A DNA stretch of 44,615 nucleotides from Mariprofundus sp. EBB-1 (lineage in GTDB: Bacteria; Pseudomonadota; Zetaproteobacteria; Mariprofundales; Mariprofundaceae), in the NCBI RefSeq assembly GCF_003665155.1, contig NZ_RCFQ01000026.1, positions 1-44,615 of the forward strand, read 5' to 3'. The position numbers and the translations under genes are program-made. Below are positions 1-44,615 of the stretch, piece by piece (position 1 is the first letter of the stretch; every line of letters starts with the position of its first letter). The notes below the pieces were generated by a model. The model was not told the DNA's origin, did not search any database, and worked only from the letters and a program-made list of their open reading frames with translations.

Positions 1-2
1 CC

Positions 3-170
3 AAAAAAACCTTCGTAGAGCAAATTGAAGCGGATAACTTAGAAACCCAAGATATTTTGACTTTCATGCGCATTTGCAGATGTACATTGAAACCTGATCT
101 GCGTTTTCACACACTCTGGGCCAATAGCGGACGATCAGAGATACAATCCGATGTTCTATCAATGATTTAA
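3..170 (+). CDS. 3' end of an unidentified gene (partial)
   Basis: An uninterrupted frame enters from the window's left edge and runs 55 codons to a TAA at 168-170. The translated tail (ending ...SDVLSMI) is mixed hydrophilic and hydrophobic and has no motif I recognise. There is no start codon because the window cuts the gene. It converges on the minus-strand ATPase gene that ends at 196. A chance open frame of this length is possible, so this is a tentative call; no function is proposed. Confidence 0.35.
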   Translation, partial: KKTFVEQIEADNLETQDILTFMRICRCTLKPDLRFHTLWANSGRSEIQSDVLSMI

Positions 171-195
171 TAACCCCATATTTAGGTTATCCATA

Positions 196-2118
196 TTAGC
201 CAATCTTTATAGCTAATGCTTCTAAAAGATCAAAATATTCATCCTCTATTTGAGGGGATTTAAGGTTATTAAATAAATGCTCCTTAACTTGATTTAAAAA
301 TCCTGCGACCTCATCTTGTGGGCAATTATTACTGCGTAGCCATTGTTTAAGCCATTCGATCTTGCCTGCTGATATGGATAGATCAGACAGCTCAATCTTA
401 ACCCATCCGTGTTGGACTCGGGCAATAGAATCAGCAACTTTTTTAATCGCATCTGCCTTAACGAAGTCTTCGCCTGTTTTAGCTTGAGTGGATGGGATTA
501 AATTTGAATAGACAAGCCATTCTCCATAACCTTCATATTTCTTTTGTTGCTCCAGCGATGGCGGATCATTATCAGCAATAATCCAACATGCTCGATTAGC
601 TAGCTCTATAAGCGGAGTAATCCTACCAACATCCTTCACTCCTTTAGCGTGACAACAGCCCACTTTCTTTAAGCCTTTAACTTCAGCAGTTAACCCTCGC
701 TTATTCAAAGCCACCTTAAATAGCCTTTTATCCCGCCATCCTTCAAACACAATATTTCTTTCATTTAAGCTTTCGAAAACCGAGTATCCAAGAGCATTAT
801 ATATCACTTCTTCATCAACAATGTTCGATTGCTCAACCCTTGCAATTGTTGTTTCTTCTTTTTTCTTAGTGACAATCAAGTGCCTATCCACGTTTTCTCT
901 ATCAATCATGAAGATTGAGTGCGTACTAAAAATAACCAAGTTGCTACTTGATATTTCAATAAGTTCATCACGAAGGTGCCTTGCGCCTGATGGATGCATC
1001 CCAATATCAGGTTCATCAATTATTAAAACAGCGTTTTCTAATGTGCCCACCCGTTCTTTTGCCGAAATCATCAGCAGGAAAGTAATAAACCTTTTAAATC
1101 CATCGCTCCTTCTTGAGAAGTCATAAGCATTAAATTCATCTTGAATATTAGCTACAATATTAGAACCATTTTCCGCCAAGGAAACTTGAATGTTTTTATA
1201 ATCTTTCCAAACTGCCCGTATATGTTCCGTAGTTATTCGTGCCACACGCTTCAGAAGGTTGCTCATACCATTTTTTTTCTCTCCAGCCTTACTGAGAGCC
1301 TGTTGAATACTTGTTGTACCTTCAAACCCAGACAGTTCAAACATATGGCGAAGAGGAAGGCACGAGTTAGGGTCTGCTGTAAATGCCGCTAGTGGTATAG
1401 CCCCTGGCATAAGGTTGTCATCACTGTATTGCCACACTCGACAATCAGGATGGTCATCAGCAATTAGCTTAACTATCTTAATGCCTATCACATCCCATAG
1501 ATACTTAAAATCCACATCTTCTAGATAGGCATCTGCGATTGCACCGGAATCAAAGTCGCCCAAATATATGAGCTCAGATTGATTTGATGCCACTTCCTCT
1601 GGCTGCTTACTTTTTGCTACCGTATAAGCTGCAGGCCATAAAGCTGAGGGCTTCTTCCAGTTGGTATTAACATCATAGTTTTTGTGACTATTGGGCATAC
1701 TCCAATATTTATGGCTTTTGCTTTGGGAAATAATGTCGACTTCATATAAGCCTCCTTTATGCATCCGACAAACATCTAGGAGAGTGTGGTTTTTACCGTC
1801 AATTGTAGTAACTACTTTTCCACAAGAAGGTGAGCCAACTATAAGAGACATGCACTTATCCAATTCTTTGTATGCTTCACCATCAAAAGGGTAAATAAAT
1901 CTAACATAGGACTCTTCAACAGGAGCTTCATCAGGCATAACTTCTCTTTCATCATTAACGTCTGGGACATATTGGTCAGACAGCATTGAAATAGCTCGCA
2001 GTATATTAGTTTTTCCTGATTCATTAATGCCAACCAGAACAAGGCAGTCTGGATCCCAATTTAGATCTATGTGTTTTATCGACCTAAAATTTTTAATTAT
2101 TACATTTTTAACCCTCAT
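196..2118 (-). CDS. OLD-family ATP-dependent endonuclease (AAA ATPase + TOPRIM)
   Basis: This 640-residue protein is an ABC/SMC-type ATPase followed by a TOPRIM nuclease domain, the architecture of OLD (overcoming lysogenization defect) nucleases, many of which act in phage defence. Visible motifs: N-terminal IKNFRSI, Walker A GINESGKT (residues 30-37), a signature-like SRRSDGFKRF (335-344), Walker B LIIDEP (365-370) and the STH switch (398-400). The TOPRIM part shows a Glu in IVFEGWRD (E459) and the acidic pair ADND (D516/D518). A purine-rich GGGGGAAGT sits just before the start ATG. No UvrD-type helicase partner lies beside it, so it resembles solitary OLD proteins rather than Gabija. Its base composition is AT-rich compared with the genes after 3.3 kb, consistent with horizontal acquisition. 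The family call is strong; the defence role is inferred. Confidence 0.85.
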   Translation of the reverse strand: MRVKNVIIKNFRSIKHIDLNWDPDCLVLVGINESGKTNILRAISMLSDQYVPDVNDEREVMPDEAPVEESYVRFIYPFDGEAYKELDKCMSLIVGSPSCGKVVTTIDGKNHTLLDVCRMHKGGLYEVDIISQSKSHKYWSMPNSHKNYDVNTNWKKPSALWPAAYTVAKSKQPEEVASNQSELIYLGDFDSGAIADAYLEDVDFKYLWDVIGIKIVKLIADDHPDCRVWQYSDDNLMPGAIPLAAFTADPNSCLPLRHMFELSGFEGTTSIQQALSKAGEKKNGMSNLLKRVARITTEHIRAVWKDYKNIQVSLAENGSNIVANIQDEFNAYDFSRRSDGFKRFITFLLMISAKERVGTLENAVLIIDEPDIGMHPSGARHLRDELIEISSSNLVIFSTHSIFMIDRENVDRHLIVTKKKEETTIARVEQSNIVDEEVIYNALGYSVFESLNERNIVFEGWRDKRLFKVALNKRGLTAEVKGLKKVGCCHAKGVKDVGRITPLIELANRACWIIADNDPPSLEQQKKYEGYGEWLVYSNLIPSTQAKTGEDFVKADAIKKVADSIARVQHGWVKIELSDLSISAGKIEWLKQWLRSNNCPQDEVAGFLNQVKEHLFNNLKSPQIEDEYFDLLEALAIKIG

Positions 2119-2235
2119 ACTTCCCCCGTCCCAGTAACTCGAGGGTCTACGGATACATGAACCATATCTCCCCTAATATTCTACTATAGCCTAAATCTGT
2201 GGGTTATCCATGCATGAACTAGATTGGATGAAATA

Positions 2236-2364
2236 GTGCCTGGTACTACTTCCGAGCAGGACTCGAACTTCAAGGGCTCGCGAGTGTCCGAGATTGGCCT
2301 TCACGACGGTCGCATTACGGCCGAACCTCGTCGTTGGCAACTCACGAAAACTGGGCTGGCCTAG
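2236..2364 (+). other. GC-rich patch with a 42-codon open frame between two AT-rich genes
   Basis: The gap between the OLD-like gene and the HEPN-like gene contains about 130 bases that are visibly richer in G+C than either neighbour. A frame is open from a GTG at 2236 to a TAG at 2362-2364, with the product ending in WQLTKTGLA. I see no ribosome binding site and recognise no family. It may be a fragment of an older gene left by the insertion of the defence genes, or chance. Confidence 0.2.
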
Positions 2365-2387
2365 TTTCTTTCTTTACTATGCATTGA

Positions 2388-3041
2388 TTAGCCTAGCTGC
2401 CTAATCAAACTGTCGTATACTTCTTGTTCATAAGGGTATTTTAAGACTTCAAATGCTGGCCGTTCTCCATTTTCGTACATTCGCCATATTTGGTTATAGC
2501 AGTGCCAAATTGATTCTAATGCAGTCTCCATTTCATCGAAACTGAGCTGATCTGTAATTTCTGCGATAGAGGAGTAATCTAAATGTATTGCGTGAGCATA
2601 TATTTTTGATGCAGCATCGCTATATATACCCTTCATACGCTTTGATCTTTTACGGACAATTATAGCCAGATTTTTGAAATCATCATTATTTGGCTCATAG
2701 ACATTTTCCATAAACGAATCAATCCATTCATTTGCATTAGAACTACCTGCTATCTTTCTACATCTAAGTGATTCGGCAGAAAAATCATCCATATTCTCAA
2801 GGCACTTTCTTATTACTTGCTGGAAATTGAATGTTCCATTTTTACCTTCATACAAGCGCCTAATTCCTATGAAGAGATTTGTTCTGACAGATACCTCGAA
2901 TATTTTCCAGAAATCTGGGTTTTCATTTATTTTATTTACATCATTCTGTCTTGAGACAAACAACCTAAATTGCTTCAACGCGTACAGCATCCTGAGAGTT
3001 GTCTCAGTTTCTCTTCTTAAATTATCGATTGTTTCACGCAT
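2388..3041 (-). CDS. HEPN/AbiU2-like protein
   Basis: The 217-residue protein is predominantly alpha-helical with no signal peptide. The central segment FIGIRRLYEGKNGTFNF and the later SKIYAHAIHL resemble the pattern of the AbiU2-type HEPN family, in which a helix with R-x(4-6)-H ends in an AH pair and forms an RNase active site. Here the expected Arg before the AH looks replaced by Lys or shifted upstream into RKRSKRMK, so catalytic competence is uncertain. AGGAA precedes the ATG by a suitable distance. It sits upstream of and in the same direction as the OLD-like ATPase with a 269-base gap, so they may or may not be co-transcribed. Both are AT-rich. The family assignment is from motif recall and is moderate; a plain helical hypothetical protein is the alternative. 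Confidence 0.5.
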   Translation of the reverse strand: MRETIDNLRRETETTLRMLYALKQFRLFVSRQNDVNKINENPDFWKIFEVSVRTNLFIGIRRLYEGKNGTFNFQQVIRKCLENMDDFSAESLRCRKIAGSSNANEWIDSFMENVYEPNNDDFKNLAIIVRKRSKRMKGIYSDAASKIYAHAIHLDYSSIAEITDQLSFDEMETALESIWHCYNQIWRMYENGERPAFEVLKYPYEQEVYDSLIRQLG

Positions 3042-3311
3042 ATTGCGTTCCTATATGCACTCTTATTTTCCTTGATGTTGGATGTGAAAGAGCAAGCAAG
3101 GAATATGATAAAATCATCTTGAACGTATTATAGACTATCACTGCAAGGTTTCCGAATGTCGCTTTTTGGCCGGAATCCGCCCTTGGGGTTTGGTCTGGTA
3201 TGATCAGGGAACAGAGTCCTGAATGGTTAGCGTTGTAATCATTCGGACATTGATATCTCTCATCTGCTGGTTTGGCGAACTCGCTTCAAAGTAATACCTG
3301 ACAAAGCCGAA

Positions 3312-3911
3312 TTATTTTGCTTTGACCTTGACCCTGCTGGTTACCTTCGAAACACCTTTTATGCTTTTTACGATCTTGATCGCTTTGTTTAGCTCTGTTT
3401 TGGATAGGGCACGACCAAACAGGAACACGTGGCCTCCGACAGAGCGCCAGCGAAAGTTGGTGACATTCACATTCTTGCCTTCCAATAGCAGGGCATTGGT
3501 CTTTTTTTCTATGACGGTATCATCTACAAAGCCTTCGACAGCGCCTTTATCCTTATCGTTTTTCTTGTGGACAATGATTTCGTTGTAAACCTTTTTAACG
3601 CCTTTCACTAATTTCGCGATTCCGCTGGCCTGTTGCTTCTGTTTGAGGGTTTCAACGATTCCCGTAAGCATAACATCCTGTTCATAGACATCGGAAGATA
3701 CTGAAACGACATCGGAGCCCATCTGATCGGTGATCTTGGAGACAATGCTGGCTTTGATTTTGGTGTCTTTGCCGATATCCGATGAGCTGCGATCTTCAGC
3801 TACCGCTTCCACTGCACCTTTTATATACCCCAGCGGATTGAAATCAAAAGCATGAACAGGACTTACGTGGCATAAAAGAGCGAATAGAACGGGGTAAAAT
3901 ATTTTCTGCAT
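3312..3911 (-). CDS. Periplasmic BON-domain protein (OsmY/DolP-like)
   Basis: The product has a clear signal peptide (MQKIFYPVLFALLCHVSPVHA) and two BON domains. The first covers IKASIVSKITDQMG... VMLTGIVETLKQ and the second VIEKKTNALLLEG... VFLFGRALSK... VSRVKV. BON domains bind phospholipid surfaces, and paired-BON proteins such as OsmY and DolP act in envelope stress tolerance. I place the start at the ATG at 3911 rather than an upstream in-frame codon (3941) because GGGAGG lies 6-7 bases before it and because the signal peptide begins there. It is transcribed alone. Family confident; exact role inferred. Confidence 0.85.
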   Translation of the reverse strand: MQKIFYPVLFALLCHVSPVHAFDFNPLGYIKGAVEAVAEDRSSSDIGKDTKIKASIVSKITDQMGSDVVSVSSDVYEQDVMLTGIVETLKQKQQASGIAKLVKGVKKVYNEIIVHKKNDKDKGAVEGFVDDTVIEKKTNALLLEGKNVNVTNFRWRSVGGHVFLFGRALSKTELNKAIKIVKSIKGVSKVTSRVKVKAK

Positions 3912-4095
3912 GTCAGGCCTCCCGGGAGTTAATGATCTCATTATAGCTGTTTGAACGCTTCACAATACCGTTGATGCTTGATGTAATCTATGTGGGATCA
4001 GGGCTGATCCAATCCTCCTGCTGCGTTCGTGAGGGCGGGACAGGAACACTGGCAGCTATTGGATAAACAGCGTTTAAAGGCCGCTTGAGATGGAC

Positions 4096-4668
4096 TCAGG
4101 CTGTTGGTTTCTGTTTATCTGACTCGGTACTTATTTCTGTAGCCTTGATGGGTTCATTGCTGATATTTTCATCAGTTCCTGAGTCTCCACTCGCATTGCT
4201 ACCCTGATCCGATTCCACGTCTGTCGTTGTATCTTTATCTTCGACAGTTTGTGTGTCTGTTGTGTTCTCCGGACTCTCGTTGTTCGGAGCTGAATCCGTA
4301 TCGGCGTCAGCTTTACTTGCAACCACTTCAGGTTTGATTGGTGTTTCTTCATCGAGATCCGGGCTTCTGTTCAGCTCATCCATCAGTTTTGGAGTATCAT
4401 CATTGTTACATAATTCCTGCGCTCCCTGGGCCAGATGTTCATAAACATTGCGGCAATTTTCCGTTAATGCATTGACCTTGAAAGCAGTTTTCTGGAAATG
4501 ATTGGTAACTTCAGAGCGGTATTTGTTCAGCTCTTCCCTGCTTGCTGCCAATTCCGTCTCAAGATGTTTGTTACCCTTGCGTCTGCCGCTGACCAGGTAA
4601 CCAATAAGGAAAGCAGTGATAGCAATCGAAATCATAATTATAATGCCGGTTAGGGAAGTGATTTCCAT
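4096..4668 (-). CDS. zapG: ZapG/YhcB-like (DUF1043) membrane protein with long acidic tail
   Basis: The N-terminus is a single transmembrane helix (ITSLTGIIIMISIAITAFLIGYLV), followed by a basic RRKGNK and a coiled-coil segment LETELAASREELNKYRSEV then HFQKTAFKVNALTENCRNVYEHLAQGAQ. That order closely follows the YhcB/ZapG family, which links cell division and envelope synthesis at the inner membrane. Beyond residue ~100 comes a low-complexity tail of Asp, Glu, Ser and Thr, which is longer than in E. coli YhcB. The start at 4668 (MEITSL) is preferred over 4683 because GGAGG lies 8 bases upstream of it. It is apparently a single-gene unit. Confidence 0.75.
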   Translation of the reverse strand: MEITSLTGIIIMISIAITAFLIGYLVSGRRKGNKHLETELAASREELNKYRSEVTNHFQKTAFKVNALTENCRNVYEHLAQGAQELCNNDDTPKLMDELNRSPDLDEETPIKPEVVASKADADTDSAPNNESPENTTDTQTVEDKDTTTDVESDQGSNASGDSGTDENISNEPIKATEISTESDKQKPTA

Positions 4669-4823
4669 CTGTTGAACCTCCAAGGCTTGGTAAGCTTAAC
4701 AGGTAGTATAGCGGCGAAAAATGCTGTTGGCATCAAGGAATTGATGATTTGTAGGTGCACAATGAATGTGTCTGGAACCCTCAGATATGTAGCCAACGTT
4801 CCAATATTCGGAATGACCGGATT

Positions 4824-5486
4824 TTAAACTGCTTGTTTGAGCTGGCTTTGGTGGCTGGTTGAAGTTGCCTGGGTGAGGACATCTTTGAACATTGCCGCGG
4901 TTAGGCGGCGGGTCTGGGTGTTGTAGCGCGAGCAGTGGTAGGAATCGATGAGTGTGCGGCCATCGGGGAGTGTGTGTTGGGCAGCATGGCCGAAGCTTAA
5001 CGTTGATAATTTCAGGTCATAAGCTCGCAGGATTGCATCGTGGGCTATTTTTCCGAGAGCTAGTAAATTACAAGATTTCGGCAGGGTATTGATCTCTGCA
5101 ATGAGGTAAGGAACGCAGTTTTTTATTTCAGCGGTGCTGGGCTTGTTCTGGGGTGGCAGGCATTTGACTGCATTGGTGATGCGTACGCCGTGTAATGTGA
5201 GACCATCATTGGCAGATGTGGATGCTGGGGCAGAGGCAAGTCCTAAATCGAACAGGGTTTGATAAAGTAGTTCACCGGAGGCATCACCCGTGAATGGGCG
5301 GCCGGTGCGATTGGCACCATGCATGCCGGGCGCAAGACCTATTATCAGTAGTGTTGGTGTTTCATCCCCAAAGTCGGGTACTGGTGCGCAAAAATAATCC
5401 GGTTTATCTGTTTTGATCTCATCAAGAAAGCTGTTGAGGCGCGGGCACTTTTGGCAATCTGGGTTGAACGTGGAGGGGTTAAACAT
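4824..5486 (-). CDS. Family 5 (UDGb-type) uracil-DNA glycosylase
   Basis: This 220-residue enzyme removes uracil and other deaminated bases from DNA. Motif 1 is GLAPGMHGANRTGRPFTGD, typical of UDGb with GLAPG rather than GEAPG of family 4, and the second motif is SYHCSRYNTQTRRLT. In many family members this latter stretch begins HPS, so the Cys here (HCS) is a small variation. Four Cys positions suitable for a 4Fe-4S cluster are seen: CQKC at the N-terminus and the pair in VKCLPP and IKNCVPY. It lies 19 bases downstream of rdgB, so the two nucleotide/DNA sanitation genes probably form an operon. Confidence 0.88.
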   Translation of the reverse strand: MFNPSTFNPDCQKCPRLNSFLDEIKTDKPDYFCAPVPDFGDETPTLLIIGLAPGMHGANRTGRPFTGDASGELLYQTLFDLGLASAPASTSANDGLTLHGVRITNAVKCLPPQNKPSTAEIKNCVPYLIAEINTLPKSCNLLALGKIAHDAILRAYDLKLSTLSFGHAAQHTLPDGRTLIDSYHCSRYNTQTRRLTAAMFKDVLTQATSTSHQSQLKQAV

Positions 5487-5505
5487 CGGTTTTAATGATG
5501 CGTTT

Positions 5506-6090
5506 CTACGACTTCATTTTTAACTGATTTGCCAGTTGTCTTAAAGCACGTCCACGGTGCGAGATGGATGATTTCTCTTCGGCTGTAGCATCGGCAAAGG
5601 CCTTACCCAGCTCAGGGCAGAAGAAGAGCGGATCATAACCGAAACCACTGTTGCCGGATGGTTGTTCAAGCATGTGGCCTGCGACGCTGCCTTGAGCTTT
5701 TAACGCTTTATCGCTATCCGGCCATGCCAGATGCAGTGCGCAGACAAAATGGGCGGATCGGTTGGGATTGTTTTTGAGTTCGGCCAATAGTTTGCGGTTG
5801 TTGTCGGCATCTGTGGCTGATTCACCAGCGAAGCGCGCTGAATAGACACCCGGCGCACCGTTTAAGGCATCGACACAGAGGCCTGAATCATCAGCGATGG
5901 CAGGGCAGTTGTTGACTCTGGCAAAGGCTTCAGCCTTTTTTTGTGCATTTCCTGCAAATGTATCTGCATCTTCAATGACATCGATGAAAACAGTCTGCTC
6001 GGCATCGATCAGTTCGATACCAAGCAGTCCTAAAATCGCTGAAATCTCTTTACGCTTTTTTGCATTATTGCTGGCAACAACAAGTTTCAT
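5506..6090 (-). CDS. rdgB: dITP/XTP pyrophosphatase (RdgB/HAM1)
   Basis: It hydrolyses non-canonical purine triphosphates (dITP, XTP) so that they are not built into DNA. Family landmarks are the N-terminal VVASNNAKKRKEI, the ADDSGLCVDAL metal/substrate loop, GAPGVYSARFAG, and the C-terminal SSISHRGRAL. The ATG at 6090 gives the family-typical N-terminus. An alternative GTG at 6105 adds five residues and is better spaced from the GAGGAA upstream; a second ATG closer to that GAGGAA opens a five-codon frame that ends at the overlap. It is followed at 19 bases by the uracil-DNA glycosylase gene. Confidence 0.93.
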   Translation of the reverse strand: MKLVVASNNAKKRKEISAILGLLGIELIDAEQTVFIDVIEDADTFAGNAQKKAEAFARVNNCPAIADDSGLCVDALNGAPGVYSARFAGESATDADNNRKLLAELKNNPNRSAHFVCALHLAWPDSDKALKAQGSVAGHMLEQPSGNSGFGYDPLFFCPELGKAFADATAEEKSSISHRGRALRQLANQLKMKS

Positions 6091-6150
6091 TTTAGATCGC
6101 TTCACGCATGGTGTTTCCTCAGAAGTAGTTTATAAGCTATATAATCATTT

Positions 6151-6272
6151 ACCGCAGAGACACAGAGAGCGCGAAGTAAAGGCAATAGCGTGTATCAAAG
6201 AGTGTTGAGAAGAGAGCGTGTCTTTCATGTTACCTTTTGACATTCTCTGCGTAACTTTGCGTACTCTGCGGT
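6151..6272. repeat. Dispersed inverted repeat, copy A
   Basis: ACCGCAGAG at the left end is matched by CTCTGCGGT at the right end, with degenerate internal tandem words (CACAGAGAGCGCGAAG; CTCTGCGTAACTTTGCGTA). It fills the gap between dsbC and rdgB. It belongs to the same family as copies at 7135, 12725, 13766, 14686, 38548 and 41394. Confidence 0.75.
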
Positions 6273-6286
6273 AAAATGTTTGTGTT

Positions 6287-7027
6287 TTATTTGTTGGCGA
6301 TCCAATTATTGAGCGCTTCAGCCGTTCTTGGTGCGCCACTCATGCGCCGTCCATCACCAGCAATAAGAGCCGGCGTGCCATGAATATTTAGTTTGTTGGC
6401 TATTGCAGCAATGTCATCAATAGGTGTTTTGCATGATGTGTCGGCCGCCTGACGTGACTTTTCATCAGCCAACTGGCCATCAAGCATGACATTTTGCAGC
6501 ATTTTATGCTGATCTTTACTGCACCAGATGGCTTCGGATTTTTTGCGGGAATCAGGATGCAGCTGAGAAAGTGGATAGAGGAAGGTATAGATTTTCACGC
6601 CCTTAACCTCTTTGAGTGTGTTTTCGAGGCCTTTGCAAAATGGGCAATCAGGATCGGTGAAGATAGCGATGCTTGTTTTCGAATCTTTGTCACCGGATAC
6701 GATGGCTTTATCCAATGGAAGGGAGCTCCATTCAACGCGGTTGATATCTTCAAGTCGTTGTTGGGTGAGATCCTTCTGCTCTTGCATATCGAGGATGTGG
6801 CCACCGCGCATGAGGTAGCGGCCAGTGTTGTCGGAATAGAGAATTTGGGTGCCAACCTGTAGTTCATATAGTCCAGGCATGGGTGAAGCTTTAATCGCAA
6901 CGATAGGAACCATCGGTAGTGCTTTACGAATTTGCTCGGCTGTTTTGTTGTCCATAGTAGTGGCTTCGCCCGCTAAGGCCTGTGTGGATAGCAACATCAT
7001 GGTGATCATCAGTAATAAAGTGCGCAT
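6287..7027 (-). CDS. dsbC: DsbC-type thiol:disulfide isomerase
   Basis: This periplasmic protein reshuffles wrong disulfides, working as a V-shaped dimer kept reduced by DsbD. A signal peptide (MRTLLLMITMMLLSTQALA) is followed by an N-terminal dimerisation region with the pattern LYELQVGTQILYSDNTGRYL, then a thioredoxin fold with CPFC at residues 128-131 and a cis-Pro loop HGTPALI. Length (246) is normal. It is followed by repeat A and preceded by repeat B, so it is probably transcribed alone. Neighbouring genes encode further thioredoxin-fold periplasmic proteins. Confidence 0.93.
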   Translation of the reverse strand: MRTLLLMITMMLLSTQALAGEATTMDNKTAEQIRKALPMVPIVAIKASPMPGLYELQVGTQILYSDNTGRYLMRGGHILDMQEQKDLTQQRLEDINRVEWSSLPLDKAIVSGDKDSKTSIAIFTDPDCPFCKGLENTLKEVKGVKIYTFLYPLSQLHPDSRKKSEAIWCSKDQHKMLQNVMLDGQLADEKSRQAADTSCKTPIDDIAAIANKLNIHGTPALIAGDGRRMSGAPRTAEALNNWIANK

Positions 7028-7134
7028 GTGAACTCCTTAAATATATTGGCGACATCATGCTACGGGAGCGCCGCACTGTGAAGGGTATAAGTTGCGCGCA
7101 TCAGGGTAATCGGACTAAAACATTAAAGGCAATT

Positions 7135-7209
7135 ACCGCAAAGTACGCAGAGTTCACCCCAGGGCGCTTTCTCTTGCGCAAGCACAATTCACCTTGCCGC
7201 AGAGTAAAC
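7135..7209. repeat. Dispersed inverted repeat, copy B, with CTTGCGCAAG core
   Basis: The unit begins ACCGCAAAG and ends GCCGCAGAGTAAAC. It contains the perfect palindrome CTTGCGCAAG followed by CACAATTCACCTTG. Closely similar text recurs near 41310 and 41418, where the same core stands beside CCCCAGGG. It occupies the gap between the TlpA-like gene and dsbC. Confidence 0.6.
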
Positions 7210-7248
7210 CTTTATATTTTAATATGTTGGGTTTTATGTGTTTAGCTC

Positions 7249-7692
7249 TTAGCGTGAGAGTGCTGTAGTGAATGATTTGTCTGTCCAATCTTGTGGTCCC
7301 AGATGGTGCTGGCTAATGCTGCCATCGGCGGCAATAAGCAACGTGGTTGGCAGGCCACGCACGCCAAGCTGTCGGGCTTGATCTGAATCGCTGAGCAGAG
7401 CCGGTATATTGATCTTTTCTGCGGTAAGAAATGCTGTGACATCGCTAATATGATCATCGAGTGAAACTGGAATGGTGGTGATGCCCTGATGAGTATTAAA
7501 CCAGGCTGAGAACTCAGGTAGTTCTGATTGGCAGGGTGGGCACCATGAGGCCCACAGATGCAATATAACTGGCTTGCCTTTCATTTCTGAGAGGTGATGC
7601 GTGGTACCGTTCTGATCGATCCATTGAAATTCGGCTGCTTGGGCTGACATTGATGTGAAGATGAGTAAAACAAATGTGATCCAGTATTTCAT
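7249..7692 (-). CDS. TlpA/ResA-like periplasmic thioredoxin
   Basis: A 147-residue thioredoxin-fold protein with a signal peptide (MKYWITFVLLIFTSMSAQA) and the redox motif WCPPC (C51, C54), preceded by the typical KPVILHLWAS strand. The cis-Pro loop is RGLPTTLLI. Proteins of this type reduce disulfides in apocytochrome c or copper chaperones in the periplasm. It is divergent from the CGCGCH protein at 7759 with about 66 bases between them, so the pair may share a control region. Which client it serves cannot be read from the sequence. Confidence 0.88.
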   Translation of the reverse strand: MKYWITFVLLIFTSMSAQAAEFQWIDQNGTTHHLSEMKGKPVILHLWASWCPPCQSELPEFSAWFNTHQGITTIPVSLDDHISDVTAFLTAEKINIPALLSDSDQARQLGVRGLPTTLLIAADGSISQHHLGPQDWTDKSFTTALSR

Positions 7693-7758
7693 ATTAAGCT
7701 CCTTTGCGCGGGTAGTCGGTAAATTATATGAAATCTTGCAACTGGAAATGCTTACTCC

Positions 7759-8136
7759 ATGATTGCCTCTATGCGTAAGTGTTTTTCTCTCTTTATTGTT
7801 GCCACGCTGCTGTTTGTCAGCAGTGTACCGATGATGGGTGAGGCAGCAACGTGTGAGATTCCTGTGTCAGCAAACATGCAAGTGGAACAGGTGGATCATG
7901 ATGCTGTGCAGTATCAAGGTGTGGTGAAGATGGCCGCATATTTACCCTTGAACCGCATGGAGTGCGGCTGTGGTTGTCATCGCACTATTGATGCCTTGCC
8001 GCATTTGTTGGCTCCTTACGCTTTTTCTATAGATAGACATAAAACCGACCGCTCTGTTGTGACCCACGCAGTACGATTGCCTGTGGTGCTGATAGCCAGG
8101 GCTATTCAGGTTCAAGTTCCACCTCCACGCGTCTGA
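7759..8136 (+). CDS. Small secreted protein with CGCGCH motif
   Basis: A 125-residue protein of unknown family. An N-terminal signal peptide (from MRKCFSLFIVATLLFV) is followed by a short mature part containing C69-G-C71-G-C73-H74, a cluster well suited to binding copper or another soft metal. Only two other Cys are present (C8 in the signal peptide, C32 after it). It starts at 7759 or at the in-frame ATG at 7771; the signal peptide is intact from either. It is the first gene of a plus-strand set with a Met-rich outer-membrane barrel, a cytochrome c and a TlpA-like protein, which suggests metal or redox handling in the periplasm. The function is inferred only from the motif and neighbours. 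Confidence 0.7.
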   Translation: MIASMRKCFSLFIVATLLFVSSVPMMGEAATCEIPVSANMQVEQVDHDAVQYQGVVKMAAYLPLNRMECGCGCHRTIDALPHLLAPYAFSIDRHKTDRSVVTHAVRLPVVLIARAIQVQVPPPRV

Positions 8137-8248
8137 TTTTTTCATTCCGGATCATCGTTTTAAACGACGGTCCCAGGTATCTGTTCTCAACGTGATGTTG
8201 TTACAGTGCCAGATCATGAATAATGAATGTAATAGGGTGGATATCATA

Positions 8249-9415
8249 ATGAAAAGAATAAAATTAGTGCGTTTGATGTTGGGGCTGTTTGCACTGCTAT
8301 TGCCGCAGCAGGCCGCAGCGTATATGGGTATTTGCTGTGGCAAGTGTGGTGGTAATATGCCGATGAATATTGCTGGTGGAGGTGTGCCGGAAACCCATGA
8401 GTTTCGTTTCAAGATCAATCCGGAATTGATGCACATGCAAGGTTTGCGCAGTGGTACAACGACTGTTGATGGTGGCTCACTGCTAGGAAATCCTGCGCTA
8501 GGGAAGTATATGGCTGTGCAAGAACGTATGGACATGAGCATGCTCAATATTTCTGCCGGTTATAGTTTCAGTGAGCGCTTTTTTGCCGGTGTGATGGGCA
8601 TGTATGTGGATAAGCGAATGGATATGAAGTTCAGCTCTATGATGAGCATGCCAGCGATGGCCGGTGTGCCCGGCTTTACCATGAAATCACATGGTGTGGG
8701 TGACACCATGCTGATGGCCAAATACCTGTTGTGGGCCGATGATATCTTGATTCCGAGCAGTCAGGTTTCTCTGTTTGCTGGTTTGAGTCTGCCCACCGGT
8801 TCTATCAGTCAACGAAATAGTGAACATCCAATGGCAGTACGTAAAAATGAACTTTTGCCTTATGGTATGCAGCTGGGAACGGGGACTTATGACCCTACCT
8901 TGGGATTGTTGTATCAGGGTTCAAACTCGCCCATGTGGTGGGGGCTTAATGGTATGTACACGGCGCGTTTGCATGATAATAGCCAAGGTTATCGGCATGG
9001 TAACAGAGGCAAAGTGGATGCCTATCTGATGTATCAGCCGCGTGTGGATACCGTGCTTGAGCTTCAACTTAATGGGACGTGGGATGGTACATTGAAAGGG
9101 CAGGCCAATGCAGCACTTTCCGGTGCATCCGGGCATGCCGTACAGGGCAATGCTGCTTCACCATTTATGACGCCATTGTGGGATACCAACAATTACGGTG
9201 GAACGCAGTTGTTTGCGACAACAGGGGTGCAGTGGCAACCGATGCCATTCAATATTATCAATGCACAAGTGAGTCTGCCGCTCTATCGCAGGCTCAATGG
9301 CGTGCAAATGGAGACGGATTGGCGCGTATCGTTGACATGGTATGTTGAGTTGCCAACAGCGAAAAGCATTCGTTCTCAAAAGCTCGATCATGGCCCAAGC
9401 CACTTGGGATTTTAG
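8249..9415 (+). CDS. Met-rich outer-membrane beta-barrel protein with CCGKC motif
   Basis: The 388-residue product has a signal peptide (MKRIKLVRLMLGLFALLLPQQAAA). The mature N-terminus carries CCGKCGGN (C29, C30, C33), followed by alternating amphipathic strands with many aromatic and Gly residues and a final strand WRVSLTWYVEL, typical of an outer-membrane barrel. Methionine is unusually common, for example KRMDMKFSSMMSMPAM. It resembles the transporter-like barrel group often labelled MetA-pathway/alpha-barrel in annotation, but I cannot name a subfamily. The start at 8249 is chosen because of the signal peptide and the upstream GGGTGG; the frame is also open back to 8192. Cys and Met richness suggests copper(I) contact, an inference only. 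Confidence 0.75.
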   Translation: MKRIKLVRLMLGLFALLLPQQAAAYMGICCGKCGGNMPMNIAGGGVPETHEFRFKINPELMHMQGLRSGTTTVDGGSLLGNPALGKYMAVQERMDMSMLNISAGYSFSERFFAGVMGMYVDKRMDMKFSSMMSMPAMAGVPGFTMKSHGVGDTMLMAKYLLWADDILIPSSQVSLFAGLSLPTGSISQRNSEHPMAVRKNELLPYGMQLGTGTYDPTLGLLYQGSNSPMWWGLNGMYTARLHDNSQGYRHGNRGKVDAYLMYQPRVDTVLELQLNGTWDGTLKGQANAALSGASGHAVQGNAASPFMTPLWDTNNYGGTQLFATTGVQWQPMPFNIINAQVSLPLYRRLNGVQMETDWRVSLTWYVELPTAKSIRSQKLDHGPSHLGF

Positions 9416-9424
9416 GCGTTTATC

Positions 9425-9697
9425 ATGAGAAAAGTAATGATGATTCTGCTGTTTTCTGTGATTTTACCCGGTTTGGCATGTGCTGAAATTCCTGATGCAA
9501 ACTCCCCGGATGCACAGGTGTATGCCAACCATTGTGCCAGTTGCCATGTGTTACCGCATCCGGGCCGGTTGGATTGGCAGGGCTGGCGTAACATGCTCTA
9601 TTTGATGGAAAAGCGTATGGAAGAACGTGGTGTGGATAAACCGACTGCTGAGCAGTGGCAGGCGATTGCGCGTTATGTGAAATCGCATGCACGTTAG
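9425..9697 (+). CDS. Small periplasmic cytochrome c
   Basis: A 90-residue protein with a signal peptide (MRKVMMILLFSVILPGLACA) and one haem c motif CASCH at residues 37-41. Met residues downstream (M57, M61, M65) could be the axial ligand. The C-terminal helix WQAIARYVKSHAR matches the closing helix of class I cytochromes, although the whole is short. It follows the barrel gene by 9 bases, and its end lies 34 bases before the preferred start of the next gene, so these genes are co-transcribed. It probably shuttles electrons for the neighbouring thioredoxin or metal-binding proteins; that is an inference. Confidence 0.85.
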   Translation: MRKVMMILLFSVILPGLACAEIPDANSPDAQVYANHCASCHVLPHPGRLDWQGWRNMLYLMEKRMEERGVDKPTAEQWQAIARYVKSHAR

Positions 9698-9731
9698 ATT
9701 GAGTGGTATGAAAAGAGGGAGGATGAACTGG

Positions 9732-10265
9732 ATGCGGATGTTGATGATGATGTGTGCACTATTTCTGCATTCAGCGTTGATCTATGCAGATCCGATGGAA
9801 ATATTTGGTGTAGTACAACCGAAGGTTCGTATGATGGCGCCGGATTTTTCTCTGAAAGGTGTGGATGGCAACATGCGAACGCTCTCTTCTCTACGCGGTA
9901 AATCAGTGATACTACACTTTTGGGCAACATGGTGCGCACCTTGTCGTCAGGAGATGCCTGTATTGCACGCGTTGAGCAAAGAGTTGGAGGATAAAAACTT
10001 TGTCTTGCTCTGCGTGAATGTGGATCGCGGTAATCAGGACGGTGTGAAAGCATTTATGGAGGAGATTAAGCCCGGTTTTAATTCCTTGCTTGATCCTGAA
10101 GGTGATGTGCGCAATGCCTATTCGATTCGAGCTCTACCAACGAGCTATTTGATAGGCAGGGATGGCAAAATTTCGGGTTTGATTATGGGTGAGCGTGATT
10201 GGAGCAAAGCTGCACCAGCCTTATTTAACATGATGCAGGGAGATGTGAAAGATATTGTGGAGTAA
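9732..10265 (+). CDS. TlpA/ResA-like thioredoxin
   Basis: This is a thioredoxin-fold protein with a WCAPC redox motif in HFWATWCAPCRQEMP, the AlkhypC/redoxin-type N-terminus APDFSLKGVDGNMRTLSSLRGKSV, and the cis-Pro loop RALPTSYLIG. The N-terminus MRMLMMMCALFLHSALIYA is a signal peptide or anchor. The start at 9732 is preferred because GGGAGG stands 9 bases upstream; in-frame ATGs at 9708 and 9723 are alternatives, and the frame is open to 9687. It is the last gene of the CGCGCH-barrel-cytochrome set and is a second TlpA homologue within 2.5 kb, the other being divergent at 7249. Confidence 0.88.
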   Translation: MRMLMMMCALFLHSALIYADPMEIFGVVQPKVRMMAPDFSLKGVDGNMRTLSSLRGKSVILHFWATWCAPCRQEMPVLHALSKELEDKNFVLLCVNVDRGNQDGVKAFMEEIKPGFNSLLDPEGDVRNAYSIRALPTSYLIGRDGKISGLIMGERDWSKAAPALFNMMQGDVKDIVE

Positions 10266-10414
10266 ATTTTCGAGTTTTATGATTGCTTTCATTAGTTTAT
10301 CGATTCACTCTGACTTCTTAGCGATATGAAAAAGGCACATCTTCTCTGTGTATCTTGCAGGGTGTCAAATGGCGTTGTATTGAGATGATGAAGGTGTGCG
10401 AATAACTTTGGTAC

Positions 10415-10443
10415 TTGCGTTTTACGAAATGCATACGATACTT
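10415..10443 (+). promoter_or_regulatory. Candidate sigma70-type promoter for the sulfur operon
   Basis: TTGCGT (10415-10420) and ATACTT (10438-10443) are separated by 17 bases and sit just upstream of the S-box aptamer. The -10 box is imperfect, so this is a plausible rather than proven promoter. It is the best pair I see in the 464-base region 10266-10729. Confidence 0.3.
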
Positions 10444-10454
10444 CGCGCACATAT

Positions 10455-10600
10455 TAAATCCGGTTTATTCAGAGCGGTGGAGGGTGCAGGCCCTACGAGA
10501 CCGCGGCAACCGCCCAACGATACCTATACGGAATCCGAGGAGAATGGTGCCAATGCCTGCCTGAGAAGTTTACTTCGAGGGAGCGATGATGCGGGTTGTT
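10455..10600 (+). ncRNA. SAM-I (S-box) riboswitch
   Basis: The conserved S-box core is readable in order: AGAGCGGTGGAGGG, GGCCCTACGA, CCGCGGCAACC, GGTGCCAATGCC, then a P4 hairpin GAAG-TTTA-CTTC. The closing stem P1 can form between AATCCG near 10457 and CGGGTT near 10592. In this family SAM binding in the junction of P1-P4 favours a downstream terminator. The aptamer is followed by exactly such a terminator at 10637 and then by thrC and the rest of the sulfur assimilation genes, so high SAM should switch the operon off. Confidence 0.88.
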
Positions 10601-10636
10601 ACGGTTTGGTGCACGTTCGCGTGTACTCTCTCTTTC

Positions 10637-10667
10637 AACCTTCGCCATCATTGCGGAGGTTTTTTTA
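10637..10667 (+). terminator. Riboswitch-controlled intrinsic terminator
   Basis: ACCTTCGC and GCGGAGGT pair as an 8-base stem with a CATCATT loop, followed directly by a run of seven T. It sits between the S-box aptamer and thrC, the arrangement of transcription-attenuating S-boxes. Confidence 0.85.
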
Positions 10668-10729
10668 TATCTGCTTTTTGCTTGCAGATATCATTACGCT
10701 TCTCTGAATACCGTCATGGAGTTTGATGA

Positions 10730-11971
10730 ATGAATATTGTACGTGCTTTGAAATGTCGCGAATGTGGTCAGGAATATGATATTGAGCCGACGCATGTGTG
10801 TGAGTTCTGTTTTGGACCGCTGGAAGTGGTATATGACTATGAAAAGCTGGATGGGTATTTTACCCGGGAGCTGATTGAGTCGCGTCCACAGACCATGTGG
10901 CGTTATAAAGAGCTGTTGCCAATCAATGGTGATCCGACTGTAGGGGCTCAGAATGGTTTTACACCATTGGTGCGTGCGAAGAACCTTGAGAAGGTGCTTG
11001 GTGTTAAAGAGCTTTATATTAAAAACGATTCAGTCTGTTATCCGACCCTCTCATTTAAGGACCGTGTGGTATCTGTTGCTTTATCCAAAGCTGTTGAATT
11101 CGGCTTTACAACCGTGGCTTGTGCATCAACCGGTAACCTGGCTGGTTCGGTAGCGGCCAATGCAGCGGCAGCGGGCTTGGAATCCTATGTGTTTATTCCA
11201 CATGATCTGGAGCAAGGTAAAATCCTTGGTGCTGGTGTGTTTGGTACCAATATCATCGGTATCAAAGGTAAATATGACGATGTAAACCGTTTGTGCTCGG
11301 AAGTGGCCGGTAAATATGGTTGGGCATTTGTGAATGTGAATGTGCGCCCGTTTTATGCTGAAGGTTCCAAATCACTGGGTTATGAAGTGATGGAGCAACT
11401 GGGCTGGAAAGCGCCTAAACATATTGTTGTGCCGATGGCTTCAGGTTCTTTATGTACTAAGGTTGATAAATCAATTAAGGAATTTATCAAACTTGGTCTG
11501 ATCGAAGATAACCAAACAGCAGTATATGGTGCTCAGGCAACGGGTTGTTCTCCGATTGCCAAGTCTGTGAAAGATGGTACGGATATGATTCATCCGGTGC
11601 ATGCCGATACGATTGCCAAGTCTTTGGCGATTGGTAATCCTGCTGATGGTTACTACGCCAACCGGGTGATCAATGAATCCGGTGGCTGGGCTGAAGATAT
11701 TTCGGATGATGAAGTGGTTGCAGCCATGAAGCTATTGGCTGAAACTGAAGGCATCTTTGCTGAAACGGCTGGTGGTGTGACACTGGGCTGTGCCAAGAAG
11801 ATGATTGAATCAGGTAAGTTGCCGCGTGATGAGTCCATTGTATTGTGTATTACTGGTAATGGCTTGAAGACAATGGAAGCTGTGGCTGATGCGGTTACTA
11901 AGCCACGTATTATTGAAGCAAGCTTGAAAGAGTTTGATCTGTTAGCAGAAGCCGACGGCGTCAATGTGTAA
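10730..11971 (+). CDS. thrC: Threonine synthase-like PLP enzyme
   Basis: Threonine synthase converts O-phosphohomoserine to threonine. This 413-residue protein has a zinc-ribbon N-terminus (C9, C12, C24, C27) and a fold-type II PLP core with the Schiff-base lysine in SFKDR (K110), the STGNLAGS phosphate loop and a C-terminal TGNGLK motif. A GGAG is placed about 9 bases before the ATG. It is the first gene after an S-box riboswitch and precedes sulfur-carrier, CysK, MoeB and sulfite reductase genes. SAM control of a threonine-branch enzyme is unexpected, since ThrC competes with methionine synthesis for O-phosphohomoserine; it could be a housekeeping ThrC in an aspartate/sulfur regulon or a relative using O-phosphohomoserine with a sulfur donor. 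The family call is firm; the substrate call is not. Confidence 0.9.
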   Translation: MNIVRALKCRECGQEYDIEPTHVCEFCFGPLEVVYDYEKLDGYFTRELIESRPQTMWRYKELLPINGDPTVGAQNGFTPLVRAKNLEKVLGVKELYIKNDSVCYPTLSFKDRVVSVALSKAVEFGFTTVACASTGNLAGSVAANAAAAGLESYVFIPHDLEQGKILGAGVFGTNIIGIKGKYDDVNRLCSEVAGKYGWAFVNVNVRPFYAEGSKSLGYEVMEQLGWKAPKHIVVPMASGSLCTKVDKSIKEFIKLGLIEDNQTAVYGAQATGCSPIAKSVKDGTDMIHPVHADTIAKSLAIGNPADGYYANRVINESGGWAEDISDDEVVAAMKLLAETEGIFAETAGGVTLGCAKKMIESGKLPRDESIVLCITGNGLKTMEAVADAVTKPRIIEASLKEFDLLAEADGVNV

Positions 11972-12024
11972 CTGACTCAGTTCACTACTGACGTTCTATA
12001 GACAGTGTTGAAAATGCTCACAAA

Positions 12025-12118
12025 AAGGCAGGATGCCGTTTGCACAAGCTTTAGCTTGCCTGAGAGAGCCATGGATGGCTCGAATGACTTACAGTAGTAA
12101 GCTGTGCTTTCCCGCCTT
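12025..12118 (+). ncRNA. Multi-hairpin structured element between thrC and the MoaD-like gene
   Basis: Within the 227-base gap after thrC, an outer helix AAGGC...GCCTT (12025-12029 with 12114-12118), extended by GG/CC, encloses three small perfect hairpins in a row: CAAGC-TTTA-GCTTG (12045-12058), GAGCCA-TGGA-TGGCTC (12066-12081) and CTTAC-AGTA-GTAAG (12088-12101). Such a cloverleaf-like arrangement could be a regulatory leader, a processing site or a repeat element. I do not recognise a known RNA family, and there is no ORF in it. Confidence 0.35.
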
Positions 12119-12198
12119 GTTCTCAAGCTATCCAGCGGTAACCTGAATCAGTTAAGTGAAATTGAAGTTTGAAAAATGAATAGAAATAGGAGAAACAA

Positions 12199-12477
12199 AT
12201 GAGTGTAACTGTACGTATCCCAACCCCTTTGCGTAAATTGACTGCTGGTGCTGATGAAGTATCGATTGAAGGCGCTAATGTAGGCGCGATGATTGATAAT
12301 CTGGAAGCAGCTCACCCTGGCCTGAAAGAGCGTCTATGTGATGATACCGGTGAAATCCGTCGTTTTGTAAACATATATGTAAATGATGAAGATGTGCGTT
12401 TTATGGGTGGCCGTAATGCTGAGTTGAAAGATGGTGATGAACTATCCATCGTTCCTGCAATTGCAGGCGGTATTTAA
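12199..12477 (+). CDS. MoaD/ThiS-like sulfur carrier protein
   Basis: A 92-residue beta-grasp protein. Family features are the N-terminal strand MSVTVRIPTPLRKLT, the central VNIYVNDEDVRF, the LKDGDELSIVPAIAGG stretch and a C-terminal Gly-Gly. Proteins of this type are adenylated at the Gly-Gly end by a MoeB/ThiF enzyme and carry sulfur as a thiocarboxylate. Here one Ile follows the Gly-Gly, so the tail would have to be trimmed before activation, as is known for some sulfur carriers processed by JAMM proteases; no such protease is encoded in the window. AGGAG precedes the ATG. Its stop overlaps the start of the NIL gene (TAATG), and the MoeB-like partner is three genes downstream. Confidence 0.9.
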   Translation: MSVTVRIPTPLRKLTAGADEVSIEGANVGAMIDNLEAAHPGLKERLCDDTGEIRRFVNIYVNDEDVRFMGGRNAELKDGDELSIVPAIAGGI

Positions 12478-12716
12478 TGAAATCCCGCGTCTATCTGACA
12501 TTTGTTCAAAGTCATATTCGCGAGCCGCTTATCTGGAAATTGGCCAAAGAGTTTGATGTTGTAACCAATATCAGAATGGCTGAAGTCAAAGATGGCATGG
12601 GTCTGGTTGGTCTGGAAATTGACGGCGCTGATGATGTGGTTGAGGCTGCAATTCAGTGGTTGATTTCAGAGGGTGTTCAGGTCTCTCCGATTGAACAGGA
12701 CGTTATCGAAGGTTAA
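12477..12716 (+). CDS. NIL-domain protein
   Basis: A 79-residue stand-alone NIL domain, a ferredoxin-like fold also found at the C-terminus of MetN methionine ABC transporters and in sulfur/Fe-S proteins that make homocysteine. Recognisable features are RVYLTFVQSHIREPLIWKLA, the VVTNIRMAEVKDGMGLVGLEIDG core and the C-terminal GVQVSPIEQDV. It overlaps the sulfur carrier gene by one base and so is translationally coupled to it. Its job may be to bind a sulfur amino acid or to sit with the carrier; neither can be shown here. Confidence 0.85.
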   Translation: MKSRVYLTFVQSHIREPLIWKLAKEFDVVTNIRMAEVKDGMGLVGLEIDGADDVVEAAIQWLISEGVQVSPIEQDVIEG

Positions 12717-12724
12717 AACCGTTT

Positions 12725-12798
12725 ACCACGAAGGCACAGAGACACAAAGAAAACCCATTTAATGGAATGCTTTGTGCCTTGCTGTCTTTGTGCTGATA
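12725..12798. repeat. Dispersed inverted repeat, copy C
   Basis: ACCACGAAGGCACAGAGA on the left is opposed by CTTTGTG and related words on the right, giving a long imperfect hairpin. It occupies most of the gap between the NIL gene and cysK inside the operon. The cysK ribosome binding site begins just past its right end. Confidence 0.65.
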
Positions 12799-12823
12799 AA
12801 GGTTAAGGTGAAAGGAGTGGGTT

Positions 12824-13756
12824 ATGACGATATACAATAATGCAGCCGAAACAGTGGGGAACACTCCTCTGATTCGTTTAAATCGCATTGGTGCTGATCT
12901 TGATGCTGAAATCATTGCAAAATGTGAATTTTACAATCCCTTGAATTCAGTCAAAGATCGTATTGGTAAAGCCATGATTGAAGCGGCAGAAGCTGACGGT
13001 AGTTTGAAACCGGGTGGCGTGATCGTTGAAGCTACATCGGGAAATACCGGTATTGCACTGGCTTTTGTTGCACGAGCCAAGGGTTATCGTTGTATTTTGG
13101 TGATGCCTGAATCAATGAGTCTTGAGCGTCGCAAATTGTTGAAACTACTGGGTGCCGAATTGGTTTTAACACCTGCTGAAAAAGGCATGAAAGGAGCGCT
13201 TGCTGAAGCTGAGGCGATAACAGCATCTTCTGAAGGCGCATTTATGGCGCAGCAATTTGATAACCCGGCCAACCCTGAAATTCACCGCCAGACTACGGCA
13301 GAAGAGATCTGGGCTGATACCGATGGTAATGTTGATGTGTTGGTGGCTGGCGTTGGTACAGGTGGTACGATCACAGGTACGGCAGAAGTATTGAAAGCGC
13401 GTAATCCGAATTTCAAGGCTATTGCGGTAGAGCCTGCTGATTCGCCGGTGATGTCCGGTGAAGCTCCTGGTCCTCATAAAATTCAAGGTATTGGCGCTGG
13501 TTTTATTCCCAAGAACTTGAATATGGATATTGTTGATGGTGTTGAAAAGGTCAGCAATGACGAAGCATTTGCAATGGCACGCCGTCTCTCCAGTGAAGAG
13601 GGAATCCCTGGTGGTATTTCATCTGGTGCTGCTGTTGCCGCTGCACTTAAAGTGGCAGCTAAACCTGAAATGAAAGGCAAACGCATTGTCGTGATTCTGC
13701 CATCAATGGCAGAGCGTTATATGTCTACGGATCTGTTTAAAGGCATCGAAATTTAA
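12824..13756 (+). CDS. cysK: O-acetylserine sulfhydrylase (cysteine synthase)
   Basis: It replaces the acetyl group of O-acetylserine with sulfide to give cysteine, using PLP. Motifs in order: [16 protein letters not shown] with the PLP lysine K44, the substrate loop [10 protein letters not shown], the PLP phosphate loop [10 protein letters not shown], and GGISSGAAV near the C-terminus, ending [17 protein letters not shown] lies before the ATG. In cysteine synthases of the CysM type paired with a sulfur-carrier protein the donor is a carrier thiocarboxylate; the CysK-like ISSGAA and ERY motifs here fit the sulfide-using type, but the sulfur carrier close by leaves the true donor open. Confidence 0.93.
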
Positions 13757-13765
13757 AAAGACTTA

Positions 13766-13836
13766 ACCACAGAGTCACAGAGACATAGAGAAAACCAGAT
13801 AGGTTTTTCCTTTGCGTCCTTTGCGTCCTTTGCGGT
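13766..13836. repeat. Dispersed inverted repeat, copy D
   Basis: ACCACAGAG and CTTTGCGGT bound a unit whose right half has the 9-base word TTTGCGTCC repeated. The sequence AAAAGACTTAACCAC just before and at its left end is shared with copy E. It fills the gap between cysK and the moeB-like gene. Confidence 0.75.
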
Positions 13837-13855
13837 AAACGAGGTTTAGTTATCT

Positions 13856-14677
13856 ATGATTGATTTTACAGAAGAACAAATTGAGCGCTATTCGCGCCAT
13901 ATTATTTTGCCGGAAGTGGGTGCTGAAGGGCAGTCTAAACTGCTTGAATCCAAAGTATTTATGATTGGTGCTGGTGGGCTTGGTTCGCCAGTAGCTTACT
14001 ATCTGGCTGCAGCCGGTGTTGGTACCATTGGTATCGCCGATGCGGACGTGGTGGATTCATCCAATTTACAGCGTCAGATTATTCACAATCAGGATCGTAT
14101 TGGTATGCCCAAGGTGGAGAGTGCGCGTGAAACCATGCAAGCACTGAATCCTGATGTGAAGGTCAATACCTACAACTATTTTGTGACCGAAGACAATATT
14201 CGTGAGATTATTTCCGAGTATGATTTGATCATCGATGGCTGTGATAATTTTCCGACCCGGTTCCTGGTTAATGATGCCTGCTATATGGAAAAGAAACCGT
14301 TGATTTCCGGTGCGATGTTCCGTTTTGAAGGTCAGGTTGCCACGTTCAAACCACATCAGGTGAAGGGCGCTCCATGTTACCGTTGTCTCTATCCTGAGCC
14401 ACCACCAGCAGGTTTGGTTCCCTCTTGTTCGGAAGCGGGTATTTTGGGTGCCTTAGCTGGTGCAGTGGGTACGATTCAGGCTGTTGAAGCCGTAAAAGAA
14501 TTGCTTGGTATTGGTGATTCTCTGGCTGGCAAGTTGATGGTGTTCGATGCGCTGCGCATGGAATGGAAGAAACTGAAACTGCGTAAAGATCCGGGTTGCC
14601 CTCTTTGTGGTGATAATCCAACCATTACTGAGCTACAAACTTACGAACAAGCCTGCGAACTGAAGTTCGGCGAGTAA
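13856..14677 (+). CDS. moeB: MoeB/ThiF-family sulfur-carrier adenylyltransferase
   Basis: It adenylates the C-terminal glycine of a ubiquitin-like sulfur carrier. The 273-residue chain shows the nucleotide loop GAGGLGSP (39-46), the acidic ADADVVDSSNLQRQ stretch, DGCDNFPTR, the putative catalytic Cys in SCSEAGILG (C191) and a zinc site of two CxxC pairs (C174/C177 and C248/C251). There is no rhodanese extension, so it cannot supply its own sulfur from a rhodanese domain. The natural client is the MoaD-like protein at 12199. It is flanked by repeats D and E. Confidence 0.92.
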   Translation: MIDFTEEQIERYSRHIILPEVGAEGQSKLLESKVFMIGAGGLGSPVAYYLAAAGVGTIGIADADVVDSSNLQRQIIHNQDRIGMPKVESARETMQALNPDVKVNTYNYFVTEDNIREIISEYDLIIDGCDNFPTRFLVNDACYMEKKPLISGAMFRFEGQVATFKPHQVKGAPCYRCLYPEPPPAGLVPSCSEAGILGALAGAVGTIQAVEAVKELLGIGDSLAGKLMVFDALRMEWKKLKLRKDPGCPLCGDNPTITELQTYEQACELKFGE

Positions 14678-14685
14678 AAGACTTA

Positions 14686-14754
14686 ACCACGAAGAGCACG
14701 AAGAGCATGAAGGGATATTTTATTTTTCTTCGTGTGCTTCGTGTCCTCTGTGGT
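14686..14754. repeat. Dispersed inverted repeat, copy E
   Basis: ACCACGAAGAGCACGAAGAG on the left is opposed by CTTCGTGTGCTTCGTG and CTCTGTGGT on the right; the arms pair well enough for a long stem. It lies between the moeB-like gene and the sulfite reductase gene, and the AGAGG used as ribosome binding site of the latter is at its right edge. Confidence 0.75.
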
Positions 14755-14770
14755 GAAAAGAGGTTAAACG

Positions 14771-17116
14771 ATGACAACATTTGATTTTGCACAGACGGCC
14801 GATGTCGATGAGTTCGAAGCGGGTTATAAGGCCTTTAAAGCTGGTACCATGTCTGAAGAGCGCTTTACACCATTTCGTTTACAGATGGGTGTATATGGTC
14901 AACGTCAGGAAGGCGTGCAGATGGTGCGTGTTAAATTGCCGGGTGGTAATGTTACACCGGATCAGCTGGATGTGATCGGAGATTGTGTGGCTGATTATGC
15001 CGGTTGTATGCCAACTGATGGTACGCTGAGCCAGGCTCCTGAGAAATTTGCCCATGTCACTACACGTCAGGACATTCAGGCGAATTTTGTAAGTCTGGAT
15101 GATGTGCCGGCTTTTTTACGAAGGCTGGATGCCGCAGGGCTGACTACACGCGAGGCGTGTGGTAATACAGTACGCAATGTCACGACCTGTTTTTTAGCTG
15201 GGCGTTGTCCAGCAGAAAATACCGATGTGTCGGTACATGCACGCCGTTTTGCTGAATATTTTTTACGTCATCCCCTGGCGCAGCAATTTCCACGCAAGTT
15301 TAAAGTAACATTCTCCGGTTGTGATACCGATTGCGGTCTTTCCGGTATGCACGATGCAGGTTTCATTGCTACAGTGAAAGATGGTGTGAACGGCTTTAAA
15401 GTGTGGGCTGCTGGCGGTTTGTCGTCCCAGCCAATGAGCGCGCTATTGTTGGAAGACTTTATTCCTGAATCCGATGTTCTGCTTGTCGGTGAAGCGTTAA
15501 TGCGTATGCATTTTAAATTTTCTGATCGTAAACGTCGTGCCCGTGCACGCTTGAAATACGTGGCGCAGAAGCTCGGTGCAGAAGGATTTGTTGAAGAGTA
15601 TAAAAAACAACGCGCAGTGATTGAAAGCACGCATGTTGGTGATAGCGATTATGTTGCGTCAAATTGGCGTCAACCTACTGCTGCATTACCGAGTTCTGAC
15701 ACCGGTGTGGTTGATCAGCATAATGGTAAAAAAGCGGTCTTGCTGAATCTGTTCCGTGGTGACCTTATACCGGCACAGTGTCACGCGGTTGCTGATGCAG
15801 CACGTGCAGCAGGTACGCATGCATTGAGTGTTACCGCTGAGCAGGGCTTTGTGATTGCCGACGTTGATGCTGATCAAGTTGAAACATTGGTGAGCAGCCT
15901 GGTTGATGCCGGTTTGGCTGTTGAGTATGCCCGTGGTATCGCTGATGTGACTGCTTGCCCCGGTACAGAAACCTGCCGTCTGGGTATTACTTCCAGCCGT
16001 GGTTTGGCACAAGCACTGCAGCCTTTGATGGCTGACTTGAAAAAGGATGCAACATTGGCCGGTATTACGGTTAAAGCATCAGGCTGTCAGCACTCTTGTG
16101 GCCGTCACCATATTGCCGATCTCGGTTTCCATGGTATGGCCAAAAAAGTGGCAGGTCAGGCTGTACCGCACTATCAATTGCATGTGGGTGGTTCAGGGGT
16201 AGGTGGTTCAGCCCTGGCATTTGCGACAGACCCGGTACCAGCTAAATATGCACCGGAAGCGGGTATTGCTGTGCTAAATGCATACAAATCCGGTCGTCTT
16301 GAAAATGAGTCCACCCATGATTGGGCTGCGCGTTTGGGCAAAGAAGGTTTATCTGAAATTCTAGCTCCGTTTAAAGCCGATGCTGGTGAAGTCGATGGTC
16401 TGATTTACGACTGGAGCGAAAACGAAGCGTTTAATACCAAGGGCAATAAGAAGGGCGAGTGTGCCGGAGCGGTACTCTCGATGTCTGATGCGTTGATCTC
16501 AGAGGCAGAGTATGAAATGCTGCTTGCACGCGCACATATTGATGCCATGTTCTGGGCTGAAGCACAGACTGCTCTGCGCCGTTCTGTTATCTCAGCAGCA
16601 CGTGCTTTTCTTGTCGCTTATGGCGAAGCACCGGAAGCAGATGCTGAGGTGTTTGGTCTGTTAATCGCTAATGCCGGTGCTGATGCCGATGTGATGGCTG
16701 GTTTTAATGCCGTGCAGGGTGCGATGATGAGTATTGATCTGGCCGATCCGGGTGCCGGTGTGACCAAATTACGTGAAGTACAGTCGGCCTGGTTAGCAGT
16801 GGCTCAGAAACGTTTTGCTGCGGTTCCGGAAACGCCTGAAGCTGTTGTGACTGAAGAAGTAGCAGTAGTCGTTGAGAGTTCGGATGTTACCTTGCTTGAT
16901 TTGACTGGTGTGGCGTGTCCGATGAATTTTGTGAAAACCAAAATTAAGATGAGCATGATGCCTGTTGGTTCTTTGCTGGATGTGATTCTTGATGATGGTG
17001 CACCGATTGAGAATGTACCGCTATCACTTGAAGAGCAGGGGCAGACAGTGCACAGCAAAGAGAAGATTTCAGATAGCCAGTGGAAAATAAGAGTGGAGAA
17101 AATTTCGTCGATTTAA
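14771..17116 (+). CDS. Sulfite reductase with C-terminal helical and TusA domains
   Basis: A 781-residue sirohaem enzyme reducing sulfite (or nitrite) by six electrons. It has two tandem repeats of the NiR/SiR fold. The second repeat carries the classical sirohaem-4Fe4S cysteines C396-x5-C402 and C439-x3-C443 (ACPGTETC, SGCQHSC), and the first has a similar set (C130, C140; C184-x3-C188), so a second cluster is possible. From about 560 to 690 comes an Ala-rich all-helical segment, and from ~705 a TusA domain with LTGVACPMNF (CP motif, C716). TusA-type Cys carry persulfides. Sulfite reduction in this operon is therefore probably linked to protein-bound sulfur. The AGAGG before the ATG lies at repeat E. 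Confidence 0.88.
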   Translation: MTTFDFAQTADVDEFEAGYKAFKAGTMSEERFTPFRLQMGVYGQRQEGVQMVRVKLPGGNVTPDQLDVIGDCVADYAGCMPTDGTLSQAPEKFAHVTTRQDIQANFVSLDDVPAFLRRLDAAGLTTREACGNTVRNVTTCFLAGRCPAENTDVSVHARRFAEYFLRHPLAQQFPRKFKVTFSGCDTDCGLSGMHDAGFIATVKDGVNGFKVWAAGGLSSQPMSALLLEDFIPESDVLLVGEALMRMHFKFSDRKRRARARLKYVAQKLGAEGFVEEYKKQRAVIESTHVGDSDYVASNWRQPTAALPSSDTGVVDQHNGKKAVLLNLFRGDLIPAQCHAVADAARAAGTHALSVTAEQGFVIADVDADQVETLVSSLVDAGLAVEYARGIADVTACPGTETCRLGITSSRGLAQALQPLMADLKKDATLAGITVKASGCQHSCGRHHIADLGFHGMAKKVAGQAVPHYQLHVGGSGVGGSALAFATDPVPAKYAPEAGIAVLNAYKSGRLENESTHDWAARLGKEGLSEILAPFKADAGEVDGLIYDWSENEAFNTKGNKKGECAGAVLSMSDALISEAEYEMLLARAHIDAMFWAEAQTALRRSVISAARAFLVAYGEAPEADAEVFGLLIANAGADADVMAGFNAVQGAMMSIDLADPGAGVTKLREVQSAWLAVAQKRFAAVPETPEAVVTEEVAVVVESSDVTLLDLTGVACPMNFVKTKIKMSMMPVGSLLDVILDDGAPIENVPLSLEEQGQTVHSKEKISDSQWKIRVEKISSI

Positions 17117-17148
17117 ACGTCGATAGAAGTAATCAATAGGCTTCACTG

Positions 17149-19800
17149 ATGATGTCATCCAGTACTGATCTGCATCCATTTGCTAATCCGGGGCGTACCA
17201 AGCTCTCTCTGGTTAGTCGTGGCGTGGCGTTGCCTGATGGCTTGCAGCATGCATCCCAATGGGTGTCGCAGGCCAATGCCATTGAGACTGTACTGGATAT
17301 TAAACTACCCACCGGCCAGTTGTGCACGGTGCCGGTTGGCCAACCTTATACACAGCAAAGTAGTTTTTCTTTAGAACAGAAGGGTGATAAAACGTTGCTG
17401 CATTGCGGTGGTGAAGTGTCTGAAGTGACGCTGATTCCTGCTCCTGTATTTTATCAGAAGAAAACACGTAGTGGTGCCCGCATGGGCAGCTTTGCGTCGC
17501 TGCATGATAGATTGTTGATTCTGCATCCGTTCATGGGCTGTGGTTTTTTTAATCAGTCGGGTAACGCCTGTCAGTATTGTCAGTACGAATCGATGACGAA
17601 TGAGGATCAGCCGCCACTGCGTGATCCACTGGAGCTGGTTGAGGCGGTGCGTGCTGCCTTGGCTGAACGTGAAGTAGAAACGGTGTATCTGTACAATGGT
17701 TATTCCCCTTCCGATGATGTGGGGTTGAGACAGTTGGTGGCCGTGATTGCACTGCTGCGTAAACATCTGGGACACCGGCAAATTGCGCTGGAAACAATTG
17801 CACCGCTTGATGTACAAGTGATTGATGAACTGTATGAAGCTGGCCTTGATGTGTTTGTCTGTAATCTTGAGATCAATGATGCAGAGCGATTCGCACAAGT
17901 GTGTCCGGGTAAGCATGCGTCCGGTGGACAGGATGCGATTTATGGCGCACTGCAATATGCTCGTTCTGTGTTTCGTGCAGGTGCTGTGGTTAGCCATCTG
18001 ATTGTGGGGTTGGAGCCACTGCAATCTACACTTGATGGTATGAAAAAGTTAATTGAACAGGGCATTGTACCGATGTTATTGCCATTCAGGCCACTGCCGG
18101 GTACGCCGTTATGTGACAATTCATTACCTAGCCTGGATGACGTCGAGCATGCGCTGTTGGTGCAATATGAGCTGCTTGAGCATTCTGGCCTACCCACGCA
18201 TCGTTTAAGAGATATGGGACGCGTATTAACGCCGATGGAGAGTGGGCTGCTGATTGGTAAAGATCCTTATCTTTCAGAACAGGTTATTACTTCAAGTATG
18301 GGTAGTCATGTGTCGGGCTGGATGGATGCTTTGCGTCGTTATCTGCGCTCCAATGGCAAAGTGGATGAGAACTATCAGCAAACACTGAACAAGCCGATGC
18401 ACTTGCTATTGGCCAAAGAGGGGATTCCCTATTTCGCACTGATCATACTCTCTGCTCTGGGGCTCTGGGCAGGTGCTCAGGATATTCCTGCCGGATTAAC
18501 TGATAGCGGCTGGAATGCATTGCTGATCTTCCTCTTCTGTCTTGCGCTATGGGTGTCTGGTTTAATCCCGTTGGCAGCGACTTCGTTGCTGGGGTTGGCT
18601 CTATTGCCGCTGACCGGGGTGTTGGATGCAGCAGAGGCCTATAGCATGTTTGGTTCATCGGCGCTGTTTTTTATACTTGGTGCCTTTATGTTGGCAGCTG
18701 GTGCGCGCGTAACCGGCCTCTCAGAGCACATGGCTCTGGCATTGATTGACCGCGTGGGTTCCGGGCCCAAGCAGTTGCTGATGGCGATGTTGTTTCTCCC
18801 TGCTGTGATGGCATTTTTTATGCCGGAGCATGCGGTGGCGGCTGTGTTTTTACCCATTGCATGGGAAATTGTACGCAGTCTGGATCTGAAAATCGGTGAT
18901 CGTTATGCCCAATCGTTATTTTTTGCGGTGGCCTGGGGAGCTATCATTGGTGGAGTGATGACGCTGCTCGGTGGAGCACGCGGGCCTTTGGCGCTGGGTA
19001 TGGTACAGGAGATTAGCGGGCAATCCTTTAGCTTTATGGACTGGACAATGGCAGCAGCACCTGTGGTGATTCTGATGCTGCTGCTGGCCGCAGTGATTTT
19101 GTTGGTGATTACACCCTTTGAAGGTGTGAATGTTGATCGGGCACGTCAGTGTGTCGAGCGTCGTCAGTTGGAAGTGGGTAATTTAGAGCCGCGTGGCTGG
19201 TTGATGGGCGGATTGTTATTGGTGACAGTGATTGCCTGGATGTTTGCCGGCCATGCGCTGTCATTGGCTTCGATAGCTCTGCTCAGTGTGGCAGCTATGT
19301 TTGCATTGCGGTTGGTGCGCTGGGATGAAATTGAGCAGCATGTTAGCTGGAGTGTGGTGCTGATGTATGGTGGTGCTATTGCAGTAGGCTCTGCTTTGAG
19401 TGTCAGTGGTGCAGGGGCGTGGGTAGCGATGCAATTTTTCCCGGCCGGTCTGGTTGGTCTGTCATTGATGATTGTATTGACGATTGCAACGCTGTTGCTG
19501 ACAGAAGGGGTGAGTAATGCTGCTGCGGTCGCTATACTGCTGCCCATTGCGATTCCGGTTGGTCTTTCTGCCGGTATTGACCCGTTAACGGTTGCGTTAA
19601 CGGTTGGTATTGTAGCGGGTTTTGCTTTTATGCTGCCGATGGGAACACCACCGAATGCGATGATTTATGCAACGGGTTTTGTGCAGCGTTTGGCCATGCT
19701 ACGTTTTGGCGGCATGCTTTCGCTGGCTGCATTGATCCTGTTCGTTGTTGTTTCAAGCCTGTGGTGGCCAATGGTAGGCGTTGGGCTTAGTGGTTCATAA
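17149..19800 (+). CDS. Radical SAM-SLC13 (sulfate/anion permease) fusion protein
   Basis: An 883-residue two-part protein. Residues 1 to ~410 are soluble and look like a radical SAM TIM barrel: an unusual cluster C131-x9-C141-x2-C144 (CGFFNQSGNACQYC), then VETVYLYNGYSPSDDVGLRQL, ALETIAPLDVQVIDELYEAGLDVFV and PFRPLPGTPL. From ~417 the chain is a polytopic SLC13/DASS-type permease with about a dozen hydrophobic segments, including FFMPEHAVAAVFLPIA, VSNAAAVAILLPIAIPVG and TPPNAMIYATG. The first Na+-motif reads PEH, not SNT, as in a recalled subfamily of anion permeases. No stop or frameshift separates the halves. The gene stands between sulfite reductase and cysD, so sulfate or related anion uptake is the natural guess for the permease; the role of the SAM half is unknown. 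Confidence 0.82.
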   Translation: MMSSSTDLHPFANPGRTKLSLVSRGVALPDGLQHASQWVSQANAIETVLDIKLPTGQLCTVPVGQPYTQQSSFSLEQKGDKTLLHCGGEVSEVTLIPAPVFYQKKTRSGARMGSFASLHDRLLILHPFMGCGFFNQSGNACQYCQYESMTNEDQPPLRDPLELVEAVRAALAEREVETVYLYNGYSPSDDVGLRQLVAVIALLRKHLGHRQIALETIAPLDVQVIDELYEAGLDVFVCNLEINDAERFAQVCPGKHASGGQDAIYGALQYARSVFRAGAVVSHLIVGLEPLQSTLDGMKKLIEQGIVPMLLPFRPLPGTPLCDNSLPSLDDVEHALLVQYELLEHSGLPTHRLRDMGRVLTPMESGLLIGKDPYLSEQVITSSMGSHVSGWMDALRRYLRSNGKVDENYQQTLNKPMHLLLAKEGIPYFALIILSALGLWAGAQDIPAGLTDSGWNALLIFLFCLALWVSGLIPLAATSLLGLALLPLTGVLDAAEAYSMFGSSALFFILGAFMLAAGARVTGLSEHMALALIDRVGSGPKQLLMAMLFLPAVMAFFMPEHAVAAVFLPIAWEIVRSLDLKIGDRYAQSLFFAVAWGAIIGGVMTLLGGARGPLALGMVQEISGQSFSFMDWTMAAAPVVILMLLLAAVILLVITPFEGVNVDRARQCVERRQLEVGNLEPRGWLMGGLLLVTVIAWMFAGHALSLASIALLSVAAMFALRLVRWDEIEQHVSWSVVLMYGGAIAVGSALSVSGAGAWVAMQFFPAGLVGLSLMIVLTIATLLLTEGVSNAAAVAILLPIAIPVGLSAGIDPLTVALTVGIVAGFAFMLPMGTPPNAMIYATGFVQRLAMLRFGGMLSLAALILFVVVSSLWWPMVGVGLSGS

Positions 19801-19865
19801 AAGCGTGGATGATAAGCTTACGTTAAAGATGATGAAGATACGCGTAATAATGGTAGGAGATACAA

Positions 19866-20789
19866 ATGTCTGACAATAAAATATCTGAGCATAAACTGAC
19901 CCAGCTGAAAGCGTTGGAAGCAGAATCGATTCATATCATACGTGAAGTGGTGGCTGAGTTTCGTAATCCGGTGATGCTCTATTCAGTGGGTAAAGATTCG
20001 AGTGTGATGCTGCATCTGGCACGCAAGGCTTTTTATCCTGCGCCGTTGCCATTTTCGCTGTTGCACGTGGATACAGGCTATAAATTTAAAGAGATGTATG
20101 AGTTCCGTGACAGCTACTGCAAAGAAGTTGGCGCTGATCTGATTGTGCGTCGCAATGAAGATGCGATTGCTAAGGGCATGAACCCGAAAGAACATGGTGT
20201 GGCGCGTTGCTGTGGTGCGCTAAAGACACAGGGGCTTCTGGATGCGCTGGAAGAGGGTGAATATGATGCGGCCTTCGGTGGGGCGCGTCGTGATGAAGAG
20301 CGCTCGCGTGCGAAGGAACGTGTGTTTTCCATGCGTGATGAATTTGGTCAGTGGGATCCGAAAAATCAGCGGCCTGAATTATGGAGTCTCTATAATGGCA
20401 AGATTCACGATGGTGAATCCGTACGTGTATTCCCGATCTCCAACTGGACCGAGATGGATGTCTGGCTCTATATCCGCGAAGAGAATATTCCAATCGTTCC
20501 TCTTTATTTTGCTAAAGAGCGTCCAATGGTTATACGCAAAGATTTCCTTATTCCGTATTATGAAGAAACCAAAGATCAGCTGCTTGAAGGTGAAGAGCCT
20601 ACCATGGTGATGTCCCGTTTCCGGACCTTGGGTTGCGGCCCTTGCACAGGTGCAGTGCGTTCGGATGCAACCAATATGGATGAGATTGTTATTGAAGCTG
20701 CAGCAGCGCGTCGTTCGGAACGTGAGACCCGTATCATCGATCACGGTTCCAACAGCATGGAAGATAAGAAGAAAGAAGGCTATTTCTGA
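19866..20789 (+). CDS. cysD: Sulfate adenylyltransferase subunit 2
   Basis: CysD, the catalytic ATP-pyrophosphatase subunit, makes adenosine 5'-phosphosulfate from sulfate and ATP with CysN. The ATP loop [12 protein letters not shown], the [12 protein letters not shown] segment, the [15 protein letters not shown] block and the [14 protein letters not shown] region are all in place, and the 307-residue length is normal. AGGAG lies 6-7 bases before the ATG. It is followed by a set of hairpins before cysN, so expression of the two may be uneven. Confidence 0.96.
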
Positions 20790-20800
20790 TTGTTTGATCC

Positions 20801-20901
20801 GCAAAAGGGCTCCTGCCCTTTTGCTTTAACGGCAGAAGAAAAGTGTGATTTTCTTCTGCCTTACGAATCAGCAGCGCTGATTCGCCACCCCTCCTGGGTG
20901 G
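20801..20901 (+). promoter_or_regulatory. Four consecutive hairpins between cysD and cysN
   Basis: In the 156-base gap four perfect stems occur in order: GCAAAAGGGC/GCCCTTTTGC (20801-20824), GGCAGAAGAAAA/TTTTCTTCTGCC (20831-20860), AATCAGC/GCTGATT (20866-20882) and CCACCC/GGGTGG (20885-20901). None is followed by a clear T run, so they look like mRNA-stabilising or processing structures rather than terminators. The first is close to a terminator in shape. Confidence 0.6.
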
Positions 20902-20945
20902 AGATGGAGCTTCTATGGAAGTGTTTGAAAGGTTTATGAGGGTTT

Positions 20946-22229
20946 GTGATGACAAAATTGAATATCAAAATGGCTAAGGAAATTGAGCTGCTGCGTCTGG
21001 TGACGGTGGGTAGCGTGGATGATGGTAAATCGACGTTGATTGGCCGTCTGTTGGTGGATACCAAAGGTGCTTTTGAAGATCAGCTTTTGGCCGTGCGCAA
21101 GAAGAAGGGCACAACACATATTGCCTCGGCTGGCGAGATTGATCTGGCTATGCTGACCGATGGTTTGTCAGCTGAGCGTGAGCAGGGCATTACGATTGAT
21201 GTGGCCTACCGTTATTTCGCGACGCCAAAACGTAAATTTATCATGGCTGATTGTCCGGGGCATGAGCAGTACACGCGTAATATGGTGACCGGTGCCTCTA
21301 CAGCCCATGCAGCCATTATTTTGATTGATGCACGTAATGGAGTGTTGGCACAAACCAAACGTCATACCCATATTCTTGGACTGTTGAATATTCCGCATCT
21401 CATCGTAGCTGTGAACAAGATGGACATGGTTGGCCATGATCAGGCGGTGTTTGAAAAGATTCGTCTGGATATGCAGGAGTATTGTGCCAAGCAGGGTATC
21501 AATGATCTGATCTGCCTGCCGATGTCAGCGCTTGATGGTGATATGGTGGCAGTACGTGGTGATAAGATGGACTGGTATGAAGGTAATACCTTACTGGAGA
21601 CACTGGAAACACTGTCAGCACTTGGTGATATCGATAAGCAGCCATTCCGTCTGCCTGTACAGCTGGTGAATCGTCCTCAAACAGCAGATTTGCCGGATTA
21701 CCGTGGTTTTATGGGAACGATTGCTTCGGGTACGGTGAAGGTGGGTGATGAAGTGGTTGCCGTGCCAAGTGGTAACACCTCTACTGTAAAAGAGATTGTG
21801 ACCTTTGATGGCAATCTGGAAGAGGCATTTGCACCGCAGAGCATTACGTTGACCTTGAATGATGAGATTGATGTCTCGCGTGGGGATATGTTGACCCACG
21901 TTGGAGATAAGGCGCTCGACGCCAAAGAACTGACGGCCAATGTCTGTTGGATCGGTGATGAGCCGCTGACTGAGCGCAAAAAGTATCTTCTGAAGCATAC
22001 AACCAATACGGTGAAAGCGATGGTGGCCAGTATTGATTTTCGTCGCGACATCCATACCTTGAATAAGGATGCGTCGGATGAGCTGGCGATGAACGAGATT
22101 GGCCAGATTACGTTCAAGCTGATGAAGCCACTGCACTACGATTCATATGCAGACAACCGTTTCACTGGCAGCTTTATTCTAATCGATACCTTTACCAATA
22201 ATACTGTGGGTGCAGGCATGATTGTCTGA
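20946..22229 (+). CDS. cysN: Sulfate adenylyltransferase subunit 1 (GTPase)
   Basis: CysN is the GTP-hydrolysing partner of CysD. G-motifs are clear: G1 GSVDDGKSTL, G3 DCPGHEQY, G4 NKMD, and SAL. The 427 residues end with FILIDTFTNNTVGAGM, so there is no fused APS kinase (CysC). The start at 20949 or 20946 follows GAGGG by 6-7 bases; I keep 20946 at the first possible codon but the ATG at 20949 fits as well. It is the last gene before the terminator at 22253. Confidence 0.95.
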   Translation: MMTKLNIKMAKEIELLRLVTVGSVDDGKSTLIGRLLVDTKGAFEDQLLAVRKKKGTTHIASAGEIDLAMLTDGLSAEREQGITIDVAYRYFATPKRKFIMADCPGHEQYTRNMVTGASTAHAAIILIDARNGVLAQTKRHTHILGLLNIPHLIVAVNKMDMVGHDQAVFEKIRLDMQEYCAKQGINDLICLPMSALDGDMVAVRGDKMDWYEGNTLLETLETLSALGDIDKQPFRLPVQLVNRPQTADLPDYRGFMGTIASGTVKVGDEVVAVPSGNTSTVKEIVTFDGNLEEAFAPQSITLTLNDEIDVSRGDMLTHVGDKALDAKELTANVCWIGDEPLTERKKYLLKHTTNTVKAMVASIDFRRDIHTLNKDASDELAMNEIGQITFKLMKPLHYDSYADNRFTGSFILIDTFTNNTVGAGMIV

Positions 22230-22252
22230 AGCTGAATGCTTCTCTGTTTATA

Positions 22253-22287
22253 AAGGGCGGTGCTTTCGAGCACTGCCCTTTTTTCTT
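22253..22287 (+). terminator. Intrinsic terminator of the sulfur operon
   Basis: AAGGGCGGTGC and GCACTGCCCTT form an 11-base stem (one G-T pair) around TTTCGA, followed by a T-rich tail. It lies 23 bases after the cysN stop and closes the operon. Confidence 0.93.
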
Positions 22288-22307
22288 GGTAAATATTGTT
22301 GCTCTAA

Positions 22308-22344
22308 AGACAGTTATTGCTGGACATATCCAGCATTACTGTCT
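22308..22344 (+). promoter_or_regulatory. Two-tier hairpin upstream of the cyclase operon
   Basis: AGACAGT...ACTGTCT (7 bp) encloses TGCTGGA-CATA-TCCAGCA (7 bp) with a small internal bulge. It stands about 70 bases before the start of the coiled-coil gene. It could be an mRNA leader structure or a dyad operator; no T run follows. Confidence 0.4.
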
Positions 22345-22410
22345 ATTACTAAGTATGATTGTATATCTGAAGAAGCAACACGTGTGCATAGGGCGAATGT
22401 GGAGTGGCAA

Positions 22411-22848
22411 ATGAATGAAGCAGTGTCGTTGCATGCCAATGCAGCAGAATTACTGGGGGCAGAAAACATTCAGTTGAAAGAGACCATTGCGACCTTGCGG
22501 GATGTACTTGAGTCTAATAATGCAGCGTCGGCACAACGCACTGCCGATGCCTGTATGGCACTGGAACGAGAAGTATCGCAGCTCAAAAAAACGATCTCAG
22601 AAATTCGCCAGACAATGGATGCGCTGCATGCCGATCATGTGGAACAGTTGTTTGTGATGAAGCAGGAGTGTGCAAAAGAGGTTGGACAATACCAACAGAA
22701 TATTGCAAAGCTCAGGGCTCGTCTGGAAGTAAATATACATGAAAGCATACAGCGTGGGCATGCTGAGCATATGAAGTCCAGTGCTGAAGTGATGCAATTA
22801 CAAGATACGATTGTTGCTCTCAGAGAAGCATTGGAGAGGAAACAATAA
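22411..22848 (+). CDS. Coiled-coil protein preceding the adenylate cyclase
   Basis: A 145-residue soluble protein made largely of heptad-repeat helix, with three similar blocks: ENIQLKETIATLRDVLE, REVSQLKKTISEIRQTM and EVMQLQDTIVALREALE. It contains no catalytic motif I recognise. The longer frame back to 22222 runs through the terminator and cysN end, so I start at the ATG at 22411, which has GGAG 6 bases upstream. Its stop overlaps the next ATG (TAATG), so it is translationally coupled to the cyclase. It may be a dimerisation partner or scaffold for the cyclase; this is inference. Confidence 0.7.
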   Translation: MNEAVSLHANAAELLGAENIQLKETIATLRDVLESNNAASAQRTADACMALEREVSQLKKTISEIRQTMDALHADHVEQLFVMKQECAKEVGQYQQNIAKLRARLEVNIHESIQRGHAEHMKSSAEVMQLQDTIVALREALERKQ

Positions 22849-25130
22849 TGGCCGACTATCCCTTGCAAAGGGATGATATAGCAGGTTCAGATGGCGAAAA
22901 AATGCGTCATATGGAGATGTTGCTAAATATTACCCATACCATTGCTATCATGGATAGCATTGATGATGTATTGAATGCATTGGTGGCACTGACAACGACT
23001 GAAATTAATGCAGAGCGGGGCACTATCTTTCTCAATGACCCCAACACGGGTGAGCTTTTTTCACGCATTGCCCATGGTGATGTGCAGAGAGAAATTCGTT
23101 TTCTGAACAGTAGTGGTGTGGCTGGTTGGGTGTTTCATGCCGATCAGGGTAAAATTATTCCTGATGCTTATAAAGAAGAGCGCTTTAACCGTGATATTGA
23201 TGAGCAAACAGGTTATGTGACCAAAAATATTCTATGCGCACCGATTCGAACCGTAAAAGGTGAAGTGATCGGTGTGGCTCAGGTACTGAATAAAAAGAAA
23301 GGTAAATTTACTACTAACGATCTCTCCTTGCTGGAGTCGATGACTACCCAGGCAGCGATAACCTTACAGAATGCTCAGTTGGTGGATCAGGCTAAAAAGA
23401 GCCATGGTAAAGAACTGGAATTTCTTGATCTGGTCTCGAATGTGATTGCTGAACTCGATCTTACCGTGCTGTTGCAACGGGTGATGAAAGAAGCAACACG
23501 CATGCTCAATGCCGAGCGTTCCACCCTGTTTTTGAATGATGAGAAAACAGATGAATTATGGTCGCAGGTGGGCATGGGTATTGAGTCCAGCATTATTCGT
23601 TTCCCCAATCATCTGGGTATCGCAGGCAAGGTGTTTACCAGCGGAGAGACCATGAATATTCCGCATGCTTATGCGGATCTGAATTTTAATCCTGCATTTG
23701 ATAAACAGACCGGTTTTTTCACCCGTTCCATTTTGTGTGTGCCGGTGGTGAACAAGCAAGGTAAGTTGATAGGTGTTACGCAGGTGCTGAATAAAAAGGG
23801 TGGCCCGTTCTCGTCCGAGGACGAGTCCCGTTTGCGGGCATTCACGGCGCAAATTTCTATTGCCTTGGAAAATGCCAAATTGTTTGATGATGTGCAGAAG
23901 ATGCAAAACTATAATGATAGTATGCTGGAAAGTATGTCTAATGGTGTGATTACATTCGATGAAGATGGCTATATTGTGACTTGTAATACGCCGGCTTTGA
24001 ATATGTTGCATGTTGCAGATGAATCTGAGCTTATCGGTCAAAAAGCTGAAGTTTTCTTTGTGAATGGGAATGGCTGGATTGTTGAAGAACTGCAGCGTTT
24101 AAATGACAAGGAAGAACCATATCTTGCCATGGATGTGGAGCTTAATATTGAAGGTGGTTCTATATTTGCCAACCTGACTTTTGTGCATCTGCTTGATCAA
24201 GATAAACAGCGCTTGGGCAAGATGATGATGATTGAGGATATTAGCTCCGAGAAACGTATGCGCTCGACGCTGTCCAAGCATATGGATCCTAGTATCGCCA
24301 ATAATTTATTGGATGAATCAGAAGATATATTGGGTGGCAAAGAGACGAACGCAACCATTCTCTTCTCTGATATTCGTAGTTTCACCAGCATTACAGAAGA
24401 GCTGGGGGCGTTAGGGACAGTTAATTTATTGAATGAATATTTCACTTTAATGGTGGAGTGTATTCGTGCCGAGGGGGGCATGCTCGATAAATTCATTGGT
24501 GATGCGATTATGGCTGCCTTTGGTGTACCGTTGAAGCATGAAGATGATGAAGACAGGGCGGTGCGTGTGGCGATCAGTATGATGAAGGCACTAAGTCGAT
24601 GGAATATTGAGCGCGAGGCTGCTGGCAAACCTGCCGTGCATATTGGTATCGGTTTGAATAGTGGTCATGTGATTACAGGCAATATCGGTTCACCGACCCG
24701 AATGGATTACACCATCATTGGTGACGGCGTGAATTTGGCGGCTAGATTGGAGAGTGCTTGTAAATATTATAAAACACAAATTCTGATCAGTGAGAATACC
24801 TATAAGGCCTTAAAAGGCACGTACAAAATCAGGCCGGTTGATCGCGTGGTTGTAAAGGGTAAATCGTTACCGGTAGATATCTATGAAGTGCTGGATCATC
24901 ATTGTGAAGAGAGTTTCCCTGATTTGATGGATACGGTGAACTATTTCACCGAAGGTTTATCTTGTTACAGGGCATCAGAATGGGATAAAGCAATCAGCAA
25001 ATTTGAACGTGCCTTAGAGCACCATCCAGATGATGGTCTATCTCAGATGTATATTGAACGTTGTATGGTGCTTAAGAAAAACCCTCCAGCAGATGAATGG
25101 GATGGTGTGTGGGAAATGACAGATAAATAG
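22848..25130 (+). CDS. GAF-GAF-PAS class III adenylate cyclase
   Basis: A 760-residue soluble sensor enzyme. Two GAF domains (about residues 25-175 and 190-345) share the FLNDxxTGEL and NIPHAY-like motifs, then a PAS-like segment (MLESMSNGVITFDEDGYIV, ~360-480) leads into a class III cyclase domain (~500-690). Metal Asp residues are D508 (FSDIR) and D552 (FIGDAI). K548 and T622 (MDYTIIGDGVN) are the Lys/Thr pair expected for ATP, so the product should be cAMP. A TPR-like C-terminal tail (residues ~705-760) follows. The downstream cyclic-nucleotide-binding protein fits as effector. Which ligand the GAF or PAS domains sense is unknown. Confidence 0.92.
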   Translation: MADYPLQRDDIAGSDGEKMRHMEMLLNITHTIAIMDSIDDVLNALVALTTTEINAERGTIFLNDPNTGELFSRIAHGDVQREIRFLNSSGVAGWVFHADQGKIIPDAYKEERFNRDIDEQTGYVTKNILCAPIRTVKGEVIGVAQVLNKKKGKFTTNDLSLLESMTTQAAITLQNAQLVDQAKKSHGKELEFLDLVSNVIAELDLTVLLQRVMKEATRMLNAERSTLFLNDEKTDELWSQVGMGIESSIIRFPNHLGIAGKVFTSGETMNIPHAYADLNFNPAFDKQTGFFTRSILCVPVVNKQGKLIGVTQVLNKKGGPFSSEDESRLRAFTAQISIALENAKLFDDVQKMQNYNDSMLESMSNGVITFDEDGYIVTCNTPALNMLHVADESELIGQKAEVFFVNGNGWIVEELQRLNDKEEPYLAMDVELNIEGGSIFANLTFVHLLDQDKQRLGKMMMIEDISSEKRMRSTLSKHMDPSIANNLLDESEDILGGKETNATILFSDIRSFTSITEELGALGTVNLLNEYFTLMVECIRAEGGMLDKFIGDAIMAAFGVPLKHEDDEDRAVRVAISMMKALSRWNIEREAAGKPAVHIGIGLNSGHVITGNIGSPTRMDYTIIGDGVNLAARLESACKYYKTQILISENTYKALKGTYKIRPVDRVVVKGKSLPVDIYEVLDHHCEESFPDLMDTVNYFTEGLSCYRASEWDKAISKFERALEHHPDDGLSQMYIERCMVLKKNPPADEWDGVWEMTDK

Positions 25131-25309
25131 TGTGTTAGGGAACTACTGAATGATTCAGCGTTTCCTTTGAAAGAAAGCATGCATACTGCAAAATCAGAAA
25201 ATTAGTCTATGCTCACGAGACAAGTAAACTTGTTCAGATTGTTCTCTTTGGCAGTATCCGCAAAGAATATTAAATAGTTGAGCAATCATTGTTGGTCAGG
25301 AGTTCAAAT

Positions 25310-25825
25310 ATGACAGGGAAATTAAACCCCAGTGCATTATGGCACAACTACTTTAAACCGCAGGATGATTGGGTTGAAGATACGGCGAAGAAGTGCGAAT
25401 CAAGCCTGTTGTTTCAAGGGTTTTCTCCGACTGTAATCCGTTGGTTTGCTGCTAAAATGCACCCCCGTGAATATGATGCGGGCGAAACGGTTTTCCATGC
25501 TGGAGATGAAGGTGCTGGAGCCATTTTACTGCGCTCTGGCAGTATCGCTATTCGTAGTAAAGGAGTTGATCTGGCCACCATGAAAGCGGGAGATTTGTTT
25601 GGTGAAGTTGCACTGGTGGATGGACAAGCGCGTACAGCAGATGCAGTAGCTATTGAACCGTGTGAACTGGTGTTCTTATTGCGTACTGACTTGAATGACT
25701 GGATTAATAGTCAGCCTAAACATGCTTGTATTTTGTTGAAAAATTTGGGAGCAATGTTGGCCGGGCGTTTGTTAGAATCCAATAAGAACTTCTCCAGTGT
25801 GGTCAAGGAGGAGTCTTCCAGATGA
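25310..25825 (+). CDS. Cyclic-nucleotide-binding domain protein
   Basis: A 171-residue protein with a single cNMP-binding fold: the strand REYDAGETVFHAGDEGAGAILLRSG, the phosphate-binding cassette FGEVALVDGQARTADAVA with the conserved Glu and Arg, and the hinge region CELVFLLR. There is no DNA-binding helix-turn-helix after it, so it is not a Crp-like regulator but a stand-alone cAMP sensor or a partner subunit. AGGAG lies before the ATG at 25310. Its end overlaps the start of the AI-2E family gene by four bases (ATGA), so the two are coupled. It probably reads cAMP from the upstream cyclase. Confidence 0.9.
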   Translation: MTGKLNPSALWHNYFKPQDDWVEDTAKKCESSLLFQGFSPTVIRWFAAKMHPREYDAGETVFHAGDEGAGAILLRSGSIAIRSKGVDLATMKAGDLFGEVALVDGQARTADAVAIEPCELVFLLRTDLNDWINSQPKHACILLKNLGAMLAGRLLESNKNFSSVVKEESSR

Positions 25826-26934
25826 TTGAGCGTCGCCATAGCGATCGACGGGCAGGATCAAGCTATCACCCTGTTATTTTGGCTACAGGTGTATTTCTGG
25901 CTGGTTTGCTGGCGGTTTTTTGTATTCTGTTTGTTGCTAATCCGGTTATTTTTGCACTTTGTGTGTCGCTTGCACTGTTTGCTGTGCTATCGCCTGCAGT
26001 TGACTATTTTCTTCAGCGGGGATGGCCGACAGCCAAAGCTTCAGGCACTGTGATGGGGCTGGCAACGATTGGACTGATTCTTGTCGCGGCACTGTTGTAT
26101 CCACTCTTGATGACACAAGTGAAACAGATATCTGAGCAAGTCAGTCATCTGGATCAACAACTGTTGCTTGTGTTAACCAATACAAACACCTGGTTGGTTA
26201 GTCATGAAATTTCATCGATCAATGCACAGGAATTAACAGACTCTATTCTCAAACAAGTAGGAGAGCAGGGGTCAAGTACGATTGATAGTATGACTACGTT
26301 CTTTTCCCATATTGCAACCTCTCTGGTATTGATTCCCTTGGTGACATTTTTCTTGTTATGTGATTTTTTAACATTGCGGAATCAGGCGATGCAGCTGTTG
26401 CCGAATCGTCATTTTGAACTGGGCTGGTTGATCTATATTCGAGCTGCTACTCAACTGCAAAGTTATATTCGCGGTATTTCCATACAAGCGGTGATTATGG
26501 CTACAGTGACGACTATCGGTTTCTGGATAGCTGGTATTGATTATGCCCCCTTGTTGGGGATTATAGTTGGATTGCTCAATATGATTCCTTTCTTTGGTAT
26601 CTCATTGGCTAAAATACCACCTGTTGTGGCCGTGTTGATCTCCAGTGATCCCAGCGCATTAAATATTATTTTAGCGCTTGCCGTAGTGATGATTGCGCAG
26701 GCTGTGGATAATGGTTTTGTGATCCCACGTATTGTCGCAAAGGCTGCCAGCTTGCATCCATTAACAGTTATGCTTGGCGTGATGTTGGGTGGGTATTACT
26801 TTGGTTTCTTTGGTCTGATTCTTACGGTTCCGGTGATGTTTTCTGTCAAAGTTATTTTCAGCGAACTGGTGAGAGGGCTTAGTCATCAGCATTTGAATAT
26901 TCGTATGGATGCGCTAATTCAGAAAAAACATTAA
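25822..26934 (+). CDS. AI-2E family (PerM/UPF0118) membrane protein
   Basis: A 370-residue polytopic inner-membrane protein. It begins with a basic cytoplasmic MIERRHSDRR, followed by a pair of helices (residues ~18-60), a third helix, a soluble region rich in Gln/Ser with QVKQISEQVSHLDQQLL, and the conserved end YAPLLGIIVGLLNMIPFFG, AQAVDNGFVIPRIV and LHPLTVMLGVMLGGYYFG. Family members are linked to export or flux of small molecules, but the substrate of most is unknown. Coupled by ATGA overlap to the cyclic-nucleotide-binding gene, its activity may be cAMP-controlled. Confidence 0.9.
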   Translation: MIERRHSDRRAGSSYHPVILATGVFLAGLLAVFCILFVANPVIFALCVSLALFAVLSPAVDYFLQRGWPTAKASGTVMGLATIGLILVAALLYPLLMTQVKQISEQVSHLDQQLLLVLTNTNTWLVSHEISSINAQELTDSILKQVGEQGSSTIDSMTTFFSHIATSLVLIPLVTFFLLCDFLTLRNQAMQLLPNRHFELGWLIYIRAATQLQSYIRGISIQAVIMATVTTIGFWIAGIDYAPLLGIIVGLLNMIPFFGISLAKIPPVVAVLISSDPSALNIILALAVVMIAQAVDNGFVIPRIVAKAASLHPLTVMLGVMLGGYYFGFFGLILTVPVMFSVKVIFSELVRGLSHQHLNIRMDALIQKKH

Positions 26935-27232
26935 GAAGATGCTGATGTGTTGGCTCCTGCCAAAAATCAGTTCGTAGAAATAAAAGCGTGGTTTTGTTTC
27001 TACTTTCACAAGCTCGCAGGAGAGCGTACTTGCACATCTCATGCCTGAAGAGTGCCATACATGGATGTATTGACATGAAACAGATCCCTTATTACCCGCT
27101 TTGATTCGCAGCTTCTGCTGCTCACCGGGTGACGGCGCTGGCAGTCCAATATCTTTATCCTGAGCGGTTGTGGCTGGGCATCCGTGCCCTGCGCGGAAAT
27201 GCTGAATACATCAGCACTGTCTAAAGTACTGT

Positions 27233-28762
27233 TTAATTGACCTTCGTTGGTTTGTCGGGTGAATCATTTAATGAGGCAATACCATCAAAGGGAACAGGGT
27301 CGGGGCAGTAACCCATAATATCTCCCAGCTCCTGGAACTTATTTACACCACTACTCACCTCAATTTTATCCGGCGTAAATTGGGCTGGATGTTCGAGACC
27401 TGCGGTGTGCGCCAGTGAATTGAGTTCTGTTCTGAAGCCCCGTAGAAACTGGGTTAAGCGGATGGCCTTGGTTTCAATCACCAGACCACGCATTTTTCTG
27501 GGATCCATGGTGGCGATGCCGGTTGGGCAATGGCCGGTGTGACAGGTCTGAGACTGAATGCAGCCGATCGAGAGCATGGCTTCCCGGGCAATGTTGATAC
27601 AATCACAGCCCAATGAGAGGGCAACCACAGTACGATCGGGAAAGCCAAGCTTTCCACTGCCAACCCAGACGATATCGTTGGCAATCCCTTTTTTCTGAAA
27701 GGTTTGGTATACTCTTGAAAACCCCACCTTAAATGGCAGTGATACATGATCTGAGTAGGTGAGAGGGGCAGCACCGGTACCACCCTCTGACCCATCAATA
27801 ACGATAAAATCGGGGCCAACCTTATTATGCGCCATTTTTTCGGCCAGCTCTTCCCAAAACGTTGTTTCTCCAATGGCGGATTTGATACCGATAGGCAAAC
27901 CAGTTGCATCAGCAAGCTTTTCAATAAATTCAATCATCGAATCAACATCATGAAACTGACTGTGAGAGGCAGGAGAGATACAGGCTTCACCAACAGGAAT
28001 GCCCCGGATTTTGGCAATTTCAGGGGTGACTTTAGTGCCGGGTAGTACACCACCCTTACCGGGTTTAGCACCCTGAGAGAGTTTGATTTCAATGGCCCGG
28101 ATTTGTGGATGTGTTTTCACTTGTTGAACAACCATATCGATGGAGAACTGTTGTGATGCATCACGAGCTCCAAAATAACCGGTACCTAATTGCCAGACAA
28201 TATCTGCACCCAACAAGTGAAAGGGGCTAATGCCTCCTTCACCGGTAGTGTGATATGCACCTGCCTGTGCAGCTCCGAGGTTGAGTGCGGAAATCGCGTG
28301 TTTACCGAGTGCTCCATAGGACATAGCCGAGATATTGATGATGGATTTGGGTCGAAATGGACGTTTGCGACCATGTGCCAGCCCCATTATTTTCAGACAG
28401 GGGATAGCTGTTTTATCACCATCGGGGTAAACGATTTTGGATTCAGGAAAAGGAAATGCGGCATGTTTAATGATGGGATAGCCGATGCCGTATTGTTGTT
28501 CTGTTGTACCAAAACCGAAATGATTGTCGATGTTTTTGGCGGTGCGATAAACCCATGATCGTTCATCACGGTTGAAGGGTTGCTCCTCTTTATCATTGGT
28601 TACCCAGTATTGTCGCATACCCGGGCCGACCTTTTGCAGAATATAACGGGTGTGCCCGATAACTGGGAAATTGCGTAAAATAGTATGGTGTTTTTGTGTG
28701 TAGTCCCGAATACCCAGGATAATAATGCACGCTGCAAGAGTAACCATAATGCCTAGAAACAT
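27233..28762 (-). CDS. FMN-dependent glutamate synthase-family protein
   Basis: A 509-residue relative of the FMN-binding (synthase) domain of glutamate synthase GltB, but without the N-terminal amidotransferase domain. An N-terminal membrane helix (MFLGIMVTLAACIIILGI) is followed by the alpha/beta barrel. Diagnostic parts: NISAMSYGALGKHAI, GEGGISPFHL, IEIKLSQGAKPGKGG, IVIDGSEGGTGAAPL and the Fe-S cysteines in GCIQSQTCHTGHCPTGIA (C-x5-C-x4-C). Proteins like this are often membrane anchored; their electron donor and product are not clear. It is transcribed alone and converges on the AI-2E gene across a 298-base gap that holds one small hairpin (TGCTGA/TCAGCA, near 27200-27216). Confidence 0.9.
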   Translation of the reverse strand: MFLGIMVTLAACIIILGIRDYTQKHHTILRNFPVIGHTRYILQKVGPGMRQYWVTNDKEEQPFNRDERSWVYRTAKNIDNHFGFGTTEQQYGIGYPIIKHAAFPFPESKIVYPDGDKTAIPCLKIMGLAHGRKRPFRPKSIINISAMSYGALGKHAISALNLGAAQAGAYHTTGEGGISPFHLLGADIVWQLGTGYFGARDASQQFSIDMVVQQVKTHPQIRAIEIKLSQGAKPGKGGVLPGTKVTPEIAKIRGIPVGEACISPASHSQFHDVDSMIEFIEKLADATGLPIGIKSAIGETTFWEELAEKMAHNKVGPDFIVIDGSEGGTGAAPLTYSDHVSLPFKVGFSRVYQTFQKKGIANDIVWVGSGKLGFPDRTVVALSLGCDCINIAREAMLSIGCIQSQTCHTGHCPTGIATMDPRKMRGLVIETKAIRLTQFLRGFRTELNSLAHTAGLEHPAQFTPDKIEVSSGVNKFQELGDIMGYCPDPVPFDGIASLNDSPDKPTKVN

Positions 28763-28983
28763 GTTCTTCCCCCTGATCTGTAAGATTCATTGCCCATGTA
28801 TGCTTATTACAGAGATCTGAATCAACTGCCCGATACTTCGTATTAAGCATAGATGATATAAGAAGAAAGCCCAAGTTGGAGATGTGTATGCCTTCCAATG
28901 TGCAATGATATCAGGACTAAACGCATCAAATTCAACGCTGTTTTTTTTAGTTTTTCCATCGTTACTCAGTGGGGAAGTGTTTG

Positions 28984-29340
28984 TTACTCATCGAGATACA
29001 TCGGTTTGTTGTCTGCTAAGGCCAGCCAGCCTTTGGCGATGCGGTAGATGATCCAAATGCTTACGCCGACAAGGATAAAATAACCAATGCCGATGAGTAG
29101 TGTTATCACTCCGAATCCAGCCCATAACAGAGCAAACCAAAAGGTTCTTATTTGCCATCTGAAGTGCGATGTTAACCACGTATCTGCAACATCATCCCTT
29201 TTCAGGTAATTGATGATGAGAGCAGCAATAAAGGTGAAAAACAACAGGAATGATGCCGCCTGCAGTGCATAAACCAGGGTGGTGGTTCTGATGGCAGATT
29301 GGGTGCGGTTATTGTCGTTAGGTTGAGGGTTATCCATCAT
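28984..29340 (-). CDS. Small DUF4870-like membrane protein
   Basis: A 118-residue protein with three hydrophobic segments: LQAASFLLFFTFIAALIIN, FWFALLWAGFGVITLLIG and GIGYFILVGVSIWIIYRI. The SHFRWQIRTFWF motif between segments 1 and 2 and the closing YRIAKGWLALADNKPM match DUF4870/Tic20-like proteins of unknown function. Its start overlaps the end of the quinone oxidoreductase gene by 11 bases, so they share a transcript. No enzymatic role can be proposed. Confidence 0.75.
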   Translation of the reverse strand: MMDNPQPNDNNRTQSAIRTTTLVYALQAASFLLFFTFIAALIINYLKRDDVADTWLTSHFRWQIRTFWFALLWAGFGVITLLIGIGYFILVGVSIWIIYRIAKGWLALADNKPMYLDE

Positions 29341-30352
29341 CGTCTTCCGTCATAGGTTGCTGAACCTCTAATACCAGTTTGGCAGTGATGACACCGGCTT
29401 CCAGCAGATCGTGTGCTGCTGCCGCCTTATCCAGTGGCAATGTATCGGAGACAAAGACAGAGAGCTGCTGTTGATCAAAAAATTGGGCGCATTGATCGAG
29501 AATGTCGCCATGATGTTCGGCGGCATCTGTCAATCCCATCAACATCGGGGTAAGCATTAACGCTTGTGTCACGCGAATATTGCGCAGGCGAATGTTTTTC
29601 CAGTCGGCATTCTCAGGCACCTGAAGAATAGTGACAATATCACCATAGATGCGGGTGGCATTGACCAGTTGATTAAATGCTTCGCCACCCACGGTGTCCA
29701 ATGCAACATCAACACCGCTACCATCCGTCCATGTTAACAGTGCCTCACAGACATCCTGTTCCTTGTAGTTGATAATCAAGTCTGCGCCAAGCTGGCGAAC
29801 AAAATCGGCTTTTTCTGTATTACTGACAGTGGTGGCAACGTCACATCCGGCCAGTTTGGCTAGCTGGATCGCAACATGTCCCACACCACCTGCTCCGGCA
29901 TGAATGAAGACCTTTTGACCGCCCTGAATGCGGGCGCGATCAAATAGCGCTTCCCAGGCTGTGATCAGTACCAGCGGTGCTGCGGCTGCATCAATGAAAT
30001 CCAGACAATCCGGCTTGATGGCAACGAAAGGTTCGGGCACGGCGATATATTCGGCATAGTTACCGGCTTGTTGGCCTAAACCACCGTAGCAGTAATAGAC
30101 GGCATCGCCTGCTTTGAAGCGTGTGACATTGGCACCGATCTTTTCAACAATGCCGGAACCATCACAGCCGAGAATCGTTGGCCCTGTCTGTTTGATCATG
30201 GGGCCATTCATGCGCACTTTGGTATCGACCGGGTTGATGCCGGCTGCCATGACCTGGATCAATAGTTCATCTTCACCGCATTCCGGGCGCTCGATTTCTG
30301 TGAGTTTCAATACACTGCTTGAACCTGCTTCAGTCATGATGATTGCACGCAT
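29330..30352 (-). CDS. NADPH:quinone oxidoreductase-type MDR protein
   Basis: A 340-residue medium-chain dehydrogenase/reductase of the zinc-independent quinone oxidoreductase type. It has the GroES-like N-terminus (IERPECGEDELLIQVMAAGINPVD), the NADPH loop AGAGGVGHVAIQLAKLAG and LDTVGGEAF. The structural zinc cysteine cluster of alcohol dehydrogenases is missing. It reduces quinones or conjugated carbonyls with NADPH. The membrane protein gene overlaps its 3' end. The divergent gene on the other side is cimA, with a 109-base shared intergenic region. Confidence 0.88.
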   Translation of the reverse strand: MRAIIMTEAGSSSVLKLTEIERPECGEDELLIQVMAAGINPVDTKVRMNGPMIKQTGPTILGCDGSGIVEKIGANVTRFKAGDAVYYCYGGLGQQAGNYAEYIAVPEPFVAIKPDCLDFIDAAAAPLVLITAWEALFDRARIQGGQKVFIHAGAGGVGHVAIQLAKLAGCDVATTVSNTEKADFVRQLGADLIINYKEQDVCEALLTWTDGSGVDVALDTVGGEAFNQLVNATRIYGDIVTILQVPENADWKNIRLRNIRVTQALMLTPMLMGLTDAAEHHGDILDQCAQFFDQQQLSVFVSDTLPLDKAAAAHDLLEAGVITAKLVLEVQQPMTEDDDG

Positions 30353-30461
30353 GATGTTGTTGCTCCTTGATCAATAAATTGAAAATCGGATTTCAGCACA
30401 ATTGAAGGGTGAATGAAACCGGTATCATTTTTTTTTCTCAAGCGTAAAATGCTGCGCCTCT

Positions 30462-32141
30462 ATGAAACATCAATTCTCTTCTCATATCGATGCACAAAAA
30501 GAACTACCATCCAGCGTAGCATTGTTTGATACAACGCTGCGTGATGGGGCTCAAACCGCGGGTATCAGTTTCTCAGTCGAAGATAAAAAACGTATTGCCA
30601 ATCGTTTGGCAGAATTCGGCATAGACTGGATTGAAGGTGGATGGCCTGGGGCCAGTCCCAAAGACGACTTGTTCTTTGAACAGATGAGGGGGCGAGATTG
30701 GCAGCGAAGTAAGCTGGTGGCCTTTGGCTGTACGGCACGACCGGGGCAGGCCGTGCAAGATGATCGTGGCTTGAATCTGTTGCTCGCTAGTGGCGCTGAT
30801 GCAGCCTGTATTTTTGGCAAGAGTTGGGATGTGCATGTTACCAAGGCGCTGGGTATTTCATTGCAGGAGAACCTGCATCTGGTGCGGGAGTCGGTGGCTT
30901 TCCTTAAACAGCATTTTGATACGGTGTTTTTTGATGCTGAACATTTCTTTGATGGTTTCGCAGCCAATGAGAGCTACGCTTTGAATGTGCTGGAAGCTGC
31001 TGTTGAGGGCGGTGCAGATGCGGTTGTGCTCTGTGATACCAATGGTGGTTCTACGCCATTTCCGGTCTTTGATGTGGTTTCACAGGTAAAACAGCATCTA
31101 CCGGGGCAAGTGCTTGGTATTCATGCGCATAATGATTGTGAAATGAGTGTGGCCAACTCGGTGGCTGCTGTGCGTGCTGGCGTGAGTCATGTGCAGGGCA
31201 CAATGAATGGTATTGGTGAGCGGTGTGGTAATGCCAATCTTGTTTCGATTATACCTGTATTACAGTTGAAAATGGGGATGGATTGCGGCGTGTCACCTGA
31301 ACGCTTGAGTCAGCTCTCCTCGCTATCCCACTTTGTCAATGAGATGGCCAATCGTCTGCCGTGGTTGCATCAGCCTTTTGTGGGCCAGAATGCGTTTGCC
31401 CATAAAGGTGGCATCCATGTTTCAGCTATTCGTAAACAGAGTAATTTATATGAACATATGGATCCCGTACTGGTGGGTAATGAACCCCGTATTTTGGTGT
31501 CGGATCAGGCAGGCCGAAGTAATATACTGAGCAAACTGCAGAAATTGGATCCTGATGCGGGCCTGGATGCGGGTAATCCAGCTGTAGCTGATGCATTGCA
31601 ACGCATCAAATATCTGGAGTCGATCGGTTATGCCTTTGAAGGTGCAGATGCTTCGTTCCAGTTATTATTGTACCGTTCAATGCTGAAATTTAAACGCCAT
31701 TATGAGTTGATTCGTTTTCGTGTGTATGACGAAAAACGCGGTCATGATCTGGATACCGAATCAGAGGCTACGGTGCAGGTACGGGTTGCAGGGAAAATGA
31801 CCCATGCGGCAGCACTTGGTAATGGCCCTGTCAATGCGATGGACAAAGCATTGAGAGCAGCATTGGTTGACGCATATCCCATTCTTGAAACGATGTTTAT
31901 GACTGACTTTAAAGTGCGTGTATTAACCAGTAAAGAGGCGACGGCCGCAGCAGTGCGTGTGTTGATTGAATCCACCGATGGGAAGCGTAAATGGAGCACG
32001 GTTGGGGTTTCCACTGATGTACTGGAAGCTACCTATCGGGCGCTCAATGATGCGATTGAATACAAATTGGTAACCGAACACGTGCCACCGCCTGAAGCGG
32101 AAAATACGGACGACCTGTCAGGGGTGAATGGTAAGCAGTAA
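30462..32141 (+). CDS. cimA: (R)-citramalate synthase
   Basis: It condenses pyruvate with acetyl-CoA to citramalate, the first step of a threonine-independent isoleucine route. The 559-residue protein has the HMGL-like barrel with VALFDTTLRDGAQ near the N-terminus, GIHAHNDCEMSVANSVAAV, GTMNGIGERCGNANL and the C-terminal LeuA dimerisation/regulatory domain (ending with the ATYRALNDAIEYKL segment). The first motif and length fit CimA rather than LeuA. A weak hairpin (CTCTGG/CCAGAG, 32147-32165) lies between it and the convergent PBP1A gene. Confidence 0.9.
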   Translation: MKHQFSSHIDAQKELPSSVALFDTTLRDGAQTAGISFSVEDKKRIANRLAEFGIDWIEGGWPGASPKDDLFFEQMRGRDWQRSKLVAFGCTARPGQAVQDDRGLNLLLASGADAACIFGKSWDVHVTKALGISLQENLHLVRESVAFLKQHFDTVFFDAEHFFDGFAANESYALNVLEAAVEGGADAVVLCDTNGGSTPFPVFDVVSQVKQHLPGQVLGIHAHNDCEMSVANSVAAVRAGVSHVQGTMNGIGERCGNANLVSIIPVLQLKMGMDCGVSPERLSQLSSLSHFVNEMANRLPWLHQPFVGQNAFAHKGGIHVSAIRKQSNLYEHMDPVLVGNEPRILVSDQAGRSNILSKLQKLDPDAGLDAGNPAVADALQRIKYLESIGYAFEGADASFQLLLYRSMLKFKRHYELIRFRVYDEKRGHDLDTESEATVQVRVAGKMTHAAALGNGPVNAMDKALRAALVDAYPILETMFMTDFKVRVLTSKEATAAAVRVLIESTDGKRKWSTVGVSTDVLEATYRALNDAIEYKLVTEHVPPPEAENTDDLSGVNGKQ

Positions 32142-32192
32142 ACGTGCTCTGGTAGATTGCCAGAGTAGCCTCATTACACCTGAGATATCTCT

Positions 32193-34592
32193 CTACAATC
32201 CCAGTTCGAAGAAGCTGGATTTTTCCTGATTCTGTGGGCTGTTTTCAGGGCTGGTAGCCGGAGACTCTTGCGTCGGTGCAGTATCTGTACGGAACGCCTC
32301 CATAAAAATATCGGTGCTGTCAGGTCCGGGTAACTTTCCTGTTTTGCGATCAATAGCGACCCATTCAATGCCTTGTGGTGGAACAAAGTCACGCACTTTT
32401 TTACCCTTGTGAAAGGATTGCATCGCATCAAGCCAGGCTGGAAGTGCTGCTTTGGAACCTGTTTCACTACGTCCCATTGGGGACGGTGTATCTCTACCTG
32501 TCCAAACAGCAGTAAGAATTTGCGGTGTATAGCCCATATACCAGGCATCTACCTGTTTATTGGTGGTGCCTGTTTTCCCTGCAGAGGGGCGATTGAGCGC
32601 ACGGGCACGTCGGCCGGTACCATTTTCAACGACACCTTTCATGATATTGGTGATAAGAAATGCGTCGATAGGGTCAAGCACCTGTTCAGCGGGTTGCATG
32701 GATGCATTGATACTCATCACAGGATCAACATGGCATACCTGACAGCGTTTACCTGCCACTGCTCGGTGTACCGTATTTCCTGTGCGATCTTGTACTTGTT
32801 GTACGGCAATCGGCTTCCATTTGCGCCCCTGGTCAGCCAAAAGAATATAGGATTCCGTTAATGCTTCCGGTGTTACTTCGGTTGCACCGAGAGCGAGTGC
32901 CAATTGAGCCGGGAATGTGTGACCTAATGGATATTGAGACAGATCCTTTAAAAAATTATTGATACCTACATTTTGTAATACTTTAATCGAGGCCAGGTTG
33001 CGGGAATGTTCGAGTGCATTGCGTAGTGGTACCGGGCCTGCAAATTTGTTTTTATAATTTTCAGGGCGCCAAAAGTCATCGCCCTTATTGTTATCAAAGA
33101 TAACAGGTGTATCCATTACAATGGTGGCTGCAGTAGAACCTGCTGCAAGTGCAGAAGTATAAAGGAATGGTTTAAAGGCACTGCCCGGTTGCCGTAATGC
33201 TTTGCCTACACGGTCAAAACCGCTGGTCTGATAATTATAACCACCGACTCTGGCTAATACGGTTCCGCGCTCCATATCAATAGCATACAGGGCTGATTCG
33301 ACAGATGGCTCCTGGGATATACGGACGCCTTGTTTGCGTAAGCCTTGCAAACGTATTTCATCACCGGCTATCCATGTGCGTGGGCGTGATTTCAGAGCAG
33401 CTAATGTCGCTTCGTCAGCACCGTCTTTTTTATAGTTTTTGATAGATTTCCAGCGCCAGTTACTTTTCTTAATTTTCCATTGGCGGCTGCCATCATTGAC
33501 GGTCATGGTGCCTTTTCTATCGACCTTTTCAACCAAGGCAGGGATTAATGTTGTACTTGATGGTGGCGGTGGGTTCGCCCCCGCAGCCTGTCGCCAGGTG
33601 TTTAACAAATCAGGCCATGTGTCGCGCGGATGATGTGTCGGATAACGGTAAAACTGACGCTGTTCAATTTCCAGTACATTGCGGCGAACGGCATCAATCG
33701 CGGCGGCCTGTGCATGTGCATCGTATGGGACAGTAATGGTCAGGCCCTGACGGCGTAGTGTTTTTAAGCCAAAACGATCAATTAACTCTTGATAGACCTG
33801 ATCGGCATAGGCATCAGTGAGTTTGCTGGCTTCTAACGGTGCAATGATCATTGGTTCACGAGAAGCGATACGCACAGCATTGGCTTTGGCGACATGGCTG
33901 CTTTTCATCAAAGAGAGCACCGTATTACGTCGCTGAAGGGCTTTCTTGGGGTTGATATGCGGTGCATATCTGCCAGGAGCTTTAGGCAGGCCTGCTAAAG
34001 TGGCGCATTCGGCCAGCGTAAGTTCATCCAGATTTTTATGGAAATAACGCCATGCGGCAGAGGCCACGCCATAAGAACCACGGCCAAGGTAAATATGATT
34101 GAGGTAGAGATAGAGAATTTCATCTTTGGAGAAGGCCTGTTCTATGCGGTAGGCGAGAATGGCTTCCCGTATTTTACGAACATAGGACTTTTCGGATGTC
34201 AGTAAGAAGTTTTTAGCCACCTGCTGGGTGATGGTTGAACCACCTTGCACAGTATGCCCGGCGCGCAGATTGGCCAGTGCCGCGGAAGCAATACGGGCCG
34301 GATTGATGCCGGGATGCTCGTAAAACTGTTGATCTTCAGCAGCCAGAAATGCATCTTTTAATTGTTTAGGGATCTCTTTGAAAGGGGTGAGAATACGGTG
34401 TTCATCGGCATATTCAGCCAGTAATTCACCATCGGTACTGTAAACGCGTGATACCAGCGGTGGTTGATATTCAGACAGAGCATTCAATTTTGGTAGATTG
34501 CTGGAGAAAAGCATATATCCTATGATGGCGGTCAAGGCCATGAGAATACTTAAGGAGATAACGATTTTGGCGATAAAAGATAAGATGCGCAT
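32193..34592 (-). CDS. mrcA: Penicillin-binding protein 1A
   Basis: A 799-residue bifunctional peptidoglycan synthase. After a transmembrane helix (residues ~5-28) come the glycosyltransferase domain with AAEDQQFYEHPGINP and QGGSTITQQVAKN, an intervening OB-like domain with KSNWRWKSIKN, then the transpeptidase with the active serine in PGSAFKPF (S471), SRN in LEHSRNLAS, and KTGT (residues 673-676). Between the SRN and KTGT motifs the sequence GKRCQVCHVDP (Cys at 617 and 620, His 621) forms a CxxCH, which I do not expect in this family. Its start overlaps the start region of the divergent minor pilin gene. Confidence 0.95.
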   Translation of the reverse strand: MRILSFIAKIVISLSILMALTAIIGYMLFSSNLPKLNALSEYQPPLVSRVYSTDGELLAEYADEHRILTPFKEIPKQLKDAFLAAEDQQFYEHPGINPARIASAALANLRAGHTVQGGSTITQQVAKNFLLTSEKSYVRKIREAILAYRIEQAFSKDEILYLYLNHIYLGRGSYGVASAAWRYFHKNLDELTLAECATLAGLPKAPGRYAPHINPKKALQRRNTVLSLMKSSHVAKANAVRIASREPMIIAPLEASKLTDAYADQVYQELIDRFGLKTLRRQGLTITVPYDAHAQAAAIDAVRRNVLEIEQRQFYRYPTHHPRDTWPDLLNTWRQAAGANPPPPSSTTLIPALVEKVDRKGTMTVNDGSRQWKIKKSNWRWKSIKNYKKDGADEATLAALKSRPRTWIAGDEIRLQGLRKQGVRISQEPSVESALYAIDMERGTVLARVGGYNYQTSGFDRVGKALRQPGSAFKPFLYTSALAAGSTAATIVMDTPVIFDNNKGDDFWRPENYKNKFAGPVPLRNALEHSRNLASIKVLQNVGINNFLKDLSQYPLGHTFPAQLALALGATEVTPEALTESYILLADQGRKWKPIAVQQVQDRTGNTVHRAVAGKRCQVCHVDPVMSINASMQPAEQVLDPIDAFLITNIMKGVVENGTGRRARALNRPSAGKTGTTNKQVDAWYMGYTPQILTAVWTGRDTPSPMGRSETGSKAALPAWLDAMQSFHKGKKVRDFVPPQGIEWVAIDRKTGKLPGPDSTDIFMEAFRTDTAPTQESPATSPENSPQNQEKSSFFELGL

Positions 34593-35094
34593 TATCCCGA
34601 ATCTAATCGGAAGCGATCAGGGCAAGCAAGCCGGAGTTTTACCAAGCTCTGCTTTGCTGGATCGTCAACGTGGTTTTACACTGCTTGAAGTGATCATTGT
34701 AATGGCGATTATGGGGATTGTAGCGGCCATCGGTATTCCATCTTTTTCAGACTGGCGTGAGAAGCAGGCTGTACGCTCGGCGGCACAGGCACTGTTGGCG
34801 CAAATGAAGCAGGCAAGAATTATGGCCGTGGCGGATAACCGCAGCGTGAGCATCAATTTTACATCCTCCTCATATACCTTTGATGCGGATACTACGAACA
34901 GCAGCTCATGTGGCCTATGTAAAAATGAACTGGTTCCTTTAAGCCAATTTGCCAATAATTTAACGGTTTCGCCAACCACGCGGCGTACTTTCAGCAGTCG
35001 CGGAACAGCGAATGCAGGCAGCGTTACATTAACATCAGGTGGCTCCAGTAAAATTATCACCATAAATGTAGTTGGTCGGGCGTATTTACATTGA
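34585..35094 (+). CDS. fimT: Minor pilin, FimT/GspH-like
   Basis: A type IV pilin-like protein: the prepilin peptidase site is RQRG followed by FTLLEVIIVMAIMGIVAAIGIPSFSDW, then the FimT/GspH head with QALLAQMKQARIMAVADNRSVSINF. The ATG at 34585 gives a leader of about 29 residues, longer than usual; the frame is open to 34498. A TTG at about 34651, nearer the cleavage site, is an alternative start but has no convincing ribosome binding site. The ATG at 34585 and the PBP1A start at 34592 overlap on opposite strands. Four minor pilin genes follow in a row, each overlapping the next. Confidence 0.85.
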   Translation: MRIIPNLIGSDQGKQAGVLPSSALLDRQRGFTLLEVIIVMAIMGIVAAIGIPSFSDWREKQAVRSAAQALLAQMKQARIMAVADNRSVSINFTSSSYTFDADTTNSSSCGLCKNELVPLSQFANNLTVSPTTRRTFSSRGTANAGSVTLTSGGSSKIITINVVGRAYLH

Positions 35095-35594
35095 TGAATA
35101 GAATTGATGTGGCGGGTTTTACGCTGATTGAGGTGCTTGTGGCCCTGGTTATTGTATCGGTAGCTGTACTCTCATTGGGTAGTTTTACTGTTTCGACTAT
35201 GACCAGTGGGCAAGAATCAAGGGAACGCCTCACGGCAGTGCATCTGGCTGAACAGGTGCTGGAGTCCTGGCAGCAATCTACCAAGGATTACGCGCCGGTG
35301 ATTGGCACTGATTGCGTTGCAACGCTCAATAATACCGTGCTTCCGACGTATCCGTTTAGTGTGACATGTACACCCGCTACGGGTATTGCCATTAGTTATA
35401 CAATGAATGTGTCCCGAGCAGCCGTGACAGGCCCTTTGCCTGCTAATTTATCGACGTTTCAGACCTTTACCAAGCAGGGCTATTATGCGCTAACGCCTCT
35501 GGCTCAACCGCAAAGCAAACTGGTGACGGTAACATGGTCGCATAAAGCGATATCCCATTCTATTCACCTGACACATCTGTCGATGGTGAAATAA
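35094..35594 (+). CDS. pilV: Minor pilin PilV-like
   Basis: A type IV pilus modification/initiation pilin. The leader MNRIDVAG is followed by the cleavage site and FTLIEVLVALVIVSVAVLSLGSFTV, the hallmark of PilV, with the Glu at position +5. The mature chain has an EQVLESW block and a few Cys. The ATG at 35094 overlaps the stop of the FimT-like gene (TGATG), and its end overlaps the next start (TAATG). Confidence 0.88.
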   Translation: MNRIDVAGFTLIEVLVALVIVSVAVLSLGSFTVSTMTSGQESRERLTAVHLAEQVLESWQQSTKDYAPVIGTDCVATLNNTVLPTYPFSVTCTPATGIAISYTMNVSRAAVTGPLPANLSTFQTFTKQGYYALTPLAQPQSKLVTVTWSHKAISHSIHLTHLSMVK

Positions 35595-36277
35595 TGGAGA
35601 GAAGAGGGCTATACATGGCCAAAATGTGCGGCCGAAACCAAGGTCAACAGCGCGGTTTTACACTGATAGAAATGCTTATCAGTATGTCGATGGGACTGAT
35701 GATTGTCGGAGGCATCTCGATGATATTTATGTCGAATAGTAATGTGTCCAGAGTGATCTCTTCACAGACTGAAATCATGGGGGATTTGTACTTGGCCTCG
35801 CATTTAATGCAGGCTGATTTAAGAGAGTCGATAGTGGTGACTGCACCTGTCCCCTCTTTTCCCGCAGATCTGGTGTCCGGAGCGCGAAAACCTACTGGTG
35901 TGTGTGCCAGTCCGAATAATAAAAGTGTGAGTTTACCAACCAATTACCCGGCTAGTTTTCCCTCTTATCCTTATTGGGATGCGACCAGTAAAACACTGAC
36001 CTATCAGGACATGGATGGACATACCGGTATAATACAGTATCAGCGACCGAGTTCGACTTGTCCAAACAATGGGGCTGGCTGTATCTCCTGGCTCAGGCCT
36101 GATATTTGTGCGTGGAAGTTTGAAGAGTTGATTCGGGGTATGGATGAAGCCAATGGTCTGGCCATCACAATTTCGACTACGGGTGAAGTGAATGTGGTCT
36201 TAACTGCGGCCTATGACAATGAGCAGCATCAGAGCCGCACCTTGTCGTTATCATTTAAAACATGGCCGAGGAATTGA
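35594..36277 (+). CDS. pilW: Minor pilin PilW-like
   Basis: The processing site and N-terminal helix are QQRG then FTLIEMLISMSMGLMIVGGISMIFM, followed by the PilW-like region IMGDLYLASHLMQADLRESI. It is 227 residues from the ATG at 35594, which is coupled to PilV by TAATG; a second ATG at 35615 follows AGAGGG and shortens the leader by seven residues. Several Cys lie in the C-terminal head and may form disulfides. The start of the next gene overlaps its stop. Confidence 0.85.
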   Translation: MERRGLYMAKMCGRNQGQQRGFTLIEMLISMSMGLMIVGGISMIFMSNSNVSRVISSQTEIMGDLYLASHLMQADLRESIVVTAPVPSFPADLVSGARKPTGVCASPNNKSVSLPTNYPASFPSYPYWDATSKTLTYQDMDGHTGIIQYQRPSSTCPNNGAGCISWLRPDICAWKFEELIRGMDEANGLAITISTTGEVNVVLTAAYDNEQHQSRTLSLSFKTWPRN

Positions 36278-37251
36278 TGATGCGCGTGACGATAAATAAA
36301 GAGCCATCGCAATATGGTGAGTCCGGCTTTGTGCTGGTGACGTCGTTGATTATGCTCAGCCTGCTAACCCTGATGTCGGTGGGGATGTATTTTGCCAGCA
36401 AATCGGGCATTCAAACCAGTGCTTCCGCACAAACCTCGACTGAGGCCTATTATTATGCTGAGAGCGCGATCAATTATATGGCATGGGCGATTGCCAATGA
36501 TGCGGAGTTTGATAATCACACCTATGCAGGCACCTATGTTGCAGCTCCCTTTGGAGAGCCTCTCGTGCCCACGAATGCGAGTGCGATAGGTGATTATCTG
36601 GAGTTGAGAAATTATACATGGGATCCGGGTCCAACGGGTGTGGCTGGAAGTAGTGCAGTAGATACCGATGCTACAGTATATACTGCCGGCCAGGTCATGT
36701 ATTTTGATAATTCGCCGATGGGAAGCCGCTATCTATGTATGGAGAGCTATCTCAATTTTCCCAACTGTCTGGATGTTACGCTCTCTGAGGGGGATGCCAA
36801 TCGGGTTCAGCCATCGATGTATCGCATCAGTGCGAAATTGCCGCGTTATATCAAATTGGATATTGCCACGGATGGCGTGATCACCGCGTCTATTCCACCG
36901 TTGCCACATGCAGCAGTACCGGTGGTTGGGAACGATATTCCACTCAACGGTGCTATTGTATGGATTACAGCGGTAGATGCGGTTAACCCGGCCATAGATG
37001 TAGAAATTTATCCATTGGATCCTGGTAACTTTTATGGCGGTACGGCTGCTACGGCATGTGTAGGTGGCACCTTGCCTGATTGTCCATGCACGGCGCCTGC
37101 TCCGAGCGATGCGAATTATGCAACCTATATGGGAGCATGGGCGTGTGATGCCAACAGTCGAACATGGATAACTAATTATGGTATTGTCGCGTATGCCATT
37201 GGCTATGTGAATGGCCGTGCCTCACATCTGATCCGTTCGATTATTCAGTAA
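36277..37251 (+). CDS. pilX: Minor pilin PilX-like
   Basis: The N-terminal helix ESG then FVLVTSLIMLSLLTLMSVGMYF matches the PilX N-terminal pattern; the residue at +5 is Thr rather than the Glu of major pilins, as is often so in PilX. The next segment ASAQTSTEAYYYAESAINYMAWAI also fits. The head is long and carries Cys-rich CVGGTLPDCPC. The start overlaps the PilW stop (TGATG) with GAGGAA just upstream. No PilY1 or PilE gene follows, so the minor pilin set is incomplete compared with the fimT-pilVWX-Y1-E operons of some proteobacteria. Confidence 0.82.
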   Translation: MMRVTINKEPSQYGESGFVLVTSLIMLSLLTLMSVGMYFASKSGIQTSASAQTSTEAYYYAESAINYMAWAIANDAEFDNHTYAGTYVAAPFGEPLVPTNASAIGDYLELRNYTWDPGPTGVAGSSAVDTDATVYTAGQVMYFDNSPMGSRYLCMESYLNFPNCLDVTLSEGDANRVQPSMYRISAKLPRYIKLDIATDGVITASIPPLPHAAVPVVGNDIPLNGAIVWITAVDAVNPAIDVEIYPLDPGNFYGGTAATACVGGTLPDCPCTAPAPSDANYATYMGAWACDANSRTWITNYGIVAYAIGYVNGRASHLIRSIIQ

Positions 37252-37257
37252 TACAAA

Positions 37258-37285
37258 TTGCATAATCACTTTTTTCGTCTATATT
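37258..37285 (+). promoter_or_regulatory. Candidate sigma70 promoter for fadL
   Basis: TTGCAT at 37258-37263 and TATATT at 37280-37285 are 16 bases apart in the 64-base gap before the FadL gene. Good -10 box; only a pattern match. Confidence 0.4.
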
Positions 37286-37327
37286 ACTTTATTAGGAGAC
37301 ACTAAGATCAGGAGAATGGAGGGGAGT

Positions 37328-38533
37328 ATGATGAAAAAAAGTATTGTTTTATCTGCGGTGTTATTTGCAGGGGTATCAACTGCGCAAGCGGCAGGCTTTC
37401 AAATCCCGGAAATGGGGATTAAAGCGATGGGGATGGGCAATGCTTTTACTGCCGTTGCAGATGATCCCTCAGCCAACTGGTTTAATCCGGCTGGTTTGTC
37501 TTTTCAGGAGGGCGCTGCTGTGACCGTGGGTGGTGTTGTGGTGTTGCCATCGGTTGATTTTGCGCCTAATGCCAGCAATCTTAATCCTGCAGCCACATCT
37601 GCCAGTGCCGATAAGAAAACCATTGTTGTTCCTCATACCTATCTGACGATTGGTACTGCTTCAGGCCTTACTGCCGGCATTGGCATCAACGCACCATTTG
37701 GTTTGGAAATGCAGTGGCCGACCACAGCAGCTTTTGCGAGCGGGGCTGAATATGGACGTCTGCAGGCCGTGAACGTGAATGGCAATGTTGCATTCAAACT
37801 GAGTGATCATTTTGCTGTTGCCGCCGGTGTCGATTTTGTCGATATGTACAAGGTTGACTTTAACGGTACAGCCTTGAAACAAAATTTCAAAGGCACAGGT
37901 TGGGGATACAATGTGGCGGCGCTTTATAAGAGCGAGTTGTTCAATGCAGGTGTTAGTTATCGCTCAAGTGTTAAAATTAAATCGAACGGAAGTTCGACTA
38001 CTATAGCTCCATTTTTTCCGGCATCGACTGCCAATAATTCAATCACTGTGACTATGCCTGATCTGCTGAATATCGGTCTTGCGGTGCATCCAACTGAGCA
38101 ATGGACAGTGAGCTTTGATGCCGATTGGGTGAACTGGAAGAAATTTGATAAACTGGCTTTCACATATAGTCCAACCTTATCTATTGGTACTTCATTAAGT
38201 GTGCCAGAAAAGTGGAAAGCAGTTTGGGCACTGCGTGTAGGTGCAGAATGGGCTTATTCGGATACCATGCGTGCCCGTATGGGGTATACCTATGACCCTA
38301 CGCCTATCAGTGCTCCAGAATTCACGCCATTGCTACCTGGTAATGACAGGCAGGCGGTGCATATTGGTTACGGTGTTGATCTCTCGGATCAGGCAACGAT
38401 TGACCTGGCATACACCTTTGTCTGGTTAATGGATCGCCATCAGACCCAATCCACCGGCACCAATGCGCTACGTAATGGTACATATAAAACCACCATTCAT
38501 CTGGCCGCAGCTTCGCTGACATATCACTTTTAA
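37328..38533 (+). CDS. fadL: FadL-family outer-membrane transport protein
   Basis: A long-chain fatty acid or hydrocarbon uptake porin of the outer membrane. A signal peptide (MMKKSIVLSAVLFAGVSTAQA) is followed by the family hatch motif AGFQIPEMGIKAMGMGNAFTAVADDPSANWFNPAGLSF with NPA. The rest is beta-barrel, ending IHLAAASLTYHF with a terminal Phe. The start at 37328 (or 37331) is chosen because GGAGGGG lies a few bases upstream; 37316 would make a less likely leader. The next coding gene is a FadE acyl-CoA dehydrogenase, so it plausibly feeds fatty acids into beta-oxidation. Confidence 0.88.
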   Translation: MMKKSIVLSAVLFAGVSTAQAAGFQIPEMGIKAMGMGNAFTAVADDPSANWFNPAGLSFQEGAAVTVGGVVVLPSVDFAPNASNLNPAATSASADKKTIVVPHTYLTIGTASGLTAGIGINAPFGLEMQWPTTAAFASGAEYGRLQAVNVNGNVAFKLSDHFAVAAGVDFVDMYKVDFNGTALKQNFKGTGWGYNVAALYKSELFNAGVSYRSSVKIKSNGSSTTIAPFFPASTANNSITVTMPDLLNIGLAVHPTEQWTVSFDADWVNWKKFDKLAFTYSPTLSIGTSLSVPEKWKAVWALRVGAEWAYSDTMRARMGYTYDPTPISAPEFTPLLPGNDRQAVHIGYGVDLSDQATIDLAYTFVWLMDRHQTQSTGTNALRNGTYKTTIHLAAASLTYHF

Positions 38534-38547
38534 ATGTTGAATTTTTT

Positions 38548-38730
38548 ACCGCAAAGGACGCAATGTTACGTAAAGTAAAACCAAACAATAGATGTGATTT
38601 TGGTGCTCTCTCATTGGTACAATAGTTTTCCATGTTTCAATGATCGTTCTTTTTGCTCCATTACATTCATATTGAGTGCTGTAATACAATGCTTTTGATT
38701 TTCTCTGCGTAACTCTGCGTACTCCGCGGT
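38548..38730. repeat. Dispersed inverted repeat, copy F
   Basis: ACCGCAAAGGACGCAA at 38548 is opposed by CTCTGCGTAACTCTGCGTACTCCGCGGT ending at 38730, with about 130 bases of unique sequence between. It accounts for much of the 330-base gap 38534-38863; no gene is seen in the remainder. Confidence 0.6.
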
Positions 38731-38863
38731 GAAAAAATACTGAATCATGATAATAAAACAAAGGATAATTTAGTGCGATTGCCTTATTCGGATTCCCTTT
38801 TTTTCTGGGTGTTTGAAAGAAATAGGCATATGCTAAAGACCAACAAGCTCTAGGAGGTCACCG

Positions 38864-41284
38864 ATGTTCTGGATTTTTATTGCGTTATTATTCTTGGGAA
38901 TGCTGTTTTTATTAACCAGAGAGAAGCTCTCTTTACGCAGTTGGCTGGCAGGCTTTGCCCTGTTCGATCTTGTTTTACTGTTCAATGGTGAGTTGAGCGG
39001 TGCCGTAGTGACTGTTCTCATGCTTATGATTATTGCCTTGTATGTGCTGTTCTGTGTTGATGATGTACGTAAAAAGTGGATTAGCTTGCCACTGAAAGCT
39101 TATATCAGGCGATCATTGCCGCCGATGTCAGCAACAGAAAAAGATGCTATTGAGGCCGGTTCCGTATGGTGGGATGCGGAGCTGTTACAGGGTAACCCGG
39201 ATTGGCGCAAACTGCTGGATATGCCAGCGCCGGTATTGTCTGCAGAAGAGCGGCTGTTTCTCGATGGGCCTGTCGATGAGCTCTGTTCCATGCTGGATGA
39301 CTGGCAGATTAATCATGTAGAGCATGATTTAAGCCCGGAAGTGTGGAACTTTATTAAGTCGAATGGCTTTTTCGCAATGATTATCCCGAAAGCATATGGT
39401 GGGCTGGCCTTCTCCGCATATGCACATTCGCGCGTGATTCAGAAAATCGCCAGCCGAAGTGGGGCAACAGCAGTTACCGTGATGGTACCGAATTCCTTAG
39501 GGCCTGCTGAACTGTTGATATCCTATGGCACGGATGATCAGAAAAACCATTATCTGCCGCGTTTGGCCAGTGGTGAAGAGGTGCCATGTTTTGCCCTGAC
39601 GAATCCGGATGCCGGATCAGATGCCGGTGCAATTCCGGATACAGGTATTGTCTGTAAGGCTGAGTTTGAAGGTGAAGAAACACTGGGTCTGTTGCTGAAT
39701 TGGGAAAAACGATATATCACCCTTGGCCCCATTGCGACGTTGCTAGGTCTGGCTTTTAGGGTCTATGACCCCGATCATCTACTGGGTTTGGAAGAAGATC
39801 TTGGCATTACCTGTGCACTGGTTCCTACCAGCACGGCCGGGATTGAGATTGGTCGTCGTCATGATCCGCTGAATATTGCTTTTCAAAATGGTCCTAATCG
39901 TGGCACCAATGTCTTTATTCCCATGCACTGGGTCATCGGTGGACAAGATATGATTGGTAAAGGCTGGCGCATGCTGGTTGAACGCTTGTCAATTGGACGT
40001 GGTGTTTCGCTGCCCTCATTAAGTAGTGCGGCAGGTAAAATGGCTAGTGACAGTACCGGTGCTTATGCACGTCTGCGGAAACAGTTTAATACGCCAATCG
40101 GGCGTTTTGAGGGGGTGGAAGAAGCCCTCGCTCGCATTGGTGGTATGACCTATATGATGGATGCCACGGTGCGATTGACGACCTCAGCCCTTGATGCAGG
40201 GGAAAAGCCAGCTGTATTGACTGCAATATCCAAACGATATCTGACTGAATGTATGCGACAGGTCATTAATGATGCCATGGATGTACATGGTGGCCGTGGT
40301 ATTTGTATGGGGCCATCAAATTATCTGGGGCGCACCTATCAATCGATACCTGTCGCGATTACGGTGGAAGGTGCAAATATTCTGACGCGTAGTTTGATTG
40401 TGTTCGGTCAGGGAGTGATGCGGTGTCATCCCTATTTACAGGATGAAATCACAGCGGCTGATATGGATGGAGATGAAGGTGTAGCGCGTTTTGATCAAGC
40501 GTTGATGGGGCATTTTGCATATACGATAGCAAATGTGTCGCGGGCACTGCTGTTTGGGCTATCAGGTAGCCTGCTCGCACCATCACCCGTGGATGGTGAA
40601 ACATCCCGTTATTACAAACAGATTTCCCGTTTCAGTGCAGCTACATCTGCGATGGCTGATGTGGCATTACTGGTTTTAGGAGGGGAGTTGAAACGTAAAG
40701 AATGCATATCCGGTCGATTTGCTGATGCGCTGGCCTACCTCTATCTAAGTTCAGCAACATTGAAGCGTTTTGAGGATGACGGTCGCCCGGAAGGTGACTT
40801 GCCGCTAGTACACTGGGTATGTCAATACAGTCTGTTTCAGGTGCAACAGGCGCTTGAAGGTGTGATTCGGAATTTTCCTGTGCGATTGCTGGCCTGGAAA
40901 ATGAGGGTTTGGGTGTTTCCACTGGGTTGCCGTTGCAGGCTGCCTGATGATCACTTACAACACCGCGTAGCGCAGATGCTGATCGAACCATCGGTTTCGA
41001 GAGATCGTTTGGTGGCTGGTGTTTATGTGTCAGATTCAAAGGATGATGTAATAGGGCGACTTCATCATGCTATGAAAATATTGATGCAGGTTGAACCGAT
41101 AGAGCGCAAGTTACGCAAGCAAAAGCAGGTTTACAGGTCTGATCAGGCATATGACGCATGGCTTGAGATATTAGTGCAGGAGAAGGTCTTGAATCAGCAA
41201 GAAGCAGATTTGTTGTCAGAGTCGCGTGAGTCTGTCAGGCAGGCTATTATGGTTGATGATTTTCCTGCGGATGAGTGGGGTTGA
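38864..41284 (+). CDS. fadE: Acyl-CoA dehydrogenase, FadE type
   Basis: An 806-residue FAD enzyme for the first step of beta-oxidation. Two N-terminal membrane helices (residues ~1-65) are followed by the dehydrogenase core with ALTNPDAGSDAGAIPDTG, RGTNVFIPMHWVIGG, and the catalytic Glu in VEGANILTRSLIVFGQG (E502). A C-terminal extension with LALWRLLAW-type helical text, as in the E. coli FadE DUF1974 region, completes it. GGAGGT precedes the ATG. It follows the FadL gene and repeat F; together they suggest fatty-acid use. Confidence 0.93.
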   Translation: MFWIFIALLFLGMLFLLTREKLSLRSWLAGFALFDLVLLFNGELSGAVVTVLMLMIIALYVLFCVDDVRKKWISLPLKAYIRRSLPPMSATEKDAIEAGSVWWDAELLQGNPDWRKLLDMPAPVLSAEERLFLDGPVDELCSMLDDWQINHVEHDLSPEVWNFIKSNGFFAMIIPKAYGGLAFSAYAHSRVIQKIASRSGATAVTVMVPNSLGPAELLISYGTDDQKNHYLPRLASGEEVPCFALTNPDAGSDAGAIPDTGIVCKAEFEGEETLGLLLNWEKRYITLGPIATLLGLAFRVYDPDHLLGLEEDLGITCALVPTSTAGIEIGRRHDPLNIAFQNGPNRGTNVFIPMHWVIGGQDMIGKGWRMLVERLSIGRGVSLPSLSSAAGKMASDSTGAYARLRKQFNTPIGRFEGVEEALARIGGMTYMMDATVRLTTSALDAGEKPAVLTAISKRYLTECMRQVINDAMDVHGGRGICMGPSNYLGRTYQSIPVAITVEGANILTRSLIVFGQGVMRCHPYLQDEITAADMDGDEGVARFDQALMGHFAYTIANVSRALLFGLSGSLLAPSPVDGETSRYYKQISRFSAATSAMADVALLVLGGELKRKECISGRFADALAYLYLSSATLKRFEDDGRPEGDLPLVHWVCQYSLFQVQQALEGVIRNFPVRLLAWKMRVWVFPLGCRCRLPDDHLQHRVAQMLIEPSVSRDRLVAGVYVSDSKDDVIGRLHHAMKILMQVEPIERKLRKQKQVYRSDQAYDAWLEILVQEKVLNQQEADLLSESRESVRQAIMVDDFPADEWG

Positions 41285-41393
41285 TCTGGGTTGCGACTTT
41301 TCACAGGCCGTGTTTGCGCAAGCACAATCACCTTGTACCCCAGGGCAATCGCATTAAAATACCCTATGTTTTACAGCTTATTCAGTATTTTCT

Positions 41394-41587
41394 ACCGCAG
41401 TCCGCCAGGGGAGTCTCTCTTGCACAAGTGTAATTCACCTTCAGGACCAAAGTTTCGCAAGGTAAGTCAAAGGCGACCCTTGTAAAAGTAGATGTATTCA
41501 CCAGATAACTATAGTAAGTCCTAGGCAGGAAACCTAATATATTAAAATAAAGGGGTTTACTCTGCGAAACTTTGCGTCCTTTGCGGT
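41394..41587. repeat. Dispersed inverted repeat, copy G, with CTTGCACAAG cores
   Basis: ACCGCAGTCC at 41394 is opposed by TTTGCGTCCTTTGCGGT ending at 41587. Inside and just upstream (41310-41345, 41418-41440) are two copies of a word close to CTTGCGCAAGCACAATTCACC, matching copy B. This fills most of the 349-base gap between fadE and the lipoprotein gene; no gene is seen in it. Confidence 0.55.
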
Positions 41588-41633
41588 AAATTCTGTTGTT
41601 ATCTATACTTTGTGAAACCTGCGTCCTAGATGG

Positions 41634-42062
41634 TTATAAGCCGCCACTGATTTTCCAGCCATCGCTTGTTTTGCTTAAGGTAATGCGTTCGCGCTGATTT
41701 AGCTGTCGCCAGGTGCCATCTGCTTTGACCCTGAGCAAGTAACTCTGTTCACATTCGGCGCTATGTTCATCAAGCATCCTGATGACCCGATTGCTGGATG
41801 TCATTTCAGTTTCTTCAAATTGAGCGAACAGTTTGTTCATTTTACTAACGATATCAAATTCACTTTGTCCGGATTTATCATGGTAGTCTGGTAGCAGCAA
41901 AGCATCGTAGCCTCTGATATTATGGGTGCTAACGGCTATATCGCGCGCATCCAGCAAGGCATTGATGGCTTGTTTATCATAATCACTGCAGGCTAAAAGA
42001 TTGAACAGCATAAAGATGCTGATGGTAAGAATATGATTCCTGTGTGAAGTGAAAAAACGCAT
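41634..42062 (-). CDS. Lipoprotein with SnoaL/NTF2-like domain
   Basis: A 142-residue protein with a lipobox LLAC (C25) after a hydrophobic signal peptide, so it should be lipidated and anchored in the envelope. The mature part, AINALLDARDIAVSTHNIRGYDALLLPDYHDK...ERITLSKTSDGWKISGGL, follows the small cone-like SnoaL/NTF2-like pattern with a helix-rich start and a final beta strand containing GWKI. Function unknown. It is preceded by BamD on the same strand, with a 45-base gap. Confidence 0.7.
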   Translation of the reverse strand: MRFFTSHRNHILTISIFMLFNLLACSDYDKQAINALLDARDIAVSTHNIRGYDALLLPDYHDKSGQSEFDIVSKMNKLFAQFEETEMTSSNRVIRMLDEHSAECEQSYLLRVKADGTWRQLNQRERITLSKTSDGWKISGGL

Positions 42063-42107
42063 TATCTGAGAATGATAGAGTGCTTATAATAGAATAAGGT
42101 GCGGCAG

Positions 42108-42842
42108 CTACAGGTATTGCTCAGATTTTGAGCTCCATGGGCTATTTGGGTGGTTGTGTTTGAGGATCATGGCTGTTTGACGCGCATCTCGTTTTAACCC
42201 CATCTTGGCATAGGATGCAGCTAGATAATACAGGGCTTCTTCAATAGAAGATGTAGTTTGATACAAGCGTACCAATTCTTGAAAGCGGTTAGCTGATGCA
42301 ACAAAACGATCATGGTCGAAATAATATTTTCCAATAATCAGTTCATGCTCAGCTAGTATGTTATATAGCGATTGTAGTCGATTCTGCGCGCTTTCAGCAT
42401 ATGCGCTTTCCGGATGCTCTTTGATGAGGCGTTCAAAGGCACTTATCGAAGATTTATACATGCTGATATCTTTTTCTGCTGAAGTCCGTTGCTGATAGTA
42501 GCTCATGGCCAGCATGTATTTGGCATAATCAACATTTTTATGGGTGGGATGACGATCAATAAAGCGGAGGCTCATGGTTTCAGACAGGACAAACTCATTG
42601 CCTTTGTAAGCAGAAAAAATACGCATCAGCTCTGATTGAATGGCCAGTTTGCTGTAAGGGTATTTTGAATCGAATTTTTCCAGTCTTTTGGTGGCCATGC
42701 CAAATTCACCTTCTTCAATCAATTGCTTGGCGTGGGCGTACTCTTGATCAGCATTATCGCTGAAATCCTTATCGTTAGAAGCACAGCCACTGAGAAGAGC
42801 AATGATGATGAATGGAAATATAGGTAAGCGCATGAAGTTCAT
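42108..42842 (-). CDS. bamD: Outer-membrane assembly lipoprotein BamD
   Basis: BamD is the essential TPR lipoprotein of the BAM complex that inserts beta-barrels. The lipobox is LLSGC (C20). TPR repeats follow: EYAHAKQLIEEGEFGMATKRLEKF, YPYSKLAIQSELMRIFSAYKGNEF, HPTHKNVDYAKYMLAMSYYQQ and RFVASANRFQELVRLY. The 244-residue length is typical. It is 9 bases downstream of pgeF, so rluD-pgeF-bamD form an operon, and it should be co-expressed with them. Confidence 0.95.
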   Translation of the reverse strand: MNFMRLPIFPFIIIALLSGCASNDKDFSDNADQEYAHAKQLIEEGEFGMATKRLEKFDSKYPYSKLAIQSELMRIFSAYKGNEFVLSETMSLRFIDRHPTHKNVDYAKYMLAMSYYQQRTSAEKDISMYKSSISAFERLIKEHPESAYAESAQNRLQSLYNILAEHELIIGKYYFDHDRFVASANRFQELVRLYQTTSSIEEALYYLAASYAKMGLKRDARQTAMILKHNHPNSPWSSKSEQYL

Positions 42843-42851
42843 CGGCGCAGT

Positions 42852-43619
42852 TTACGGTTTAGATGCGATGGCGACAACGGCAATGTGACGACCCGTGACG
42901 CCGGCATCTCGCCTGAATGAAAAAAATTGCGCCTTATCGCATGCTGTACAAGCGTTGATGCATTCAATATTGCCCTCGCTCAGACCGGAATCAAGTATCT
43001 GTAAACGATTGATCTGACGCAAATCTGCGTGGTCGTTTACAAAGCTTTCTGCTCCAATAACACTATTTTTTAACGCAGTAGCAACATCTGCGCCGATGTT
43101 GAAACAGCAGGATCCAATGCATGGGCCAAGTGAGGCGAGTATATGTGCACTGCTGGCTCCTCGATTGAGCATGGCCTGGACGGCATGTTGAACAACGTTT
43201 GAGGCTGTGCCTCGCCAGCCAGCATGTACAGCTGCAGTAATGCCGGTTGCAGGATCTGCAAGCAGGATAGGAAGGCAGTCTGCGGTGCGGATTGCAAGTG
43301 GTGTGTTGTGCTGACTGCTTAATAAGATGTCTGCCTCAGTGCTATGCATATAGCCGGGGCCGTTACACCACAGTGTAGCAATCTGATGCGTTTGAATGGC
43401 CTGATGAGGTGGGCCTGGAATATCAGACGAGTCGAGCAGTCTATGCAGGTTATGTTCTATATTGGCATCCGGATCACCCAGCCCTGAACCAAAGTTCTGG
43501 CTATCAAATGGAGCGGGGCTGATGCCACCGCTTCGCGTAGTGAAAATGCCGCGGATGCCGTATCGGTTAAACAGTTTAGATTCAATAAAGGCCGATCGGG
43601 TTACCGAAAGATTAGCCAT
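42852..43619 (-). CDS. pgeF: Purine nucleoside phosphorylase / laccase-domain protein
   Basis: PgeF/YfiH-family proteins act on purine nucleosides and take part in peptidoglycan precursor fidelity. Family markers in this 255-residue protein are FTTRSGGISPAPFDSQNFG, IRTADCLPILLADP, the metal-binding HAGWRG and LGPCIGSCCFNIG, which give the Cys/His copper-or-zinc site. It overlaps rluD by 8 bases upstream and lies 9 bases from bamD downstream. Confidence 0.94.
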   Translation of the reverse strand: MANLSVTRSAFIESKLFNRYGIRGIFTTRSGGISPAPFDSQNFGSGLGDPDANIEHNLHRLLDSSDIPGPPHQAIQTHQIATLWCNGPGYMHSTEADILLSSQHNTPLAIRTADCLPILLADPATGITAAVHAGWRGTASNVVQHAVQAMLNRGASSAHILASLGPCIGSCCFNIGADVATALKNSVIGAESFVNDHADLRQINRLQILDSGLSEGNIECINACTACDKAQFFSFRRDAGVTGRHIAVVAIASKP

Positions 43620-44586
43620 AGTTCTCTTGAAGTGACTGAGAGAGCCGGTTTAGATCTTCAGGAAGAGGCGCACGGAAACTTAACGCTTCACCACTGACAG
43701 GATGTTCAAATTCGAGCAGTTCAGCATGCAGCGCTTGTCGTTTGAGTGCAGTAATGGCGCTGTGTGTTGGGTCAGGGATGTTGGAGGCCGGGTTGTAGCT
43801 GCGTGCATAGACCGGATCACCAAGGATTGGCAGTAGTTCGTGTGACAGGTGCACACGTATTTGATGGGTACGCCCGGTATGTAGCGTTAAACGCAGCCGA
43901 CTAAACGGACCGAACAGTTGTTCTACCTGAGCATTGGTGATCGCTTCCTTGCCGTTGGGATTCACAGCCATTTTTTGACGATGTTGAGGGTGGCGGGCAA
44001 TAGGTAGTTCAATACATTTCTGTCGCCAGCGGGGGTTACCTCGACACCAGGCAATGTATTGGCGGTTTAAATTGTGCTCTGCAAACATCTCACTGAGTTG
44101 ACGATGAGCAATTTCACTTTTGGCCACAACAAGACTGCCAGAGGTGTCTTTGTCCAGACGGTGGACGATGCCCGGGCGTTGCATGCCATTGATGCCTGAT
44201 AATGTGTCGCAATGAAACAGCAGAGCATGAACCAGCGTGCCACGATCATGGCCATGGGCCGGATGTACCACCATGCCAGCGGGCTTATTGATGACAATGA
44301 TATGTTCATCTTCAAACAGAATATCGAGTGGTATATCTTCAGGTTCGAGATTCAATATTTCGAGCGGCGGGATGTGCACATTATATGTATCGTCTTCAAA
44401 AACACGTAAGGAGGCTTGCTGCATGATTTTGCCAGAAATATTACATACGTGGCCACTCTTCAGTAGTTGTTGAATGTGGTTGCGACTCAGGCCACTCAGG
44501 GTTGCTAAAGCCGCATCCAGTCGCTTTCCATCCTGAGCTTCCGGGATACAGAAGCTCAGGATGTTATGGCTTGATGCGCTGTTCAC
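43612..44586 (-). CDS. rluD: 23S rRNA pseudouridine synthase RluD
   Basis: RluD makes pseudouridines in helix 69 of 23S rRNA. An N-terminal S4 RNA-binding domain (residues ~17-65) is followed by the synthase core with KPAGMVVHPAHGH, the catalytic Asp in HRLDKDTSG (D145) and the closing TGRTHQIRVHL. The start is a GTG at 44586 that overlaps the stop of the upstream frame (GTGA). Its 3' end overlaps the pgeF start. Confidence 0.95.
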   Translation of the reverse strand: MNSASSHNILSFCIPEAQDGKRLDAALATLSGLSRNHIQQLLKSGHVCNISGKIMQQASLRVFEDDTYNVHIPPLEILNLEPEDIPLDILFEDEHIIVINKPAGMVVHPAHGHDRGTLVHALLFHCDTLSGINGMQRPGIVHRLDKDTSGSLVVAKSEIAHRQLSEMFAEHNLNRQYIAWCRGNPRWRQKCIELPIARHPQHRQKMAVNPNGKEAITNAQVEQLFGPFSRLRLTLHTGRTHQIRVHLSHELLPILGDPVYARSYNPASNIPDPTHSAITALKRQALHAELLEFEHPVSGEALSFRAPLPEDLNRLSQSLQENYG

Positions 44587-44615
44587 TCAGTTGCTTCAGC
44601 TGACTTGGCAGTAGT
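44583..44615 (-). CDS. 3' end of an unidentified gene upstream of rluD (partial)
   Basis: Ten codons on the minus strand end at a TGA (44583-44585) that overlaps the rluD GTG as GTGA, which is typical of tight operon junctions. The residues (TTAKSAEATE) are too few to identify it. It is cut by the window edge. Confidence 0.4.
   Translation of the reverse strand, partial: TTAKSAEATE

Follow-up and report, generated by a model that had tools for sequence, protein, structure and literature searches.

Fusions between enzymes and permeases are generally uncommon, and we know of none in which the enzyme is a radical SAM (rSAM) protein. The earlier note on this DNA had likewise known of no described case, and a search of the open-access literature, which leaves most subscription journals outside its reach, found no paper on a fusion of an rSAM domain to a permease of the DASS/SLC13 family. 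Each half has better-studied relatives. Na+-coupled DASS permeases of the VcINDY type carry two SNT motifs for substrate and Na+, while in the exchanger LaINDY charged residues take the place of the Na+ ions (PMC7553777); characterized examples of prokaryotic DASS sulfate transporters also exist (PMC5840216). Among rSAM proteins, yeast Elp3 has its cysteines C108, C118 and C121 in a Cx9Cx2C arrangement (PMC2757915), the same spacing as in the protein described below.

The fused gene and its distribution in Zetaproteobacteria

The window, i.e., the whole stretch of 44,615 nucleotides analyzed from Mariprofundus sp. EBB-1 (contig NZ_RCFQ01000026.1), contains on its forward strand an open reading frame (17149–19800) that opens with an ATG and codes for 883 residues with no internal stop. 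The domain assignments which the earlier note had made for the two halves of this frame are both borne out by profile searches. The N-terminal half matches the NCBIfam variant_rSAM model NF045502 over residues 63–333 (17335–18147, forward strand; 1.3e-52, 178.9 bits against a cut-off of 125) and the Pfam Radical_SAM domain PF04055 over residues 139–288 (6.5e-10, 39.9 bits against 29.5); it thus combines a three-cysteine motif with domain matches above the curated cut-offs. The C-terminal half matches TIGR00785 (dass, NCBIfam) over residues 446–873 (1e-75, 255.1 bits against 198.6), spanning profile positions 2–444 of 444, and hence is a full-length match to the DASS/SLC13 family; the Pfam Na_sulph_symp domain covers residues 432–877 (18442–19779, forward strand; 7.6e-59). 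A linker lies between the two (18319–18438, forward strand), with the stretch from R397 to 449 measuring 46–58 residues.

The fusion locus was matched in 74 of 78 Zetaproteobacterial genomes. By a manual count from the resulting table, 62 of the 74 have both halves in a single frame and seven have them as two adjacent genes, with the remaining five being cut by contig ends or ambiguous. The recurrence of the identical single frame in 62 genomes upholds the reading of one stop-free frame without a frameshift, and rules out a sequencing or frameshift artefact. The rSAM and DASS domains are accordingly confirmed as joined in one real protein, class-wide in Zetaproteobacteria, with the fused orthologs diverging to about 53–57% identity. 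The linker differs in both length and sequence among the fused forms, and no conserved internal methionine was found on looking through it in 47 fused rows, which speaks against internal re-initiation yielding two proteins. Where the halves are separate genes, the stop codon of the rSAM gene usually abuts or overlaps the start codon of the DASS gene (e.g., TGATG). At least two changes between fusion and split are required on a tree built from 54 sequences, in which either state may be the ancestral one, and the fused state is present in all three families and most genera. Because seven genomes of the class have the halves as separate genes, covalent coupling is non-essential.

Outside the class, the domain-architecture search for both families that the earlier note had proposed found no fused form among about 320 sampled Pseudomonadota; there, proteins matching NF045502 over its cut-off are stand-alone and about 370–440 residues long. 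A contig scan for close relatives, itself an insensitive method, returned Mariprofundaceae only, and a plasmid search with the sulfite reductase–TusA protein of the operon (see below) found no rSAM–DASS neighbor in the two records examined.

The radical SAM half and its relatives

The presumed [4Fe-4S]/SAM site of the rSAM half is C131-x9-C141-x2-C144 (17539–17580, forward strand). All three cysteines are invariant in 47 of 47 Zetaproteobacterial sequences and in 15 rSAM sequences of the Nit1C type (from nitrilase clusters), which rules out a chance spacing; many residues of the barrel are invariant as well. Hence, the positions and spacing reported in the earlier note stand, but the spacing is not the peculiarity it was taken for: going by the alignments, Cx9Cx2C is a family trait of the Zetaproteobacterial and Nit1C branches of NF045502, and it recurs in yeast Elp3. 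The invariance across these 62 homologs argues for the three cysteines meeting at one site, where they probably hold one [4Fe-4S] cluster. AlphaFold models of the full-length protein and of the rSAM half are of low confidence because few loci were aligned, with mean pLDDT values of 49 and 60 that fall below 50 around the cysteine motif. A distant relative of the variant rSAM (L081:7542–8621) has the usual Cx3Cx2C spacing, and for three of its neighbors no NCBIfam family gives a match at E 1e-10.

Comparisons with known rSAM enzymes place this half in the same barrel class as LipA and BioB. Its profile aligns with those of the genome's own LipA (hhalign probability 95, E 4e-8) and BioB (probability 89, E 2e-6), and the nearest Foldseek matches of a weak model are HydE, BioB and LipA. 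However, when aligned with the genome's own copies of LipA and BioB, it has no counterpart of the cysteines that serve as auxiliary-cluster ligands in these enzymes. Both true LipA and true BioB are encoded elsewhere in the genome, ruling out the rSAM half as a substitute for either.

The stand-alone rSAM proteins of the Nit1C system (MSMEG_0568 family, TIGR04043) share with the Zetaproteobacterial form the NF045502 domain and the invariant Cx9Cx2C motif at about 25–28% identity; the non-Zetaproteobacterial set was assigned to Nit1C from one locus examined gene by gene, the C-terminal motif shared in the rows shown and the annotation of plasmid records. They differ in lying beside a nitrilase, a GNAT and an AIR-synthase-like gene, whereas the rSAM–DASS gene lies in a cys operon. 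Further, the Nit1C proteins possess a C-terminal GCGxCGAC motif and a cysteine at position 216, both absent from the Zetaproteobacterial form, which in turn has two cysteines missing from Nit1C, namely C238 (17860–17862, forward strand) and C252 (17902–17904, forward strand), invariant only in the Zetaproteobacterial subfamily. Given also that the fusion scores 99.5 bits against TIGR04043, far below the cut-off of 303.7, membership in Nit1C is ruled out. Elp3, another protein with this spacing, modifies tRNA and carries an acetyltransferase domain, whereas Pfam finds no such domain in the rSAM–DASS protein.

The permease half and its operon

The permease half is related to VcINDY and NaS1 by its full-length family match and by fold, with Foldseek retrieving NaDC3, NaS1 and LaINDY. 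It differs from VcINDY and NaS1 in the added N-terminal rSAM domain and in its motifs: P559-E560-H561 (18823–18831, forward strand) replaces the first SNT motif, GGAR at residues 608–611 (18970–18981, forward strand) replaces the GSPPN-type segment, and the second SNT motif reads S789-N790-A791 (19513–19521, forward strand). Both the PEH and the GGAR substitutions are present in every Zetaproteobacterial sequence inspected. With PEH and SNA in place of the two SNT motifs, Na+ coupling like that of VcINDY should not be assumed; one might speculate, by analogy with LaINDY, that E560, H561 or R611 replaces Na+.

A PEHA...GGAR signature is also found in the DASS proteins of the Ilyobacter polytropus plasmid pILYOP02 and of a genome outside the class (G029), which share 34–36% identity and the same pathway context with the permease half but are stand-alone, lacking both the rSAM domain and an rSAM gene in their operons. 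Beside the Ilyobacter gene are cysC, cysD and a gene that bears the annotation APS reductase alpha. More broadly, the EH...GGAR branch of DASS proteins without the first SNT motif comprises at least two forms, PEHA and GEHT (18823–18831, 18970–18981; L104:8309–9583; L105:5866–7287; L135–L144), the latter carried by a third DASS group with GEHT/GGAR; outside Zetaproteobacteria, two unrelated lineages have the PEHA form in sulfate-activation operons. Given this setting of the two PEHA relatives, sulfate is the likely substrate of the permease half. The genome additionally encodes an EI24/CysZ-like protein and a SulP protein, so sulfate may also enter by routes other than the predicted permease; matches to the CysTW permease profile in the genome are below cut-off.

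The locus itself is a class-conserved assimilatory operon, in agreement with the sulfate-operon setting first suggested from the sequence. Its conserved block codes for a ThrC-like protein, CysO/ThiS, CysK, MoeB, sulfite reductase–TusA, rSAM–DASS, CysH in most relatives, CysD and CysN. In the window, all on the forward strand, these are a ThrC-like PALP enzyme as the first gene of the block (10730–11971), a conserved CysO-like sulfur carrier of the ThiS/MoaD type (12199–12477; PF02597, 3e-16), CysK (12824–13756; TIGR01139, 1.3e-134), a MoeB/ThiF-type adenylyltransferase (13856–14677), a siroheme sulfite reductase with a C-terminal TusA domain (14771–17116; PF01077, PF03460, PF01206) and, downstream of the fusion, CysD (19866–20789; TIGR02039, 6.7e-135) and CysN (20946–22229; TIGR02034, 2.2e-164). 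CysH, which most relatives have between the fusion and CysD, is absent here (19800–19866), and the genome's other gene of the PAPS-reductase family is on a different contig (C62:35249–35770). Farther downstream, an adenylate/guanylate cyclase domain is combined with one PAS and two GAF domains in a single protein (22848–25130), after which come a cyclic-nucleotide-binding protein (25289–25825) and an AI-2E family transporter (25822–26934).

The sulfite reductase–TusA protein is retained in Zetaproteobacteria and in G029, and its architecture suggests that the MoeB/CysO relay could receive sulfide in the form of a bound persulfide. The G029 operon comprises ThrC, CysO, NIL, CysK, MoeB, CysH, sulfite reductase–TusA, ATP-sulfurylase and PEHA/GGAR DASS, and contains no rSAM gene; thus, the sulfite reductase–TusA pathway has no general need of the rSAM protein. 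The earlier note had further proposed that the imported anion could be modified, sensed or used by the SAM part. The analysis lends no support to this proposal: relatives of the permease occur in sulfate operons without any rSAM protein and seven Zetaproteobacterial genomes have the halves split.

Possible roles of the fusion

Our preferred interpretation, which we hold with reasonable though far from complete confidence, is that of a membrane-tethered two-domain protein, in which a sulfate-importing permease and a single-cluster cytosolic rSAM enzyme would both serve assimilatory sulfate reduction. The EH/GGAR-type DASS half would import sulfate for the ATP-sulfurylase encoded next door. The rSAM half is predicted to be a LipA/BioB-class enzyme with one [4Fe-4S] cluster on C131, C141 and C144, and is expected to be cytosolic, given the basic character of the residues that precede the first membrane helix. 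There it may catalyze a radical reaction in sulfur assimilation, in which C238 and C252 might take part. Through the fusion, the two halves would be made in equal amounts and the enzyme would sit at the membrane; the existence of the halves as separate adjacent genes makes strict channelling unlikely.

The fusion might instead simply reflect proximity, with operon neighbors merged by the loss of a stop codon, equal dosage as the only consequence and an rSAM target unrelated to transport. The abutting TGATG junctions mean that one small change separates the two states, and both the persistence of split forms in seven genomes and the variable linker are in keeping with such an origin; yet the fused state has persisted across three families and in most genera, the tree requiring as few as two changes, whereas more frequent breakage would be expected of a fusion that brought no benefit. 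We regard proximity as a real but minority possibility. The resemblance of the rSAM half to LipA and BioB in sequence and fold, the sulfur-relay genes next to it and its two extra invariant cysteines would also suit a sulfur-inserting enzyme that takes sulfur from the sulfite reductase–TusA/CysO relay. Against this, the cysteines of the auxiliary sulfur-donor cluster of LipA and BioB lack counterparts and the C-terminal GCGxCGAC of Nit1C is missing, making sulfur insertion improbable. Least probable, in our estimate, is that the rSAM half acts as a sensor, reading sulfur or iron–sulfur/SAM status and gating uptake by the permease. SAM and Fe–S clusters are indeed downstream products of sulfate assimilation and a covalent tie to the transporter could suit gating, but the invariant cluster cysteines and many invariant barrel residues look enzyme-like, tight gating would be lost in the split forms, and we know of no precedent for such a sensor.

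A bolder reading that goes beyond the two-domain protein we prefer would have the rSAM half perform, via C238/C252 and the Cx9Cx2C cluster, a hitherto undescribed radical step of sulfur assimilation at the importer's inner face, such that uptake and use of sulfur are physically joined throughout the class; this we offer as an unlikely but conceivable elaboration.

Zetaproteobacteria are a class of marine iron oxidizers, and the near-universal presence of the fusion among them suggests an unrecognized radical step or regulatory link in sulfur assimilation. The pairs of split and fused forms constitute a natural experiment. Within the DASS family, a sulfate-specific branch may be recognizable by the EH/GGAR signature.
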